A stretch of DNA of 64,000 nt from an uncultured Saprospiraceae bacterium (lineage in GTDB: Bacteria; Bacteroidota; Bacteroidia; Chitinophagales; Saprospiraceae). Under the pieces are notes generated by a model. That model was not told the origin of the DNA. It searched no databases and saw only the letters and a program-made list of their open reading frames with translations. The position numbers were made by a program, and so were the translations under genes. Shown here in pieces: positions 1 to 64,000 of this stretch. Within the stretch, counting starts at the first letter, position 1. Every line of letters starts with the position of its first letter. Location of the stretch: contig CALIZI010000050.1 of NCBI GenBank assembly GCA_938028705.1, positions 1 to 64,000 on the forward strand. The letters run 5' to 3'.

Positions 1-136
1 CGGATTAGAACGGATTAGAACGGATTAGAACGGATTAGAACGGATTAGAACGGATTAGAACGGATTAGAACGGATTAGAACGGATTAGAACGGATTAGAA
101 CGGATTAGAACGGATTAGAACGGATTAGAACGGATT
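1..136. repeat. 10-bp tandem repeat (CGGATTAGAA), about 13.6 copies
   Basis: Thirteen perfect head-to-tail copies of CGGATTAGAA followed by a partial CGGATT. The array runs off the left edge of the window, so its full length is unknown. No spacer is present, so it is not a CRISPR array. No sequence divergence between copies is visible, which fits recent slippage expansion. Confidence 0.97.
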
Positions 137-576
137 GTCTATTAGTGTTTTATCAATATATAATGCAAACATAAGAGTTTTTATTGTTTATGTCAAAATA
201 TTTTTTATTTTTTTTGTGTTAAAGTTTTTGTGGAGCTTATCATGTGTGCAAGGTCGGTATTGTTTTTTAAAATTCATAGGAACGGTTTGGGTCATTTTTA
301 CAAAGTTTAATTTTTTAAATATGTTTATTTTTGAATTAAAAATAGAAAAAATAGAATTTTTATTTAAAATAGAGATTTTAACGGAATATTATTCTTTATT
401 TTTAAAATATTCCTACAAAGTAAATAAAAGTATCATTCGTTTTTTTACAAATCATTATTTATAAAATCAGTAGTTTTTTAACATTTAAAGTAGTCAATCT
501 ATTTCAAACTTGTTCATTTTACTGTTTTTTGTAAGATTTTTGTGTATTTTTTGTAAGAAATAGTTATTGCTTTTTC
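137..576. other. AT-rich intergenic stretch without a convincing gene
   Basis: An open frame at 135-464 encodes a peptide dominated by Phe, Ile, Lys and Leu, as expected from random AT-rich DNA, and shows no motif. I see no RNA gene. The right end leads into the promoter of the downstream DUF6088 gene. Confidence 0.6.
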
Positions 577-607
577 TTGCAAAATTTTATTTAATTTCTT
601 ACATTTG
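577..607 (+). promoter_or_regulatory. Bacteroidota-type promoter of the DUF6088 gene
   Basis: TTG at 577-579 and TACATTTG at 600-607 match the -33 TTG and -7 TAnnTTTG boxes with a 20-base gap. Only four bases separate the -7 box from ATG 612, so transcription would start at or next to the start codon. That implies a leaderless or nearly leaderless mRNA (inference). Confidence 0.5.
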
Positions 608-611
608 TACT

Positions 612-1211
612 ATGAGTATAGACAATCGTATAGAAGAAATTATACAAAAGGCAAATGACGGTACGATATTCTTTGCGAATGACTTTAAATCCGTTGGACC
701 TCAAAGTGCCATACATACAACATTACATAGGATGGCAAAACGTGGATTAATCACTAGACTTGCACAAGGAATATATGCAAAACCAAAATTAAGTAAATTA
801 CTCAATGCAGAAGTATTACCAACAGCCGAAGAAGTTGCCCTATCCATTGCCAAACGAGATAAAGCGAAATTGCTGCCTTCGGGGAGTTATGCCTTATATG
901 CCTTGGGGCTTTCTACTCAAATTCCACTTAAATTACTGTATTACACGGATGGAAAAGCAAGAACGCTTAAAGTAGGAAATCGAACCATTCAATTCAGAAG
1001 AACAACACCTAAAAAACTGGCGATGAAGGGTGAAATCAGTAGGTTGGCGGTACAGGCACTTAGTGAGATAGGAAATGGTAAAGTAGAACCCGAAGAAGAA
1101 AAAAGAATACTGGAACTGCTCAAAAAAGAGAATATAAAAGATTTGAAACACGACATATCTTTAGCTCCACACTGGATTGCAGAGATTATGGCAAAAGCAT
1201 TAAGAAAATGA
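612..1211 (+). CDS. DUF6088 / AbiEi-like type IV antitoxin-family protein
   Basis: About 199 residues. The N-terminal third reads as a winged helix (around HTTLHRMAKRGLITRLAQG, residues 36-54), followed by a region typical of DUF6088/AbiEi-like proteins (LPSGSYALYALGLSTQIP near residue 88). These families are related to antitoxins of AbiE systems, which repress their own operon. The usual partner, an AbiEii-type nucleotidyltransferase, is not next to it: downstream lies only a terminator and an unrelated gene. It is therefore an orphan in this window. ATG 612 is preferred over the upstream TTG 567 because the promoter boxes lie between them. Family call fairly sure; function inferred. Confidence 0.75.
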   Translation: MSIDNRIEEIIQKANDGTIFFANDFKSVGPQSAIHTTLHRMAKRGLITRLAQGIYAKPKLSKLLNAEVLPTAEEVALSIAKRDKAKLLPSGSYALYALGLSTQIPLKLLYYTDGKARTLKVGNRTIQFRRTTPKKLAMKGEISRLAVQALSEIGNGKVEPEEEKRILELLKKENIKDLKHDISLAPHWIAEIMAKALRK

Positions 1212-1289
1212 TTATAAAAAAATGCAATCTGAAATGATACCTGTTGAAAGTCCTTCATTTGGACAGAGATTGATTTAAATTATATCATA

Positions 1290-1334
1290 AAAAGAAGCGT
1301 CATTTCGATTCAATCGAAATGACGCTTCTTTTTA
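1290..1334. terminator. Strong bidirectional hairpin terminator (GCGTCATTTCGATT stem)
   Basis: A near-perfect inverted repeat, AAGAAGCGTCATTTCGATT and its complement with almost no loop, flanked by A-rich and T-rich tracts. The same GCGTCATT core recurs in hairpins at 3073-3114, 3863-3906 and 16094-16149, so it belongs to a local terminator family. Confidence 0.8.
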
Positions 1335-1735
1335 TACAAAATCTATCTAACATATTATGTATAATAAAAGTCCTTAAAAGTCAATACTAAAATATTGATA
1401 ATCAAATTTTTAAATAAAATAAAGTCATTTTTAAAAATACGTGTTTTGCAAAATATAGATTGTATTCTAATTTGTATTCCTACACTTTTGTATTGATGAT
1501 AATATGAAAACACATCATATTTTACATTAATTTTCATCAAAAATAAAACATTATGCAAGCACTTAAAATGACATTCGTCCTATCATCTCTTCTAATGCTT
1601 ATCCTAAGTTCTGCGGTGGCTATGCCTGTGGTACAAAAGGAAAAAACGACTCCTGCAAACGAAACCGCTCATACTCCTCCCAAATCCGAGAAGCAACTCA
1701 ATTTTATACAAAAATTCATGCTCAAAAAAGTGCAG
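1290..1735 (+). repeat. Duplicated 5' region, copy 1 (terminator, upstream region, signal-peptide coding)
   Basis: This block is repeated at 3071-3513 with only scattered substitutions. It covers the hairpin, about 215 bases upstream of the gene, and the first 60 or so codons (through the shared KQLNFIQKFMLKK motif). Identity falls sharply after that motif. Confidence 0.85.
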
Positions 1736-2095
1736 AAGAAAGTGAAGAAAGCAACCAACGAGGACAAGTATCGCAAGCGGGCAAAGTGGTCTGTTATATT
1801 GGGTGCTTTGGCAGTTCCTTCTTTTTTTCTACCCACTATTGCAAATTCCATCGCTAGAGCTGTCGGCAAAACAATAGCTTTTACACCTTTTGCGAATATT
1901 TTATTTGCTTTCTCTGTGGCTACCTTTCTCATATTCGCAATAATGGCAATCGCTCTCGGAACTAAGGTAGAAAAAAACACGAAAAATGAAAAAACAAAAA
2001 TGATGGCTCGGGCGGGCAGAATACTCGGAATTACTTCGCTGCTTTTGGTGATTGCTCTTATTCTGATTGTTGCGGCTACATTCTCTGTCTATTAA
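1553..2095 (+). CDS. Small secreted/membrane protein, paralog A
   Basis: 180 residues, function unknown. It has a signal peptide (residues 1-23, ending AVAMP), a polar linker (AHTPPKSEKQLNF), a basic amphipathic stretch (FMLKKVQKKVKK) and then three hydrophobic segments near residues 78-95, 112-135 and 158-178. The N-terminal 60 residues are almost identical to the paralog at 3334-3795, while the C-terminal membrane part differs. Layout recalls DUF4190-type small membrane proteins. No homolog with a known role is recognised. Confidence 0.65.
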   Translation: MQALKMTFVLSSLLMLILSSAVAMPVVQKEKTTPANETAHTPPKSEKQLNFIQKFMLKKVQKKVKKATNEDKYRKRAKWSVILGALAVPSFFLPTIANSIARAVGKTIAFTPFANILFAFSVATFLIFAIMAIALGTKVEKNTKNEKTKMMARAGRILGITSLLLVIALILIVAATFSVY

Positions 2096-2139
2096 CAAGT
2101 AGTTGAATATATATTTTGAAAATAAAAAAATATTACACA

Positions 2140-3006
2140 ATGAATATCAATAAAATATTAACTTTTTGGACTGTCTCAATCTTCACAATAATTTTATCAT
2201 CGGGCTGTTCGCCTTCCGCTAGTCCGGGTTTTCTTGCTCCGGGCTTGACGGGTTCTGCCACGCCACAGCAGACTCCCGGCTATCAGGGGCAAGCAACGAG
2301 CGCAAATTATATCAGTAGCCAATTCACATTGAATGAACCTTATGGTCGGGTTGAAGACCGGAATTTTTTTGGTAAAGTGGATTTTCATCGCGCCAATACC
2401 TACCAGGGTGGAAGCGTATCGTATGGTGCTTTTGGGTATCTTGGAAATCTTAGTGCAAGAGATACCGAGATGACTCCGGCTTCGTTGTTGGGCAATTATT
2501 TTTATGGCGGTGTTGGTTTGACGGCAGGTGTCAATGCCCATATATCTTACCCTAAGTTGGACTGGGAGCTATTGAAAATAAATGCTCGCTTTTATAATGA
2601 ACTGGGTAAATATCCGGAGTTAAAAAATGAATTAACAGACTATCGAAATGACCACGACGATATACTGCCGCGGACTTGTTCCGGGTTTATATTCCCCACT
2701 TGCCATCCTTCTTCCTATAATGACGTGTATTCAAGGCATGGAAGCATACTTGATACTTCGGTGGGGATGGGCTTCAAAATCAAGCACAAAAATAAACGCA
2801 CAACTCAAATAGGTACAGGGATGAATTTTCATCTTTTTGGCAGACAGCGAAATTCGGTACGTGCTGAAACTACCACCAAAACTTTTAATACCGCCGGACT
2901 TTATCTTCAGTTTAGTCATACGCTTCAAGAGCGGCTTTCGGTCAATGTTGATTTGTTGAGCAGTGGAGCTACTTTTGGCTTGAGCTATCGTTTTGGAGAG
3001 CGATAA
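2140..3006 (+). CDS. Predicted outer-membrane lipoprotein
   Basis: 288 residues. A lipobox (IILSSGC) places the lipidated Cys at residue 23 when translation starts at ATG 2140, which is why I prefer it to TTG 2116. The mature part is rich in Gly, aromatic and alternating polar/hydrophobic stretches (GGVGLTAGVNAHISYPKLDW) and ends in a strand with terminal aromatic residues (FGLSYRFGER), as in outer-membrane beta barrels. The gene lies between the two paralogous membrane proteins on the same strand, with a 44-base gap after the first, so co-transcription with it is plausible. No specific family recognised. Confidence 0.65.
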   Translation: MNINKILTFWTVSIFTIILSSGCSPSASPGFLAPGLTGSATPQQTPGYQGQATSANYISSQFTLNEPYGRVEDRNFFGKVDFHRANTYQGGSVSYGAFGYLGNLSARDTEMTPASLLGNYFYGGVGLTAGVNAHISYPKLDWELLKINARFYNELGKYPELKNELTDYRNDHDDILPRTCSGFIFPTCHPSSYNDVYSRHGSILDTSVGMGFKIKHKNKRTTQIGTGMNFHLFGRQRNSVRAETTTKTFNTAGLYLQFSHTLQERLSVNVDLLSSGATFGLSYRFGER

Positions 3007-3070
3007 GATTGGTTATTTATCCTTAAAAAGCGTATTAGTATCATTCCTCGTAAATTTAAGTTAAACGAGA

Positions 3071-3513
3071 ACAAAAAGCGTCATTTCAATTGAATCGAAA
3101 TGACGCTTTTTTTTATGCGAAATCTATCTAATATATTACGCATTACAAAAGTCCTTAAAAATCAACACTAAGATATTGATAATCAAATTTTTAAATAAAA
3201 TAAAGTCATTTTTAAAAATATGTGTTTTGCAAAATATAGATTGTATTCTAATTTGTATTCCTACACTTTTGTATTGATGACAATATGAAAACATATCATA
3301 TTTCACATTAATTTTCATCAAAAATAAAACATTATGCAAGCACTTAAAATGACATTCGCCCTATCATCTCTTCTAATGCTTATCCTAAGTTCTGCGGTGG
3401 CTATGCCTGTAATGCAAAAGAAAAAAACAAGCCCTTCAAACGAAACCGCTCATACTCCTCCCAAATCGGACAAGCAACTCAATTTCATCCAAAAATTCAT
3501 GCTTAAAAAAGTG
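3071..3513 (+). repeat. Duplicated 5' region, copy 2
   Basis: Second copy of the block at 1290-1735. It includes a hairpin at 3073-3114 (AAAAAGCGTCATTTCAATT and its complement) that ends the upstream lipoprotein gene, then the conserved noncoding stretch and the start of the second paralog. Confidence 0.85.
3073..3114. terminator. Hairpin terminator, GCGTCATT family
   Basis: Inverted repeat AAAAAGCGTCATTTC / GAAATGACGCTTTTT followed by a run of T residues, 66 bases after the stop of the lipoprotein gene. Confidence 0.8.
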
Positions 3514-3795
3514 GTGAGGAAAACGAAAAAGACATCTGATGAAGATGATTATCGTAAGTGGGCAAGAATGTCTGTAATATTTGGTGTACTTGCTGCGATA
3601 CCTATATTGGGTATCTTTTTTATGATAATTTCAGTTGTCAAGGGAGTCGAGGCACTGAAGTCAGACAATAAAAGAACCCGAAAATTAGCTATAGCGGGTA
3701 TTGTGCTTGCTGTATTATTATTCTTTGTGGGGCTAGGAGTTATTATACATTTCAGGAATACATTTCCAGCAAGCTTTTGTTTTGCGGGTTGCTGA
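3334..3795 (+). CDS. Small secreted/membrane protein, paralog B (DUF4190-like tail)
   Basis: 153 residues. The first 60 match paralog A at 1553-2095 (same signal peptide, same AHTPPKS and KQLNFIQKFMLKK motifs). The remainder is a different two-helix membrane part (MSVIFGVLAAIPILGIFFMI and IAGIVLAVLLFFVGLGVII) with a KGVEALKSDNKRTRKLAIAG linker, which resembles DUF4190 domains. The end (FPASFCFAGC) carries two Cys. The shared front with a different back suggests a modular swap or fast divergence after duplication. Role unknown. Confidence 0.65.
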   Translation: MQALKMTFALSSLLMLILSSAVAMPVMQKKKTSPSNETAHTPPKSDKQLNFIQKFMLKKVVRKTKKTSDEDDYRKWARMSVIFGVLAAIPILGIFFMIISVVKGVEALKSDNKRTRKLAIAGIVLAVLLFFVGLGVIIHFRNTFPASFCFAGC

Positions 3796-3862
3796 TTTAA
3801 ATCCTTATCCAGATGTTTATCACTTGGTAGCCCTCCTTAAAAATTTGAGCTAAATCACATAA

Positions 3863-3906
3863 TAAAAAAACGTCATTCCGATTGCTTCTGAATGACGTTT
3901 TTTTTG
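3863..3906. terminator. Hairpin terminator between convergent genes
   Basis: AAAAAACGTCATTCCGAT pairs with TCTGAATGACGTTTTTTT, giving a stem flanked by A and T runs. It lies between the plus-strand paralog B and the minus-strand amidohydrolase and can serve both. Confidence 0.75.
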
Positions 3907-3923
3907 TATTTGCGCTTGAACTT

Positions 3924-6908
3924 TTAATACCCTTCATCATGCACATCATCACAATGATAATGCTTCTCCTCTTTCTTTTTTGGTTTTTGGGTATCTGCAC
4001 CGCCGTTTTTAGCGTCGAGTAATTTTTGAATCAGCCTTGCGCGTTCTTTTTTAATGGCTTCGCGCTTGGCGAGGTCGGTGGCTTTATCGTAGAATTTGAT
4101 GCCATCTACAAAAGTCATTTCCGCTTGTGCATATATGGATAAGGGATTATCCGACCACAGCACGACATCAGCATCTTTTCCGGTTTTGATACTGCCTACG
4201 CGGTCATCTATACGCAGCAATTTTGCAGGGTTGAGCGTAACAAATTTCCATGCTTCTTCCTCGCTCATATCGCCGTACATGACTGCTTTGGCAGCTTCCT
4301 GATTCAAGCGTCTGCCCATTTCTGCATCATCCGAATTATAGGCGACCGTAATGCCTTGCTCGTGCATAATCGGACCATTGAAAGGTATCGCGTCAATGAC
4401 TTCGTACTTATATGCCCACCAGTCGGAGAAGGTAGAACCACCTGCGCCATGTGCTTTCATTTTGTCGGCAAGTTTGTAGCCTTCCAAGATATGTGTAAAG
4501 GTATTGATGTTAAAACCAAAGGCTTCGGCGGTTTTCATCAACATATTTATCTCGCTTTGTACGTAGGAGTGACAAGTGATAAAACGCTGACTATTAAGGA
4601 TTTCTAAGATTGCTTCTGCATCCAAATCGCGTCTGACCGTTTTGCCGGATTTACGCGCTTGCTCGTACTCGCGTGCGCGGGTGAAGTTGTCGAAATAGAC
4701 TTGCTCTACGCCCATTCTCGTCTGCGGAAAACGAACCGTATTATTATCGCCCCAATTGGATTGTTTAACGTTTTCGCCAAGTGCAAATTTGATAAAACCG
4801 GGTGCATTTTCAAACTTCATCGCTTCCGGTTCGTAGCCAAATCGCATCTTAATCAAAGCCGCTTGTCCACCTATCGGATTCGCCGAGCCGTGTAGCAATT
4901 GGGCAGTCGTCACACCACCGGCGAGTTGGCGATAAATATTGACATCTTCCGAATTGACGACATCGCCAATGCGTACTTCCGCGCTACTATTTTGTGTACC
5001 TTCATTCACGCCTCTACTAATCGCGATGTGTGAGTGTTCGTCAATCACGCCACAGGTCAGGTGCATCCCTTCGCCATCAATTACAGTAGCACTTCCGGCA
5101 GCAAGTCCTTCGCCGATGCGCGAAATTTTACCGTCTTTTATCAGTACATCTGTATTGTCTAAAATACCGTCTTTTTCATTCGTCCAAACGGTCGCATTTT
5201 GTATTAAATAGGTCGCTTTTTTTGGTAATTCTTTATTTCCATAAGAAAGAAATGGATATATGACATCACCGATGACTTCATCTTTTTTCTCTGCGTCTTT
5301 TTTATCCTTTTTATCGTCTTTTTCTTCCTTTTTGAATGCTGAAATTTGTGTCGCATTCCATGTCAGCCAATTACCTGCTTCATCGGTGCCATTACCTGCC
5401 CAATTCTTGCCTTCGGCTGTGCCTGTAAGGGTGTAAAATCCGCCGTCTTTATTAGGTTTAAAAACGATATTTATGGTATTGCCTTTAATAGAATGTGTGA
5501 CATCAATTTTATTAGAATCTGACTCCTCATATACCATTTTGGCTTTATCTTTCGTGCCTTTTGATTTGATGAGATAGGTTTTTCCGTCAACTTTTAATTC
5601 ATAATCGCCACGCAGATCCACCGTAGCGGGTTCTTTTAAAATAAAGGGTTCGCCCTGAATCCAATTATGATAAATCGTCGTTTCTTTTTCAAAAATATTG
5701 CCCGACGTAATGATAAAATTTGCCCATTTTCCGCTTGCAAGGCTACCGATTTCGTTGCTCATTTGCATCAATTTGGCGGGTGTATGCGTGAGGGCTTTTA
5801 AGGCATCGACTTCTGAAAGTCCGTTTTTGACTGCTTTTTTGACATGACCTAAAAATTTACCTTTTTCCTTTAATAGATTGGTTGTCAGGGCAAATTCGAT
5901 ACCTGCCTCCGCAAGTCGTCCCGGATTTGAAGGGGCGAGTTCCCAATGTTTCATATCGGCAAGGCTGACGATTCGGGCATCATAAGGGTCTTCTACATCG
6001 TAAGCCTTCGGGAATCTGAGCGAAACGATTAATGGTGAACCTGTAGCTTTGATTTCATTGATGCGTTGGTACTCGTCGCCTGTACCACGCATAATATAAG
6101 TCACGCCAAATTCTTTACCTAATTTTGCCATACGCAATATTTCGAGCCTGTCGCGGACTGCCATGATTTGAGGTAATCCGGCGAGTTCGTTCCATCTTTC
6201 GAGTTGGATATTATGCTCTTCTTTGTGACCGGTTTTTTTATACCAATCGGCATCCAGATAGGTCTGACGCATCAAGGCTATCATACCCATTTGCGAACTC
6301 GGATAGCCTTGTGTGGACGAGCCTTTACTTACGGATAATTGGTGTGCAGAAACGTCTTTGAGCATGGTGATATGTTCACGTTTTTTACCCAATGACACCA
6401 CCGTTGAGCTACCGCGCGAAATGCCATCTTCCATCAGGCTTTGCACCACTCCAAAACCCAATTTCCGATATTCTGCTGCAGCTTTTTCATCATGTTTGAA
6501 TGCCTCGTGTGCGCGAAATTCGGTTTTGAGTGCCTGATTCCAGCTGTATGCGCCGTCTTTTTTGGAATACTCCTGCGGCTTGCCGTCGCGCTTGGGTTTG
6601 GATACTTCGGGCATGCCGTAATTGGTCATTATATCAATGAAAGAGGGATAGATATATTTGCCTGTCATGTCAATTTCCGTTGCACCTTTAGGTACACTTG
6701 CTCCCGCACTGACACTGACGACTTTTCCTTTTTTAATGACCAATGTCGCATTGTCCATTTTATTATTATAATCGGTAAAAATGGTGGCATTGGTGAAGGC
6801 ATAATGTCCGTTGCGTTCGTCATATACCGCATCTTGGGGGAAGGTTTTTTGGGCGAATATTGAACTAGTAAGCAAGCACAAAATTAGGGTGCCGAATAAA
6901 TTTTTCAT
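3924..6908 (-). CDS. Secreted tandem amidohydrolase-family protein
   Basis: 994 residues. A signal peptide (MKNLFGTLILCLLTSSIFAQ) supports ATG 6908. Two amidohydrolase-like halves follow. In the N-terminal half the expected PGxIDxHxH site reads YPSFIDIMTNYG, so its metal-binding His pair is missing. The C-terminal half keeps it (CGVIDEHSHIAISRG, about residue 625), with HSYVQSE and AYNSDDAEMG later, as in imidazolonepropionase-like metal-dependent hydrolases. A charged linker rich in Lys, Asp and Glu joins the halves near residues 535-550. The protein ends in a His/Asp-rich tail (EKHYHCDDVHDEGY). Likely a periplasmic or secreted hydrolase acting on C-N bonds, substrate unknown. Single gene between two opposing transcripts. 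Confidence 0.85.
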   Translation of the reverse strand: MKNLFGTLILCLLTSSIFAQKTFPQDAVYDERNGHYAFTNATIFTDYNNKMDNATLVIKKGKVVSVSAGASVPKGATEIDMTGKYIYPSFIDIMTNYGMPEVSKPKRDGKPQEYSKKDGAYSWNQALKTEFRAHEAFKHDEKAAAEYRKLGFGVVQSLMEDGISRGSSTVVSLGKKREHITMLKDVSAHQLSVSKGSSTQGYPSSQMGMIALMRQTYLDADWYKKTGHKEEHNIQLERWNELAGLPQIMAVRDRLEILRMAKLGKEFGVTYIMRGTGDEYQRINEIKATGSPLIVSLRFPKAYDVEDPYDARIVSLADMKHWELAPSNPGRLAEAGIEFALTTNLLKEKGKFLGHVKKAVKNGLSEVDALKALTHTPAKLMQMSNEIGSLASGKWANFIITSGNIFEKETTIYHNWIQGEPFILKEPATVDLRGDYELKVDGKTYLIKSKGTKDKAKMVYEESDSNKIDVTHSIKGNTINIVFKPNKDGGFYTLTGTAEGKNWAGNGTDEAGNWLTWNATQISAFKKEEKDDKKDKKDAEKKDEVIGDVIYPFLSYGNKELPKKATYLIQNATVWTNEKDGILDNTDVLIKDGKISRIGEGLAAGSATVIDGEGMHLTCGVIDEHSHIAISRGVNEGTQNSSAEVRIGDVVNSEDVNIYRQLAGGVTTAQLLHGSANPIGGQAALIKMRFGYEPEAMKFENAPGFIKFALGENVKQSNWGDNNTVRFPQTRMGVEQVYFDNFTRAREYEQARKSGKTVRRDLDAEAILEILNSQRFITCHSYVQSEINMLMKTAEAFGFNINTFTHILEGYKLADKMKAHGAGGSTFSDWWAYKYEVIDAIPFNGPIMHEQGITVAYNSDDAEMGRRLNQEAAKAVMYGDMSEEEAWKFVTLNPAKLLRIDDRVGSIKTGKDADVVLWSDNPLSIYAQAEMTFVDGIKFYDKATDLAKREAIKKERARLIQKLLDAKNGGADTQKPKKKEEKHYHCDDVHDEGY

Positions 6909-6958
6909 AGTATAATTTATAGTTGGAGGTTTCTTTTTCAAAATTGTTTTACCTTTCA

Positions 6959-6966
6959 CAAATATA
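6959..6966 (-). promoter_or_regulatory. -7 box of the amidohydrolase promoter
   Basis: TATATTTG on the minus strand fits TAnnTTTG and would give a leader of about 45 bases before ATG 6908. The -33 box is not clear. The site lies in the short region shared with the divergent EamA gene. Confidence 0.4.
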
Positions 6967-6976
6967 GTAAAATTGT

Positions 6977-7828
6977 ATGAAGATGAAAGAAAAAGCCTAC
7001 CTCGCAATTCTCATGGGGGCAACTATCGGTGGTACGGGTGGTGTATTTATCAAATATATCAGTATGCCGGCAACGTCTATCGCGTGGGTGCGAATGACCG
7101 TACCTTGTGTGCTGCTGACGATATGGATATTGAGTAATGGGATTCGTGTTTTTCGGGGCAATTATAAGGTGATGTTGGGTGGTTCGGTGATTAATGCGGT
7201 GCGGATGTATTTGTTTTTGGTAGCCTTTATTTATACGTCTATCGGCAATGCGATTATTATCTTTTACACTTGGCCGATTTTTGCGACTTTGTTTGGGGTG
7301 ACACTACTGAAAGAACGTATCAGCCGACGACAAGTTTGGTTGTTGTTGCTGGCATTTACAGGTATCATTATCGCTTACTCGAATCAGACTTTTTCGTTTG
7401 ATAATCAGGATTTTATCGGGATGAGTGCAGCTATCGGGTCGGCATTTTTGTATGCTTTGACGGTGATTATTTTTAAGTCGGAATCAGAGCATTATACGCG
7501 AAATGAAATAATTTTTTATCAAAATATTATCGGTGCATTTGTCTTTTTACCGTTCTTCATCCTCAATGAACCTGCGCCTACTCAAACAGATATAATCTTG
7601 GGTATTGCTTACGGTTTGTTGATAGGTATGGTGGCATATAATTTTTTCTTTTTTGGTTTGAAATATTTGGATGCCTCTCGCGCTTCGATGCTGACTTATA
7701 CGGAAGTGGTCAGTGCGGTTTTGTTGAGTTATTTTATTATTGGTGATGTGTTGAGTTGGAATATGATTGTGGGGGGTGGATGTATTATTTTGAGTACGTT
7801 GTTGTTGCGAGTAACGAGCGGAGAGTAG
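6977..7828 (+). CDS. EamA/DMT-superfamily permease
   Basis: 283 residues with ten predicted hydrophobic helices in two EamA repeats (first about 8-132, second about 145-280). Typical features are GATIGGTGGVFIKY near the start, ERISRRQVWLLLLAFTGIII at the junction of repeats, and AVLLSYFIIGDVLSWNMIVGGGCI at the end. Drug/metabolite transporters of this family move metabolites across the inner membrane; the substrate cannot be told from sequence. It is divergent from the amidohydrolase with a 68-base gap. The coding end runs into GAGTA-type repeat words (7803-7835). Confidence 0.9.
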   Translation: MKMKEKAYLAILMGATIGGTGGVFIKYISMPATSIAWVRMTVPCVLLTIWILSNGIRVFRGNYKVMLGGSVINAVRMYLFLVAFIYTSIGNAIIIFYTWPIFATLFGVTLLKERISRRQVWLLLLAFTGIIIAYSNQTFSFDNQDFIGMSAAIGSAFLYALTVIIFKSESEHYTRNEIIFYQNIIGAFVFLPFFILNEPAPTQTDIILGIAYGLLIGMVAYNFFFFGLKYLDASRASMLTYTEVVSAVLLSYFIIGDVLSWNMIVGGGCIILSTLLLRVTSGE

Positions 7829-7864
7829 CGAGTAGGTTGGGTAGGTTATTTATTGCGAGTTCCC

Positions 7865-7981
7865 TTAGCCGCCTTGTTCTTTCGAGCCGATTTCGGGTGT
7901 CCATGCCAAGATACCTTTTTCGCTATCGTACCAATCGTCGGAACTACTGCTGACAGCTTATAAGATATTGCCGCCGCCGTA
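7865..7981 (-). pseudogene. Remnant of an M14 zinc carboxypeptidase
   Basis: Read on the minus strand, one frame gives YGGGNIL, a stop, then SDDWYDSEKGILAWTPEIGS and a final stop. This resembles the region around the Glu of M14 carboxypeptidases (TPEIG). No start or other domain is present, and a TAA interrupts the frame, so only a decayed C-terminal scrap is left. The family call rests on a short motif. Confidence 0.45.
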
Positions 7982-8312
7982 AATGTATCGGTTGTGCTTA
8001 GTTAGTTATGGACTTTGCATAGTGAAAAAGGTCTTGATAAAAAGGTTTATTTTTTGAGTTTTAATGCAGTGAGAAAGGATTTAATTAAAATTATTTTATA
8101 ATATCTTTTTCATTAAAAATAAATTAATTGGTCGCACTGAAATATAGCCGTTTTTTAATTAATTAAAATTATTTTATAATTTATTTATTATTAAAAATTA
8201 ATTATTTATAAATATTTTTTATTGTAAAATAATTTAAAAATGCCCTTATTTCAGTAGAACCTTAATTAAAAAACAAATTTATTAAAGTAAATCATTTTTA
8301 ATCAAAAATACA
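7982..8312. other. AT-rich intergenic stretch
   Basis: No gene seen. Runs of A and T with TTAATTAATTAAAATTATTT-type words occur twice (about 8081-8100 and 8155-8180), suggesting a degenerate inverted or direct repeat, but I could not define its borders. Confidence 0.5.
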
Positions 8313-8344
8313 TTGCAAAATAGTATTAAAATTTTGTATTTTTG
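8313..8344 (+). promoter_or_regulatory. Promoter of the unknown gene at 8440
   Basis: TTG at 8313-8315 and TATTTTTG at 8337-8344 fit the TTG / TAnnTTTG pattern with a 21-base gap. The leader to ATG 8440 would be about 90 bases. Confidence 0.5.
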
Positions 8345-8439
8345 TAAGCGTAATAAATAATCCGATAAACAACACTTTAATTTAAGTTCTAATGTGACCC
8401 CAATAGTGTATATATTCCCTTATCAGAAAAAAACAAACC

Positions 8440-9426
8440 ATGAAATACACAAGTCCATTTCATCTTTTACCCAAGCGAAAGCCTTACCCTTTCATGGCTG
8501 CCGATGTACAGCAATGGAAGGAGGAATTATTGTCTAAATTTGAGGCGGAACAATCTTCGGGTATCACGATTCACAGCAAAAAATATGATAAAAAGTCTGT
8601 TCTTAAAGCCTTTGGTATGCTTGAAGCCCAACCTAAATATCATCTGCTTGTTTATGAAAATAAACCCTTATTAAACTTTATTGAAAAAAGAGATATTGAC
8701 TTTTTTAGCGGTATAAAAAATTACGCATCTTTTCAAGATCCCGACTTTCAGGATTGGATAGCTCCCTACTTTATACCGCAGTATAATGAGGTCGTATATC
8801 AATATATTTCCACCAAAGAAATGATGTCTTTTCATTCCTTAAAAAGGCTGCATGGCTCACCTTTTCCTTTTCCCGAAGAATGGGAGGTTGAAACACATAA
8901 AAAAGCCTACGATTTCCTTACCGACTTTATCAAAAAAGCCAATGCGACACTCAATCATGAGCCAATTCCTGTCGTCAGAAATAAATTGCTGGCAAAGCGA
9001 TTGGATATTAAACCTAAAGTCTCCGAATACATAGATGTCCATTATGCTAAGATGCTCAATTTATTGCCGGAACATTTTGAGAAAATTCGATTTGATTATG
9101 GAGCCTTTAATCATCGGGTCATCAAAAAAATGTCTGACAAAAGCGGAGAGGCAAAAAGACTCACCGAGGGTGCGTTGGAAGTGATTGTGACAGCGGCTGA
9201 AATAGATGTTATGATGCGTAATGATAAGGCATCAAAGGAAATGTTGAGCGAATTGGGTATCAATGTTTTTGAAGGGTTTTCAAAACCGGTTTTTTATAAT
9301 GCTGATGTTGATTATCTTGGTGCTTACATCAAGAACATTGTATTTGTAATCGTATTTTTCTTTATCATTTTGCCCATTGCAGGCTACTTATTATTGCAAC
9401 TTCTTGATTATATAATCGGACACTAA
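8440..9426 (+). CDS. Uncharacterised tail-anchored protein
   Basis: 328 residues, not recognised. It is soluble and mildly charged for most of its length, with a single hydrophobic segment near the C-terminus (IKNIVFVIVFFFIILPIAGY, about residues 298-317) and a short exit, so it looks tail-anchored in the inner membrane facing the cytoplasm. No signal peptide and no catalytic motif are evident. It has its own promoter and long AT-rich flanks, so it is probably a single-gene unit. Confidence 0.65.
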   Translation: MKYTSPFHLLPKRKPYPFMAADVQQWKEELLSKFEAEQSSGITIHSKKYDKKSVLKAFGMLEAQPKYHLLVYENKPLLNFIEKRDIDFFSGIKNYASFQDPDFQDWIAPYFIPQYNEVVYQYISTKEMMSFHSLKRLHGSPFPFPEEWEVETHKKAYDFLTDFIKKANATLNHEPIPVVRNKLLAKRLDIKPKVSEYIDVHYAKMLNLLPEHFEKIRFDYGAFNHRVIKKMSDKSGEAKRLTEGALEVIVTAAEIDVMMRNDKASKEMLSELGINVFEGFSKPVFYNADVDYLGAYIKNIVFVIVFFFIILPIAGYLLLQLLDYIIGH

Positions 9427-9710
9427 AACCGACGTTAAAATACATTTTAGAAAAACAGCGTTTTTTATTTCACTATTAGTTATTGTTTACACGTTTTTTA
9501 TCAAAATAATTGACGGAAAAATATTTTTATTCAAAATATTCTATCGTATAAAAAATACTTGTAAAGTATTTTTAATAAATGACATTACACTGACTTTTTA
9601 AGTAAAATAAATTACCTACTTTTGGGCGTTCAATGAAAAAAAAATCTAAATAACAAAAAATAAAAAATCTTGGAATTTGGATTTTGTTATTTGGAATTTC
9701 AAACACGGAT

Positions 9711-10328
9711 ATGGAAAAATTCTTTTTCACCCGTTTACAATATCGCTCCGGCGATTGGAATACCGACCAACGAATGCCCTCCAACATCCTTAATTCGTTG
9801 GTAGAATATACCACTATTCCGGTGGATACACAAGAGCGTGTAGTCGCATTGAGTAGCGACCAAATTTTTGACTGCCCGTTTTGTTACATCAGTGGACACA
9901 AACTGGTAGAGTTCGACGACAAAGAACGCAGCAATTTTGAAAAATATGTCAACAACGGCGGCTTTGTATTTGCCGACGATTGTAATCATGACATTGACGG
10001 CTTATTTGCCAAATCCTTCGAGCAACAGATGGCAACGATTTTCGGCACAGATGTACTGAAAAAAATACCGAATGACCACGAGTTGTATAGTAGCTTTTTT
10101 GAATTTGAGGACGGACCTCCCACCACATCCTACGAACTCAATGGTTGGGGCGACGACCTCGTACACGACTATCTCAAAGCCATAGAAATCAATGGAAGAA
10201 TCGGCGTTTTGTACAGTAATAAAGATTACGGTTGCGAATGGGATTATGAATTTAAAAACAAACGCTGGCTTGCCAAAGATAACACACAATTTGCTATAAA
10301 TATCATTGTATATGCAATGACAAGTTAG
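9711..10328 (+). CDS. DUF4159 domain protein
   Basis: 205 residues from ATG 9711 (the MEKFFFTRLQYRSGDW start fits the family; the longer frame from 9684 adds an unconvincing extension). FTRLQYRSGDWNTD, FCYISGHKLVEF and YVNNGGFVFADDCNHDIDG are typical of DUF4159, a glutamine-amidotransferase-like fold of unknown activity that travels with MoxR ATPases. Here it heads a three-gene run with the 10452 gene and MoxR, as in BatA/MoxR-type stress or secretion-associated operons of Bacteroidota. It ends in TAG. Confidence 0.85.
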   Translation: MEKFFFTRLQYRSGDWNTDQRMPSNILNSLVEYTTIPVDTQERVVALSSDQIFDCPFCYISGHKLVEFDDKERSNFEKYVNNGGFVFADDCNHDIDGLFAKSFEQQMATIFGTDVLKKIPNDHELYSSFFEFEDGPPTTSYELNGWGDDLVHDYLKAIEINGRIGVLYSNKDYGCEWDYEFKNKRWLAKDNTQFAINIIVYAMTS

Positions 10329-10446
10329 TCCATAGTTGGCAGTCAATAGTTCATAGATAAACGTGAAACAGACATTACTAAAAGTTGCATAGGACTATGG
10401 ACTACCGACCATTGGCTACCAAACACACACACACAACAAACACACC
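10326..10446. repeat. Word-type inverted repeat plus CA microsatellite
   Basis: TAGTCCATAG (10326-10335, starting at the DUF4159 stop codon) is complementary to CTATGGACTA (10395-10404). Both are embedded in variants such as GTCAATAGTTCATAG. An ACACACACACAC tract and further CA-rich sequence follow before the next start. Confidence 0.75.
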
Positions 10447-10451
10447 TTACT

Positions 10452-11057
10452 ATGATTGACGTAAAATTTGTTACCACCATTGAAGCCCATGAGGATGGTA
10501 GGGAAAAGCAAGTCTTTTTGGACGAACTCAACTCGTGCCAAGTCTTGAATATGCTTACCCGTCGTTCTGCCGACCAATACGATGAATTCAGGGGCGGCTT
10601 TGCCATCAATCACAACCAGAAACCGTGGAACGTTCCCGGCAGAAAAAAAGATGCCGCTTATCTTTACGATGACCTCCATCACACTGCCCAATGGCTGACA
10701 GCACTTTCCGAAGTCATTGATGAAGAGGAGAGTAAAACCTCTTTTTCATGGCTCAATGAAGAATCTACCCGTCTTGAACTCAGTAAGCGAAATCGACTTG
10801 TCATTGAGCATCAATCAAAGCGCAACAAACTACGCTCCTTGAAGGTAGATGCCAAAGAGTTTGTCCGGCAAGTCCTCCAATCCAGTAAAAAACTCAATAA
10901 ATTTATCAGCGACCTCAACAATCGAATCCGCATCAAGACCGCTGAATCTCCCCTTCATCCTATTTCCAAACGACTACTCCAAGTCCAACAAAAGTTAGAA
11001 CGACTCAACTTGAATGAGAAAATTAAACAACTCGAAAAATCAGCGCGAAAATTGTAA
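10452..11057 (+). CDS. Uncharacterised protein of the MoxR operon
   Basis: 201 residues, not assigned to a named family. The N-terminal half is globular (MIDVKFVTTIEAHEDGREKQ, with an FRGGFAINHNQKPWNVPGRK segment). The C-terminal half, from about residue 105, is strongly charged and helical (LLQVQQKLERLNLNEKIKQL), probably a coiled coil. Its place between DUF4159 and MoxR suggests a cytoplasmic partner of that complex (inference). It ends 12 bases before the palindrome that precedes moxR. Confidence 0.65.
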   Translation: MIDVKFVTTIEAHEDGREKQVFLDELNSCQVLNMLTRRSADQYDEFRGGFAINHNQKPWNVPGRKKDAAYLYDDLHHTAQWLTALSEVIDEEESKTSFSWLNEESTRLELSKRNRLVIEHQSKRNKLRSLKVDAKEFVRQVLQSSKKLNKFISDLNNRIRIKTAESPLHPISKRLLQVQQKLERLNLNEKIKQLEKSARKL

Positions 11058-11068
11058 TTTGTAATTTG

Positions 11069-11156
11069 TAACTCGTGATTCGTTATCTTATTGATGGGTT
11101 TATTTGTACATTCGTGTAATCGAATATAAATAAACAAGTCAACGAATCACGAGTTA
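11069..11156. repeat. Word-type inverted repeat before moxR
   Basis: TAACTCGTGATTCGTT (11069-11084) and AACGAATCACGAGTTA (11141-11156) are perfect complements with a 56-base loop. The same ATTCGT words appear at 27570-27590, 36766-36786 and 37066-37092. Confidence 0.85.
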
Positions 11157-11167
11157 CGAACAAGCAA

Positions 11168-12151
11168 ATGAATGACATACAGCCGCTACTCTCAAAACTT
11201 GCCCATCTTAAAAGCGAGATACAAAAAGTCATCATCGGTCAGGAGACGGTGATTGACCAATTGCTGATAGCTTTTATTGCGGGTGGTCATGCCTTGCTCG
11301 AAGGTGTACCCGGACTTGCTAAAACACTCATGGTCAGCACTTTAGCACAAGCTACCGACCTTAGTTTCAAACGTATCCAATTCACGCCCGACCTGATGCC
11401 CACCGATATTATCGGTACAGAAATTTTGCAGGAAAATGCCAACGGACAACGTCATTTTCGATTCAATAAAGGACCTGTTTTTGCAAATATTGTCTTAGCA
11501 GACGAAATCAACCGCACACCACCTAAAACCCAAGCCGCCCTACTCGAAGCCATGCAAGAACGTGCCGTCAGTTATGCCGGAAAAACCTATCCGCTTGATG
11601 CGCCTTTTTTCATCCTCGCTACCCAAAACCCTATCGAACAAGCCGGAACTTTCCCGCTTCCCGAAGCACAAACCGACCGTTTTATGGTATGGATAAAAAT
11701 AAATTATCCGAATGAAAATGAGGAGAAAAATATTTTAAAAAATACGACACAAAACATTCAATCCACCATTAATCCTGTCATCAATGCCAACGAAATCAAG
11801 CAACTACAAAACCTCGTCCGCGATGTACATTTAAATGATGATACCTTGGATTGGATAACACGCCTTATACGCAATACACGCTCACAAACAACTGATATTG
11901 AGGAAATTAAAACCAACGTACAATGGGGAGCAGGACCCCGCGCCGGACAAAGTCTCATCCTTGCCGCCAAAGCACATGCTATATTGAATGGTCGCTATGC
12001 CCTCACACACGATGATGTACGCACTATGATTTATCCGACTTTACGACACCGCATATTGCTCAATTTTAAAGCCGAAGCCGAACGCATCACTACCGACAAT
12101 ATGATTGAGATTTTATTAGAAAAAACACTTTATCCCGAAACGAAATTATAA
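11168..12151 (+). CDS. MoxR-family AAA+ ATPase
   Basis: 327 residues, the usual MoxR length. Walker A reads GVPGLAKT (about residue 44), Walker B VLADEINRTPPKTQ (about 109), sensor 1 FILATQNPIEQAGTFPLPEA (about 154), and the C-terminal lid holds GAGPRAGQSLILAAKAHA. MoxR proteins act as chaperones for metal insertion or assembly of von Willebrand-type complexes. The normal DUF58 neighbour is missing. Directly after the stop comes a 550-bp nested palindrome, so the operon may have been cut off here (inference). Confidence 0.93.
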   Translation: MNDIQPLLSKLAHLKSEIQKVIIGQETVIDQLLIAFIAGGHALLEGVPGLAKTLMVSTLAQATDLSFKRIQFTPDLMPTDIIGTEILQENANGQRHFRFNKGPVFANIVLADEINRTPPKTQAALLEAMQERAVSYAGKTYPLDAPFFILATQNPIEQAGTFPLPEAQTDRFMVWIKINYPNENEEKNILKNTTQNIQSTINPVINANEIKQLQNLVRDVHLNDDTLDWITRLIRNTRSQTTDIEEIKTNVQWGAGPRAGQSLILAAKAHAILNGRYALTHDDVRTMIYPTLRHRILLNFKAEAERITTDNMIEILLEKTLYPETKL

Positions 12152-12212
12152 CTCAACAATCTGGCAGAAAACTCACCTTGCATTTTGAAAATCTATTGAT
12201 ACCCCACAAGTT

Positions 12213-12343
12213 TAAGTATTCCGTTTACTAAACTTCAAAGAGTTTAGTAAACGTAAGTAATGCACTGGTTTTTAGTTGATTACAAAAATTTGTTCTCCGC
12301 TTACGTTTACCAAACTTGAAAAGTTTAGTAAACGGATTACTTA
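12213..12343. repeat. Inner palindromic element 1 (CGTTTACTAAACTT family)
   Basis: Ends TAAGTATTCCGTTTACTAAA and its near-complement at 12321-12343 (one mismatch in 23). Each half also folds alone (12222-12253 and 12304-12334). A related copy sits at 63066-63205. Confidence 0.85.
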
Positions 12344-12354
12344 TATTTTTTATC

Positions 12355-12565
12355 TTGACAATGTCATGTTTTGAAAATAAAAATGTGTTTGTATTTAACA
12401 TGGGATATTTTTTCCGAATTTGGGCTAAAACTCGTCAGACATTTTCAAAATTCACCGATGATGTCATATTTTCCCGGCAAAGTTTAAATGTCAGACGAGT
12501 TTTAGCCCAAATTCAAGAGCAAAATGCCAACTATATTAAATAAAAATCGAACATGACATTGTCAA
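12355..12565. repeat. Inner palindromic element 2 with its own nested hairpin
   Basis: TTGACAATGTCATGTT (12355-12370) and AACATGACATTGTCAA (12550-12565) are perfect complements. Inside them 12416-12444 and 12486-12514 pair over 29 bases with one mismatch (arms begin GAATTTGGGCTAAAACTCG). Confidence 0.9.
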
Positions 12566-12774
12566 ATTATTTATTTAAAATGTTTTTAATATATATGATT
12601 CTATTTTTAAGTAAAATAAAAATATAGAAATAATTTCTGTTTTAAAAATATCGACATTTAAAAAGATATGGGGTATCGTTAGATTTTGAAAATGCAAGGT
12701 GAGTTTTCTGCCACGCCCAACGAAAATTTTTATTTATATAAAAAATAATTTTATTAAGATAAGCTGTCACACTC

Positions 12775-13419
12775 ATGAATATTATTCATCAAGATGATTC
12801 GATTATTGTTATCAATAAAGTATCGGGAATACCTGTACAATCGGACAAAACCGGAGATGTATCGCTCATAGAGCAAGTCCAAACTGAAATTGGTCAGCAG
12901 CTATATCTTGTTCACCGACTCGACAGACCCGCAAGCGGACTGATTGCTTTTGCACGAAATTCGTTTGCTTTGAATAATTTAAACAAACAATTCAGAGAAA
13001 GGAAAGTTAAGAAAATATATTGGGCAGTAGTTGGGAATAAACCGGAATTGGAAGCAGGAACACTTATTCATCATATCCGAAAAGAGGCAGCGAAAAATCG
13101 TTCTTTTGCTTTCAACAAAGCCTTGCATCATACTCAAAAAGCTGAATTATCTTATCAACTTATTGCTAGTATAGAGCGTTATCACTTACTTGAAATTGAC
13201 TTGCTTACAGGCAGGCATCATCAGATTCGCGCTCAACTCGCGGCAATAGGCAGTCCTATAAAGGGCGATGTCAAATATGGTTTTCGACGTGGCAATCGCG
13301 ACCGTTCGATTCACCTGCACGCACGACAACTTTCATTTATACATCCCGAAACAAACGAAGCAATAACCTTCACAGCCGAAGCCCCCCAAACAGATAATGT
13401 CTGGAAGGCATTTAATTAA
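12775..13419 (+). CDS. RluA-family RNA pseudouridine synthase
   Basis: 214 residues. The catalytic motif LVHRLDRPASGLIAFAR (about residues 45-61) contains the Asp that attacks uridine. HHQIRAQLAAIG and GDVKYGF (about 150-170) are further RluA/TruC-type motifs. There is no N-terminal S4 domain, so it is closer to the short TruC/RluA type that modifies tRNA or rRNA; the target base cannot be read from sequence. Convergent with the S24 repressor gene, sharing a palindromic terminator region. Confidence 0.92.
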   Translation: MNIIHQDDSIIVINKVSGIPVQSDKTGDVSLIEQVQTEIGQQLYLVHRLDRPASGLIAFARNSFALNNLNKQFRERKVKKIYWAVVGNKPELEAGTLIHHIRKEAAKNRSFAFNKALHHTQKAELSYQLIASIERYHLLEIDLLTGRHHQIRAQLAAIGSPIKGDVKYGFRRGNRDRSIHLHARQLSFIHPETNEAITFTAEAPQTDNVWKAFN

Positions 13420-13423
13420 TTTA

Positions 13424-13512
13424 TTGTTTTATGGCTGTATTGTTTTATTGCTTTACGATTATAAGATTTTGCGAAGCAAAATCACGTAATTTAACAATAA
13501 AACAATACAGCC
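13424..13512. repeat. Word-type palindrome between convergent genes, terminator-like
   Basis: GGCTGTATTGTTTTATTG (13433-13450) is perfectly complementary to 13495-13512. A smaller perfect stem GATTTTGCGAAGCAAAATC sits in the loop (13465-13483). The position between two stop codons fits a bidirectional terminator. Confidence 0.85.
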
Positions 13513-13528
13513 ACACAACAATAAAGCA

Positions 13529-14251
13529 CTATAACAGTCCTAAACGATTGCCCATATCTGTCAGAAAATGAACGACTTGGTATATTTTCACGTTTTGATT
13601 GGCAGGTACATAAATAGGTGGATGTTCAACGGCATTATGTGAGGTGAGTTTAAGGTTGGCTTCGTACTCGTCGCGCTCCAATTGAACGTATTTGACCCTT
13701 ACTTGTCCTTCTGCATAGACGGCGTATATCTCACCGCGTCGAAGGTATCTTGGATTTTCTACTTGCCGACAAAAGACCATATCACCTTCCTGAAGTATCG
13801 GCTCCATACTATTTCCTTTGACATTGAAAGCAAAAAGATTGCCTTGTAAACCCGGAATACCAAATCTCAAATCTTGTTGTTCAGCCACTTCATCTGAAAT
13901 GTGGTCACCCGCAGTCGCATGTACAGAAGAATAAATGATGTTTTGCTTGCCAAAATTTGGTGGAGGTTTGGTGAGACTTGTCGAAAACATATTGCCCTCG
14001 CCCATACGAATATAGGCTTCATTAATACCAAAATACTGACAAAGATTTTGAATAATCGTCTCCGTCACACCGCGTTCACCATTCAAAATAGCAGGAATAA
14101 CTCCGGTGTGTGTACCGAGTTTTTGGGCGAAAGTACGTTTGTTGTATTCACCTTTATTGAGGCGATGTTGGTGTTTTTTGACAATCACCTTCTTTGCTTG
14201 GAGACGTTCAAAAATTTGCTTGAAGTAAATATTTTTGTTTTTATTTTTCAT
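13529..14251 (-). CDS. HTH plus S24 peptidase-like repressor (CI/LexA type)
   Basis: 240 residues. An N-terminal XRE-type helix-turn-helix (TFAQKLGTHTGVIPAILNGE, about residues 40-59) is followed by a C-terminal S24 domain. GNSMEPILQEGDMVF (about 150) carries the catalytic Ser, and QVRVKYVQLE (about 190) the Lys. Such proteins repress promoters and may self-cleave on a DNA-damage signal; phage CI and stress repressors share the layout. No phage genes are nearby. A clear promoter lies 24 bases upstream, so autoregulation is possible. Confidence 0.88.
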   Translation of the reverse strand: MKNKNKNIYFKQIFERLQAKKVIVKKHQHRLNKGEYNKRTFAQKLGTHTGVIPAILNGERGVTETIIQNLCQYFGINEAYIRMGEGNMFSTSLTKPPPNFGKQNIIYSSVHATAGDHISDEVAEQQDLRFGIPGLQGNLFAFNVKGNSMEPILQEGDMVFCRQVENPRYLRRGEIYAVYAEGQVRVKYVQLERDEYEANLKLTSHNAVEHPPIYVPANQNVKIYQVVHFLTDMGNRLGLL

Positions 14252-14274
14252 GGATATATTGATTTAATCACAGT

Positions 14275-14306
14275 CAAAGTTATAAATATTTTTAAATAAA
14301 AACAAA
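14275..14306 (-). promoter_or_regulatory. Promoter of the S24 repressor gene
   Basis: On the minus strand TTTG (14303-14306), 20 bases, then TAACTTTG (14275-14282): a full match to the Bacteroidota sigma factor pattern. The leader to ATG 14251 is about 20 bases. Confidence 0.65.
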
Positions 14307-14569
14307 TAATTTTAAAAATAAAAACAAAAAAATATTTTTTGTTTTCTTTAACCTTGATATTATAAATCTCATTACAACAAAAAGCATTTTATCTCGTTTG
14401 GTAAATTATTATAGTAAAATGACAGGATAATAAAGTAAAATGGTCATCTTTACACCCTAGAGTTGGACAATGGTTAATCGGGTTAATTAATGGATTGGCT
14501 TCTGTTCAAAATACAACACACATCTTAAATTGAACCGATCCCTTTTTATATGGATTTATTTGATTACTG

Positions 14570-14669
14570 GACTTTGGACAAAATGAAAATTAGGAAATTG
14601 GGAAACTCGGTTTTAAACCGTAACTAAAGACGGGTTTACCTAATTCCCCAATTTCCTCTGTCCAAAGTC
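14570..14669. repeat. Word-type palindrome upstream of the desaturase
   Basis: GACTTTGGACA (14570-14580) pairs with TGTCCAAAGTC (14659-14669); AATTAGGAAATTGGG pairs with the CCCAATTTCC region, and GGTTTTAAACC forms an inner stem. A related set of words recurs at 31902-32100. The rest of 14307-14735 is AT-rich, with GATTAG/CTAATC words after 14670 and no gene. Confidence 0.8.
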
Positions 14670-14735
14670 TAATTGATTAGCCTGATTCACTAATCAACGA
14701 ATAAACCAATCAACTAAATACTAACTTATCACACA

Positions 14736-15833
14736 ATGCAACCAGTAGTAAAATTTTCAAGAAAAGACCCTAAACTTTTCTTTCAAACCCTTCGTGAGCG
14801 TGTCAATGAATATTTTGACCAAAACGATATTAAAAAAACGGGTAACGGACTGATGTACAGCAAAACTGTCGCGATGTTTGCGATGTATTTTGTGCCATTT
14901 GCTATTATTTTGACACAAGTATTGCCCGATTGGACGGCGATTTTGTTGTACTTTCTTATGGGCATCGGTTTGTCGGGCATTGGCTTATCGGTGATGCACG
15001 ATGCCAATCATGGTTCGTACTCCGAATCGGGCTGGGTCAATCGCTTGTTGGGGCATAGCATGACGATTATCGGTGGCAGTTCATTTACATGGAAGGTACA
15101 ACACAACTTTCTGCACCATACGTACACCAATATTTATGAATTGGATGAAGATATTGATGATAAACCTTTTTTGCGACTTTCGCCGCATGGTAAGTTGAAG
15201 CGGTATCATCGTTTTCAGCATTATTATGCGATGTTTTTATACAGCTTGGCGACGATTAGTTGGATTTTGATGAAGGATTTTAAGCAAATGGTTCATTATC
15301 ACCGAGAAGGATTGACGCAAAAATGCGGCTTCAAACCCACGCGCGAGACCATATTTCTTATTGCAACAAAAATACTCTACGTCATGTACGCTGTGGTATT
15401 GCCCATAGCTCTGGGTGTAGCTTGGTGGGCGGTGTTGATTGGTTTTGTGCTGATGCACATGCTGGCGGGTCTAGTGATTACGACGATATTCCAACTGGCA
15501 CACGTCGTGGAAGGTCCTGAGCATTTTGCACCGGAAAGAACGGGTACTATGGAAAATACATGGGCAATTCACCAACTCAAAACTACGGCGAATTTTGCCC
15601 GTAATAATCGTTTCATCACATGGTTTGTCGGTGGCTTGAATTTTCAAATAGAGCATCACCTCTTTCCGCATGTCTGCCATGTACATTACAAGAAAATTTC
15701 TGAAATCGTAGAAAGAACTGCCCGCGAATGTAACTTGGATTATTTTGAACACCGGACTTTTACGAAGGCGGTTGCCTCACATTTGCGTGTATTGAAGTCG
15801 CTGGGAAATGGTAATAATTTGGCGCATGGTTGA
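14736..15833 (+). CDS. Fatty acid desaturase (membrane di-iron, acyl-lipid/acyl-CoA type)
   Basis: 365 residues. The three His boxes are HDANHG (about residue 88), HNFLHH (about 124) and QIEHHLFPH (about 305), the last in the Q-x-x-H-H form used by linoleoyl-CoA-type front-end desaturases. Four hydrophobic helices occur (about 45-65, 67-85, 160-178, 210-250). It introduces a double bond into membrane acyl chains using electrons from ferredoxin or cytochrome b5. No cytochrome b5 domain is fused. Single-gene unit with palindromes on both sides. Confidence 0.93.
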   Translation: MQPVVKFSRKDPKLFFQTLRERVNEYFDQNDIKKTGNGLMYSKTVAMFAMYFVPFAIILTQVLPDWTAILLYFLMGIGLSGIGLSVMHDANHGSYSESGWVNRLLGHSMTIIGGSSFTWKVQHNFLHHTYTNIYELDEDIDDKPFLRLSPHGKLKRYHRFQHYYAMFLYSLATISWILMKDFKQMVHYHREGLTQKCGFKPTRETIFLIATKILYVMYAVVLPIALGVAWWAVLIGFVLMHMLAGLVITTIFQLAHVVEGPEHFAPERTGTMENTWAIHQLKTTANFARNNRFITWFVGGLNFQIEHHLFPHVCHVHYKKISEIVERTARECNLDYFEHRTFTKAVASHLRVLKSLGNGNNLAHG

Positions 15834-15929
15834 AGGAGAGAAATTATTTGATTGAGAGAATAAATTGCGCTGAAATTAGTTGTTTTTTAGTTTATAAAAA
15901 TTTAATACATATAAAATTTAAAAAAATCA

Positions 15930-16091
15930 GTTCTTTGACAATTTTTGCAAAAAAAGAAAATTAACTTTTAAATTAAAAAAAATAATAAAGTTTAAATATC
16001 TGAATGTCAATACAAAATCTATAAGGTTTCCAAAAACCTTATAGGTTTGGGCGCAGGGCAGGCATCCTTTTTGCAAAAATTGTCAAAGAAC
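15930..16091. repeat. Palindromic element after the desaturase gene
   Basis: GTTCTTTGACAATTTTTGCA (start of the left arm, 15930 onward) is matched over 24 perfect bases by the right arm at 16067-16091. Inside is a second stem CTATAAGGTTT / AAACCTTATAG (16019-16044). Confidence 0.85.
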
Positions 16092-16093
16092 CA

Positions 16094-16149
16094 AAAAAGT
16101 CAGCGTCATTCCGTCTATTTTTATAAGACAGAATGACGCTGTTTTTTTT
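16094..16149. terminator. Hairpin terminator, GCGTCATTC family
   Basis: AAAAAAGTCAGCGTCATTC pairs with GAATGACGCTGTTTTTTTT around the loop. Fourth member of the hairpin family seen at 1290, 3073 and 3863. Confidence 0.75.
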
Positions 16150-16199
16150 GAGATTAACCCAAGTTGAATATGTCATAAACCTCGTCATATCAAAACTCA

Positions 16200-16600
16200 T
16201 CGCTCATCTGTATTAAAAGGTGAAAAGTATAAAATGTAAAAACATTATTATAATATAAAATTATTTTTTTTATAAATTCCTGTAAATTATTTTTTTATAA
16301 AAAATATTCACGTTATATGCTTTTATATTTTACACTCACATTTCTGTTAAATTTTTTCGAGTTATTAAATGTTCCGAATGAGGTCATTTTTCTTATTGAA
16401 ATTCAAAATTTTCACAAGCTAATTCAAAATATAATTTGGTTTTTAAAATTGTTTTTAATAAAATATTAATTTTAAACTATTTATTATTAATTGAAAATCA
16501 ATAAAATTTTGAACTCGAAAAAATTTAACAGAAATGTGAGTTTTACATTTATTATTTTACATTACAATAACGATTTTCACCTTATAGTACAGATGAGCGA
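16200..16600. repeat. Outer palindrome enclosing the first 206-bp element
   Basis: Arms 16200-16226 (TCGCTCATCTGTATTAAAAG...) and 16574-16600 are complementary at 25 of 27 positions. Between them are TTTTACATTTT-type words and the 206-bp inverted-repeat element. Confidence 0.85.
16335..16540. mobile_element. 206-bp MITE-like element, copy 1
   Basis: Perfect 29-base terminal inverted repeats (CTCACATTTCTGTTAAATTT... at 16335-16363 and its complement at 16512-16540). A second copy of the same length lies at 24190-24395. TTTTACA occurs directly on both outer flanks, a possible 7-base target duplication. It has no coding capacity, so a transposase would have to act in trans. Confidence 0.85.
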
Positions 16601-16608
16601 GGACAATA

Positions 16609-17256
16609 TTACTTCACTCGCACCTTCATTTTCACATCTTCTACGGGGCGGTCGCCGGGGGCGGTTTGTACGGCAGCGATTTTGTCAATCACATCCAAGC
16701 CTTCGATGACCATACCAAAGACAGTATAATCTCTATCCAAAAACGGTGCGCCGCCTTTTTCTTTATAGGCTTGCTTCTGTTCTTCCGTATAATTTTTTTG
16801 TTGTGCCATAGCGTTGAGTTGTGCTTCCGGCACAGGCTTGCCTTGCACAACGTAAAATTGCGAACCGGATGATTTCTTTTCCGGATTGCTCGGTCCACCT
16901 GTGCGTGCTGCGGAGAGTGCGCCTTTAAGGTGAATGTGCTGATCCACAAACTCTGCCGGAATGGTGTAGCCCGGACCGCCCATGCCAAGTCGTTTGCCGG
17001 CAGCCGCACCTCTGGAATCGGGGTCACCGCCTTGTATCATAAAGCCTTTGATGACGCGATGAAACAGGAGGTCATCGAAGAAACCTTCGTTGGCAAGTTT
17101 GATGAAATTATCGCGGTGTTGTGGCGTTTCGTCGTAGAGTACGGCGGTCATATTGCCATATTCGGTTTCGATAACCACTTTTTTACGATTATCGCTATCA
17201 CAAGCGGAAAATAATAATGCAAAGCCCACGATTAGGGCGAAAATAGAACGATTCAT
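16609..17256 (-). CDS. Cyclophilin-type peptidyl-prolyl isomerase lipoprotein
   Basis: 215 residues. A lipobox (LLFSAC, Cys at residue 19) targets it to the periplasm or outer membrane. The cyclophilin core shows FHRVIKGFMIQGGDP (about residue 64), SQFYVV (about 131) and DYTVFGMVIEGLDVIDKIA near the end. It speeds proline isomerisation during folding of exported proteins. An insertion with Gln/Lys-rich sequence (about residues 145-165) is common in Bacteroidota versions. Its stop lies just inside the outer palindrome. Divergent from the ATPase gene. Confidence 0.93.
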   Translation of the reverse strand: MNRSIFALIVGFALLFSACDSDNRKKVVIETEYGNMTAVLYDETPQHRDNFIKLANEGFFDDLLFHRVIKGFMIQGGDPDSRGAAAGKRLGMGGPGYTIPAEFVDQHIHLKGALSAARTGGPSNPEKKSSGSQFYVVQGKPVPEAQLNAMAQQKNYTEEQKQAYKEKGGAPFLDRDYTVFGMVIEGLDVIDKIAAVQTAPGDRPVEDVKMKVRVK

Positions 17257-17270
17257 GGTTAAATATTTAT

Positions 17271-17363
17271 ATAGTCCATAGTCGATGGTCCATAGTCCAT
17301 AGAAAATTTACTTTCTCATATTTCCTTATCGACTATCGACTACGGACTATTAACTATGGACTA
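17271..17363. repeat. Word-type palindrome between divergent genes
   Basis: Left arm 17271-17298 is built of TAGTCCATAG and TCGATGG words. Right arm 17330-17363 carries CGACTATCGACTACGGACTA and CTATGGACTA. The TAGTCCATAG word also appears at 10326 and 20589. Confidence 0.8.
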
Positions 17364-17415
17364 ATTCGCAAATTTATTGATTTTAATGTAACTTAGCTTT
17401 TAAAATAACATATTT

Positions 17416-18501
17416 ATGCAAAACGGTCAGCAAAATAAACATCTTTCTTGGTTTAAAGTCGAAAATTTTAAACGATTTGAGGCTTTTGAAATGGAGAATA
17501 TCGGGCAGTTTAACCTTATTTTTGGAGATAATAATACGGGGAAAACTACGGTGTTGGAGGCTTTGCTGTTTGATGATGAGAATTTTAATCAGTTTTTGAG
17601 TAATTTGTATGAAACGCTTGATTTCAGAGGTTTTTTTTTAGATGATTCTAATGGTAGAAAAATACCTTCCAGCTACATTAAGTTGTTTCAAAATACAAAT
17701 TTAAACAGCAACGCATCTGATTTTTTCTATGAAAAAGTAAGTATAAATAGAAACCATGTGTCATTTCAGCACAGAGCTGTTTCTGAACTTACAGAAAAAG
17801 AACTTTTAAATCTCAAAAAAAATATTGTAACTCCATCAGTTCCAAAAGATGTTGTGATATTTAAAACAAATCGCAATAGTGAATCCTTATCAATAGAACC
17901 TGATGATAATAAAAATGAGGTAGATAACTATATCCCTTACATCGCTTTTGAAAGAACGTATGACGAGGATTTGGCAGATTTTTATAGTGAAAAAATCCAA
18001 AATAGTACAAAGCGTAAAGTTGCTCTAATCAATTCCCTTAACTCTTTTATTCCCGAAATCAATGATATTGAAATTACAACGGCTTATCCTAAAGACTCAA
18101 TTATATCTATCAGACTTAAAAATAATGATAGCCCAATACCTTTGCCCATGTTCGGCGATGGTGCAAAAAAACTCTTCCGCATCCTCGTCGAACTCCCGAT
18201 GTGCAAGCACCGCCGCTTGATGATAGACGAAATCGACACTGGCATTCATTACAGCCGTTTTAAAGATTTTTGGAAAACAATTTTAGTGGCAGCAAAGGAA
18301 AATGATGTCCAAATATTCGCTACGACACATAATAAAGAAGGTTTAAAATATTTCTATGAAGCCCTTGAAGAATTGCCTGATTATCAGCAAAATGCGCGAT
18401 GTTTTACTTTAGCAAAAATCAAGGATAATTCAATAAAAGCCTATACGCAGACTTATGAGCAATTTGAACATGCACTACATTATGATATAGAAATTAGATA
18501 A
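17416..18501 (+). CDS. OLD/AAA_15-like ATPase of a two-gene defence-type pair
   Basis: 361 residues. Walker A reads GDNNTGKTTVLEAL (about residue 35). The signature region is PMFGDGAKKLFRIL (about 245), Walker B RLMIDEIDTGIHYSR (about 272), and the His switch FATTHNKEGLKYF (about 305). The layout is that of small SMC-like ATPases such as AriA of PARIS or the ATPases of OLD systems. The next gene, 10 bases on, is a TOPRIM-type protein, the expected effector partner. Such pairs sense phage proteins and trigger nuclease or RNase activity. System assignment is inference. Confidence 0.8.
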   Translation: MQNGQQNKHLSWFKVENFKRFEAFEMENIGQFNLIFGDNNTGKTTVLEALLFDDENFNQFLSNLYETLDFRGFFLDDSNGRKIPSSYIKLFQNTNLNSNASDFFYEKVSINRNHVSFQHRAVSELTEKELLNLKKNIVTPSVPKDVVIFKTNRNSESLSIEPDDNKNEVDNYIPYIAFERTYDEDLADFYSEKIQNSTKRKVALINSLNSFIPEINDIEITTAYPKDSIISIRLKNNDSPIPLPMFGDGAKKLFRILVELPMCKHRRLMIDEIDTGIHYSRFKDFWKTILVAAKENDVQIFATTHNKEGLKYFYEALEELPDYQQNARCFTLAKIKDNSIKAYTQTYEQFEHALHYDIEIR

Positions 18502-18511
18502 GACCATTTCC

Positions 18512-19102
18512 ATGAAAAAAGTAAAAATATTTGTAGAAGGTGTGGCGGACTGTAAATTTATACAAGATTATATTCAATATTTATTTAATGTAAAATTAGA
18601 TAAAAATGATATTATTGAAATTGGAGGATGTGATAAAAAATCACTATCACTGAGAATAGGCACTTTTCAACGTAACGCAGATGAAGGAGGAATAAATCTC
18701 CTTATCTTTGATGCCGATGATAGTTTTGATGAAAAGCAAGAAGAATTAAAGCGAACAAAAAAAGAACTGAATATAGAATTTGAAATTTTCCTATTTCCCA
18801 ATCATGAGTTGCCCGGCGATTTAGAAGTTTTATTATCCAATATCGTCAGCGATAAACATAATGCTCTTGTAGCCTGTTGGGAACAATACGAAAATTGCCT
18901 TAAAACGCAAGAATATAGCTACACACTCCCCGCCCGAAAAACCAAAATCTACGCCTATCTTGAAGCCTTAGTTGGCAAAAGTAATTCGCAAAAAGAAAAG
19001 ATAAAAGAACGTAATCGAAATTACCGCAATACCGACCATTGGAATTTGGATACCGACTATCTGCAACCACTCAAAACATTTCTAAATCAATATTTTACAT
19101 AA
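18512..19102 (+). CDS. TOPRIM-type (DUF3226/DUF4435-like) effector partner
   Basis: 196 residues. KIFVEGVADCKFI (residues 4-16) supplies the TOPRIM Glu and NLLIFDADDSFD (about 68) the DxD pair; NHELPGDLEVLL (about 96) matches DUF3226-type proteins. It follows the ATPase closely, as AriB follows AriA in PARIS systems, though AriB is usually longer. Its stop TAA is directly followed by the gatB ATG, so the pair seems to have been inserted upstream of a housekeeping gene and could drive it. PARIS-like is my best guess; another ATPase+TOPRIM family is possible. Confidence 0.75.
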   Translation: MKKVKIFVEGVADCKFIQDYIQYLFNVKLDKNDIIEIGGCDKKSLSLRIGTFQRNADEGGINLLIFDADDSFDEKQEELKRTKKELNIEFEIFLFPNHELPGDLEVLLSNIVSDKHNALVACWEQYENCLKTQEYSYTLPARKTKIYAYLEALVGKSNSQKEKIKERNRNYRNTDHWNLDTDYLQPLKTFLNQYFT

Positions 19103-20542
19103 ATGCCATACAAAAAATATGAAACGGTGATAGGGCTTGAAGTCCACGTCCAACTCAGTACGCAAACCAAAGCATTTTGTGCCGATAATGCCGCTTACGG
19201 TGCTGCGCCCAATACACACATCAGCACCATCTCAATGGCGCATCCGGGTACATTGCCGCGTGTGAATGAACAAACCATTAAGTATGCAGTGCGCTTGGGT
19301 TTGGCATTGGGCTGTGAGATAACGCGAGATACGCGATTTGACCGTAAGAATTACTTTTATGCCGACTTGCCCAAGGGCTTTCAAACGACGCAGGATAGCC
19401 ACCCGATTTGTGTAGGTGGTTCGTTGAAAATCGGAGATAGAAACATTCGTTTGCACCACATACATATAGAAGAAGATGCGGGTAAATCCATTCACGATAT
19501 TGACCCTAAGCATTCGTTGATTGACCTCAATCGTGCGGGTGTGCCATTACTGGAAGTGGTGACGGAACCCGACCTGCGCTCGGCTGACGAAGCGGCAGAG
19601 TTTATCACAAAACTGCGCCAAGTTGTACGCTATCTTGACATCTGCGACGGCAATATGCAAGAAGGTTCGATACGTTGCGATTGTAATGTATCGGTGCGAT
19701 TGAAGGATGAAACTGAATACGGCACACGCTGCGAAATTAAAAATATCAACTCCATGCGAAATGCCAAACGCGCCATCGAATACGAAGCCCGCCGTCAAAT
19801 CAAAATTATAGAAAAAGGCGGTGAAATTGACCAAGAAACCCGTGCATTTGATGCACAAACCGGACATACGGATGTCGTCCTTCGCACGAAAGAGAACGCA
19901 CATGATTATCGGTATTTCCCGGAGCCGGATTTGTTGCCTGTGGTTCTGACAGAGGAATATATTGATGATATTCGCTCGAATATGCCATCGCTTCCTCACC
20001 AAATTCATGAAGAACTGACAGAAAAATACGGCTTGTCAGATTATGATGCACATGTGCTTTTAGAAGAAAAAGAAAATATTATTTTTTATAAAAAAATAAC
20101 TAAATATACAAAAAATTATAAAGCAGTCGCCAACTGGCTCACCAATATCATTCAAGCACATTTAAATGATAACCAACTGACTATCAGTGAGTTTAATTTG
20201 CAACCAAAAACAATAGCTGAGTTGATACAATTGGTAGATAATGACAAACTGAGCAATGCTGCTGCCGCTCAAAAGGTATTTCCCGAATTGGTGAAACACC
20301 CCGACACCTCTCCACTCGAATTAGCCAAAAAACTGAACCTGATACAAGATTCGGACGAAGGCAATATCGAAGCGATTATAGACTCGGTGATTGCCAAGCA
20401 TCCCGATAAAGTGAAAGCTTATCAAAAAGGAAAAAAAGGATTGCTTGGTATGTTTATGGGTGAGGTGATGCGTGCTTCCGGCGGTAAGGTGAACCCCAAA
20501 GTCGCTACTCGTCTTTTGCAGGAAAAATTGGATATAAAATAA
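19103..20542 (+). CDS. gatB: Asp-tRNA(Asn)/Glu-tRNA(Gln) amidotransferase subunit B
   Basis: 479 residues, standard length. VIGLEVHVQLST opens the protein; DLPKGFQTTQ, EEDAGKSIHD, DLNRAGVPLLEVVTEPD and RCDCNVSVR are GatB signatures, and the C-terminal GatB/YqeY tail ends GGKVNPKVATRLLQEKL. It is the kinase/transamidation subunit that amidates mischarged Glu-tRNA(Gln) or Asp-tRNA(Asn) with ammonia from GatA. No gatA or gatC is nearby. The start follows the TOPRIM stop with zero spacing. Confidence 0.97.
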   Translation: MPYKKYETVIGLEVHVQLSTQTKAFCADNAAYGAAPNTHISTISMAHPGTLPRVNEQTIKYAVRLGLALGCEITRDTRFDRKNYFYADLPKGFQTTQDSHPICVGGSLKIGDRNIRLHHIHIEEDAGKSIHDIDPKHSLIDLNRAGVPLLEVVTEPDLRSADEAAEFITKLRQVVRYLDICDGNMQEGSIRCDCNVSVRLKDETEYGTRCEIKNINSMRNAKRAIEYEARRQIKIIEKGGEIDQETRAFDAQTGHTDVVLRTKENAHDYRYFPEPDLLPVVLTEEYIDDIRSNMPSLPHQIHEELTEKYGLSDYDAHVLLEEKENIIFYKKITKYTKNYKAVANWLTNIIQAHLNDNQLTISEFNLQPKTIAELIQLVDNDKLSNAAAAQKVFPELVKHPDTSPLELAKKLNLIQDSDEGNIEAIIDSVIAKHPDKVKAYQKGKKGLLGMFMGEVMRASGGKVNPKVATRLLQEKLDIK

Positions 20543-20755
20543 GCTGAATCGAAGGAGTATTTAGGCTTGTAATTCAAACGATTGTAACGACTATGGACTA
20601 TGAACTGATAGCCATTTTTTTCAAAATTTATATTTTAAATTTTATTCATATTTTGACTTACATTCAGATGGGGTGACATAGTGTACATCTGTGTCATATA
20701 TAACTATTGTTATTCTAAAAAAAACTTATAACCTAATTATATTTTAAAATTAATT

Positions 20756-23700
20756 ATGAAAAAAGTACTTACCACACTAATTGCTGTCTTTTCCGTATGC
20801 TTTATATACGCCCAGATAGCAAGTTCGGGAACGCCTCCCAGTTTCACTAAAAACATGACCAAAGCTGTCGAGACACACCAACTCCCTAAATTTGATGTAT
20901 CGGCAATGCTCGCAGAAGATGAAATGACGAAAGGTGAAGGACCGCTTCGTTTTGGTAAACGTCATAAGGTCAATTTAACGCCTAAGTCCGCAGGTACATG
21001 GGAAAAATTGGCAAATGGAGACAGAATATGGCGTATTACCTTTACCTCAAAAGGAGCTTACTCACTCAATTTTTTATTTAGCAAATTTTATATGCCTGAC
21101 AATGCGAAATTGTATGCCTACAATACCGATAAGTCAGATGTACGCGGTGCATTTACAGCATTGAATAATAAATCTGATGGCATGTTTGCCATTACACCAA
21201 TAGAAGGTGAGACGGTGACACTCGAATATTTTGAACCGGCTACGGTACGCAGGCAGGGTGTAATAGAGATTTCTTATGTCGTACACGCTTATCGCAATTT
21301 ACATTCGGTCATGGATGAACTACTGGAAAAAGATTATGGTGATTCCGGTGCATGCAACAATGATGTAGCCTGCCCCGAAAGTGCAGGTTGGGAAGACCAA
21401 ATTCGCTCAGTGGCTTTGATTATCGACGATGGATTCAGGGCTTGCACAGGTGCTATGGTCAATAACGCTGCTCAGGATGGTACGCCCTATTTCTTGAGTG
21501 CCAATCATTGTGGTATCGACATTAACAGCAATTGGACTTTTGTATTTAATTATAATAGCCCCACTTGCGATGGACCCGACGGCAACTTAGACGAGAGTAT
21601 TGTGGGTGGACAACTCAGAGCCAATTATGGTCCTTCTGATTTTTCATTATTTGAATTAAGTATGCCACCTCCTCCTGATTATACGGTGTATTATGCAGGC
21701 TGGAATAACATGGACGTACCTGCTTTTAACTGTACCGCTATTCATCACCCCGCAGGCGATGTTAAAAAAATCAGTTTCAATGACGACCCGCTTTTTAGTG
21801 GTACATGGGGAACAGGCGGAGCAGAAATTCCGGGTGGCAATCACTGGATTATTGGCGATTGGGAAGATGGTACAACAGAGGGCGGTTCTTCCGGCTCACC
21901 GGTATTTGACCACCAAAAACTTATTGTTGGTCAGTTGCATGGTGGTGGTGCTTCTTGCGATGATATTATTTACGATTCGTATGGCAAATTTTCGGCATCT
22001 TGGACAGGCGGTGGTACACCTTCTACCCGCCTGATGGATTGGTTGGGCGAAGGTAGGGATACCTTACATGGAGCTTATTTTATTGATCCACCACTTGCCC
22101 TTGACATACAGGCAGTCAATATACTTGGTATTAGTAATTCTTGTCCGGGTGATACCTTATCGCCTCAATTGATAGTACGAAATATCGGTAGTATGGGAAT
22201 TGGTAGTTTTACCGTTAATTATAGTTACGATGGTGGTACCACACAAAGTATTGTATGGACAGGCACACCGATAAGTTTTTATGGTTCTGTAGTCATCGAT
22301 TTACCTCCGATAGTGCCGGATGCCGGTACACATACTTTTGACGCGAGCGTTGCATTACCAAATGGATTGCCGGATGATGATATGATGAATAACACTGCGA
22401 ATACAAGTAGCTTTAAAATTATTGATGATAATATCTTGACTATTAATCTGACAACTGACAATTTCCCCGCCGAGACCAGTTATGAAATCACTGACCAAAG
22501 TACGGGTGAGATAATATATACAAGTATAGGTTTCTCGGCAGCTCAATTAAATATTAATGATTACTGTTTAGAAGATGGTTGTTATACCTTCACTATCTTT
22601 GATAGCTATGGCGATGGTATTTGTTGTAGTTATGGTGATGGCAGTTATGAGGTAGTCGAAGAGAATGGTACTATAGTTGGTACAGGTAGTGAATTTGAGA
22701 CACAGGAAAGTCTTGATTTTTGTTTGCCTTTTGCTTTGACAGCCCAATTTAATATACCCGAACAAACCTGTAAAGAAATATCTGTAACAGTAGAAAACAC
22801 GAGTCAGGTAGCGACTTCTTTTTCTTGGTCGGCACCGGGGGCAGATGTTGAGACCAGCACTGAAGAAAATCCAACATTCACCTATTCAACTGTAGGAACG
22901 TACACCATTACATTAAGCACCGGTAATGATACAGATACCGCTACTTACTCGCAGACGATAGAAGTGACAGAAGATAATGGATTTATTGTTAATTTGACTA
23001 CAGATACCTATCCGGCAGAGACTTCCTTTCAGATTGCAGACCAAGCAGGAAATACCCTGTATTTAGTAAGTCTATTTGAACCCAGTCAATTAAATATAAA
23101 CGCTTATTGCCTGCCAAATGGTTGTTATACCTTTACCATTTTTGATGCCTTTGAAGATGGCATTTGTTGTGGATTTGGTCAGGGAAGCTATGAGCTATTG
23201 GATGTCAATGGCAACACAATCGGAAGTGGCGGGGAGTTTCTTGCAGAAGAAAGCATTAACTTCTGTTTGCCCTTTTCAAATACTACGGCAGGTGCAGGTT
23301 TTGATATCGAATCAGCCTGTGCAGGTGAAGCGATAAGTATCACTAATACCAGTCAAAACACGACTACCTACACTTGGTTAGCACCCTCTGCAACACCCGA
23401 AAGTAGTAATGATGCCAGCCCTACATTTGTATATGAGGATGCAGGTGATTACACCATTACATTGATTGCCTCCAATGATATAGGAAGCGATACACTCACT
23501 CAAGATGTTACGATATATCCTTTACCACAAATTACCGAGATTATCGGTGAAAATTCACCACTCAATGGTAGTACCGAGACCTATTCGACTCCCCTTACCG
23601 CAGGTTCTTCTTACCAATGGAGAATTGAAGGTGGTATGCAGATATCAGGTGGAAATACCAACAGCATTGAGGTAATGTGGGATGACCCCAATAATTCAGC

Positions 23701-24019
23701 TTACTTATGTGTTACGGAAACGAGTGCTGAAGGTTGTACAAGCAGCGAACTCTGTTATGATGTTCTCACACAGGTAGGTATTGAAGATATTGCCGCTGAA
23801 AAAGGGCTTCTTGTTTTTCCAAATCCCAGCGATGGATTGATTTATATAAAATCCAATGAGGCACCCGATGCACTTGATGTATATGATGTCATGGGACGAC
23901 AAATAGACCTTATTTATCAGAATAATACCATTGACTTATCACAACAAGCAAGTGGTATTTATTTGATACGCATTACCTACGAAGAGGGTAGTGTCACCAG
24001 AAGAATACTAGTAGAATAA
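20756..24019 (+). CDS. Secreted lysyl-endopeptidase-like serine protease with T9SS sorting domain
   Basis: 1087 residues. After a signal peptide (to about residue 19), the trypsin-fold domain carries FLSANHCG (His, about 248), SDFSLFEL (Asp, about 295) and GGSSGSPVF (Ser, about 380), as in lysyl endopeptidases. The rest alternates a CARDB-like segment (about 450-555), two copies of a Cys-rich domain (LNINDYCLEDGCYTFTIFDS and LNINAYCLPNGCYTFTIFDA, about 600 and 780), PKD domains (PTFTYSTVGTYTITLS) and a C-terminal T9SS sorting domain (LLVFPNPSDGLIYI ... RRILVE). Likely exported by T9SS to the surface or medium to degrade protein. Confidence 0.93.
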   Translation: MKKVLTTLIAVFSVCFIYAQIASSGTPPSFTKNMTKAVETHQLPKFDVSAMLAEDEMTKGEGPLRFGKRHKVNLTPKSAGTWEKLANGDRIWRITFTSKGAYSLNFLFSKFYMPDNAKLYAYNTDKSDVRGAFTALNNKSDGMFAITPIEGETVTLEYFEPATVRRQGVIEISYVVHAYRNLHSVMDELLEKDYGDSGACNNDVACPESAGWEDQIRSVALIIDDGFRACTGAMVNNAAQDGTPYFLSANHCGIDINSNWTFVFNYNSPTCDGPDGNLDESIVGGQLRANYGPSDFSLFELSMPPPPDYTVYYAGWNNMDVPAFNCTAIHHPAGDVKKISFNDDPLFSGTWGTGGAEIPGGNHWIIGDWEDGTTEGGSSGSPVFDHQKLIVGQLHGGGASCDDIIYDSYGKFSASWTGGGTPSTRLMDWLGEGRDTLHGAYFIDPPLALDIQAVNILGISNSCPGDTLSPQLIVRNIGSMGIGSFTVNYSYDGGTTQSIVWTGTPISFYGSVVIDLPPIVPDAGTHTFDASVALPNGLPDDDMMNNTANTSSFKIIDDNILTINLTTDNFPAETSYEITDQSTGEIIYTSIGFSAAQLNINDYCLEDGCYTFTIFDSYGDGICCSYGDGSYEVVEENGTIVGTGSEFETQESLDFCLPFALTAQFNIPEQTCKEISVTVENTSQVATSFSWSAPGADVETSTEENPTFTYSTVGTYTITLSTGNDTDTATYSQTIEVTEDNGFIVNLTTDTYPAETSFQIADQAGNTLYLVSLFEPSQLNINAYCLPNGCYTFTIFDAFEDGICCGFGQGSYELLDVNGNTIGSGGEFLAEESINFCLPFSNTTAGAGFDIESACAGEAISITNTSQNTTTYTWLAPSATPESSNDASPTFVYEDAGDYTITLIASNDIGSDTLTQDVTIYPLPQITEIIGENSPLNGSTETYSTPLTAGSSYQWRIEGGMQISGGNTNSIEVMWDDPNNSAYLCVTETSAEGCTSSELCYDVLTQVGIEDIAAEKGLLVFPNPSDGLIYIKSNEAPDALDVYDVMGRQIDLIYQNNTIDLSQQASGIYLIRITYEEGSVTRRILVE

Positions 24020-24029
24020 ACTAAAAGTG

Positions 24030-24430
24030 TTTTGAAATGTAAAATGTAAAATAATAAATATAAAATGTAAAAGTGTGTGACCCACCATTAGGTCGGTATA
24101 ATGTAGATATTTTTTGTGAAAAAGTATTTTTAAAATAATTTATTCACATTTTATCGTCCACTTTTACATTTTGAATTTGATATTTTACACTCACATTTCT
24201 GTTAAATTTTTTCGAGTTATTAAATGTTCCGAATGATGTCATTTTTCTTATTGAAATTCAAAATTTTTATAACCTAATTCAAAATATAATTTGGTTTTCA
24301 AAATTGTTTTTAATAAAATATTAATTTTAAATTATTTATTATTAATTGAAAATCAATGAAAATTTGAACTCAAAAAAATTTAACAGAAATGTGAGTTTTA
24401 CATTTATTATTCTACATTTTACATTTCAAA
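24030..24430. repeat. Word-type palindrome (ATGTAAAATGTAAAA) enclosing the second 206-bp element
   Basis: The left arm about 24035-24072 repeats GAAATGTAAAATGTAAAATA. The right arm about 24396-24428 repeats TTTTACATTTTACATTTCAA. The region lies between the two convergent protease genes. A stem CACTTTTACATTTT (about 24160) also pairs with AAAATGTAAAAGTGTG (24064 onward). Confidence 0.8.
24190..24395. mobile_element. 206-bp MITE-like element, copy 2
   Basis: Same length and about 95 percent alike by eye to 16335-16540. Terminal repeats 24190-24218 and 24367-24395 are complementary with one mismatch. TTTTACA again flanks both ends. Confidence 0.85.
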
Positions 24431-24435
24431 AAATT

Positions 24436-27400
24436 CTATTGTTTCACAAATTTTCTAAGCAATACAGACTGCCCAGCTATCAATCTCACAAAGTAAAAAC
24501 CTGCCGATAGCTCGCTCACATCAAAACGAACTTCCTGCAAACCCTGCTCACCTTGTATGTGCTGCTCAAGCACCTGACCGTTGATGTCAATTATCTGCAA
24601 TTGAGCATTAGCGGCATTTTCCAATTGGTAGCTTATCGTGACTTCATTATTCACTATATTAGGTAGTATCGTCATATCTGTAATGGTCTTGGAAGATAAG
24701 CGGCTATAAATATTGCCATCCTCACGCACCAAGGGCGCAACACCACCCGACAAACAAAACTGCTGATTTTGTTGAACCCCAAAATTACCGCCGCCGGATA
24801 CCAGAGTAGTTCCGTTGGCATCGGTCAAGGTATAATTTCCACATATCGCAGGGCTAACGACTGCTCCCAAAGTAGCTACTACACTACCTACCGGCACGAG
24901 TGTACCCGGTGTAACAAATGTACCGAGACTTGAAGCACTGCTCTGAAACGGACACAAACCATTATTACCGGTATCATAAAAATTTAAGGTATAACAACCG
25001 TCAGGTAAACAAGCCAAATCAGGTACATCGAGTGTAGCGTTTGGCGTTTCATTAGTGTATTGGTTGTAAGCAGACACAACGACATTGCCATCGGCATCGG
25101 TAATATCCCAACTGGTTTGTTGTGGTGTATTATCAAATCTGATAGATAAATTGACTCCGCCCGTACAAGGAAGATTACAATTAGTTGTAAAGTCTTCGGT
25201 GCCGTCGCCTGTACTATTTGTATTGCCTTGCGAAGCATTATCTCCAAGTCCGCGACGTGCAAAGGCTTGCCTAATGAGACATTCGTTTGCACCATCATAC
25301 AAAATCCGGTCGGCAAGAATAATCGCATCGCGCCCGTCAACAAATCCGGGATTACATGGCAGCAGTTTCATACCTTCGGTGACCAGTGCCATAGCGATAT
25401 TATTTCCGCCTGTACCATAGTGCAAGTCGGAGTCAAGACCATACAGGTCAATCAAATCCCAAGTCATTTCCCACAACATGACACTCCACACCGAGCCTAC
25501 ACCATGTGGTGCAATCTCCGTTGAAATATCTGCATAAGTATGTGGATTGATACTCATATCACAGGTATATGGATAGTTCCGAATCCCGTTGCCTGTCGGT
25601 GTTTGTCCAAGTACATAAGTTCCGATAGGTCTTTTGTCGTTGCGGGTATCGCCGGGTTCTATGGTCATCATCAATGCAAACCAATCACTCCATCCTTCTC
25701 CCATTTGTTCTTCATTACTAAGGCAGGAAATAGTGCCTGCTCCACCAACAAGGCGCGTAGAAATGCCATGCCCATATTCGTGAGCTATCATACCATTGTC
25801 AAAATCGGAAGCAAATGCTAGCGGATTTGAGGAAAGGGTGACATTGACCCCGGGTAATTGTGTACGGATAGCAGCACAGTCACTCTGATACATCATCACT
25901 GCCGGAATAGTTACATTTCCACTGTCAGAGTCGGAAGGCATACTAGTCGTTGTACCCGACACATCATTGCAGACAATAATAGCAATAGCTCCGGCATTTT
26001 GTGCGTGGAGGGCTTTGGTGCCGAATTGACAGCCGCCTTTGTCTATAAAGGCAATGTTTCCATTAATAGCAGCTCCATTGACAGGTGGGTTGCAGCCTTC
26101 TGTAGGAGCAGCGGTTCCATCATCCACTACCACCAAATTGCCCGTTACATTAAAATTTTGTGCGCCAAATTGAGCAATTGTATTATGATAATTACCTGTG
26201 ATGCCTGCCGGAGAGTTGACTTGGGTTACGGTCTCACTCCATATATACATTTGTATTCTTCCACTGATACCGTCAACATCGGGCAGGAAAAAAGCGTTAT
26301 TTGCTCCCGCCCCATCGTGTGCGTCAGCTATCATCCCGTCTCTACTCAAACCGCCCCTACCATAATTATTCACCTGAAAATTACCACTTGCTTCATCAAA
26401 ACCGTAATGATACCATACATCGTGCATCAGATTGTTCCAGTAAAATAAATTGGTAATGGCGGATTCTAAATTGGGAGATGAAGCAGAACTTTGCGCTAAG
26501 TTCAATCCAAAATCAAAATCCAGCGAAGCCGTACCGTCGGGGCTAAATCCTGTGCCATTGTCACCATTGATGTCTTCTTGTGCCGATACATTATTCCCTC
26601 TTGTAACAGTGTATTCTGCCCCTGTTACTCCATCGATGTCATGCCAGCCAAAGGGTGAAGCCACAGCATCGGCAGGGTTGACGACCAACTGACGTATGCC
26701 ATGATTAGGGCTTTCCACAGGTGCAGGAAATACATGATAAGAGTTCGGTACATTGGAAGAGAATGATTTTTGTTGTTGCTGTATATCTGCATATTTTCCT
26801 TTTTGTCCTGTTGTAATGTGTGTATGGTCATGCAAATCATCGGTACAATCTACCTCCCCAAAACTACAATACAATGTCCGGTTGACTTTATCAAGTATCT
26901 CGCCCGTAGTTGCGTCTATCCGCATACTCCACGAATCGTGATTTTGCATCTCCGCAATAGACATATCCCAACATAAACGCAGGTTGCCGTCTGCCGTTTG
27001 TTGATACACCAAGCCGACCGGAATATCATTCTTTGAAATACTGCCTCCCGTAAAGATTTTCCCCTTTGAGAGTGCGGCACTCTTAGTTTCTTTGAGGCGT
27101 GGCAATTCGCTCATATCATATTTCATCGCTTGCGCTGCACCACTAATAGCGGTAGCAGCATCAAGCATAGGCTTTGTGGTATTGATGCGCGATGCAATAC
27201 TTTTCAAAAATTGATTGTGCAAAACAAGTAATTCGTTTTCCGTATTTATGTGAAGCCCAATATGAGCATTGTGAACCGGAATCCCTTGATGCCTTTGTTG
27301 GAGATAATAATGTGTTATGCCACTTTGGATGCTGGTATGGAAACTTGTAATTTCATAATCAGTGATGTCAGTGGCTAATTGCCCGATTTGTCGAGCCGAA

Positions 27401-27510
27401 GTATGGACATGTCCTCTAATCATTTCCTTTTGTGCGTCAGATTGGGCATACACAGCACCTGCCAGTAACAATGCTATAAGCATTGCAAATGGTTGAATTG
27501 TAAATTTCAT
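24436..27510 (-). CDS. Secreted M36 (fungalysin) metalloprotease with T9SS sorting domain
   Basis: 1024 residues. A signal peptide (to about residue 22) and an FTP-type propeptide (HYYLQQRHQGIPVHNAHIGL, about 68) precede the M36 catalytic domain. The zinc site is MIAHEYGHGIS (about 574) with the third ligand in GEGWSDWFALMMT (about 604). A PA domain (DKGGCQFGTKALHAQNAGAI, about 490) is inserted before it. The tail has a Cys-rich domain (LACLPDGCYTLNFYDT) like those in the neighbouring serine protease and a T9SS sorting domain ending LLRKFVKQ. Likely a secreted protein-degrading enzyme. Confidence 0.94.
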   Translation of the reverse strand: MKFTIQPFAMLIALLLAGAVYAQSDAQKEMIRGHVHTSARQIGQLATDITDYEITSFHTSIQSGITHYYLQQRHQGIPVHNAHIGLHINTENELLVLHNQFLKSIASRINTTKPMLDAATAISGAAQAMKYDMSELPRLKETKSAALSKGKIFTGGSISKNDIPVGLVYQQTADGNLRLCWDMSIAEMQNHDSWSMRIDATTGEILDKVNRTLYCSFGEVDCTDDLHDHTHITTGQKGKYADIQQQQKSFSSNVPNSYHVFPAPVESPNHGIRQLVVNPADAVASPFGWHDIDGVTGAEYTVTRGNNVSAQEDINGDNGTGFSPDGTASLDFDFGLNLAQSSASSPNLESAITNLFYWNNLMHDVWYHYGFDEASGNFQVNNYGRGGLSRDGMIADAHDGAGANNAFFLPDVDGISGRIQMYIWSETVTQVNSPAGITGNYHNTIAQFGAQNFNVTGNLVVVDDGTAAPTEGCNPPVNGAAINGNIAFIDKGGCQFGTKALHAQNAGAIAIIVCNDVSGTTTSMPSDSDSGNVTIPAVMMYQSDCAAIRTQLPGVNVTLSSNPLAFASDFDNGMIAHEYGHGISTRLVGGAGTISCLSNEEQMGEGWSDWFALMMTIEPGDTRNDKRPIGTYVLGQTPTGNGIRNYPYTCDMSINPHTYADISTEIAPHGVGSVWSVMLWEMTWDLIDLYGLDSDLHYGTGGNNIAMALVTEGMKLLPCNPGFVDGRDAIILADRILYDGANECLIRQAFARRGLGDNASQGNTNSTGDGTEDFTTNCNLPCTGGVNLSIRFDNTPQQTSWDITDADGNVVVSAYNQYTNETPNATLDVPDLACLPDGCYTLNFYDTGNNGLCPFQSSASSLGTFVTPGTLVPVGSVVATLGAVVSPAICGNYTLTDANGTTLVSGGGNFGVQQNQQFCLSGGVAPLVREDGNIYSRLSSKTITDMTILPNIVNNEVTISYQLENAANAQLQIIDINGQVLEQHIQGEQGLQEVRFDVSELSAGFYFVRLIAGQSVLLRKFVKQ

Positions 27511-28074
27511 GGTTAAAAACTTAATTTGAATGTTAATGTTTCACTCCTCAATTTGAACTTGGTGTAGTGATTCGTAATTCGTGATTAATTTTATTTAAAA
27601 AATATTTACATTAACTTTATTTAAAATAAAAATAATAAGATATTTGTATTTTTTAAATTTATAAATCAACTGAATCCTCTTGTCCAAATTATGGGAGGTT
27701 GTTTGTTTGTATTAATAAAAATATGGTGTAGTTGTATGATTAAGTGGAGCTATTTAAAGTGTTGATTTACAATGCAATATTGCGGGTTATTATACTGTTT
27801 CTCAAATACAAATAATCGAATTTTCCGTTGTAAAATGTAAGAAAAATATTATTTTTACATAATTATTTTTAGTTTAAATAACTGATTACAAATAAATTAT
27901 AATTTGTAAAAAAAATTATTTAATTATAAAAATCCGATAAAATTTGCCTGTTTTTATGTCTAGTATCCAAATTTTTCTCATTTTTGTCGAAACAAAAGCA
28001 CCTTCAATCTAATTATGATGATAAATTTGTTTTATATTGCTACATTGTTTGAGGGTTTATGGAATCATGGTTTT
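27511..28074. other. Divergent intergenic region
   Basis: About 560 AT-rich bases between the M36 gene and the arrestin-like gene. GTGATTCGTAATTCGTGATT (27570-27589) is a single arm of the ATTCGT word family. I see no gene and no clear consensus promoter. Confidence 0.5.
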
Positions 28075-28075
28075 C

Positions 28076-28107
28076 ATTCACTCATTCAATAATTCACTCA
28101 TTCAGTC
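28076..28107. repeat. CATTCACTCATTCA word repeat
   Basis: ATTCACTCATTCA occurs twice just before ATG 28115. The complementary words (GACTGAATGAGTAAATGAGTG) occur alone at 32547-32575, far away, so each is a half-palindrome. Confidence 0.6.
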
Positions 28108-28114
28108 ATTGTTT

Positions 28115-28579
28115 ATGTTCAAAAAAATCAAGCAATTTTTAGGAATAGAAGGAGTAAAAATGCAAGTGGTATTGCCCGACGAAATCAGTAGTCGTACAGA
28201 AGTGATTACGGGTGATGTCGAATTTTCGACGATGAATACGCAGCGCATATCGTCTATTACGGTCAAGCTCATTGAGCGATATACGCAAGGGCGGCGCGGT
28301 GAAAAACGCACAGAGGAATTTGTGTTGGGAGAAATCGTAATTGACGAGGGCTTTATGATATATCCCGAAGAAGATGTAGCGGTAGAATTTGAACTGCCTT
28401 TTTCTAAAATACAATCGAATATGGATGCCAGAGCCGCACGCGGCGGACTCGTTGGCGGCTTGGCAAAAATAGCCAAAGCAGCCTATGGCGCAAAATCGGA
28501 ATACCGCATCGAAGCCACTGCAAAAGTAGCCGGAACAGCCCTCAGCCCTTTCGCAAAAACGGATGTAGAATTTAGTTGA
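28115..28579 (+). CDS. Spo0M-like arrestin-fold protein
   Basis: 154 residues from ATG 28115; the longer frame from 28037 would run through CATTCACTCATTC words. ITGDVEFSTMNTQRISSITV and IYPEEDVAVEFELPFSK match the beta-sandwich of the Spo0M/SpoOM family. Outside Bacilli the role is unknown; arrestin-like scaffolds are assumed. The protein lacks the C-terminal half of Bacillus Spo0M. Followed after the stop by a long word-type palindrome, then the EEP gene on the same strand. Confidence 0.8.
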   Translation: MFKKIKQFLGIEGVKMQVVLPDEISSRTEVITGDVEFSTMNTQRISSITVKLIERYTQGRRGEKRTEEFVLGEIVIDEGFMIYPEEDVAVEFELPFSKIQSNMDARAARGGLVGGLAKIAKAAYGAKSEYRIEATAKVAGTALSPFAKTDVEFS

Positions 28580-28686
28580 AGAGTAAAGAGTTTGAGAGTG
28601 TAGAGTGATAAGTTCTACATTTACACTCTACACTCTCACACTCTTTACTCTACACTCTCAAACTCTTTACTCTCAAACTCTCAACT
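28578..28686. repeat. Word-type palindrome (AGAGTGTAGAGT) between genes
   Basis: Left arm AGAGTAAAGAGTTTGAGAGT... (28580-28607) pairs with several registers of the right arm (28630-28686), which repeats CACTCTACACTCTCAAACTC words. It starts at the stop codon of one gene and ends 7 bases before the next start. Confidence 0.85.
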
Positions 28687-28693
28687 TTCCATT

Positions 28694-29791
28694 ATGAAAC
28701 CCATTATGTTGATTTTAAAATATTTTGGAATAGCCGTATTGCTGTTTCTGTTATACGTCGTTATTGCTTTAATACATGGCACATTGACCGATTTTAAGCC
28801 TGATGAGGTCACAAAATTGGAACTCGACACTTCATCAAGTGAACAAACTATTTCGGACAATACTTTGACATTTGCCAATTGGAATGTAGGCTATAGCGGC
28901 TTGGGGGCAGAGTCCAATTTCTTTTACGATTCGGGCGGATTCCTGACTTCAAAAGGCAAGATGATACGCGCACCACGCAAAAATGTAGATAAAAACTTAG
29001 CAGGCGCATTGGATTTTATCAAGAATAATAAAGCGGATTTTTACCTTTTCCAAGAGGTGGACAGAAAATCGAAACGCAGCTACAAAATCAATGCCCACGC
29101 AAAATATGCCGCACAATTGGGAGGCTACGCTTCTACTTTTTCTATCAATTACAAATCGGCACGAGTGCCGCTGCCCGTCTTAGAATTTTGGCGAGTTATG
29201 GGCAAAATGGATAGTGGATTAGGAACCTACTCCCGTTTTCAACCTACGGAAGCCATGCGCTACCAACTTCCCGGAGAGTACCCTTGGCCCGACCGTATTT
29301 TTCATCTCGACAGGTGCTTTTCAGCGCATCGTTATCCCACCACTTGGGGGCAAGAATTGGTCGTCATCAACACCCATAATTCTGCCTACGACGATGGTAC
29401 ACTCAAAGCTCAACAAATGGCATATTTAAAAGATTATGTCGAAGCGGAGTATAATAAAAACAACTATGTGATTGTCGGTGGCGACTGGAATCAATGTCCG
29501 CCCGGATTTAAATATGACAGCTTTGCTTCTGCCGAAAGTGCGGACGGTTACACCCAAGTCAATATTGCCGACGACTACCTGCCCGCAGGTTGGCGATGGG
29601 CGTATGACAAAAACATACCGACCAATCGCAAACTCACCAACACCTATAAAAAAGGAGATACCTTTACAACTTTGATTGATTTTTATCTCGTCTCACCAAA
29701 TGTAGAAGTGCTTGAAGTCAAAGGCATTGACCAAGACTTCCAATTCTCCGACCACCAACCTGTAATGATGAAAGTAAAATTGCGCGAGTAG
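28694..29791 (+). CDS. Membrane-anchored endonuclease/exonuclease/phosphatase family protein
   Basis: 365 residues. An N-terminal membrane segment (ILKYFGIAVLLFLLYVVIAL, about residues 7-26) is followed by an EEP fold: FANWNVGYSG (Asn, about 57), FYLFQEVDRKS (catalytic Glu, about 118), VINTHNS (about 222), VGGDWNQCP (Asp/Asn, about 260) and SDHQPVMM (final Asp-His, about 355). The family includes DNases, phosphodiesterases and sphingomyelinases; the exact substrate is not predictable. The last codons (CGCGAGTAG) already belong to the GCGAGTA word repeat. Confidence 0.9.
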   Translation: MKPIMLILKYFGIAVLLFLLYVVIALIHGTLTDFKPDEVTKLELDTSSSEQTISDNTLTFANWNVGYSGLGAESNFFYDSGGFLTSKGKMIRAPRKNVDKNLAGALDFIKNNKADFYLFQEVDRKSKRSYKINAHAKYAAQLGGYASTFSINYKSARVPLPVLEFWRVMGKMDSGLGTYSRFQPTEAMRYQLPGEYPWPDRIFHLDRCFSAHRYPTTWGQELVVINTHNSAYDDGTLKAQQMAYLKDYVEAEYNKNNYVIVGGDWNQCPPGFKYDSFASAESADGYTQVNIADDYLPAGWRWAYDKNIPTNRKLTNTYKKGDTFTTLIDFYLVSPNVEVLEVKGIDQDFQFSDHQPVMMKVKLRE

Positions 29792-29911
29792 CGAGTATTG
29801 AGTATTGAGTAGCGAGTAACGAGTAGAGAGTTATAAAAATTTACTCGCTACTCAATACTCGCTACTCAATACTCGTTACTCGCTACTCAATACTCGCTAC
29901 TCAATACTCGC
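29785..29911. repeat. Word-type palindrome (GCGAGTA / TACTCGC) between convergent genes
   Basis: Left arm GCGAGTAGCGAGTATTGAGT and on to 29830. Right arm 29840-29911 is four units of TACTCGCTACTCAA. The repeat provides the stop codons of both flanking genes (TAG at 29789 and, on the other strand, TGA at 29901-29903). Confidence 0.9.
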
Positions 29912-30563
29912 ATAATTCCCATTCAAGATTGGCTCTTGCGGTTGCTTCGTGTGATATTTGGAAGAGGTTGGTAAAATAAATTTGTGGTCTTTCCAGGAAG
30001 TGTCGTAGCACTTTTTTGCGACCTTTTTTATATAAAAAATCAGGATATATGCGATACTCTTCTCGTATGGCAGATGCGTATTGTGTGTAGGTGTCGTGCG
30101 GGGTGGCGAGTATAGCAAGGTCAGCATCAAGCAATAGATAGTCATCCACAAAAGGCAAGAAGGGATTGTGTTCTTTTGTACTGATAATCAGCGTTTTAAG
30201 TGCATCCAATTGAAGTGGCGATAGATTTGATTCAGCTAAGACTTTAAGTGCGTATTCTGCACTTTTTGCTTCATTATTTTTGCGGGTAGCGCGATAAATA
30301 ATATCGTGATACCACACCGCCAATCGAAAAACAGTATAGTCCTCAATTTCCGATTTATATCGTTCACTTATTTTTAATAACGCATAAATATGAGAAAGAT
30401 TGTGGTAAGTGCGTTGCGCTTTTATGTAATGTTTTTTTATATTTAAAAACAATTTATCAGCTTGCGCTTCCATACCAATATCGCCGCAAAGCGATTGCCA
30501 CTCCCCTTCCAAATGAGTTAGCTGACTTGTATCGTCGAATGTTAAGATTTTGATGTCGAGCAT
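29901..30563 (-). CDS. HD-domain metal-dependent phosphohydrolase
   Basis: 220 residues from ATG 30563. HNLSHIYALL (about residue 52) and VWYHDIIYRATRKNNE (HD pair, about 88) followed by DADLAILA (about 150) match the small stand-alone HD proteins annotated as predicted metal-dependent phosphohydrolases. No partner domain or ligand is evident. The extra N-terminal residues in the longer frame from 30626 are not family-like. The C-terminal CEY and stop are encoded by repeat words. Confidence 0.85.
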   Translation of the reverse strand: MLDIKILTFDDTSQLTHLEGEWQSLCGDIGMEAQADKLFLNIKKHYIKAQRTYHNLSHIYALLKISERYKSEIEDYTVFRLAVWYHDIIYRATRKNNEAKSAEYALKVLAESNLSPLQLDALKTLIISTKEHNPFLPFVDDYLLLDADLAILATPHDTYTQYASAIREEYRIYPDFLYKKGRKKVLRHFLERPQIYFTNLFQISHEATARANLEWELCEY

Positions 30564-30647
30564 GGTTTGATTTTTGGATTGCCGGATTTCTGAATTGTTG
30601 ATCCAAGTTGAATATGTAGCTCCCAAATTTTAAATCAAGTAATGGAA

Positions 30648-30705
30648 TGTAACACCGTCAGCCTGACGGTACACCGCCCACTGCCGTCAGGCTGACGGTG
30701 TTACA
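30648..30705. terminator. Perfect GC-rich hairpin
   Basis: TGTAACACCGTCAGCCTGAC... (30648-30669) and its exact 22-base complement (30684-30705) with a 14-base loop. Each arm also holds the short palindrome CCGTCAGCCTGACGG or its counterpart. It stands between two minus-strand genes; it may end the upstream transcript, but it lacks a T run and could equally be a dispersed repeat. Confidence 0.6.
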
Positions 30706-30776
30706 TGTCACCCAATTTGGGGTAAAATATTTTTCACTTCAACACTACAACACCACAACACCACCACAACACTCCC

Positions 30777-31820
30777 TCAATACCGTTCAAATTCTGTTTT
30801 ACGTCTTAGGATGACATATTTGATAAATCGTTTGATGTCAAACCATAAGAAAAATTCCATTTTTTTCTGTAATTTAAATGTGGAGATAGGGCGGTGTTTG
30901 GTCATAAAATTTCGGCGGGCGGTGAGTATTCTTTTACGCTCTGTAAATAAGGTGCGATACATGGCATGTAGCATGATTTTCAAGAATTTCGGACGAATAA
31001 AAATCACATCAATCACGAGTATCATCAGGTATTTAAAAATCAGTGAAGGCAGGTTGAGCAGGAGTGAAGCGGTGGGCATTAATTTGAAATAAGAATAGAA
31101 AATATTGAGTTGGATTTTGAGGAGATAGTCATAGTTCATTATCTTACTCACCGACTGACTTTCTTTGTGATACACCACTGCCGAAGGCGCATAAATACTT
31201 TTATAGCCCAATATATTTGCCCGTATGCCCAACTCCGCATCCTCGTATCCGGTATCAAAATATTCGTCAAAAATACCGATTTCACAGAGCATGGGTACAG
31301 CGTACAAAGCCGCCCCTGCACAAGCCCCCATATTCTCATGCAGCGTATCCCATTCACTGACGGGTTCGGCATAGCCAAGCGGAATGACCTCGGCAGTGTT
31401 GAGCATTTTATGACCGGCATTATCCATGCGTTTTCGGTCGTAATAATTCACCATTTTACACGCTACCATATCTGCGTGGTGGGTCTGTGCATTATATAGT
31501 AATTGCTCCAACCAATCTTCGGATACAGTGGTGTCATTATTCAGCAAAACCACATATTCGTAATCAGATTCAGGTAAAATATACTCTTCTAAAATAAGAT
31601 TATTACCCAACGTAAAACCATGATTTTTTGTTTCCAGTATGAGCTGTACTTTCGGATCTTCGCCAAATTTTTCTTTTAATATCTCTACATCATTTCCCTC
31701 CGAACCATTGTCGAGCAAATACACTTTAAAGTCCGTATAAGTTTGTGCAAATATAGACTCCATACATTCTAATGTATCCGCAATGCCGTTCCAATTGAGT
31801 ATAATGATAGGAATTTTCAT
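30777..31820 (-). CDS. Family 2 glycosyltransferase
   Basis: 347 residues. A GT-A fold opens with IPIIILNWNGIADTLECMES; the donor-binding DxD-like site is YEYVVLLNNDTTVS (about residue 90), with MGACAGAALYAVP, DEYFDTGYEDAELGIR (about 195) and VVYHKES after it. A C-terminal hydrophobic stretch (SLIFKYLMILVIDVIFI, about 270) suggests membrane association, as in rhamnosyltransferase-like enzymes of cell-surface polysaccharide synthesis. No other polysaccharide gene is adjacent. Confidence 0.92.
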   Translation of the reverse strand: MKIPIIILNWNGIADTLECMESIFAQTYTDFKVYLLDNGSEGNDVEILKEKFGEDPKVQLILETKNHGFTLGNNLILEEYILPESDYEYVVLLNNDTTVSEDWLEQLLYNAQTHHADMVACKMVNYYDRKRMDNAGHKMLNTAEVIPLGYAEPVSEWDTLHENMGACAGAALYAVPMLCEIGIFDEYFDTGYEDAELGIRANILGYKSIYAPSAVVYHKESQSVSKIMNYDYLLKIQLNIFYSYFKLMPTASLLLNLPSLIFKYLMILVIDVIFIRPKFLKIMLHAMYRTLFTERKRILTARRNFMTKHRPISTFKLQKKMEFFLWFDIKRFIKYVILRRKTEFERY

Positions 31821-31901
31821 TTAGTTTATAGTTGATGGTCAATAATCCATAGAATTACGATTTATTGTTGAATCAAAAATAATACCTTCTTGAAGCCTGA
31901 A

Positions 31902-32100
31902 CTTTGGACATTGGGGAATTAGGAAATTCGGTATTAGCTATCGGGATAGCTATCGGGATTTTTATTAAATAATTATTAAATAATTATAAAATAAAATTAA
32001 TTAAATATTTTTTAATTTTAATGAAAAAAAACAACTGATAATCAATTACTTACGGTTTAAAACCGAAGATCCCAATTTCCTAATTCCCCAAATCCGGTTG
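31902..32100. repeat. Word-type palindrome (GGGGAATTAGGAAATT)
   Basis: GGGGAATTAGGAAATT (31913-31928) and AATTTCCTAATTCCCC (32074-32089) are perfect complements. Between them is AGCTATCGGGATAGCTATCG, a relative of the CTCCGATAGCTATCGGAG unit, then AT-rich DNA and CGGTTTAAAACCG. Shares words with 14570-14669. Confidence 0.85.
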
Positions 32101-32109
32101 AAGCACAAC

Positions 32110-32792
32110 TTACGAAGTTTAACAAAATGTAGTGAGGAAAATTCAAAATTTATTGTAGTTATCACAAAAAAATCTCTGAATAATCATAGGACGCGATTAT
32201 CCAGAGATAGAAAGGAATAAAAATCTTAATGCAAAAATAATAAAATTTTGTAATTTCCAAACAAAACAAGAAAAAAAATTAAAAAAGTTTTTAATGACCA
32301 TTAATTAACGTTAAACAAGCATTTTTTACAAAACAATATTTGTTCCGAAAATTAATATGCACTAATTTTATTTTTGAAATATCAAAAGAGTCGTCAGACG
32401 AATCTTGTTGCTCAAAGCGAATATCTTATCAAATAACCAATGCCTTTCTGTAACTGTATTCATATAGTTATCTATAAGACATTTTGGGAACTTATAATGA
32501 TTTTATTCTGAAATAATTTGTAGGTTTGTAAGCCTGATAAGTACAATGACTGAATGAGTAAATGAGTGAATAAAGCACTGTTGATCAATAGACTTCTACA
32601 ACTTTGATAATCAATTATTTAGAGTGAATTTTAATTTATTAAAATATTTATTTAAATTACATTAAAAAACAATTATTATGAATATTTAAAATAAATAATT
32701 AAAAATATTTTTAATTTCAATTAAACTAATTAATTATTTTTATAATAAATAAAATTTTGATAATGCAAAGTTTTTAAAGCCATACAAGTCTT
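32110..32792. other. Long AT-rich intergenic region
   Basis: No gene supported. It holds a GTCGTCAGACGAATC word (32391-32405), also seen near 57965, and a lone GAATGAGTAAATGAGTG arm at 32551-32567. The final 170 bases are almost pure A and T and lead to the gene at 32793. Confidence 0.5.
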
Positions 32793-33611
32793 ATGACGAT
32801 TAACGAATGGAAAACTTATTGCCAAAAAATGTTGCCACCGGAGCATGAGGTCTTGCAGCGCAATAAAGCAATTACGTCAGTGTATGCAAAGTTATATTGG
32901 TCGAACCGCGATATATTCAAGTGGGCAGGTATGGCGGCTTTTGCTTCCCATCACGTAAGTTTTGGTTTGATTCCTTTTATGGTCGAGGCAGTTCCGATAT
33001 TGGACATCAAAACCGCTTGTTCGCAGCGCGGACTTACCAATGACCTTAATCTCATCCGGCACCTCAACAACAGTATTTTTGATGATATTGCATGGGTACA
33101 TTTTGCATACAGCAAACATGGTATTAAACCCCTACGTGAATTGATGACCGGACATCCACACTATCAAAATATGTTGGATGCTTTTGAAATACTTGAAGCC
33201 GGAAGACAAACCGCCCACAGGCAGCAGCTGACCCCGGAAGGACAGCAAAAAATATGGCACTCCAATACATTATTGCTCCGGCACGAACAAGAGTTTGTGG
33301 TACAACCCGTTTTTACTCGTCTTGGTGCCACTTTCCAACGGCTCCTTACTTTTTGTGCAAGTCTTGATTTCAACCCAAGTCATACCAAAACGGACTGGCG
33401 GTATCATAGTTCATTTCTTTCATATATGTGTTTGTATGGCAAACAAATTATGCTCAATACCAAATCTTTCCCCAACCTAACCATTTTACCGCAACGCTGG
33501 GCATGGTTGGAAAATAAAATTGTCTTGAACTGGCAAAGAAATGAACAAACGGACGAAAAACTGGAAGAGAAATTTCAAAAAATGATGGATTTTGACATCT
33601 TAGACGAGTAA
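32793..33611 (+). CDS. Uncharacterised protein
   Basis: 272 residues, not recognised. Mostly helical, cytoplasmic, without signal peptide or membrane segments. Distinctive stretches are AKLYWSNRDIFKWAGMAAFA (about residues 32-51), LNLIRHLNNSIFDDIAWVHF (about 86-105) and a Trp-rich tail (LPQRWAWLENKIVLNWQ). It vaguely recalls DUF2515-type proteins, but I would not assign it. The neighbouring HAD gene is convergent, 35 bases away. Confidence 0.65.
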   Translation: MTINEWKTYCQKMLPPEHEVLQRNKAITSVYAKLYWSNRDIFKWAGMAAFASHHVSFGLIPFMVEAVPILDIKTACSQRGLTNDLNLIRHLNNSIFDDIAWVHFAYSKHGIKPLRELMTGHPHYQNMLDAFEILEAGRQTAHRQQLTPEGQQKIWHSNTLLLRHEQEFVVQPVFTRLGATFQRLLTFCASLDFNPSHTKTDWRYHSSFLSYMCLYGKQIMLNTKSFPNLTILPQRWAWLENKIVLNWQRNEQTDEKLEEKFQKMMDFDILDE

Positions 33612-33646
33612 AAAATAATGTAGCGCACCATTAATCATTAGTATCT

Positions 33647-34165
33647 TTATGAGGTTTTCACCATTGTATTCCGCCAATTATCGTGCAATTTCAATACCTT
33701 CTCAATCACATCACGCACACAAGCTTCTCCGCCACCAAGCGGCGAAATATATCGTGCAATTTGCTTAATTTCCGGCGCAGCATCTTGCGGGCAAGTCGGC
33801 AAACCTACCTTACACATCACCTCATAATCAGGCAAATCGTCACCCATGTATAAGATGGTATTGGGGTCAAGGTCGTAGATATTGATCAAGTCTTCGTAGG
33901 CTTCCATTTTATTCATCTGCCCGATGTAAATATCGGTCACGCCCATATTTTGCAGTCGAAGTTTGATACCCTCACACCGCCCTTGTGAAATCACGACCAC
34001 CCTATAGCCACAACTCACCGCAGTACGTATAGCAAGGTCGTCGCGTGTATTGGTTTTACGCAGCAATCTGCCGTTGTCCAATGTGTATGCGCCACTTTTC
34101 GCAATCACCCCATCTACATCAAAAATGAAAGTCCGAATATCATTAAAAGGCTCTAAGTAGTTCAA
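33647..34165 (-). CDS. KdsC-like HAD phosphatase
   Basis: 172 residues. HAD motif I is FDVDGVIAKSG (about residue 15), motif II region VVVISQGRCEG (about 57) and motif IV MGDDLPDYEVM (about 107). The small cap-less fold and length match 3-deoxy-D-manno-octulosonate 8-phosphate phosphatase of KDO/LPS synthesis. The only good start is TTG at 34165: an in-frame stop lies just upstream and no ATG precedes motif I. That start sits inside an ATGCTTAA word repeat. The kdsC role is likely but other C0-type HADs look similar. Confidence 0.82.
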   Translation of the reverse strand: MNYLEPFNDIRTFIFDVDGVIAKSGAYTLDNGRLLRKTNTRDDLAIRTAVSCGYRVVVISQGRCEGIKLRLQNMGVTDIYIGQMNKMEAYEDLINIYDLDPNTILYMGDDLPDYEVMCKVGLPTCPQDAAPEIKQIARYISPLGGGEACVRDVIEKVLKLHDNWRNTMVKTS

Positions 34166-34272
34166 TGCTTAAATGTTGAAATGATGAAATGCTTAAATGT
34201 GTAATGGATGAATGTTTTAATGCTATAATGTTTTTCATTGACGCATTACATCATTATCTCATTATCGCATTT
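34163..34272. repeat. Word-type palindrome (AATGCTTAAATG)
   Basis: Left half repeats AATGCTTAAATGTTGAAATG-like words. Right half (34238-34272) repeats CATTACATCATTATC and CATTTCATCATTG. Imperfect pairing. It abuts the HAD start on one side and the IscX stop on the other. Confidence 0.7.
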
Positions 34273-34274
34273 CA

Positions 34275-34517
34275 TCATTGATTATCCCTCCACTCATAGA
34301 CCCATTTGGCTTGGATTTGTTCGAGATGTCCTTCGTTGGAGTCCTCGCGTTTGCCCTCAAAATTGGGGATTTCGAGAATCCAAGTTAAGAGTTCGGTGAA
34401 GCGAATACGGTATATTTTTGACTCCGTAAATTCATCGCCAAATCTATCGTAAAGTTTCATGGCAATGTCTTCGTGGTCGTTCCAGTTAATTGGTAAATCT
34501 TCTATATCGAAGCCCAT
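34275..34517 (-). CDS. iscX: IscX-like Fe-S assembly protein
   Basis: 80 residues, slightly longer than E. coli IscX. INWNDHEDIAMKLYDRFGD, RFTELLTWILEIPNFEG and SNEGHLEQIQAKWVYEW match IscX at the conserved acidic and aromatic positions used to bind IscS and iron. The next gene on the same strand upstream is a 2Fe-2S ferredoxin, the usual isc neighbour. The rest of an isc operon is absent here. Confidence 0.85.
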   Translation of the reverse strand: MGFDIEDLPINWNDHEDIAMKLYDRFGDEFTESKIYRIRFTELLTWILEIPNFEGKREDSNEGHLEQIQAKWVYEWRDNQ

Positions 34518-34524
34518 AATTTAG

Positions 34525-34650
34525 TTGTTGGTTCATAGTTCATGGTTCATAGTTGGTAGTTCATGGTTCATGGTTCGCAGTTGATTATTATTTGTCTCAC
34601 TACTTATGAACCATTAAAACTATGAACTATCAACCATGAACCATGAACTA
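34525..34650. repeat. Word-type palindrome (GGTTCATGGTTCATAG)
   Basis: Left arm (34525-34580) alternates GGTTCATAG, GTTCATGG and GGTAGTTCATGG. Right arm (34607-34648) alternates CCATTAAAACTATGAAC, CTATCAACC and CCATGAACC. It fills the gap between ferredoxin and iscX, so both genes may be read through it. Confidence 0.85.
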
Positions 34651-34651
34651 A

Positions 34652-34987
34652 TTAATGTTCATGTCCGATAATGCCGGATTGGTCGGGAATCGTGACGATA
34701 ATCTCTGCATCATCTTCTAAGATAACACACTGACATGCCAGGCGCGATTCGAGGCGCGGATTAGCAGCGCGGTCAACAAAATCTTCTTCTTTATCGGTGA
34801 TTTCTTCGAGATATTCGTCACCCTTTTCCACATAGATATGGCAGGTGCTACATGCACATACCGCACCGCAGTTGTGATTAAGGTGGATGTCGTGCATTTC
34901 CGTCGCTTCCAAAATCGACACATCTGCCTCTACTTCAACGGTTTTTGTGGGTATATCTTCTTCAAATTGGAATGTAATTTTTGCCAT
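34652..34987 (-). CDS. 2Fe-2S ferredoxin, adrenodoxin (ISC) type
   Basis: 111 residues. Cluster ligands are in HNCGAVCACSTCH (three Cys in C-x5-C-x2-C form with an extra Cys, about residues 39-49) and LACQC (about 85). The DEYLEEITDKEEDFVD acidic helix is the partner-binding site typical of ISC-type ferredoxins such as Fdx. It passes electrons for Fe-S cluster assembly. Followed by iscX on the same strand across a palindromic spacer. Confidence 0.92.
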   Translation of the reverse strand: MAKITFQFEEDIPTKTVEVEADVSILEATEMHDIHLNHNCGAVCACSTCHIYVEKGDEYLEEITDKEEDFVDRAANPRLESRLACQCVILEDDAEIIVTIPDQSGIIGHEH

Positions 34988-35219
34988 TCATTTTAATGGT
35001 TAAATGGTTAATGGTTAATGATTAATTTTATTGATAAATCATTTCGCATTAACGCTCAATAACAATTTCTTTTGTTTCGTTTTTTGTGGTAAAAAATTAT
35101 TTACAATGATAATACAAAGCTTGTGGGTTTTTGGTTCAAAAAAAGTGACATTGTCAAGTCTAACAACATGGAAATGCTTTACACTTTTAATATACTTGCA
35201 CTCATTATTTTTATGCTAT

Positions 35220-35277
35220 TGACAGAATTTAGCTAAATTCTGTCACTTCACTGACTAAATTTAGCTAAATTTAGTCA
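35220..35277. promoter_or_regulatory. Twin perfect palindromes upstream of the ferredoxin gene
   Basis: TGACAGAATTTAGC-centred palindrome (26 bases, 35220-35245) and a second 26-base palindrome (35252-35277), both centred on TTTAGCTAAA. They are six bases apart and share TGAC/GTCA ends. Paired operators for the ferredoxin-iscX unit, or a terminator of rimO, are possible. The rest of 34988-35375 shows only TGGTTAATGGTTAATG words and AT-rich DNA. Confidence 0.5.
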
Positions 35278-35375
35278 ATTGGCGTGATTTTTCTTTTTAA
35301 ATTAATAAAAAAACATATTAAATTCGTGTTAATTTTGCATTTTCAAAACAAAAAAAACTACGTGTTCTATTCACG

Positions 35376-36701
35376 TTAATTGCGTCCGTCCACCGTTGCT
35401 CCATACAAATCATAATCACCTGCATCCGTAATTTTTATTTGGGCAAAATCACCAATGCGTACATAATTATCAGCAGCTTTTACCAAGACCTCATTATCGA
35501 CTTCCGGCGAATCGTATTCAGTCCGTCCTACGAAATATTCGCCTTCTTTTCTGTCAAATAATACTCGTAAAGTTTGCCCTGCTTTTGCTGCATTTTTTTC
35601 AAGAGAAATATCTTGTTGAATCTCCATAATTCGCGCAGCGCGAGCTTCTTTTACCTCTTGCGGAATATCGTCGGGCAATACATCTGCAGGTGTATTTTCT
35701 TCATGCGAATAAGTAAAGACCCCTACCCTTTCAAAGCGCATTTTTTGTACAAAATCGCATAACTCCTCAAACTCTTCCTCCGTTTCTCCCGGAAATCCGA
35801 CCAATAAAGTCGTGCGAATTGCTATCTCCGGCACACGCTTACGGGCATAAGCAATAAGTTCTTCTTGTTCGGTGCGGGTGATTTGCCGACGCATACGTTC
35901 CAAGACGGTATCGCTCGCATGTTGGAAGGGAATATCAAGGTAATTACAAACCTCTTTTCGCTCTGCCATTGCGTCAAATATCTCCAAAGGAAATTTACTC
36001 GGATAGGCATAATGTAGGCGAATCCACTCAATGCCTTCTACATCTGCAAGGGCGTGTAGGAGGCGCGGTAGTTCTCGTTTTTTATAAATATCCAAGCCGT
36101 AATAGGTCAGTTCCTGTGCAATGAGCATGAGTTCTTTTACGCCGTTTCGGGCGAGGTTTTTGGCTTCGGCTACGAGGGCTTCTATGGTTTTGGAGACGTG
36201 TTTGCCGCGCATCAATGGAATAGCGCAAAAGGCACAAGTCCGGTTGCAGCCTTCCGAAATTTTGAGGTAAGCATAATGCGGTGGCGTACTGAGCAATCGC
36301 TCGCCGATGAGGTCGTGTTGGTAATCAGCATTGAGTTTGGAGAGTAAATGAGGGAGTTCGAGCGTACCGAAATAGGCATCAACTTCGGGGATTTCCTGCT
36401 CTAAATCATCTTTATAACGCTCTGATAGGCAACCTGTTACATAGAGTTTATCAATATCGCCCGTCTTACGAATTTCGGCGTATTCGAGTATGGTATTGAT
36501 GGATTCTTCTTTGGCGCGTTCGATGAAGCCGCAGGTATTGATGACAACGATATTCGGCTCGTCTGCCATGCCGCCGTCATGTACTACGTCATAATCATTG
36601 GCACGTAATTGCATCATCAATACTTCGGAATCTACTACATTTTTGGAGCATCCGAGTGTGACGACATTGACTTTATCCGGCTTGTGCGACTTCGTTTTCA
36701 T
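35376..36701 (-). CDS. rimO: Ribosomal protein S12 methylthiotransferase
   Basis: 441 residues. UPF0004 domain with TLGCSKNVVDSEVLM and INTCGFIERAKEESI (Cys ligands), radical SAM motif GCNRTCAFCAIPLMRG (CxxxCxxC, about residue 150), and C-terminal TRAM domain (about 380-440, FVGRTEYDSPEVDNEVLV). RimO thiomethylates Asp89 of S12. ATG 36701 is chosen: an upstream alternative start would overlap the -7 box. Confidence 0.96.
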   Translation of the reverse strand: MKTKSHKPDKVNVVTLGCSKNVVDSEVLMMQLRANDYDVVHDGGMADEPNIVVINTCGFIERAKEESINTILEYAEIRKTGDIDKLYVTGCLSERYKDDLEQEIPEVDAYFGTLELPHLLSKLNADYQHDLIGERLLSTPPHYAYLKISEGCNRTCAFCAIPLMRGKHVSKTIEALVAEAKNLARNGVKELMLIAQELTYYGLDIYKKRELPRLLHALADVEGIEWIRLHYAYPSKFPLEIFDAMAERKEVCNYLDIPFQHASDTVLERMRRQITRTEQEELIAYARKRVPEIAIRTTLLVGFPGETEEEFEELCDFVQKMRFERVGVFTYSHEENTPADVLPDDIPQEVKEARAARIMEIQQDISLEKNAAKAGQTLRVLFDRKEGEYFVGRTEYDSPEVDNEVLVKAADNYVRIGDFAQIKITDAGDYDLYGATVDGRN

Positions 36702-36707
36702 TGACTG

Positions 36708-36715
36708 CAAAGGTA
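36708..36715 (-). promoter_or_regulatory. -7 box of rimO
   Basis: TACCTTTG on the minus strand, six bases before ATG 36701, implying an almost leaderless transcript. The -33 box is weak. Confidence 0.4.
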
Positions 36716-36874
36716 AGGCAAATTCGTGGATTTGTTGGTTCGTTTGTTCGTTTATTCGGATTCACCGATTCGTAATTCGTAATTTCTAGCAATAAATTCA
36801 TAATTTGTCCGATAATTTGATTTTATAAAACAATATATTATAATATATTATTTTTTTAATACGAATAACTACTC

Positions 36875-37054
36875 GTCTAACTTTGCCCAAAACTGACTCC
36901 TCTATCAGCGGCTGTCTTTAGCTCCGATAACTATCGGAGAAAAGGTTTGAAAAACCTTTAACTCGCGTATATTCGCGCCAACGCGGATGCTCCCTTATGG
37001 TCGTGGGCAGCTAAAGACAGCCCGTACTAGTAGCGACTTTGGGCAAACTTAGAC
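36875..37054. repeat. 180-bp palindromic repeat A, left of alkC
   Basis: Ends GTCTAACTTTGCCCAAA and TTTGGGCAAACTTAGAC are near-complements. Inside are GGCTGTCTTTAGCT / AGCTAAAGACAGCC, the palindrome CTCCGATAACTATCGGAG (36922-36939) and hairpin AAAGGTTTGAAAAACCTTT. A second copy in the same orientation lies at 38214-38394. The rest of 36702-37100 holds ATTCGTAATTCGTAATT words on both outer sides (36766-36786 and 37066-37092). Confidence 0.88.
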
Positions 37055-37100
37055 AAGCATAGAAACGAATCACGATTTACGAATTACGAAAAAATAAATC

Positions 37101-38186
37101 ATGGAAAAATTTACGTTAAAGGCATTATACAATCAAAGCTTTGTACAAGAATTGGCAACAGCAATAAAGGCTGCAAGTCCGGCTTTTGATACGCTTGATT
37201 TTGAGTGTCGGGTCTTTGATTCGGAGTGGGAACAGCGCGAACTCAAACAACGTATGCGCCATATTACGCAAGTGATATACGCAACGATTGAAGGTGATTA
37301 TCAGGCGCAAATTAAGGTCTTGAGACAAGTTGCACCAAAGATAAAAGACGGTTTGTTGGGCTTGATTTTTCCTGATTTTGTGGAGCAGTACGGCTTGGAT
37401 GATTATGCAATTTCTGTAAAGGCTTTGTCGGAATTTACAAAATACAGTAGTGCAGAATTTGCTGTGCGTCCATTTATCGAAAAATATCCTAAAATGATGG
37501 CTCAAATGCTGACTTGGGCAGAGCATAAAAATGAGCATATCCGGCGTTTGGCGAGTGAAGGCTGTCGTCCGCGCCTGCCTTGGGGCATGGCATTGAAGGC
37601 ATTTAAAAAAGACCCTGCACCGATACTGCCGATACTCGAAAAATTGAAGGAAGATGAGTCGCTCTATGTCCGAAAAAGTGTCGCCAACAACCTCAATGAC
37701 ATCATCAAAGATAATCCTGATACGGTGCTTGAGATAGCCGCACGTTGGTTGAAAAATGGACATCCGCATACGCAGTGGATTGTAAAACATGGTGTCCGCA
37801 CCTTACTCAAACGCGGTGATAAACGCGCCCTCGCCCTCTTTGGTCTTGCTGATGCCAAGGGGCTTAAAGTCTCCGATTTATCCTTTACAAAAAATAATGT
37901 GAAGATTGGCGAACATTTCCATTTTTCATTTGATTTGCATGTCGATAAACCGCGCACTGTGCGTATAGAATACGGTGTATATTTTGTCAAATCCAAGGGC
38001 AGTCAATCGCGTAAGGTGTTCCAATTGTCCGAAAAAGATTTTACTGCGGGTGTCCACTCTTTCAAACGCAAACAGCATTTTAAAAACCTGACCACACGCA
38101 AGCATTATGCAGGTATGCATCGGCTCGTGATTATTGTGAATGGTGAGGAAATGCTTGGGAAAGATTTTGAGCTAGGTGAGACTTGA
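37101..38186 (+). CDS. alkC: AlkC-type DNA alkylation repair protein with Ig-like tail
   Basis: 361 residues. HEAT-like helical repeats fill about residues 70-255, with the family signature RRLASEGCRPRLPWG (about residue 150) and SVANNLNDIIKDNPD. The C-terminal 100 residues are an all-beta Ig-like domain (NVKIGEHFHFSFDLHVD ... GMHRLVIIVNGEE), as in many AlkC glycosylases, which excise N3- and N7-alkylated purines or 3-methylcytosine. The gene is framed by two direct copies of a palindromic repeat, which suggests it may have been moved or copied as a unit (inference). Confidence 0.88.
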   Translation: MEKFTLKALYNQSFVQELATAIKAASPAFDTLDFECRVFDSEWEQRELKQRMRHITQVIYATIEGDYQAQIKVLRQVAPKIKDGLLGLIFPDFVEQYGLDDYAISVKALSEFTKYSSAEFAVRPFIEKYPKMMAQMLTWAEHKNEHIRRLASEGCRPRLPWGMALKAFKKDPAPILPILEKLKEDESLYVRKSVANNLNDIIKDNPDTVLEIAARWLKNGHPHTQWIVKHGVRTLLKRGDKRALALFGLADAKGLKVSDLSFTKNNVKIGEHFHFSFDLHVDKPRTVRIEYGVYFVKSKGSQSRKVFQLSEKDFTAGVHSFKRKQHFKNLTTRKHYAGMHRLVIIVNGEEMLGKDFELGET

Positions 38187-38213
38187 GATATATAACTGAT
38201 TTTTAAGCTATCC

Positions 38214-38394
38214 GTCTAACTTTGCCAAAACTGCCTCCCCCTAAGTAGCGGCTGTCTTTAGCTCCGATAGCTATCGGAGAAAAGGTTTGAAAAACCTTTA
38301 ACTCGCGTATATTCTCGCCAACGTGAATGCTTCACTTATGGTCGTGGGTAGCTAAAGACAGCCAGTACTAGTGCCACATTGGGCAAACTTAGTT
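38214..38394. repeat. 180-bp palindromic repeat B, right of alkC
   Basis: Same structure and orientation as repeat A with about 20 differences by eye. The 18-base unit here is the perfect CTCCGATAGCTATCGGAG (38262-38279). Confidence 0.88.
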
Positions 38395-38468
38395 AGATAA
38401 CAGATTTTTTTCGTATTTTTGGAAAATAAAAATAACGCAAATTGCATAAGACTTGGACTTGAATTCAA

Positions 38469-38564
38469 GAATTGGAAGACATCAAAATGTATGACGAGGT
38501 AAAAGCCTTGAATGAACCCGCTATGCCATTTGAGGAATATGTGAGTAATCGAAATGTTAATTAA
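38469..38564 (+). pseudogene. Truncated antitoxin copy
   Basis: One frame reads ELEDIKMYDEVKALNEPAMP and on to a stop at 38562-38564. It is nearly identical to the C-terminal half of the antitoxin at 38724-38918. No N-terminal half precedes it. A copy of the local terminator follows at 38594-38630, so a whole 3' end of the locus was duplicated or left behind. Confidence 0.8.
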
Positions 38565-38593
38565 TTTTTGAATCGTAAAGCATATAAAATACG

Positions 38594-38630
38594 GAAAAGG
38601 GAGTCGGCACAATACCAACTCCCTTTTTCA
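38594..38630. terminator. Terminator copy 1 of the toxin-antitoxin locus
   Basis: AAAAGGGAGTCGG pairs with CCAACTCCCTTTTT. The same hairpin and the TTTTCTTTTGTCAAAAAT tail recur at 39544-39600. Confidence 0.75.
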
Positions 38631-38723
38631 TTTTCTTTTGTCAAAAATTCTTTCAATAACTCGTCCAAATCTGGTATTTCTTATTGATTTTTGTTAATTT
38701 TAAATTTCAAAATCACAGCAAAT

Positions 38724-38918
38724 ATGATTCAGCAATATATTACAGACGAGGCGGGTAAAAAACTCGCTGTTATTCTTCCGATAGAAAAGTACGAACAGTT
38801 GTTGGAAGAATTAGAAGAATTGGAAGACATCAAAATGTATGACGAGATAAAAGCCTTGAATGAACCCGCTATACCATTTGAGGAATATGTGAAAAATCGA
38901 AATACAAACTGTATTTAA
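38724..38918 (+). CDS. Phd/RelB-like antitoxin, orphan
   Basis: 64 residues from ATG 38724. MIQQYITDEAGKKLAVILPI is the typical beta-strand start of Bacteroidota Phd/YefM-type antitoxins, followed by an acidic helical tail (YEQLLEELEELEDIKMYDEI). The toxin that should follow is absent: the next two genes form their own pair. A truncated near-copy lies just upstream. Probably neutralises a toxin now lost or encoded elsewhere. Confidence 0.75.
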   Translation: MIQQYITDEAGKKLAVILPIEKYEQLLEELEELEDIKMYDEIKALNEPAIPFEEYVKNRNTNCI

Positions 38919-38971
38919 TTCTAAAATACATTAAAAAAATCCACATTTTATCTTGTAAATTTACATGAATT

Positions 38972-39220
38972 ATGACATATTACATCAATATCGACAAATC
39001 AAATGCAAATAAGCTACTCGAAGCCATACAACCGCTAAGAGATTTAGGCTTGGTGAATTATATCGGGGCTTCGGAGGCTGATATTAGCTTTTCCGATACT
39101 TCACTTTCTGATGAAGAGTTGTTGGCTATCGTGGAAGAAGGGGAAAAGGATTTTGAAAACGGTAACTTCTACACTATGGAAGAAGTGGATAAAATGATTG
39201 AATCTTGGAAGAGCAAGTAA
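38972..39220 (+). CDS. Antitoxin partner of the ParE/RelE toxin
   Basis: 82 residues. Acidic C-terminal half (SLSDEELLAIVEEGEKDFEN) typical of antitoxins that wrap a ParE/RelE toxin. The front (MTYYINIDKSNANKLLEAIQ) is less usual and I do not recognise a DNA-binding fold. It overlaps the toxin start by 16 bases, a common layout for translational coupling. Confidence 0.75.
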   Translation: MTYYINIDKSNANKLLEAIQPLRDLGLVNYIGASEADISFSDTSLSDEELLAIVEEGEKDFENGNFYTMEEVDKMIESWKSK

Positions 39221-39522
39221 AAATATTTTGGTCAAGCCGAGCGACGAAAATGCTCAATCAGATTCATGCTTACATCAGCGAAAGAAGTGAGTTAGCGGCA
39301 GATAAATATGTCAGTGGACTCCGTGATTCTACAAAAAGATTAACGCAGCACCCCGAATCTTGTGCTCCATGTAGAAATCCAATCTTACATGAACGTGGCT
39401 ATCGCTGTTGTATATATCGGAATCATCTTATCGTTTACAAATTTATTGAAAATGAAGTGAGAATAAACTCCATTGTTTCTTCAAGAATGAATCCTGAACG
39501 CATGGGTGATCTTGTTGATTGA
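39205..39522 (+). CDS. ParE/RelE-family toxin
   Basis: 105 residues. VKIFWSSRATKMLNQIHAYI, ADKYVSGLRDSTKRLTQHPE, GYRCCIYRNHLIVYKF and INSIVSSRMNPERM follow the ParE pattern. The start appears to be TTG 39205 inside the antitoxin gene; the next ATG would remove the first strand. ParE toxins block gyrase and RelE toxins cut mRNA; the exact target is not predictable here. Confidence 0.85.
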   Translation: MEEQVKIFWSSRATKMLNQIHAYISERSELAADKYVSGLRDSTKRLTQHPESCAPCRNPILHERGYRCCIYRNHLIVYKFIENEVRINSIVSSRMNPERMGDLVD

Positions 39523-39543
39523 TTAGAAAAACTACAAAATAGT

Positions 39544-39577
39544 AAAAGGGAGTCGGCACAAAACCAACTCCCTTTTT
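39544..39577. terminator. Terminator copy 2 of the toxin-antitoxin locus
   Basis: AAAAGGGAGTCGGCACAAAACCAACTC hairpin in shortened form: AAAAGGGAGT pairs with ACTCCCTTTT, followed by T-rich sequence. Located 22 bases after the toxin stop. Confidence 0.75.
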
Positions 39578-39640
39578 CATTTTCTTTTGTCAAAAATCCT
39601 CGTTCCACACGCATACGCAAGCCAGAGGCATTACGCTACG

Positions 39641-41110
39641 TTAGGCCACCTCCAAAAAAGAAACCGCCTTCCCCTCCAACATAGAAACGCCCATCAAATA
39701 CTCATCCACACGCCGCGCAGCTTCGCGTCCTTCCGAAATCGCCCAGACGACGAGCGACTGTCCGCGTCGCATATCTCCGGCTACGAAAATATTATTGATA
39801 TTTGTTTGATAATCAGCATCTTGTACATTGCCACGATTGGTGAGCTTCGTGCCGAGTTGTTGGAGCATGCCTTCGTGTTGCGGGTGTATGTAACCGATAG
39901 CGAGTAGGGCGAGTTCGCAGGGAATTTCGCGTTGTGTGCCTTCGATTTCTTTGAAGGAAAAACGTCCTGTGTTATCGTCTTTTTTCCATTCGATGTCCAC
40001 GAGTTGAATGGCTTTTAGATTGCCGTCTGCATCGCCGATGAAGGCTTTGGTGAGTTGCGCCCAGTTGCGGTCACAGCCTTCTTCGTGCGAGGAGGAAGTC
40101 CGCAATTGCATGGGCCAGAGGGGCCAAGGCGTACTTTCGTCGCGGGTGTCGGGCGGTTGGGTGAGGAGTTCGATTTGGGTGATGCTTTTTGCCCGGTGGC
40201 GATTGGATGTGCCGACACAATCGGAGCCTGTATCGCCGCCGCCGATGACGACTACGTTTTTGTCCGTCGCCATCAATATTTCATTTTTAGGGATTTCATC
40301 GCCTGCTACGCGCTTATTATTTTGCTCCAAAAAATCCATCGCAAAGTGAACGCCATTGAGTTCGCGCCCTTCGATATTGAGGTCGCGCGGAATGGTAGAA
40401 CCACCGCATAGCACTATCGCATCGTAGTCGCGGCGAAGGTCATTTACATCCACATTTACACCGACATTCGCATTGGTTTTGAAGCGGATACCTTCGGCTT
40501 TCATCACTTGTAAGCGTCTGTCCAGCACCCATTTTTCCAATTTAAAATCAGGTATTCCATAGCGCAACAAACCGCCAATCCGCGTATTGCGCTCAAAGAC
40601 GGTTACGGTATGTCCTGCCTTGTTGAGTTGCGCGGCAGCCGCCAAACCCGCAGGTCCCGAACCCACGACAGCGACCTTTTTGCCGGTGCGTGTCACAGGC
40701 GGTTGCGGCTCTACCAAACCTTTTTCATATGCTACCTCCGCAATCGTTTTTTCAATCAACTCAATCGCCACGGGTGGACGATTAATCCCCAACACACACG
40801 AAGCCTCGCATGGCGCAGGACAAATCCGCCCCGTAAATTCCGGGAAGTTATTCGTCTCATTCAGAATGCCATAAGCCTCCGTCCAATCTTCCCGATACAC
40901 CGCATCATTGAACTCCGGAATGATATTTCCCAAAGGACAAGCACTATGACAAAAGGGCGTTCCGCAATCCATACACCGCGCGGCTTGTTGCTGCGTTTGT
41001 GTTGGATTGAGGTCTTCATAGACTTCTTTGTAATCCTTGATGCGCTGTTTCGCATTACGCGATTTGGGGAGTTCTCTGTCGTATTTTAAAAAACCCTTCG
41101 GATCTGCCAT
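39641..41110 (-). CDS. gltD: Glutamate synthase small subunit
   Basis: 489 residues from ATG 41110. N-terminal Fe-S part with CMDCGTPFCHSACPLGNIIP and GRICPAPCEASCVLG, FAD site VAVVGSGPAGLAAAAQLNKA (about residue 147) and NADPH site VVVIGGGDTGSDC (about 288). It supplies electrons to GltB for glutamate formation from glutamine and 2-oxoglutarate. GltB is on the same strand but starts its 3' end 10 kb upstream, past the defence-like island, so the normal operon is split. Confidence 0.96.
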   Translation of the reverse strand: MADPKGFLKYDRELPKSRNAKQRIKDYKEVYEDLNPTQTQQQAARCMDCGTPFCHSACPLGNIIPEFNDAVYREDWTEAYGILNETNNFPEFTGRICPAPCEASCVLGINRPPVAIELIEKTIAEVAYEKGLVEPQPPVTRTGKKVAVVGSGPAGLAAAAQLNKAGHTVTVFERNTRIGGLLRYGIPDFKLEKWVLDRRLQVMKAEGIRFKTNANVGVNVDVNDLRRDYDAIVLCGGSTIPRDLNIEGRELNGVHFAMDFLEQNNKRVAGDEIPKNEILMATDKNVVVIGGGDTGSDCVGTSNRHRAKSITQIELLTQPPDTRDESTPWPLWPMQLRTSSSHEEGCDRNWAQLTKAFIGDADGNLKAIQLVDIEWKKDDNTGRFSFKEIEGTQREIPCELALLAIGYIHPQHEGMLQQLGTKLTNRGNVQDADYQTNINNIFVAGDMRRGQSLVVWAISEGREAARRVDEYLMGVSMLEGKAVSFLEVA

Positions 41111-41158
41111 GTGCCAATGCTTAAATATTGAAATGATATAATGCGACAATGAATGAAC

Positions 41159-41221
41159 GTAAAATGATTTTAGTAAATCGTTCCGTGTAAGTATTTTAAC
41201 GATTTACAAAATCATTTTGCG
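41159..41221. repeat. Palindrome upstream of gltD
   Basis: CGTAAAATGATTTTAGTAAA (from 41159) is matched by TTTACAAAATCATTTTGCG (to 41221) with one small bulge. It lies between gltD and the island. Upstream of it are AATGCTTAAATATTG words like those at 34163. The remainder to 41442 is AT-rich with no gene. Confidence 0.75.
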
Positions 41222-41442
41222 TTTCACGAAATTTTCAATAAAAATAATGATTTTGTCGATAAAAATAAATAAAAAGCAAGTTTTATTAAAAATAAATTAT
41301 TTAAAGCGACTCATTTTGAAAATTTCATAATTTTTACGTTTTTTAGAAATGGAACATTTGCTTGGATACAACTTCTGAGGGAAATTATATTTTAGCAAAA
41401 TTGATAAAAAAGATATAATATGTGGTTTCGATTTTCCCTCCG

Positions 41443-41480
41443 GTTTTGAAAAATAACGAATATGACTTATCTTCGTGTAA
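41443..41480 (+). promoter_or_regulatory. Repeat R1: promoter part only
   Basis: TTTG (41445-41448), 19 bases, TATCTTCG (41468-41475). The sequence TTTTGAAAAATAACGAATAT is shared with the other copies. The leader diverges after the -7 box. The mini-ORF beginning ATG 41462 is extended to 29 codons here and its stop overlaps the start of the nuclease gene as ATGA (41548-41551). Confidence 0.75.
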
Positions 41481-41547
41481 ATTCATATCAGATTTTGAAT
41501 TATGACAAAACACCCCAATCTTGCATAAAACCACCCACCCAAAACCT

Positions 41548-42042
41548 ATGATATTATCATTCGACGAAATAGAAAGTTGGGAACAATTTGAGAACTTGAC
41601 TGCCTCTTATTTTGAATTACAAAACGGAATAGAAGGCAAAGGCAGCGTAAAAAATACCGTCAAACAATCGGGAAAAGGGGCGGACGGTGGAGTTGATATT
41701 TTGGTGGAACTCCAAATGGAAGACCTTGTCGTACCCTTTGAGCGTAAGTGGATAGTGCAGTGCAAATTTTATGACAGAGACCTCCGAAAATCAGATTTAT
41801 CAGAGGTAAATATCCCCACATTAATCAAACAATATAATGCAGACGGCTATTTACTGATTACAAAAAAAGGCGTAGTCAATACCCTCCAAAAATCCTTTGA
41901 TGAATTGGATAAAAATTGTAACTTGGGCTATCGTTATGAGATTTGGACGGATAGAACGTTTATCAATAAAATTCTTAGGACTGATAACGTAATTTTGGAA
42001 CAGTATTTTCCCAAATATTATAAACACAAATACGGAAAATAA
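41548..42042 (+). CDS. Mrr-like PD-(D/E)XK nuclease, system copy 1
   Basis: 164 residues from ATG 41548. The catalytic core is GADGGVDILVE (Asp, about residue 50) and KWIVQCKFYD (Q-x-K, about 71), as in Mrr_cat-type restriction nucleases, with VNIPTLIKQYNADGYLLITK after it. No separate DNA-binding domain is present. It is clearly homologous to the gene at 48097-48591. Followed at 33 bases by a TIR-like gene, in the same order as the second copy. Likely a nuclease effector of a two-gene defence system (inference). Confidence 0.82.
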   Translation: MILSFDEIESWEQFENLTASYFELQNGIEGKGSVKNTVKQSGKGADGGVDILVELQMEDLVVPFERKWIVQCKFYDRDLRKSDLSEVNIPTLIKQYNADGYLLITKKGVVNTLQKSFDELDKNCNLGYRYEIWTDRTFINKILRTDNVILEQYFPKYYKHKYGK

Positions 42043-42075
42043 TCAAGTGCTTAATCTTTATAAAAATATAAAATA

Positions 42076-42537
42076 ATGCGAGCATTTCTATCAGATTCAA
42101 CATCAGATAATGAACATTATTTAGTCTCTACACTCTCGGGCAGTCTGTGGGACAACCACTTCGCCGTTACTTCCACTTATGGCGAATCGGAGAGAAAGTT
42201 TGCACATTTGAGAATATTAAACACCAATCTCTTTGTAGGATTTATTTCTATAAATGGCAGTCAGCCCGATAAAGTTATTCACGAACATAGCATTGCAGTC
42301 GAAGGTCACATTCCTACCATCTTACTCATCGAAAAAGGGGTCTATCCGCTACCGCTTGGTTTTATCAATCATAATGTCGTCTATTTTGACCGCCAAAATC
42401 CGCAAGCTGCCATTGATTTCATCATAGAAAATACCAACAACAAAGAAAATAAAGCCACCGATGCCTTCGCATGGCTGTTCGGGGGTGAAATTGCTATCAA
42501 TTTATTGTCGAGAATGAGTAAGTCCAAAGCATCATAA
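42076..42537 (+). CDS. TIR-like partner protein, system copy 1
   Basis: 153 residues. MRAFLSDSTSDNEHYLVSTL matches the first strand and helix of TIR-like folds. RILNTNLFVGFISINGS and KVIHEHSIAVEGHIPTILLI fit the later core, with a Glu at the position where TIR NADases have their catalytic Glu. The last 25 residues (AFAWLFGGEIAINLLSRMSK) form a hydrophobic helix also present in the copy at 48594. The usual Tyr of the LSYS motif is Asp here. TIR-like is inference from pattern; a SLOG-type or other nucleotide-binding fold is possible. Confidence 0.6.
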   Translation: MRAFLSDSTSDNEHYLVSTLSGSLWDNHFAVTSTYGESERKFAHLRILNTNLFVGFISINGSQPDKVIHEHSIAVEGHIPTILLIEKGVYPLPLGFINHNVVYFDRQNPQAAIDFIIENTNNKENKATDAFAWLFGGEIAINLLSRMSKSKAS

Positions 42538-42539
42538 CC

Positions 42540-42711
42540 CCTAGCTCAACACTCTTGTGCCGACGAATGACGGCATCCACTCTGCGCCGCACCTACTCGC
42601 CACCTACCACCACAGATATTTTGAAAAATAACGAATATGACTTACCTTCGCACAAGTGAGCGATAGCTTTGAAGAAACAGGCTTGCTGATAGATATTTTT
42701 TAACCCAAGTT
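42540..42711 (+). repeat. Repeat R2 (full length)
   Basis: Upstream block with a small TGCCG/CGGCA hairpin and CGCACCTACTCGCCACCTAC, promoter TTTG (42620-42623)-N19-TACCTTCG (42643-42650), mini-ORF MTYLRTSER, and leader GATAGCTTTGAAGAAACAGG to TTTTTAA. Confidence 0.85.
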
Positions 42712-42752
42712 GAATTTACACATTGGTAATAAATCACATTAAATGAAAAAAT

Positions 42753-43184
42753 ATGGAAGGGATGCTGGAAGAAATATTGGAAACCACACATATTGAATTT
42801 GAAAAGAGTTCCTTCTTGTTTGATATAATTAGACATCAATCCGGGAAATTATATGTAGGAATCAAACAGACAATACACCAAGAAGATAATAATGAACATT
42901 CTATTAAGATTAACCCTTCAATAATAAGTGAGGTAATAGAAGTCCTTCAAAATTATGAGACAAAAATATTAGCAGAATAGACGCATGATAATAGTGTCAA
43001 TTATTTATCAAAAGAAGAAACTGATAAAATCGTGAAACGTTATCTTAAAGGAATTTCATTGCAAGAATTATCTACTCAATTTGGTCATGAAGAAAAAATA
43101 ATCGAAATGATATTAAGAAATAGAGATATTGAAATAGTATCAAATAAGGATAAAAGAAGAAAGTGGAGAAGAAGAAAAAAATAA
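42753..43184 (+). pseudogene. Small gene interrupted by an in-frame amber codon
   Basis: ATG 42753 opens a 75-residue frame (MEGMLEEILETTHIEFEKSS...) ending in TAG at 42978-42980. The same frame then stays open for 67 more codons (ETDKIVKRYLKGISLQELST..., an HTH-like stretch, then a basic tail RRKWRRRKK) to TAA 43184, with no good start of its own. Either a 143-residue gene carries a nonsense mutation or the TAG is read through. TAG serves as a normal stop elsewhere in the window. Function unknown. Confidence 0.6.
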
Positions 43185-43192
43185 CCATAACA

Positions 43193-43249
43193 GCTTCGCA
43201 CAGGTGAGGAATAGCTTTGAAGGAACAGGCTTATTGATAGATACTTTCG
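43193..43249 (+). repeat. Repeat R3: leader part only
   Basis: Begins at CTTCGCACAGGTGAG, the point of the -7 box, and continues through ATAGCTTTGAAGGAACAGGC to GATACTTT. The promoter half is missing. The conserved leader frame (NSFEGTGLLIDTF) stays open here into the start of the next gene. Confidence 0.8.
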
Positions 43250-43273
43250 CAGAAAGATTAAAATTGATAGAAT

Positions 43274-44227
43274 ATGTCAAAACGTAAAAACCGATTGAAC
43301 CTCACCAATTTTATAATTCCGAAAGATACCTTGTGGAAACTCATCATCGAAGGAGAGACAGAACCTTGTTTGCGTTTCTTTTTTCCAAAAATGGCAGCTC
43401 AAATTGATTTCTCCAAAGGTGTCCGCTTTCTGGGTGAGGAATTTTTCAAACTCTTTCCCGAACTAAATGACAGCCAAAACAGACGCTTGGATAAACTCAT
43501 CGAAGTCACCCTAAAAACGGGAGAAACTCAATGGTTGCTTATCCACATAGAAGTGCAGGGCTATGTAGATTCGGAATTTACAAAACGCATGTTTGAGTAT
43601 TTCTATCGCATCCTTGAGAAATATCAAAAACCCGTTACGGCACTTGCTATTTTTACGGATGACGACCCGAATTTTCATCCTACCGAACATCGGATATCTT
43701 GTTGGGGTACGGAAATGGTGTATCATTTTAACACCTACAAATTGGCAGAAAAAACACTGGTTGACTTTCAAGATAAAGATAATATATTTTCCATTATCAT
43801 GGAAACGGCATGGTACAATCTGCGGAAAAATAAGCCCGAAGATACAGCACTCTACGATATAAAACTTCAACTCATTCGCCGCTTTCTCGAAATGGGTTAT
43901 CCCAAAAATCATATCCGAATAATCTTGACTTTTCTTGGTTTTTACACTAACTTTAAGGATAAAATATTATCAGAAAATTTTGCAGCAAAAATGGATGAAA
44001 TAGCTTACAAACACGCAGGCGCAAAGGACATCAGCGAGGTCATCATGGAACAACTTGGCGACCAAATACGGGAAATTATGAGGGAGGATATTACTGAGGA
44101 AGTGACTGAACAGATGATTCAAATTCTGAAGTTGAAGAAAAAGGGCTTTACCGTCTCTGAAATCGCTGATAGACTCGAAATTCCGGTAGAGAAAGTTCAA
44201 CGTATCCTTGATAAATTGGACGATTAA
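43274..44227 (+). CDS. Rpn/YhgA-like PD-(D/E)XK nuclease
   Basis: 317 residues. RRLDKLIEVTLKTGETQWLL and IHIEVQGYVDSEFTKRMFEY (about residues 72-115) carry the PD-(D/E)XK residues (Asp, Glu, E-x-Q) of Rpn recombination-promoting nucleases, once called transposase_31. The C-terminal 45 residues form a helix-turn-helix (KKGFTVSEIADRLEIPVEKV). Rpn proteins cut DNA and have been linked to horizontal transfer and phage defence. A partial copy of its C-terminal part follows in the next gene. Confidence 0.85.
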   Translation: MSKRKNRLNLTNFIIPKDTLWKLIIEGETEPCLRFFFPKMAAQIDFSKGVRFLGEEFFKLFPELNDSQNRRLDKLIEVTLKTGETQWLLIHIEVQGYVDSEFTKRMFEYFYRILEKYQKPVTALAIFTDDDPNFHPTEHRISCWGTEMVYHFNTYKLAEKTLVDFQDKDNIFSIIMETAWYNLRKNKPEDTALYDIKLQLIRRFLEMGYPKNHIRIILTFLGFYTNFKDKILSENFAAKMDEIAYKHAGAKDISEVIMEQLGDQIREIMREDITEEVTEQMIQILKLKKKGFTVSEIADRLEIPVEKVQRILDKLDD

Positions 44228-44269
44228 ACCCGTACATCGAATTCATAATAAATTCACTCACACAAAATC

Positions 44270-44689
44270 ATGAAGCAAGCAACTTACAACCGTACACTCG
44301 ACATCAGCGAGGTCATCATGGAACAACTTGGCGACCAAATACGGGCGATTATGAAGGAGGACATCATTCAGGAAATCACCGAACAGGTGATGCAAAATAC
44401 CGTTTCAAATATGGAACAGCATGGTATGACTCCTCCGAAAATCGCCGAAATACTTCAAATCCCAATAGAGGAAGTCCAACGCCTTCTTTATGATACGACC
44501 GAAAAAGAACTGACGAATGCTCAACAAGAATGGGAAAAAAGTTTAAAGCGCATCAAGCATCGTCTGAAAGAAGCATCCATGCAATCGAAGGCGCATGAAA
44601 CTATTGAAATCTTCTCAAAAAACGAAGAAGAAACTCATTTGATAAAATCATTATTGTCAAAAATGAACGTCACATACCAACTCAAGTAA
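44270..44689 (+). CDS. Rpn C-terminal derivative
   Basis: 139 residues. Residues 11-40 (DISEVIMEQLGDQIRAIMKE) repeat the linker of the preceding Rpn protein; 46 bases are identical between 44029-44074 and 44301-44346. A similar HTH follows (MTPPKIAEILQIPIEEVQRL). The rest (AHETIEIFSKNEEETHLIKS...) is new and resembles antitoxin-like tails. It lacks the nuclease core, so it might compete for DNA or dimerise with Rpn (inference). Confidence 0.65.
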   Translation: MKQATYNRTLDISEVIMEQLGDQIRAIMKEDIIQEITEQVMQNTVSNMEQHGMTPPKIAEILQIPIEEVQRLLYDTTEKELTNAQQEWEKSLKRIKHRLKEASMQSKAHETIEIFSKNEEETHLIKSLLSKMNVTYQLK

Positions 44690-44710
44690 GTCCGCCGCAA
44701 CATCAGCATC

Positions 44711-44812
44711 CACACATATTTTGAAAATAACGAATATGACTTATTTTCGCACAGGTGAGGGATAGCTTTGAAGGAACAGGCTTGCTGATCGATACTTTTT
44801 AGAGTTTGTACA
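44711..44812 (+). repeat. Repeat R4
   Basis: CACATATTTTGAAAATAACG with TTTG (44720-44723)-N18-TATTTTCG (44742-44749), mini-ORF MTYFRTGEG, leader ending GATCGATACTTTTTAGA. It lies at the 3' end of the reversed ATPase+nuclease unit, so its promoter points against those genes. Confidence 0.85.
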
Positions 44813-44854
44813 GATATAAAGTTGATGCTGCCGCATTCGACAATATTTCTTCTC

Positions 44855-45349
44855 TCAAATAATCACAATCTCTGCCTGAATATCCAACCGAAATCCGGTA
44901 CTTCTGAAAAAAGCCAAGCCCTCCTCGTTGTCTATGTGTGCAAATTTCCTATGTTTTTTATTACAGGCAAAAGCCTTCTTCAATTTATATTGGCTGATGT
45001 CGTGGTTATCCGACAAAAAATCAATCGTGGAGCGTAACTGTTCTTTTGCCTGCGTTTGCCAACTTGCCCTTTGGTTCTTCAATTCAATGAGATATAAATG
45101 CCGTTCTGTGGTCAGCATGGCATCACATCTTCCTCTGTCTTTAAATTCGTGGTCTTGCAAGACACACTTATCTATTGCGGTAAAAACGACTTCGAGTGCC
45201 TCGTCATTTTTAACTGTTGCAATCCATTCTTCTTCGGGTGCTGTTGTTTTTGGAAATGCAGGTGTGTTGTCTTCATTATCGCATAAACCAAATCGCTTTT
45301 CGGTGATTGGAGGAGATTGACAAGCCGGATTAAAGAAGTTCAGGTTCAT
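44855..45349 (-). CDS. PD-(D/E)XK-type nuclease partner of the ATPase
   Basis: 164 residues. RGRCDAMLTTERHLYLIELK (about residues 72-91) holds a D-x(n)-E-x-K site of restriction-type nucleases. EALEVVFTAIDKCVLQ precedes it. No other domain. Its ATG overlaps the ATPase stop by four bases (ATGA), so the two are translationally coupled, ATPase first. Together they resemble ATPase+nuclease defence pairs such as Septu, though here the nuclease is not HNH. Confidence 0.72.
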   Translation of the reverse strand: MNLNFFNPACQSPPITEKRFGLCDNEDNTPAFPKTTAPEEEWIATVKNDEALEVVFTAIDKCVLQDHEFKDRGRCDAMLTTERHLYLIELKNQRASWQTQAKEQLRSTIDFLSDNHDISQYKLKKAFACNKKHRKFAHIDNEEGLAFFRSTGFRLDIQAEIVII

Positions 45350-46593
45350 AGTGATTGTTCTATTTCCAAAAGCTCATCAAATATTTTATTACCGTCTTTT
45401 AATGATTCGTTCAAATAATTTTTATCCGAAGGAATACCATAAGGACTTGGAAGTTTATGTATCATTCCGGTATGTTCATCTAATTGATATGCAGCGACTT
45501 CAGAAGAAAATATTAATGATTTTCGATTAATAATTTTTTCAATTCTTTCTATGAATTTAGCGGGATTATCTTTTTCGCTTTCTATTTTTTTACTCAAATA
45601 TCCAGCTTGAATGGCAATACTCAGGTAATTGACCAAATAAGGACTGTGCGTGGTCATAATTAATTTATTACCTTCGCTCATGTTGTTGTATTCCAACAGC
45701 TTTTTCAACATTTCCCATTGAGAAGACGGGAATAAATTTTGTTCGGGTTCTTCCACAATATTGATAAAAGCACTTTTGTTGAATTGTTTGGAAAGTGTAG
45801 AAATGGCAATCCGTTTTTGGTCATCTGTAAGATGCTTGTCACTCCATATAGATGCTACATTTTTTCTGAACCTTTCGAGTTCTTCACTACTTACCGGCTC
45901 TTTATTATCACTTTGTTTTTTTACGGAATTTGTCAAAAACCAAGATACCAAATACATCGGTACGGCAGATTGAAACCCGCTGGATGCTTCGGTGAGTTTT
46001 AATTTATAGCTATTGCCTATCAGATTGACAGTGTCATTGAGTTTATCATAATTCACGCCGACACCTTGTACGGGCAAATCCATAATGCCCTTGATTTCAC
46101 TTTTTGCATAGTCATACTCTGTTACAAATTCGACCAGTGAATCGGACACCAATTTCAGCGCACTTACATTTTTGACATTTGCGATAAAATTCCTTTCGGC
46201 AGGCACGTACATGATTTGTGGTAGCGGATAATCGTCATAATTATCAGCCGTTTTTATCGTTAATTTTCCGTTTTTATAGGTCAAATGAAAAGCCTCGCCC
46301 TCGTACTCAATTTCGGTAATTTCTTTTTTTCCTTTTTTAATAAAATAGTTTTCAATGCGATGATAGGATAAATATTGGTTTTTGAATCGCCCGTTTCGTT
46401 CAAAGTGTTTGATGTCATAATCACCTCTTCGGAGTGCTTTTTCTATCCACATCAAAGTCGAAATCAATTTGGCAACCGTACTTTTGCCACTGCCTTGATT
46501 CCCGATGAATACGGTTACTTTTTTTATATCAATCCAATCCTCTCCCACACCGTTTTGTATCGGTCCGAAATGTTTTACTTTTATTCTACTCAT
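45346..46593 (-). CDS. AAA_21/SMC-like ATPase of an ATPase+nuclease pair
   Basis: 415 residues. Walker A VTVFIGNQGSGKSTVAKLIS (about residue 26), signature region LTEASSGFQSAVPMYLVSWF (about 210), Walker B FINIVEEPEQNLFPSSQW (about 280) and His switch LIMTTHSPYLVNYL (about 310). A defence-type small SMC-like ATPase rather than a transporter. The only unit of the island on the minus strand; the R copies on both sides keep plus orientation. No consensus promoter was found directly upstream of ATG 46593. Confidence 0.82.
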   Translation of the reverse strand: MSRIKVKHFGPIQNGVGEDWIDIKKVTVFIGNQGSGKSTVAKLISTLMWIEKALRRGDYDIKHFERNGRFKNQYLSYHRIENYFIKKGKKEITEIEYEGEAFHLTYKNGKLTIKTADNYDDYPLPQIMYVPAERNFIANVKNVSALKLVSDSLVEFVTEYDYAKSEIKGIMDLPVQGVGVNYDKLNDTVNLIGNSYKLKLTEASSGFQSAVPMYLVSWFLTNSVKKQSDNKEPVSSEELERFRKNVASIWSDKHLTDDQKRIAISTLSKQFNKSAFINIVEEPEQNLFPSSQWEMLKKLLEYNNMSEGNKLIMTTHSPYLVNYLSIAIQAGYLSKKIESEKDNPAKFIERIEKIINRKSLIFSSEVAAYQLDEHTGMIHKLPSPYGIPSDKNYLNESLKDGNKIFDELLEIEQSL

Positions 46594-46731
46594 GTTTTGT
46601 TGAATTGTCTGAAAATCGCGTGTAAAGATAGGAATTTATATGATTAATGTAGTTAGCTTTTATCCGTATATACTCACTTACGAAGTCACGACGTAAGATG
46701 ATTGGCATAAACCGGTAGCATCTTATCCAGC

Positions 46732-46815
46732 TATTTTGAAAAATAACGAATATGACTTACCTTCGCACAGGGGAGCGATAGCTTTGAAGGAACAGGCTTG
46801 CTGATAGATACTTTT
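46732..46815 (+). repeat. Repeat R5
   Basis: TTTG (46735-46738)-N19-TACCTTCG (46758-46765), mini-ORF MTYLRTGER, leader to GATAGATACTTTTCAG. The upstream block seen in R2, R6 and R7 is missing; 46594-46731 instead holds unrelated AT-rich sequence with a CGAAGTCACGACGTAAGATG stretch. It faces the Uma2 gene. Confidence 0.85.
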
Positions 46816-46909
46816 CAGTTTTGCATAGATATGGAAAAATATATATAAGTGTATTAGTCTGTTTTGATTTTTGGGAATAAACCCTTAAATTACACAAAAA
46901 ATAGATAGC

Positions 46910-47476
46910 ATGACAGCAACAGCACCGATAACGAAAGAATTTTTGCTGACCATTGACGATTACTACAAAATGGCAGAGGTCGGGATTATCCCACATGATG
47001 CACGGGTAGAGTTGATTAATGGTAAAATACGATATATGAGTCCGATACACAGTCCACACGCACACATGACGGGCGAATGTGACGATGAACTCCATTACCA
47101 ACTCAGAGGGAAAGCGGTCATTCGGTGCCAAGCTCCGATACTCATTCCTGACGTTTCCTCGCCCGAACCGGACTTGGCAGTCGTAAAACTTCCCAAAAAA
47201 ACATATAAAAAACGACATCCCAAACCCGAAGATATTTACCTACTTATTGAAGTTGCGGAATCTTCATTTGAGTACGATACAGGAGAAAAATTACAAATGT
47301 ACGCCCTCGCAGGCATCCCCGAATATTGGGTAATAAATTTGAATGACTACAAAATCCATGTCTATCGTCAGCCCGACGGAGACAAGTATTTATTTGAGGA
47401 AATTATTGATGAAAATGGTATAGCGACATGCGAAACCATTGATTTTCAATTAAATGCAAAAGATATTTTCGGATAA
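46910..47476 (+). CDS. Uma2 family endonuclease
   Basis: 188 residues. VELINGKIRYMSPIHSPHAH (about 35-54), SSPEPDLAVVK (Asp, about 83) and DIYLLIEVAESSFEYDTGEK (Glu, about 106) with GIPEYWVINL are Uma2 hallmarks, a PD-(D/E)XK family abundant in cyanobacteria and some Bacteroidota. Function in cells is not known; they often travel in mobile or TA-like settings. It is preceded by R5 and followed by a perfect 36-base palindrome. Confidence 0.9.
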   Translation: MTATAPITKEFLLTIDDYYKMAEVGIIPHDARVELINGKIRYMSPIHSPHAHMTGECDDELHYQLRGKAVIRCQAPILIPDVSSPEPDLAVVKLPKKTYKKRHPKPEDIYLLIEVAESSFEYDTGEKLQMYALAGIPEYWVINLNDYKIHVYRQPDGDKYLFEEIIDENGIATCETIDFQLNAKDIFG

Positions 47477-47486
47477 AAAAAATACC

Positions 47487-47522
47487 ATACGTAGGGACAA
47501 GGCATGCCTTGTCCCTACGTAT
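47487..47522. repeat. Perfect 36-bp palindrome (CGTAGGGACAAGGC)
   Basis: ATACGTAGGGACAAGGCA and its exact mirror complement, with no loop bases, 10 bases after the Uma2 stop. An A-rich tract precedes it. Terminator or a dispersed palindrome. Confidence 0.85.
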
Positions 47523-47594
47523 GACGGCATAACGAACAAAATCATAGAGCTACAAAACTCGACCATTACGATTTGAATATAAAGCAAATAAAAT

Positions 47595-47744
47595 ATGAAT
47601 TACAAAATCTCATTTCGGGAAAGAGCGGCGCAAGCTATGATGCGCTTATCCAAACAGCCGCCGATCACCTTAGAACAGGCAAGAGAACAAGTCCAATGGC
47701 TGAAGAAAAACACCAAAACAAAGCACAAGAAACAGCGGGATTAA
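47595..47744 (+). CDS. Small basic ORF downstream of uma2
   Basis: 49 residues from ATG 47595: MNYKISFRERAAQAMMRLSK at the start and a Lys-rich end (KKNTKTKHKKQRD). The frame is helix-prone and basic. It sits in the Uma2 unit just before R6. Not recognised; a fragment of a larger gene or a small antitoxin-like protein. An overlapping frame at 47573-47839 runs into R6 and is not credible. Confidence 0.4.
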   Translation: MNYKISFRERAAQAMMRLSKQPPITLEQAREQVQWLKKNTKTKHKKQRD

Positions 47745-47758
47745 TTGATTTTGCGAAA

Positions 47759-47898
47759 GCTAATCCCCATAGCGCGGCACTCCCAGTCCGCGCCGCACCT
47801 ACTCGCCATACCTACCACCACAGATATTTTGAAAAATAACGAATATGACTTATCTTCGTGCAGGTGAGGGATAGCTTTGAAGGAATGGGCTTGCTCAT
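47759..47898 (+). repeat. Repeat R6
   Basis: Block GCTAATCCC ... GCGCCGCACCTACTCGCCAT, promoter TTTG (47828-47831)-N19-TATCTTCG (47851-47858), mini-ORF MTYLRAGEG, leader GATAGCTTTGAAGGAATGGG, then divergence. The hairpin seen in R2 and R7 is deleted. Confidence 0.85.
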
Positions 47899-47924
47899 GG
47901 CAAAAAAATTCAACAATCCAAATT

Positions 47925-47952
47925 TTAATTACCCCGAATTCGGGGTAATTAA
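47925..47952. repeat. Perfect 28-bp palindrome
   Basis: TTAATTACCCCGAATTCGGG and on to 47952, a perfect palindrome in the leader of the second Mrr unit. About 40 bases on is an imperfect stem TTTTAAAGTGGTC / GACCATTTTAAAA (47992-48021). A possible operator or RNA structure. Confidence 0.7.
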
Positions 47953-48096
47953 CGCAGAGGCAGGAGTAAATCGGTTCATAATGTCTGCCAATTTTAAAGT
48001 GGTCGAATTTGACCATTTTAAAAATTGAAATTAGCGGCAACTACAACATTCCGTCAAAAAAATTTGTATCTTGCAAAAAGACATCAATCAAATCAA

Positions 48097-48591
48097 ATGA
48101 AAAATTTATCTTTCAGTGAAATAAACGATGGCGACCACTTTGAAGATTTGGTCGCTGCATACTTCAGAGATTTGATAAATGATAATGATTCAAAAATTAT
48201 TAAAGTTGAGGTAAAAAAATCGGGGGTTGGAACAGACGGAGGAGTAGATATATTGGTGGAGTACCTTTTTACAGACGACATAAAAACATTCAAACGGCGG
48301 TGGGTGGTTCAGTGTAAATTTCTGAATGAAAATATCTCACCAAGTAAAATCAATTCTGTCAATATCCCAACTTTGATAAATTCGCGTGGTGCAAACGGAT
48401 ATTTGTTAGTTTGCAAGAAAAAACCAACCTCCAAACTAACAGATTTGTTTGAGAAATTGAATGAAAATTGCGATAGAAGATACCAATACATTTGCTGGGA
48501 TGGTTTAGAATTTCTGAGTAAAGTCAGACATAGACCAAATCTGCACGATGATTTTTTTCCAATTTACTCTACGACACAAAAAAGTAGTTGA
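48097..48591 (+). CDS. Mrr-like PD-(D/E)XK nuclease, system copy 2
   Basis: 164 residues from ATG 48097, the same length as copy 1. FEDLVAAYF, GTDGGVDILVE (Asp, about residue 48) and RWVVQCKFLNE (Q-x-K, about 70), then VNIPTLINSRGANGYLLVCK, all align with the gene at 41548. Overall similarity is moderate, so the duplication is old or the two were acquired separately. The TIR-like partner starts 2 bases after its stop, tighter than in copy 1. Confidence 0.82.
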   Translation: MKNLSFSEINDGDHFEDLVAAYFRDLINDNDSKIIKVEVKKSGVGTDGGVDILVEYLFTDDIKTFKRRWVVQCKFLNENISPSKINSVNIPTLINSRGANGYLLVCKKKPTSKLTDLFEKLNENCDRRYQYICWDGLEFLSKVRHRPNLHDDFFPIYSTTQKSS

Positions 48592-48593
48592 AC

Positions 48594-49085
48594 ATGAAAG
48601 CATTCTTATCATATTCATTAATACAGAGCGACTTATATCTCATCAGTTTACTCTCGCGGGAATTGCTCAATGTCGGTGTAACTTCCAAAGGAACGGTCTA
48701 TTCATCCGACCCAAGTGAGGAGTTGGTCACAATCACTAATTACAACATCAGAACCTGCGATTTATTTATTGGTATGCTCACCGGCGACGGAAGTATCCAC
48801 CAAAATGCAATGGTTTATCAAGAATGGGAAATTGCCATTCATTTCAATAAATCAAGAATTTTCTTAATTGAAGATACGGTGGATATCCCCGCCGAGTTTA
48901 CCGAGCCTTACCTGATTTATAATAGATATAATCCGAATCAGGTATTGCAACAATTACGAAATTTTGTACAAGAAAAAGAAACAGAAAAAAGGAATAAAAA
49001 TAATTTAGCCCTAATCGTAGGAGGCGCAGCTTTGATTGAATTAATGACGCATCTTTCAAAGCAAGAAAGTAAAGCCTACGGCTAA
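48594..49085 (+). CDS. TIR-like partner protein, system copy 2
   Basis: 163 residues. MKAFLSYSLIQSDLYLISLL is a good TIR start (FLSYS plus Asp), with RTCDLFIGMLTGDGS and MVYQEWEIAIHFNKSRIFLI, where the Glu after Gln sits at the catalytic position of TIR NADases. It ends in the same hydrophobic helix as copy 1 (NLALIVGGAALIELMTHLSK). Better conserved than copy 1. NAD cleavage on sensing infection would be the usual role (inference). An upstream TTG (48588) is possible as start. Confidence 0.68.
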   Translation: MKAFLSYSLIQSDLYLISLLSRELLNVGVTSKGTVYSSDPSEELVTITNYNIRTCDLFIGMLTGDGSIHQNAMVYQEWEIAIHFNKSRIFLIEDTVDIPAEFTEPYLIYNRYNPNQVLQQLRNFVQEKETEKRNKNNLALIVGGAALIELMTHLSKQESKAYG

Positions 49086-49256
49086 TCCCGTAGCGCAGCA
49101 CTCTTGTGCCGACGAATGACGGCATCCAGTCCGCGCCGCACCTACTCGCCATACATACCACCACAGATATTTTGAAAAATAACGAATATGACTTACCTTC
49201 GCACAGGTAAGCAATAGCTTTGAAGGAACAGACTTGCTGATAGATACTTTTTAGAA
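49081..49256 (+). repeat. Repeat R7 (full length)
   Basis: The most complete copy: GCTAATCCCGTAGCGCAGCA, hairpin TGCCGACGAATGACGGCA, CCGCGCCGCACCTACTCGCC, promoter TTTG (49171-49174)-N19-TACCTTCG (49194-49201), mini-ORF MTYLRTGKQ, leader ending GATACTTTTTAGA. It precedes the reverse transcriptase gene by 50 bases. Confidence 0.88.
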
Positions 49257-49305
49257 TTTAAAATATATAAAAATTTGTCTCTATGTATTTTGAAGTTAGT
49301 CTTTA

Positions 49306-50577
49306 TTGAGAAAAAATAAAAAACCATTGGAGACAGAGAATACCTTACTGGATAAAATATCATCAATTGATGCACTGAGGAATGCTTGGGTTCAACTAAA
49401 TAAAGAGAATGAAGATTCTCGTGGACTATCAGGAATTACAATTAGAGATTTTTCCAACTCATTAGAATCCAATTTGCGACAATTAAGCGAAGATATTAAA
49501 AATGGATCTTTCAAATTTATGCCAACGAGAGCGGCAATAATAAAAAAAGATAATGGCAAATTCAGACCATTACAGATTCCGGAGGTGAGAGATAGAGTTG
49601 TTTTAAAATCGTTAGCAATTTTACTTGAAGAAGAATTAAAAGACATTTTATCTATTAGTGAAGGTGTTAGTTATGCGTACCAGAAAGGTAAAGGGGTTAG
49701 AGAAGCGGTGTTGACAATGAAGTCGGAATTCCAAAATGGGGGTAAGGTAATTTTAAAGGCAGACATAATTAACTTTTTCGAGGAGGTCAATAAGGATAAA
49801 TTACTTGAACAATTTGTCTATCCAACTATTTCTGATAAGTCAGTCAAATATTTGATAAATGGAGCTATGAATCAAAAATTAAAAGGACTGAATAGAATCA
49901 AAAAAGAATATAGAAATCTTTTTAAAAATGCCGGAATAGGAATTCCACAAGGGAATCCGCTTTCTCCCTTGTTATCAAATGTGTATCTAACTGATTTTGA
50001 TTCTTATCTAAAAGATTTAGGTTATTCATTGATAAGATACGCAGATGATTTCATTGTAATATTTAATTCGGAAAAACAAGCTTTAGAAGGGTATAAGAAA
50101 ATATGCACCTTTCTTGATGAAAGGTTTAAACTGAAAATTCATCCCCTGAATGAAGGAAATGGTAAAACACAAATAATTAATCCTCAAGAAAAAGAAGTGT
50201 CTTTTTTATCCATAAGATTTGACGGAATCAATATATATCCCAGTAAAGATTCCTTGGGAATATTGAAAGGGAGAATCAGGTCAATTGTTAAAAAAGGAGA
50301 ATTAAATAACCAGATGTTTGATGAAATATATGGAACAATTGAAAAATGGATTGCAATTTATTCTTATCTGGACATTGAAAGATACTTTAAAACAGTTGAT
50401 TCCTTTTTGATTACTCAATTGGTTAAAAAATTTGGGAAAAAATATTACAAAACAACTAAGTGTAAAGACTTGGCTCAAAATAGAAGAGAGAAGCAATATG
50501 ATAAAAGTAAATCAAGTTTTTGGAGAAATCCTAACTTGAAAAAAATATTACCAAATTTCATACGAAGAAAAAAATAA
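49306..50577 (+). CDS. Reverse transcriptase of a defence-type module
   Basis: 423 residues. RT motifs in order: FRPLQIPEVRDRVVLKSLAI (about residue 86), VILKADIINFFEEV (catalytic Asp, about 150), GIPQGNPLSPLLSNVYL (about 212), LIRYADDFIVIF (YADD, about 245) and an FLSIRFDGI block (about 300). A 100-residue basic C-terminal part follows; no maturase, HNH or integrase domain. TTG 49306 is the only plausible start before motif 1. The next gene, 8 bases on, encodes a caspase-like protein. Group II-like or unknown-group RT; not an intron, since no flanking ribozyme is seen. Confidence 0.88.
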   Translation: MRKNKKPLETENTLLDKISSIDALRNAWVQLNKENEDSRGLSGITIRDFSNSLESNLRQLSEDIKNGSFKFMPTRAAIIKKDNGKFRPLQIPEVRDRVVLKSLAILLEEELKDILSISEGVSYAYQKGKGVREAVLTMKSEFQNGGKVILKADIINFFEEVNKDKLLEQFVYPTISDKSVKYLINGAMNQKLKGLNRIKKEYRNLFKNAGIGIPQGNPLSPLLSNVYLTDFDSYLKDLGYSLIRYADDFIVIFNSEKQALEGYKKICTFLDERFKLKIHPLNEGNGKTQIINPQEKEVSFLSIRFDGINIYPSKDSLGILKGRIRSIVKKGELNNQMFDEIYGTIEKWIAIYSYLDIERYFKTVDSFLITQLVKKFGKKYYKTTKCKDLAQNRREKQYDKSKSSFWRNPNLKKILPNFIRRKK

Positions 50578-50585
50578 AAAGATAT

Positions 50586-51155
50586 ATGAAGGAACTTTTA
50601 ATTCTGCGAATAACCAAAGATGTACCAGACGAATCAGTAGCGGAGATGTATTATCATTCAAAACACTATGGTATAAATCCAACAATTGAAGATGTTTCCA
50701 ATATTGGAGAATTAGAAACAGTATTAACTGGTAACAAATATGATTACATCTACTTTGCTGGTCACGGAGATGAAACATGTTTTTCAGATAATAAACTATT
50801 TACTACATCTTGGTCAACGATAGGAGAAATAATTTGCAGAACTGATTGCTTAAATCCTGATTCGATTGTTATGCTATATTGCTGTAAAGGTGGAATCAAT
50901 ACCGTTGCTTATCAGTTAATAGCTGAATGTGACAAAATATCATATATATGTGGAGCTAAACAAAATATGAGAAATATTGATTTGATAATTGGATTTAACG
51001 TCTTTATGTATTCAATAGAATCTCGAAATATTGATCCGGTAATTGCAGCTCAAAAATCTGTAGCGGCGACTGATATTCGATTTGAATGTTTTGATAGAAT
51101 TAGTGTAGAATGCAATCCGCACTATCATCAAAACTATTGTAAAACTTGTGCGTAA
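50586..51155 (+). CDS. Caspase/CHAT-like protease partner of the RT
   Basis: 189 residues. KYDYIYFAGHGDETCFSDNK (His in AGHG, about residue 59) and DSIVMLYCCKGGINTVAYQL (Cys in CCKGG, about 100) form a caspase-type His-Cys pair in the spacing seen in CHAT and related clan CD peptidases. The rest (SYICGAKQNM, AAQKSVAATDIRFE) fits the same fold. Small for a CHAT protein and without sensor repeats, so it probably relies on the RT as sensor. Adjacent to the RT with 8 bases between them. Protease assignment is by motif only. Confidence 0.65.
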   Translation: MKELLILRITKDVPDESVAEMYYHSKHYGINPTIEDVSNIGELETVLTGNKYDYIYFAGHGDETCFSDNKLFTTSWSTIGEIICRTDCLNPDSIVMLYCCKGGINTVAYQLIAECDKISYICGAKQNMRNIDLIIGFNVFMYSIESRNIDPVIAAQKSVAATDIRFECFDRISVECNPHYHQNYCKTCA

Positions 51156-51267
51156 TATGGGTGAAAATGATAACGACAGAATAATCTTAATCACTATATT
51201 TACACTAATAATTCTTCAAATCGAAACCAATTTCCAATTCAAAATCGGCTAAAATTTTGTGCCTCCC

Positions 51268-54200
51268 TCACGCAGCCACCAACCTCACCTTCTCACTCCG
51301 CTTCTCCAAAACCGCCTTATAATCCCGAGGCATCACCTTCACAAAATCGTGTTTCGTATTCTCCCAATCTTGCAGCATAGCCAGCGCCCGTTTGCTACCT
51401 GTATATCGGAAGTGATTGCGGATAAGTTCTTGCAGGTCGTCGTAGTCTGTGGAAGCCATTGGGTCGAGGTCCACCATTTCCGTATTGCAATTTTTCTGAA
51501 AAGTATTTTTCGGATTATAGACATACGCAATACCGCCACTCATACCGGCGGCAAAATTGCGTCCGGTTTCGCCCAAGACCGCTACTACGCCGCCTGTCAT
51601 ATATTCGCAGCCGTGGTCGCCGATGCCTTCGATGACCGCTTTTACGCCCGAATTTCTCACTGCAAAACGTTCGCCTGCCATGCCCATGATATAGGCTTCG
51701 CCGGAGGTTGCGCCGTAGAGTGCCACGTTGCCGATGATGATATTTTCGTGGGCTTCAAAGGTCGCGCTGCGGTCGGGATGCACGATGAGTTTTCCGCCCG
51801 ACAAGCCCTTGCCAAAGTAATCATTCGACTCGCCTTCGAGGATAAAACTCAGGCCCCGCGCCACAAAAGCCCCAAAACTTTGCCCCGCCGAACCTCTGAA
51901 TCGAAACTCAATTGTATCGTCGGGCAGCCCCTCGCCTTTATAGCGTTTCGTGACCTCGTTGGAGAGCATCGCGCCCACTGCACGGTCGGTATTTTTTATC
52001 GCAAATGTGGACTCCATTTTCTTCCCCGATTCCAATACATTTTTCGCCTGACGAATCAGTTGCACATCCAAAACATCCTGAATATCATGTACTTGCGGCA
52101 CTTTTTTATATTGACCGACATTATCATCCACAGGTTCTTTATAGAGAATCGGACTCAAATCCACTTGCTTATATTTCCAATGTTCGATATTTTTATTTGC
52201 TTTGAGCAATTCCACTTTTCCAATCATTTCATTGACCGTTCGGAAGCCCAATTCTGCCATAATTTCGCGTAAATCCTGCGCCAAAAAATGGAAAAAATTG
52301 ATGACATGCTGCGGGTCGCCTGCGTAACGCTTGCGGAGTTCGGGGTCTTGCGTGGCGATACCGACGGGGCAGGTATTGAGGTGACATTTTCGCATCATAA
52401 TACAACCTTCGACCACAAGTGCGGCGGTTGCCACGCCCCATTCTTCTGCGCCCAAAAGTGCGGCGATAGCGATGTCGCGTCCGGTGCGAATTTGCCCGTC
52501 CGTTTGTACGGTTACGCGGTCGCGGAGTTTATTTTTGACGAGGGTTTGGTGGGTTTCTGCCAAGCCGAGTTCCCACGGAAGCCCCGCATGACGAATCGAA
52601 GTCAAGGGCGAAGCACCCGTACCGCCATCGTGACCGGAAATGAGAATCGCATCTGCCTTCGCCTTCGCCACGCCCGACGCAATGATGCCGACTCCGGCTT
52701 TGGAGACGAGTTTGACATTGATACGTGCAGCGCGATTGGCGTTTTTGAGGTCGAAAATGAGTTGCGCCAAATCCTCAATCGAATAAATATCGTGGTGCGG
52801 TGGCGGCGAAATCAAACCCACGCCCGGCGTAGAATGTCGCACCCTTCCAATCCAATCATTGACCTTATGACCGGGCAATTGTCCGCCTTCGCCGGGCTTC
52901 GCGCCTTGCGCCATTTTGATTTGCAATTCGTCGGCATTGGTGAGGTAATACGCCGTCACGCCGAAGCGTCCCGAAGCGACTTGTTTGGTGGCAGAACGTT
53001 CCGAATCCCCATTTGGTTTTGGGTCAAATCTGTCGGAATCTTCGCCGCCTTCGCCGCTATTACTTTTGCCGCCGATACGGTTCATCGCAATGGCAAGCGT
53101 GGTGTGCGCTTCATGCGAAATAGAACCGAAAGACATCGCGCCCGTACAGAAACGTTTGAGGATTTCTTCGACGGGTTCTACCTGTTCTATCGGAATGGCT
53201 TCGGTTTTCCTAAAGGTCAATAAACCTCTCAATGTCAATGCTTTGCGCGTTTGTTCATTGATAAGTTTTGCATATTTTTTGTAAATATTATAATCATTTT
53301 TTCGGGTACAATATTGTAATAAATGAATGGTTTGCGGATTAAAAGTGTGGATTTCGCCACGATGTTTCCATTGAAAAACACCGCCCGTTTCGAGTTGCGA
53401 ATTGGGTATTTCGACAGGCGGAAAAGCTAATTGATGACGACTCAAAACTTCCTTCGCTATCCCATTGAAATCAATACCCGAAATGCGGGAAATTGTTCCT
53501 TTAAAACACTTGTCCACCACTTCTTCATTCAAACCCAAAATCTCAAAAATCTGTGCGCCTTTATACGATTGCAAAGTCGAAATACCGATTTTCGACATGA
53601 TTTTCAATAAGCCTTTTCCAATCGCTTTGATGTATGTTTGAATGAGGTCGTCGAGGCTATATTTTTCTTCAAAAAACTGAATCCGCTTCAATTCGGCAAT
53701 TGTCGAAAAGGACATATACGGATTTATCGCATCTACACCGTAGCCAATCAGGGTCGCAAAATGATGCGTTTCGCGCACATCACCCGCCTCCACTACGATA
53801 GACACTTTATTGCGAATCCCTTGCCGTATCAGGCTGTGATGAATCGCGCCCGCCGCCAATAGCGAAGGTATCGGCGCATGATTTGTGTCCACCTTTTTAT
53901 CGGACAAAATAAGGATATTCGCGCCATTGTGAACGAGGTCTTCGGCAGTCGCTCGCATTTGGTCAATCGCTGCGTCTAATCGTCCTTTCTGACCGCCTGT
54001 TTTGAAGACCATATCTACCACGCCCGATCTAAAATTCGGGTGGTCAATATCGCGGATTTTACTCAAATCTTCATTGGTCAAAACGGGTTGGTCGAGGTGA
54101 ATAAATCGCGCATGTTCTGCCCCCGAATCCAAGATATTTGACTTGCTGCCCAGCTTGGAATAGAGCGACATAATCGCCCGTTCACGTATCGGGTCTATCG

Positions 54201-55842
54201 GCGGATTGGTGACTTGTGCAAAGAGTTGTTTGAAGTAATTGGCGAGGTGTTGAGATTGATGAGAAAGCACCGCCAAAGGCGTATCCGAACCCATCGAACC
54301 AATCGGGTCTTTTTTGGATTTCAACATTGGACCAATCAACACTTTCAGGTCTTCTTTTGTAAATCCAAATAATTGTTGATGCCTGAGTAATGTCTTTTCA
54401 TTTAAATGAATATTATTAACTTCTCCTATTGCTAAATCCTTGATATTCAGTTTATTTTCTCTTAAAAATGTTTTGCAATCCACACGATTACAAATCACTT
54501 CTTTGACTTCTTTATCGTGAATAATGCGCCCTTCACTCAAATCCGCAATCAACATTTTGCCGGGTTGTAGCCGACCTTTTTTCACTATTTTCGCAGGGTC
54601 AACGGGCAATGCGCCGACCTCCGAAGCGACCACCAAACGGTCATCATTGGTCATAAAATAACGGGCGGGTCGCAAGCCATTTCTATCCAATGTCGCACCG
54701 ACCAAAATGCCGTCTGTAAAGCAAATCGCGGCGGGTCCGTCCCAGGGTTCCATGATGTTGTTGTGGTATTCGTAAAAGTCGCGTTTGTAGTCGGGCATTT
54801 GAGGGTCGTGTTCCCATGCTTCGGGAATCATCATCATGAGTGCGTGAGGCATCGTACGCCCACTCATCACCAGAAATTCGAGAACATTATCGAAGTTGCC
54901 GGAATCCGATAATTCCTTGCCACAAATCGGTAGTAATTTCTCAATTTCATCTGCCGTAAACAGGGTCGATTCGAGCAATTTTTCCTTCGATGCCCACCAG
55001 TTTTTATTGCCCTGAATGGTATTGATTTCGCCATTATGCGCGATATAGCGGAAGGGCTGCGCGAGCTTCCATTTCGGAACGGTATTGGTCGAAAATCGGG
55101 AGTGAATGAGGGCAATCGCTGATTTGAAAGACTGACTTTGGAGGTCGGGGAAGTAAGGGCGGAGTTGGTGGGTGGTCAATTGACCTTTATAAATAATTGT
55201 TTTATACGAAAAAGAAGTAATATAAAATGCGTCCTTAGATTGCGGAAATGTCTTGTGTATATTATGTGTGGAAAATTTGCGAAGCACAAATAAACGGCGT
55301 TCCAAATCTTTCTTATCCATTGGTTTATAGGGTTTTACAAAGACTTGTTCCATGCGCGGCTCTACGTCAATCGCCGAGTCGCCGAGTTCTTCGTGGTCGG
55401 TTGGTACTTTGCGATAGCCGAGCAATTCAAAACCGAGTTCGTCGATATAATCATTGAACAGGGTGCGACATTGACTGCGAAGATTGCGGTCATTGGGCAT
55501 GAAAACCATGCCTACGCCATAGTTACCGTATTCGGGCAAATCAAAGCCAATTTCAAGGGCTTTGCGTTGGAAAAATTCGTGGGGCATTTGGGTCAGAATC
55601 CCTGCACCATCGCCCGTATTCGGCTCACAACCACAAGCACCGCGATGCTCCATGTTGCTCAACATAAGCAAGGCATCTTCGATGAGTTGGTGCGATTTTT
55701 CGCCTTTTAGATTGGCGATTAAACCTGTGCCGCAGGCGTCTTTTTCTAATTGAGGTGTGTATAGTGACTGACGGTTGACTCCGATAGCTATCGGAGACGG
55801 TTGACGGTCAAGGGTACTCGGATTTTGTTGGTCGTATTCCAT
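51268..55842 (-). CDS. gltB: Glutamate synthase large subunit
   Basis: 1524 residues. Class II amidotransferase domain with nucleophile in EKDACGTGLIANLKGEKSHQ (Cys about residue 37), FMN/FMN-binding synthase domain (ISGHDGGTGASPLTSIRHAG) with the 3Fe-4S region CHLNTCPVGIATQDPELRKR, and the C-terminal beta-helix (GNVALYGATSGEAYIMG). The N-terminal 36-residue stretch is encoded partly by an 18-base palindrome flanked by 9-base direct repeats. The gltD gene should follow directly downstream, but the island intervenes. Confidence 0.97.
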   Translation of the reverse strand: MEYDQQNPSTLDRQPSPIAIGVNRQSLYTPQLEKDACGTGLIANLKGEKSHQLIEDALLMLSNMEHRGACGCEPNTGDGAGILTQMPHEFFQRKALEIGFDLPEYGNYGVGMVFMPNDRNLRSQCRTLFNDYIDELGFELLGYRKVPTDHEELGDSAIDVEPRMEQVFVKPYKPMDKKDLERRLFVLRKFSTHNIHKTFPQSKDAFYITSFSYKTIIYKGQLTTHQLRPYFPDLQSQSFKSAIALIHSRFSTNTVPKWKLAQPFRYIAHNGEINTIQGNKNWWASKEKLLESTLFTADEIEKLLPICGKELSDSGNFDNVLEFLVMSGRTMPHALMMMIPEAWEHDPQMPDYKRDFYEYHNNIMEPWDGPAAICFTDGILVGATLDRNGLRPARYFMTNDDRLVVASEVGALPVDPAKIVKKGRLQPGKMLIADLSEGRIIHDKEVKEVICNRVDCKTFLRENKLNIKDLAIGEVNNIHLNEKTLLRHQQLFGFTKEDLKVLIGPMLKSKKDPIGSMGSDTPLAVLSHQSQHLANYFKQLFAQVTNPPIDPIRERAIMSLYSKLGSKSNILDSGAEHARFIHLDQPVLTNEDLSKIRDIDHPNFRSGVVDMVFKTGGQKGRLDAAIDQMRATAEDLVHNGANILILSDKKVDTNHAPIPSLLAAGAIHHSLIRQGIRNKVSIVVEAGDVRETHHFATLIGYGVDAINPYMSFSTIAELKRIQFFEEKYSLDDLIQTYIKAIGKGLLKIMSKIGISTLQSYKGAQIFEILGLNEEVVDKCFKGTISRISGIDFNGIAKEVLSRHQLAFPPVEIPNSQLETGGVFQWKHRGEIHTFNPQTIHLLQYCTRKNDYNIYKKYAKLINEQTRKALTLRGLLTFRKTEAIPIEQVEPVEEILKRFCTGAMSFGSISHEAHTTLAIAMNRIGGKSNSGEGGEDSDRFDPKPNGDSERSATKQVASGRFGVTAYYLTNADELQIKMAQGAKPGEGGQLPGHKVNDWIGRVRHSTPGVGLISPPPHHDIYSIEDLAQLIFDLKNANRAARINVKLVSKAGVGIIASGVAKAKADAILISGHDGGTGASPLTSIRHAGLPWELGLAETHQTLVKNKLRDRVTVQTDGQIRTGRDIAIAALLGAEEWGVATAALVVEGCIMMRKCHLNTCPVGIATQDPELRKRYAGDPQHVINFFHFLAQDLREIMAELGFRTVNEMIGKVELLKANKNIEHWKYKQVDLSPILYKEPVDDNVGQYKKVPQVHDIQDVLDVQLIRQAKNVLESGKKMESTFAIKNTDRAVGAMLSNEVTKRYKGEGLPDDTIEFRFRGSAGQSFGAFVARGLSFILEGESNDYFGKGLSGGKLIVHPDRSATFEAHENIIIGNVALYGATSGEAYIMGMAGERFAVRNSGVKAVIEGIGDHGCEYMTGGVVAVLGETGRNFAAGMSGGIAYVYNPKNTFQKNCNTEMVDLDPMASTDYDDLQELIRNHFRYTGSKRALAMLQDWENTKHDFVKVMPRDYKAVLEKRSEKVRLVAA
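55771..55805. repeat. 18-bp palindrome with 9-bp flanking direct repeats inside gltB
   Basis: CTCCGATAGCTATCGGAG at 55779-55796 is flanked by ACGGTTGAC at 55771-55779 and 55797-55805. The layout is like an insertion with target duplication. The unit codes for SPIAIGV near residue 18 of GltB. Confidence 0.7.
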
Positions 55843-55856
55843 ATTTCCGACTTTAT

Positions 55857-56077
55857 ATTCACGTTTCGCTGAAAAAACATTTTAGATAAGTTAAATTTAT
55901 AAAAATTTAGTTTCCAGAATTTTATCCAATGATAAAAAATAATTTAATTTGGAGTGAACTGTACTGACGACTTTAGCCGTCAAGTGGCTTACGTTTTCCG
56001 CGACGGCTAAAGTCGTCGGTACGGGGCATTTCACTCTAATTGTTATTTTTTAATTTTGATTTTAGCGAAACGTGAAT
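55857..56077. repeat. Nested palindrome upstream of gltB
   Basis: Outer arms ATTCACGTTTCGCT (55857-55870) and AGCGAAACGTGAAT (56064-56077) are perfect complements. Inside, GGAGTGAACTGTACTGACGA (from 55951) through GCCGTC pairs with GACGGCTAAAGTCGTCGGTA onward (56002-56036). The rest to 56420 is AT-rich with no gene. Confidence 0.85.
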
Positions 56078-56423
56078 TTACATGCTCATTCAAAATGAGT
56101 ATAGTGATACCAAAATGTAGTTCAGAACAGATACAACAGGCGAATATTCAGGCATTTGGGAGCTAAGTGATACTTTACAAAGATATGGCTATTTTGTGGT
56201 TATTTCAAAATTTATGCAAGCATTTAAAATTATTTCAAAATAAAATTTTACATTTTTAATAAAAACAAAATCTATACTTTCTGCATTTGGAATAATTTTA
56301 ACGTGAAATGGTATTTAGCGGAATTATGTTTTGTGATATTTTTATTGGCTTAATGCTTATTTTAAATTTGAGAAATCAAAAATGAGAGACTCTGATTTTG
56401 AAGGGGATTATATTTTTTGAAAA

Positions 56424-56459
56424 AAAAGTGTCACCTCATAAATGGAGGTGACACTTTTT
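56424..56459. terminator. Terminator of the susCD-like unit
   Basis: AAAAGTGTCACCTCATAAATGGAGGTGACACTTTT in effect: stem AAGTGTCACCTC / GAGGTGACACTT with a short loop and flanking A and T runs, 55 bases beyond the susD stop. Confidence 0.8.
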
Positions 56460-56513
56460 GTATAATTTTAAAATTACAAAGATCAAATTCCTGATTGATA
56501 TAAGATTTAACGC

Positions 56514-57821
56514 TTAATTTTCTGTAACAGGACGTGGCATTTGTTCCCACACATCATCGTCAGCACGGTCAAGCGGCAGTTCGCCTAAACGACCATAGCG
56601 GCGCATATCTACCCAACGGTGTCCTTCACCCCAGAGTGAAAGCCAGCGTTGGTGCAACATTTCATCCACCAACTCATCATCACTTGTACCGCCGGAATAG
56701 GCAGCCAGACCATTTTCTATACGCGTGAGGTTGAGCATAAGTTCGGCTTGTGCATTATCGTGACCGATATTTGCCTCTGCACTGATAAGCCACAATTCTT
56801 CATTGCGAATCAACGGAACATTATCTGCCAAAGATTTGTAAATGACCACATCATGGTCGCCGGTCAAGCCATCTAAGGTCAGTGGTGTATCACGTAGCGC
56901 AATTTTGTCTTTACGGGCATCCGCAGCATCAAGCGCACTTACAAAAGACGGATGTGCGATGATAGCATCTGCCTGATTGGTCGGGCGAAAAACAGGATTG
57001 GAGGCTTCCCCTCCCGCTACGGAAAAGTAAAGTGCCGGACCCATATTTTTCAGCCCTGTCATGTCCATAAACGACTCAGCAAGTGCAGCACGGGCGGCAG
57101 TTTTATTGTCTTGATAAATGGCAACACGAGCAGCTATGGCACGATTGAATTGACGGAAACTCGCAGGTGAATTAAATCCATCAAAACCCTCTGAAAGACT
57201 GAACCTGAAATTAGCATTACTCAAGTCCGCTGCGCCTCCATCCAATAAAGATGCAATACCCGCAAGTGCTTCATCATAAGTAACAAAAGCTCCTAGATTT
57301 TCGACATCCGCTACATCCAAACGAATACCATTTTGATATTGTAAATTCAGTACCAACAACAACTCATAAGCTTGAATGGTTTTGGCAAAACCCGTATAAC
57401 CCCTGATGTCTTGGTCACTCAATCCGGGTGCAGCATTGGCAACTGCTTCAAGTAAAATATTACAGTTTTTGACAGTACGGTATCTACCGAAATACGGGCG
57501 CGTACCATAAAATCCTGCATTATCGAGTTGTGAGTTTTCTCTACCAAGCAACTCGCCTGTATAGCGCGGATCAGAACCCGTAAAGAACCAATAATCACGA
57601 CCAATAATTGACGTGACATCATAGTAAAAACCCATTTCCTGGCCCATCAAGGATTCGATACCTGTTATGACGGTTTGCAGTTCACTCGGTGTTGCATCTT
57701 CGAGTATTTCCTCCAGTACGGTTTCGTTGGGGTTCGGAATTTCGTCTATATTACAACTTGTCCAACAGAACATTCCTATAACTGCGGCAAGGATATATAT
57801 TTTATTAAATAAAAATTTCAT
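56514..57821 (-). CDS. SusD/RagB-like nutrient-binding lipoprotein
   Basis: 435 residues. The signal peptide ends in FCWTSC, so Cys 23 is lipidated. Helical TPR-like repeats run through the body (TGFAKTIQAYELLLVLNLQY), and the C-terminal SusD signature LVDEMLHQRWLSLWGEGHRW is followed by VDMRRYGRLGELPLD. It forms the lid over the TonB-dependent channel encoded just upstream, and binds an oligomeric nutrient. No glycosidase is nearby, so the nutrient is not predictable. Confidence 0.93.
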   Translation of the reverse strand: MKFLFNKIYILAAVIGMFCWTSCNIDEIPNPNETVLEEILEDATPSELQTVITGIESLMGQEMGFYYDVTSIIGRDYWFFTGSDPRYTGELLGRENSQLDNAGFYGTRPYFGRYRTVKNCNILLEAVANAAPGLSDQDIRGYTGFAKTIQAYELLLVLNLQYQNGIRLDVADVENLGAFVTYDEALAGIASLLDGGAADLSNANFRFSLSEGFDGFNSPASFRQFNRAIAARVAIYQDNKTAARAALAESFMDMTGLKNMGPALYFSVAGGEASNPVFRPTNQADAIIAHPSFVSALDAADARKDKIALRDTPLTLDGLTGDHDVVIYKSLADNVPLIRNEELWLISAEANIGHDNAQAELMLNLTRIENGLAAYSGGTSDDELVDEMLHQRWLSLWGEGHRWVDMRRYGRLGELPLDRADDDVWEQMPRPVTEN

Positions 57822-58235
57822 GTTATATATTTTTTTGAAAAATGATTGATTGATAGTTTTAAAAAATTAGGTAGTATTCGAGTAAAGTATGGTTAGTCGG
57901 CAGACGAAGTTTTTTATAAAAATTAGTGCTTGACTCCATAAAATAGGTGTCATTTAGCACCGGATTCGTCTGACGACAGGGGCTTTGCTTGTATACTGCT
58001 TTATGGTTAGATTGTTACATTGTTTTATTGTTGTATATAGCCATAATTAAATCACAAATAGCTGTTTATCAACAATATAGCAATATAACAATGAAACATT
58101 TTGTAAAATAAAAAGTATAATTTTAAACCTAATACAGTATAAAAATTAAATTATAATTACTTTTTAAAAAAACATTAATCAAATCAATCATTTATCATTT
58201 ATAAAAAACAATTCAACAATCTGCTAATCAAGCTA
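57822..58235. other. Gap between susC and susD with palindromic words
   Basis: GTCGGCAGACGAA (57896-57908) pairs with TTCGTCTGACGAC (57965-57977) with one mismatch. A looser palindrome of TTACATTGTTTTATTG / CAATATAACAATG words spans 58002-58097. The gap is unusually long for a susC-susD pair. No gene seen. Confidence 0.6.
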
Positions 58236-61199
58236 TTAAAAAGTTGCCGAAATATGGAAGTTGAAACGTTTGGCAGAGGGGAAAGGTGTCACCTCTACAC
58301 CCTGCGACAAGCCGCCTGCACCAAAGTTGGACACCTCTGGATCGTAACTGTTGTAAGTAAAGAAATTGAGCATATTGGTACCTGAAAAACCAATTTTAAG
58401 TTTTGCAATATCACCAAGTGTCTCTTTTGGAATGGTATAAAATACACCTAATTCACGCAGCCTGACATAAGTGGCATCTTCTACATACGGTTCGGTATTG
58501 ACACCCAATTGGCCAAGGCGATAGTCACCGTTACCGAGTTGACCTTCCGGGTCGAGATCAATATCATCATAATCGTGTGTCGTATTATTCAGGTCAAATA
58601 ATAAGCTGGAAAGGTTGATATTTTCGCCGCCTTGTTTCCAGTGAATCAAGAAATTGAGGTCAAAATCACCTAGGCTCAATTGATTATAAAAAGTGGTTTG
58701 GAAATCAGCTTCCGAATTACCGAAAATCTGTAAGGAAGGGTCAGCACCATTCAATCCTACATCAGGGCTATTGCCTACACCAATGATAGTGGTCGGGCTA
58801 TAACCTTCTTTGATGAGAAATTGACCGAGAAAGTCCGCGAAGCCGCCTGTGGTATAGTCAGGTACGAGCAGTTTAGTCACTTCGGCAGTATTTTTCCACC
58901 AACCTATTCGGGTAAACCAATCCAACTTATCTGTATTAAGAATTTGTGCGTTGAGTCCGATTTCAATGCCTCTATTTTCTAAACCTGCGGCATTGGTAAC
59001 GCGATTGGTATAACCGGAGGAAGTCTGCAAATCGGCATTGAGCAGGAGATCTTCTACGGATTTGATGTAGTAAGTAGCATCCAATAACAGTCGGTTTTTG
59101 AGGAATCCTAAATCAAAACCAAATTCAATTTCCGATTGTCTTTCAGGTCCTACCTCGTTGTTGCCGAGTGTACTACCTATCGTTATACCGGGAAGCCCAT
59201 TGACAATGGCACTATTGAAAGCTGTAAATTTAGCTCCAAACTGCGGGAAGTTACCCGATTGACCGTAGGCAGTACGCAGTTTGAGTTGGCTCAATGCGCG
59301 CCCCTCTCCGCTCATAAATTCGTGTATATTGACAGCAAGTGAGGCTTTCGGATAAAAGAAGAGTTCGTTGGCATCACTATTATTGGAAGATTTATCACCT
59401 CTCAATCCGGCAGTCAACATCACTTTGTCCTGCCAGTTAATTTCTTCCTGTACAAAAAAGCCTTTATCCTTTTGAATCAATCTGCCTTGTGTTACATTTC
59501 TCGTACCAGATTGGTCAAGGTTGGTTTGCAGACCTATCATATTACTGGATTCACCGAGTATCGTATTTCTGTTAAAATCCTCTTGTGTGACTCCGAGTTG
59601 AGTACGTAGGTTCAAGCCGCCGTTTGTGTAAAAAGAATGTACGAGAAATGCAGCAATATTGGTATTCAGATTATTGGTTGAGCCTTGTACGGATACACCG
59701 TTTAAGCCCGCACCATCGCGCTGAAACTGGACATCATTCGGAAAAATTGCTCTTGTTGCCAAATTGTAGTAATCTGCACCACCGCGCAGGATAGCCCGCA
59801 AACTCATATTATCTTTTGTGATAAGTTTGGCAGTAAACTGACCACCACCGATAAGGCGGTTGATCTTTTCATTATTGGTAATTTTTGCAGCGGTTTCCAG
59901 AAAGTTGGAAGGCGCATAAGGATTGGACGGATATATGCCATTGGCATCCGGTTGAAGTGCGGCAAATGAAGGCGTGGATGTAAACGAAATGCCCATCGTT
60001 GTACCCGAATTATCGTTGTTAAAAAACCCTCTGTCTGCTGATGAATTGATGTAAGATGCCGTAGTCGAAAGATCCAACCAATCAGTTACTTTATGATTGA
60101 TATTGACACGAGTGGAAATTTTACCATAACCTGTATTTTCTACAATACCTTCTTCGTTTTTATACGTACCACCTACAAAGAAAGAGGTCTTTTCGCTACC
60201 TCCGCGAAATGCTATGCGCGAAGTAGATAATATACCACGATTGCCATACAATAATTCTTCATAATTGGTTGCCGGATTGTTGCGAAACTCATCAATCGCT
60301 CCGGCAAAGTTGGAACTGAGAACACGCTCTTCAGTCCACTCGCGTTGTCCAAGCGGGTTGAGCATTTGTGTCCAACCGAGTGATTGTTTGAACATCACCT
60401 CCGTAGGTCCCGGTTTTCCTCTTTTGGTCGTAATGATGACCACACCACCCGATGCACGCGAGCCGTATTGTGCCGCTGCCGAAGCTCCTTTGAGAATTTC
60501 AATCGTTTCAATATCTTCCGGATCGATGTCCGCCAGACGATTTGACGGATTATCCTGATTGGATGTACTACCACCGGAAGATGCGCGAGAGACCGAATTC
60601 AAACCCGCCGGAATAGAAGAGTTGTCAATATAAATGCCATCCATGATAATTAAAGGCTGTGACGAGCCGTTGATGGATGTCGTACCGCGTGTCTTGATGG
60701 AAATACCTCCACCCGGCGCACCCGAGTTGGCGCGGATTTCCGCCCCTTTGAATTTTCCGTAAAGGGCAGCATCTGTGGTAGTTGCAACGGTTACGCCTGT
60801 CAGTTCGGTTGAAGAAATCGAAGCTACCGAGTTGGCAAGGTTACTCCGTTTTACAGAAGTTGCCAATCCTGTAACGACGACCTCATCCAATACACTTGAA
60901 CCTTCGGACATCACGATATTGGCAGCACCGCCGCCCGATACGTCAAGCGTTTGGGTCTCGAAACCTATATAGGAAATTTCTAATTGAGTCGCACCCTCTG
61001 GAATTTTTAATGAATATTTGCCGTCAATATCAGTCGTTGTACCGATACTCGTTCCTTTGACGGAAACATTGACACCGATAAGCGGAACACCCGAATCGTC
61101 TGTAATTGTTCCGGTAGCCGTTGATTGTGCCTGTGCAATACTGGCTAGCAGAAAAAGAGACATCAGTGTGATGCCGATTTTTATTAGTATTTGTTTCAT
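58236..61199 (-). CDS. SusC/RagA-like TonB-dependent outer-membrane receptor
   Basis: 987 residues. Signal peptide (to about 24), carboxypeptidase-regulatory-like domain (GTITDDSGVPLIGVNVSVKG, residues 30-105), plug domain (SVLDEVVVTGLATSVKRSNL, about 112, and IETIEILKGASAAAQYGSRA, about 222) and a beta barrel ending in NFHISATF. The SusC-specific plug motif is intact. It imports nutrients with the SusD lid protein, powered by TonB. Transcribed with susD across a 414-base gap. Confidence 0.95.
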   Translation of the reverse strand: MKQILIKIGITLMSLFLLASIAQAQSTATGTITDDSGVPLIGVNVSVKGTSIGTTTDIDGKYSLKIPEGATQLEISYIGFETQTLDVSGGGAANIVMSEGSSVLDEVVVTGLATSVKRSNLANSVASISSTELTGVTVATTTDAALYGKFKGAEIRANSGAPGGGISIKTRGTTSINGSSQPLIIMDGIYIDNSSIPAGLNSVSRASSGGSTSNQDNPSNRLADIDPEDIETIEILKGASAAAQYGSRASGGVVIITTKRGKPGPTEVMFKQSLGWTQMLNPLGQREWTEERVLSSNFAGAIDEFRNNPATNYEELLYGNRGILSTSRIAFRGGSEKTSFFVGGTYKNEEGIVENTGYGKISTRVNINHKVTDWLDLSTTASYINSSADRGFFNNDNSGTTMGISFTSTPSFAALQPDANGIYPSNPYAPSNFLETAAKITNNEKINRLIGGGQFTAKLITKDNMSLRAILRGGADYYNLATRAIFPNDVQFQRDGAGLNGVSVQGSTNNLNTNIAAFLVHSFYTNGGLNLRTQLGVTQEDFNRNTILGESSNMIGLQTNLDQSGTRNVTQGRLIQKDKGFFVQEEINWQDKVMLTAGLRGDKSSNNSDANELFFYPKASLAVNIHEFMSGEGRALSQLKLRTAYGQSGNFPQFGAKFTAFNSAIVNGLPGITIGSTLGNNEVGPERQSEIEFGFDLGFLKNRLLLDATYYIKSVEDLLLNADLQTSSGYTNRVTNAAGLENRGIEIGLNAQILNTDKLDWFTRIGWWKNTAEVTKLLVPDYTTGGFADFLGQFLIKEGYSPTTIIGVGNSPDVGLNGADPSLQIFGNSEADFQTTFYNQLSLGDFDLNFLIHWKQGGENINLSSLLFDLNNTTHDYDDIDLDPEGQLGNGDYRLGQLGVNTEPYVEDATYVRLRELGVFYTIPKETLGDIAKLKIGFSGTNMLNFFTYNSYDPEVSNFGAGGLSQGVEVTPFPSAKRFNFHISATF

Positions 61200-61359
61200 A
61201 GATTAATTAATAGTTTAGAAAAATGGCTTAAAATAAAGTTGAAATCAAAAATTATTTCAATATTTGAAATCAAAACTACAAAAATTATTAATATTTAAAG
61301 ATTTGAAAGCAGACAATAACATATTCGCTCATCCATATTGTAAAGTGAATTTGTTATTG

Positions 61360-61545
61360 AAATGTAAAATGTAAAATAAAAAATGTAAAATGTAAAGTTA
61401 TGCAATATGAATATTTCTCAATAATAATTTGACTTTCAATAATTTAAATATATAATTTTACGCCCTATCGACACTTTTACAACTTGTCCCGATGAAACGG
61501 GATTTTACATTTTTTATTTTACATTTTACATTTTACACCTCGCAT
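61360..61545. repeat. Word-type palindrome (ATGTAAAATGTAAAATA)
   Basis: Left arm 61361-61395 repeats GAAATGTAAAATGTAAAATA. Right arm 61501-61541 repeats TTTTACATTTTTTATTTTAC. The same words host the 206-bp element at 24190, but no such element is present here, so this may be an empty relative of that site. Confidence 0.8.
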
Positions 61546-61943
61546 TATAGAGGAGCGAAAACATTTTAGTGTATGTCACAAAATTTTATCGTTTGTTCCC
61601 AACCTTTTTAATAAAAACATCGTTGTTATAAGAAGCAAAGCACAACTTCCAAAAAAAACCACTATCAACACCTGATGCCACACATTACAATCCAAGACTT
61701 TTAACAAACTATTTGATTGTTGCTTATTATTATTTTACATAATAATATTTTAAAAATAAAAAAAATATTATTGTATAAAAATAAAAAAAGTTCTGTTTCA
61801 GTGAACTACATTGGGCTAAAATTCGTATATATAAGTGAGCTAAGTAGTCAGCTTAAAAACAGCACTACACTAAATAAAAAAATATATTTAAAAATTTTAC
61901 ATTAAATAATACAAAGGTTTTAACCATAAAAAAGAATGAACAG
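61546..61943. other. Intergenic stretch upstream of arfB
   Basis: AT-rich. An open frame at 61717-61905 has a Lys/Ile-rich composition and no motif; I do not accept it. TTTTAACCATAAAAAAGAATG directly before the start is shown here only in part as AACCATAAAAAAGAATG. No RNA gene seen. Confidence 0.5.
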
Positions 61944-62360
61944 ATGAATCAGAGAAATTTCACACCGGAATTGTCCTTTAAAACATCGAGGAGTGGCGGC
62001 AAAGGAGGGCAGCACGTCAACAAAGTCTCTTCAAAAGTAGAGTTGCGTTTTCACGTAGATTCTTCCAATCTGTTGAGTGTACAGGAGAAGGCGATGATTA
62101 AGCGCAAATTGCACCACCGGATGTCGGTAAGCGGTCATTTGCATATCACAAGTGAAAAGACGCGCTCACAGCATCGCAATAAACAGGAAGCTATTGACCT
62201 CTTTTATATGTTGCTGTCGCAATCATTGGTCAAGGAAAAGAAACGTATCGCTACTTCTATTCCGAAAGGCATGCAAGAGAGGCGTTTGAAAAATAAACGC
62301 GATACAGCCGAGCGCAAACAAGCACGCAAAAAATTGCGCCCAACGGATTATACTGCGTAG
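61944..62360 (+). CDS. arfB: Alternative ribosome-rescue hydrolase ArfB (YaeJ)
   Basis: 138 residues. FKTSRSGGKGGQHVNKVSSK carries the catalytic GGQ (residues 18-20 region), and the basic unstructured tail (MQERRLKNKRDTAERKQARK) enters the empty mRNA channel of stalled ribosomes. No codon-recognition domain, so it is not RF1 or RF2. It hydrolyses peptidyl-tRNA on non-stop complexes. Convergent with msrB. Confidence 0.94.
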   Translation: MNQRNFTPELSFKTSRSGGKGGQHVNKVSSKVELRFHVDSSNLLSVQEKAMIKRKLHHRMSVSGHLHITSEKTRSQHRNKQEAIDLFYMLLSQSLVKEKKRIATSIPKGMQERRLKNKRDTAERKQARKKLRPTDYTA

Positions 62361-62457
62361 CAAGTTCAAGCACAAGTATCAAGTACAAAAAAAGAATTTG
62401 GTAAAGCCAAATTAAAAACTTGAACTTGAGTTTGGTTCTTGAACTTGACGCTTGTCA
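62360..62457. repeat. Word-type palindrome (CAAGTTCAAG / CTTGAACTTG)
   Basis: Left arm CAAGTTCAAGCACAAGTATC. Right arm 62418-62453 has ACTTGAACTTGAG and TTCTTGAACTTGACGCTTG. An inner stem AATTTGG / CCAAATT sits in the loop. It runs from one stop codon to the other of two convergent genes. Confidence 0.85.
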
Positions 62458-62853
62458 ATCTTTTGATTTAAATTTCATCGAAACAGAATTGATGCAATAC
62501 CGCACACCCGTAGGTGGCGGACCATCGTTGAAGATGTGACCAAGATGCCCGCCGCAGTTACTGCACAGGAGTTCTATTCGTCTCATTCCGTGAGAGTTAT
62601 CCGTTTTTTGTACGATACTTGCCGATTCCAATTCTCCCCAAAAGCTGGGCCACCCACAGCCGGAGTGATATTTATTTTCGGAAGAAAACAAATCAAATCC
62701 ACATCCTGCACATTCATAAATCCCTTCTTTTTTGGTGTCTGTATATTCACCCGTAAAAGCACGTTCTGTACCTGCCTGTCGGAGTACACGATATTCTTCT
62801 TCCGTTAGGATTTCCTTCCATTCCGCTTCCGTTTTTTGAACTTTAAATTCCAT
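62455..62853 (-). CDS. msrB: Peptide-methionine (R)-S-oxide reductase
   Basis: 132 residues. Zinc-binding Cys pairs in YECAGCGFDLF (about residue 49) and LCSNCGGHLGHIF (about 98), and the catalytic Cys in GVRYCINSVSM (about 120). KYHSGCGWPSFW holds the resolving-type Cys and Trp. It repairs methionine R-sulfoxide with thioredoxin. Cytoplasmic, no signal peptide. No msrA nearby. Confidence 0.95.
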   Translation of the reverse strand: MEFKVQKTEAEWKEILTEEEYRVLRQAGTERAFTGEYTDTKKEGIYECAGCGFDLFSSENKYHSGCGWPSFWGELESASIVQKTDNSHGMRRIELLCSNCGGHLGHIFNDGPPPTGVRYCINSVSMKFKSKD

Positions 62854-62865
62854 GTTATTTAGTTG

Positions 62866-63290
62866 AACAGTTTATCAGTTGAATAGTGAATCAGGTTGAT
62901 TTCGCTATGCGAAAATATGCCTATTATTTAAACTTAAATTTAATCACGATGTTCAAATTTAATTATTTTTGTGATACTTTTTACACAAAATTTTAGAATA
63001 TTGGACAAGTTTATCCAAACGACAAAAGTAGTTGACACTTTTAGGATTTGACTTAAAATTTTAAATACTCCGTTTGCTAAACTTCAAAAAGTTTGGTCTC
63101 CGATAGCTATCGGAGAAGTAAGGTACTGGTTTTTAGTTAATTATAAATTTCAGTACCCTACCCACGTTTAGCAAACTTGAAAAGTTTACCAAACGGGTTA
63201 CTTACATTTTGTGTAAAATTAATTAAACTTGTCGCTTATTGCAAAATACACTGATTCACTATACACTGATTAAGCAATCAACTTAAACAA
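62866..63290. repeat. Split word-type palindrome around an inner palindromic element
   Basis: Left words TTAGTTGAACAGTTTATCAG and GTTGAATAGTGAATCAGGTTG (62868-62900, in pieces) are answered by CTGATTCACTATACACTGAT and AAGCAATCAACTTAAAC at 63250-63287. The 63066-63205 element lies between, so this is another nested arrangement. Confidence 0.65.
63066..63205. repeat. Palindromic element related to 12213-12343
   Basis: CCGTTTGCTAAACTTC ... TTTAGCAAACTTGAAAAG ... CCAAACGGGTTACTTAC matches the 12213 copy arm by arm. Where the 12213 copy has AGTAAACGT, this copy has the 18-base palindrome CTCCGATAGCTATCGGAG (63098-63115). Confidence 0.8.
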
Positions 63291-63291
63291 C

Positions 63292-64000
63292 ATGCCAACA
63301 CCATTTTTTCATCTCCAATTTGGCGGTAAAATTACCAAAGCTCATCTTGAAAAATATCAACAATCGCCAAATTGGAAAAAGGGAAGATTTCGCAACCGAT
63401 CATATACCAAAATGATGCACGCGAAGCCTGCTGATTTTCCAAAACTTTTCAAAAAACAATTCTTCGAGACCCAATTTAGGATGCCCAAAAAGCCGATTGA
63501 GATGACACCTTTTGAAGGGGTAGATTTTGATGCTGTGCAGGATACACCACGATTTGTATGGTTCGGACATTCGGTGGCTTTGTTGAAAATTAAGGGTAAA
63601 AATCTATTGATTGACCCGATGTTTGGTAGCGATACTTCGCCCGTAGGTCCGGTACGCACGAAGCGATTTAGTGAAAATACCTTAGCCATTATTGACCGTC
63701 TGCCGCCTATTGACGCTATTCTTTTTACACATGACCATTACGACCATTTGGATTATGACAGCATGAAAAAGTTGCGGCGAAAGGTGAACACTTATTTTAC
63801 TTCACTTGGCGTAGCACGTCATTTGGAGCGTTGGGGAGTGCCTGCCGAACAGATTAGGGAATTTGACTGGTGGAATAGTGTGGACTTTGAAGGGATTAAA
63901 ATTACCTTTACACCTTCGCGTCATTTCTCCGGCAGAGGCTTGACAGATAGATTCAAATGTCTGTGGGGTGGTTGGGTTTTTCAAACGCCCGAACATCAGA
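63292..64000 (+). CDS. Metallo-beta-lactamase-fold hydrolase (NAPE-PLD/UlaG-like), partial
   Basis: Frame open from ATG 63292 to the window end (236 codons, C-terminus missing). VWFGHSVALLKIKGKNLLID and FTHDHYDHLDYDSM (HxHxDH zinc site, about residue 148) define the MBL fold. TPSRHFSGRGLTDR with LWGGW is typical of NAPE-PLD-like and UlaG-like branches, which hydrolyse phosphodiester or lactone bonds. The N-terminal 80 residues resemble NAPE-PLD-type bacterial proteins. Substrate unknown. Confidence 0.9.
   Translation, partial: MPTPFFHLQFGGKITKAHLEKYQQSPNWKKGRFRNRSYTKMMHAKPADFPKLFKKQFFETQFRMPKKPIEMTPFEGVDFDAVQDTPRFVWFGHSVALLKIKGKNLLIDPMFGSDTSPVGPVRTKRFSENTLAIIDRLPPIDAILFTHDHYDHLDYDSMKKLRRKVNTYFTSLGVARHLERWGVPAEQIREFDWWNSVDFEGIKITFTPSRHFSGRGLTDRFKCLWGGWVFQTPEHQ

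Follow-up and report, generated by a model that had tools for sequence, protein, structure and literature searches.

Introduction

The described enzymes most like the reverse transcriptase (RT) family analysed here, in both sequence and fold, are the RTs encoded by group II introns, such as those of GsI-IIC and E. rectale, and G2L4, an RT with a role in break repair. To our knowledge, few group II-like RTs lack introns, and for most of them no function is known. The active site of G2L4 is given as YIDD (PMC4244168). UG17 is defined by SLATT together with a 137-nt ncRNA (PMC12632851), DRT2 jumps on a 3-nt ACA (PMC11100668), and CHAT has been published as part of a DGR target (PMC10907252).

The RT described below lies in a window of 64,000 nt from an uncultured Saprospiraceae bacterium, where a sequence-only reading had noticed it next to a protease-like gene and had likened the two to defence RTs. 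Unlike the group II intron RTs, its family comes without intron RNA and scores below the cut-off of the group II maturase model TIGR04416, and where G2L4 has YIDD, all six family members have YADD.

Results

An AT-rich island between gltB and gltD

In the window, a 10-kb AT-rich insert (41150-51267) parts gltD from gltB, and GC content is 0.30 and 0.32 in the RT and CHAT-like genes against 0.47 and 0.50 in gltB and gltD. The features, in window positions, are:

39641-41149, minus strand: gltD, left edge of the insert (TIGR01317, 686 bits; GC 0.504)
41444-41475, plus strand: island repeat copy, short (97% to the RT-proximal copy)
42538-42702, plus strand: island repeat copy (92%)
43194-43247, plus strand: island repeat copy, partial (91%)
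44710-44820, plus strand: island repeat copy (88%)
44855-45349, minus strand: PDC-M29B, PD-(D/E)XK-like partner of the next gene (234 bits)
45346-46593, minus strand: PDC-M29A AAA ATPase, candidate defence system (592 bits)
46728-46840, plus strand: island repeat copy (88%)
46910-47476, plus strand: Uma2-type putative endonuclease, PDC-S03 (PF05685, 1.5e-31; PDC-S03, 68 bits)
47783-47898, plus strand: island repeat copy (91%)
48097-48591, plus strand: Mrr-like restriction endonuclease (PF04471, E 2.3e-05, 24.9 bits, cut-off 21)
48594-49085, plus strand: small protein (DUF4062 at E 0.042 only)
49085-49305, plus strand: region 5´ of the RT with an island repeat copy
49306-50577, plus strand: group II-like RT (TTG start, 423 aa, GC 0.301)
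50586-51155, plus strand: CHAT/caspase-like orphan protein (ATG start, 189 aa, GC 0.319)
51268-55842, minus strand: gltB, right edge of the insert (NF008730, 1747 bits; GC 0.474)

Judged by its genes (PDC-M29A and PDC-M29B, PDC-S03 and the Mrr-like protein), the island in which the window RT sits is probably defence-like. The PDC-M29 candidate defence pair is full length (44855-46593). A pair consisting of an Mrr-like nuclease and a small protein occurs twice, in diverged form, near the two ends of the insert (41521-42537 and 48097-49085).

The island repeat is found between genes at seven places, with a core of ~80 nt and copies 88-97% alike, some of them partial, and its last copy ends 30-50 nt 5´ of the RT. 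With 40 of 121 candidates scored, the region directly 5´ of the RT has 17 matches in its own genome, of which seven lie in the contig of the window, itself included, and the other 10 cover its first ~74 bases only; at the same depth of scoring, the repeat core occurs in this island only. A structured ncRNA was rejected for the repeat, since z lay between -0.86 and 0.77 in six pieces and both-sided changes were seen in none of 17 consensus pairs among five copies.

An intact RT, group II-like in sequence and fold

The RT gene is an intact ORF whose product carries the core motifs D153-IIN-FF, P214-QGNPLSP and YADD and matches Pfam RVT_1 at E 1.6e-22, as the sequence-only reading had recognized from the motifs. 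The same reading had seen no intron, maturase or integrase parts, and this was borne out: Pfam finds neither an integrase nor an endonuclease domain in the window RT, and the maturase domain GIIM reaches 14.6 bits (E 0.033), below its cut-off of 23. No intron RNA was found: nothing in 41100-51400 of the window matches Rfam at E<=1, and the loci of five relatives gave two gathering-level Rfam matches, neither of them an intron. On the NCBIfam model TIGR04416, the window RT scores 201.5 bits and all six family RTs score 196-250, below the cut-off of 300. Of the five viral RTs taken for comparison, four lie above that value (388, 450, 366 and 337 bits) and L011 lies below it (182.5).

By sequence as well as by fold, the window RT resembles group II RTs. 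A structure model built from the six members (mean pLDDT 85.4) is predicted to comprise the full fold, including a thumb-like C-terminal part; its best fold match is G2L4 (Z 33.0, 363 residues, 3.1 A), with GsI-IIC (Z 31.9) and a DGR RT (Z 31.1) as further matches. When a profile of four members was compared by sequence with solved structures, the group II RT 7uim_D scored 147.5 bits, GsI-IIC 129.6, G2L4 119.8, Cas6-RT-Cas1 112.5, a DGR RT 51, DRT2 45 and UG15 33.

UG17 is the best UG model in PADLOC for the family (131-149 bits; 131 for the window RT). Viral RTs score 64-177 bits on this model, and because group II-type viral RTs stand both above the family (L008 at 177, L009 at 159) and below it (83-90, with L060 at 83 and L061 at 85), the family is a possible member of UG17 on this score. 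SLATT is absent at E<=1 from both neighbours of the window RT, and none was seen among the scanned flank neighbours of its relatives. DRT2, DRT3a and DRT4 were rejected, the window RT reaching 67.9, 65.6 and 31.3 bits against NCBIfam cut-offs of 390, 200 and 450; on the DRT2 model, E 1e-15 is reached by four members, with 60-77 bits (cut-off 390). A retron is unlikely on the two retron models compared, St85 (73 bits, cut-off 235) and Ec67 (30 bits, cut-off 450), with no Rfam match. As for CRISPR-associated RTs, no Cas1 fusion is present, the RT ending after the thumb-like part, and neither of the proteins encoded next to it matches Cas1.

Six RTs form a distinct lineage

In a pattern scan across 84,980 species genomes, two relatives of the RT came up, in Draconibacterium aestuarii (locus L002) and Dysgonomonas mossii (locus L003), with 65% and 62% identity to the window RT. 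Whole-genome searches added three more, in G211, G674 and G1132, with 38, 38 and 35%; the RT loci of these distant relatives are L006, L068 and L071. The family is rare: with the query genome counted, it was found in 2 of 395, 1 of 150, 3 of 393, 1 of 128, 2 of 345, 1 of 87 and 1 of 6 genomes, in samples that overlap and with the best few candidates per genome scored. The active-site motifs, YADD included, are intact in all six RTs, whose loci are unrelated and whose identity to the window protein is 35-65%. Searches of viral contigs for relatives gave other RTs or nothing, phages searched with the L071 RT gave <=37% identity in 10 records, and among the plasmid matches listed RT identity was below 30%, most being annotated as group II.

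We built a tree of 43 rows from the six family RTs and 37 of 55 viral RTs, 18 near copies or short sequences having been dropped by eye; the references thus all come from viral contigs, with no labelled UG17 sequence among them. The six Bacteroidota RTs make up one clade (support 100/100, stem 1.72). The group II proteins fall in another group, of 28 rows (99/98), and eight DGR RTs in a third (100/99). Four branches are long, and the family, L011 and the 28-row group join without clear order. The six RTs are a small, distinct group II-like lineage of Bacteroidota. The sequence-only reading had held that grouping with group II introns, together with varying downstream genes in relatives, would speak against it. 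On this the outcome is divided: the RT is group II-like and the downstream genes differ, but the RT falls in a clade of its own, outside the group II-containing and DGR rows.

Changing neighbours of the relatives

The genes 3´ of the RT vary, being CHAT-like in the window, HEPN in L002, ArdA in L003 and others elsewhere. The HEPN-type protein of L002 lies 70 nt 3´ of the RT (PDC-S64 89, HEC-08 87 and DUF3644 84 bits). In L003, the RT stands between TraQ and ArdA, with ArdA downstream and convergent; here (4490-6923 of L003) a conjugative transposon carries the RT as an insertion, 67 nt past traQ, and a terminator-like hairpin lies directly 5´ of its TTG start. Among the distant relatives, L006 has the Zorya II parts ZorA2 (305 bits) and ZorB2 (242 bits) plus the type I restriction protein HsdR, L068 has an HEPN/nucleotidyltransferase protein ~1.7 kb 5´ of the RT, and L071 has its RT by recA, with no defence gene recognized among the flank genes read; the flank scans covered some of the flank proteins. 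No sequence is common to the window, L002 and L003 5´ or 3´ of the RT, apart from short chance matches. These settings of the relatives, beside a HEPN gene, Zorya and type I restriction genes or the genes of a conjugative transposon, suggest an RT that serves in defence and travels, with neighbours that change.

A CHAT-like protein next to one RT

The ORF that begins 8 bases past the RT stop encodes a protein of 189 aa with FAGHG (H60) and LYCCKGG (C99/C100), so the spacing and the motifs noticed earlier both hold, and the two genes are probably on one transcript. Its motif order, strand-AGHG ... strand-CC with H60 and C100, fits that of the CHAT proteins of the same genome. The protein has no Pfam, PADLOC or curated NCBIfam match, with PF12770 absent even at E 10. 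A profile from the genome's own CHAT proteins, taking in 18 of 20 matches, gave 4.4 bits, a score equalled or passed by 2 of 2000 shuffles, and a second CHAT profile gave 2.1 bits (32 of 2000); L077 and L093 were left out of both. In hhalign (probability 25%, against 1.4% with the other profile), ATHG is the counterpart of AGHG, and the cysteine of CHAT that of C100; a single-sequence structure model was unusable (pLDDT 31.9). From its motifs, the protein is a likely but weakly assigned CHAT/clan CD protease. It shares the motif order of CHAT (PF12770) conflict-system effectors but is shorter, and no sensor domain was seen. DNA synthesis linked to a caspase-like effector is not described for a non-DGR RT in the open-licence literature searched.

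No homologue of the CHAT-like gene was found by tblastn beside the RTs of the five relatives (loci of 11-18 kb, nothing beyond E 1.0) or in the plasmid, phage and viral-contig collections searched, and among 395 Bacteroidota genomes the gene was found in one, the source genome itself. Because none of the relatives carries the gene beside its RT and no homologue was found in these searches, RT plus CHAT is a single case and at most a candidate system. The likeness to defence RTs that the sequence-only reading had drawn thus survives for a stand-alone RT in a defence-like context, and falls for a conserved RT-protease pair.

Direct repeats 5´ of the RT in distant relatives

In L006, L068 and L071, two identical direct repeats of 88, 118 and 97 nt lie 5´ of the RT (at 9.6-10.1, 8.96-9.5 and 7.2-7.7 kb of the respective loci), with periods of 381, 380 and 348 nt and the second copy ending 20-70 nt before the RT. 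The repeat sequences differ among the three loci and the geometry is alike. Neither of the two closest relatives, L002 and L003, has such a pair within 4.5 kb, and none was found in the window branch. As a control, upstream repeats were present in eight of 55 viral RT loci (51 of the 55 have at least 800 nt upstream). In seven viral DGR pairs examined, 115 of 120 mismatches fell at A in the RT-proximal (template) copy; the identical blocks of L006, L068 and L071 have 0 mismatches and no A-directed pattern. The order repeat, spacer, repeat, RT in the distant relatives resembles that of a DGR, and a DGR RT is a close fold match, but the family has PQG..SP where DGR RTs have an SQ motif and forms a separate clade.

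An A-run/TTGC element between the repeat copies looks promoter-like by eye when set beside the Bacteroidota promoter consensus; it occurs in nine of 73 loci, all of them copies of the L006, L068 and L071 places. Read in tandem, the repeat and spacer (A-B) of L006, L068 and L071 have 117, 129 and 111 stop-free codons, a length reached in 31, 0 and 60 of 1000 dinucleotide shuffles; openness is almost the same on the antisense strand (68, 7 and 137 of 1000). By analogy with DRT2, the stop-free tandem frame hints at a gene that may be joined across the repeat, and the repeat-bounded region may be an RT template of a new type. The likeness to DRT2 and its synthesis of the neo gene applies to the distant relatives only, as an upstream region that could yield tandem open-frame cDNA; DRT2 differs in jumping on a 3-nt ACA, against repeats of ~100 nt here.

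Discussion

Our preferred reading, which we hold tentatively, is that the window RT is a stand-alone, intron-less enzyme of a rare lineage, mobile in defence islands, that acts against phages, with the CHAT-like protein as its effector in this genome. The lineage would travel in defence islands and mobile elements and would most likely act in anti-phage defence. On infection, the RT would make DNA from some template or primer, and this product, or its loss, would trigger a response. In the source genome, the CHAT-like effector protease would then cleave cell proteins and stop growth, which is the weakest step of the model; in relatives, other genes, such as that for the HEPN protein, or none, would stand in the effector's place. 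The intact RT, the lack of intron RNA, the monophyly, the defence-gene context, the low GC and the 8-base gap suggest this reading. Against it count the CHAT-like gene missing beside all five relatives, the weak CHAT assignment and the place of L071 by recA, and a late arrival in an AT-rich island could also end up 8 bases from the RT.

It is possible, if somewhat doubtful, that the RT works alone, for example by template-free or snap-back synthesis or in break repair like G2L4, and that the CHAT-like gene arrived next to it as a cassette with no relation to it. A lone RT would be in keeping with the lack of a conserved partner gene in all five relatives and of conserved upstream sequence in the window, L002 and L003, and with the top structural match, G2L4 with a snap-back substrate (Z 33.0 versus 31.9 for GsI-IIC). 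However, the 8-base spacing and the similarly low GC of the two genes suggest a joint unit, the active site is YADD here and YIDD in G2L4, and structure does not show function.

We think it unlikely that the family copies a template formed by the repeat-bounded region 5´ of the RT, an A1-B-A2-RT layout that is clear in three distant relatives. In that case, a switch of template across the repeat would yield (A-B)n cDNA in tandem and might join the parts of a small gene, in the way DRT2 builds neo; the window branch would have lost or moved its template. All three distant relatives do have identical repeats of similar period just before the RT, with the common A-run/TTGC element and the stop-free tandem frames of 117, 129 and 111 codons. 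On the other side, the repeat pair is lacking within 4.5 kb in both closest relatives, part of the open frame is present unjoined, the antisense strand shows almost the same openness, there are no clear start codons and no significant RNA fold was found. Less likely again is a wider proposal that the six RTs are a new DNA-writing defence class, in which the repeat-bounded template of the distant members would give rise to cDNA joining a split gene for a small membrane protein, and the window branch would have swapped this output for a CHAT protease.

It is highly improbable that the RT is a functionless remnant of a group II intron whose ribozyme was lost, for although all six have a group II fold and TIGR04416 scores of 196-250 bits, their active-site motifs are intact at 35-65% identity and unrelated loci, and they fall below the cut-off of 300 that four of five viral comparison RTs exceed (337-450).

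The RT lineage is the more interesting part of this locus, and the RT-CHAT pair is a candidate only. A separate lineage situated in defence islands adds a candidate antiviral RT beyond the well-studied UG groups. The repeat-bounded template of the distant relatives, if true, would be a second, independent route to the building of genes or repeat DNA by reverse transcription, and the RT-CHAT pair, if functional, would tie DNA synthesis to a caspase-like effector.
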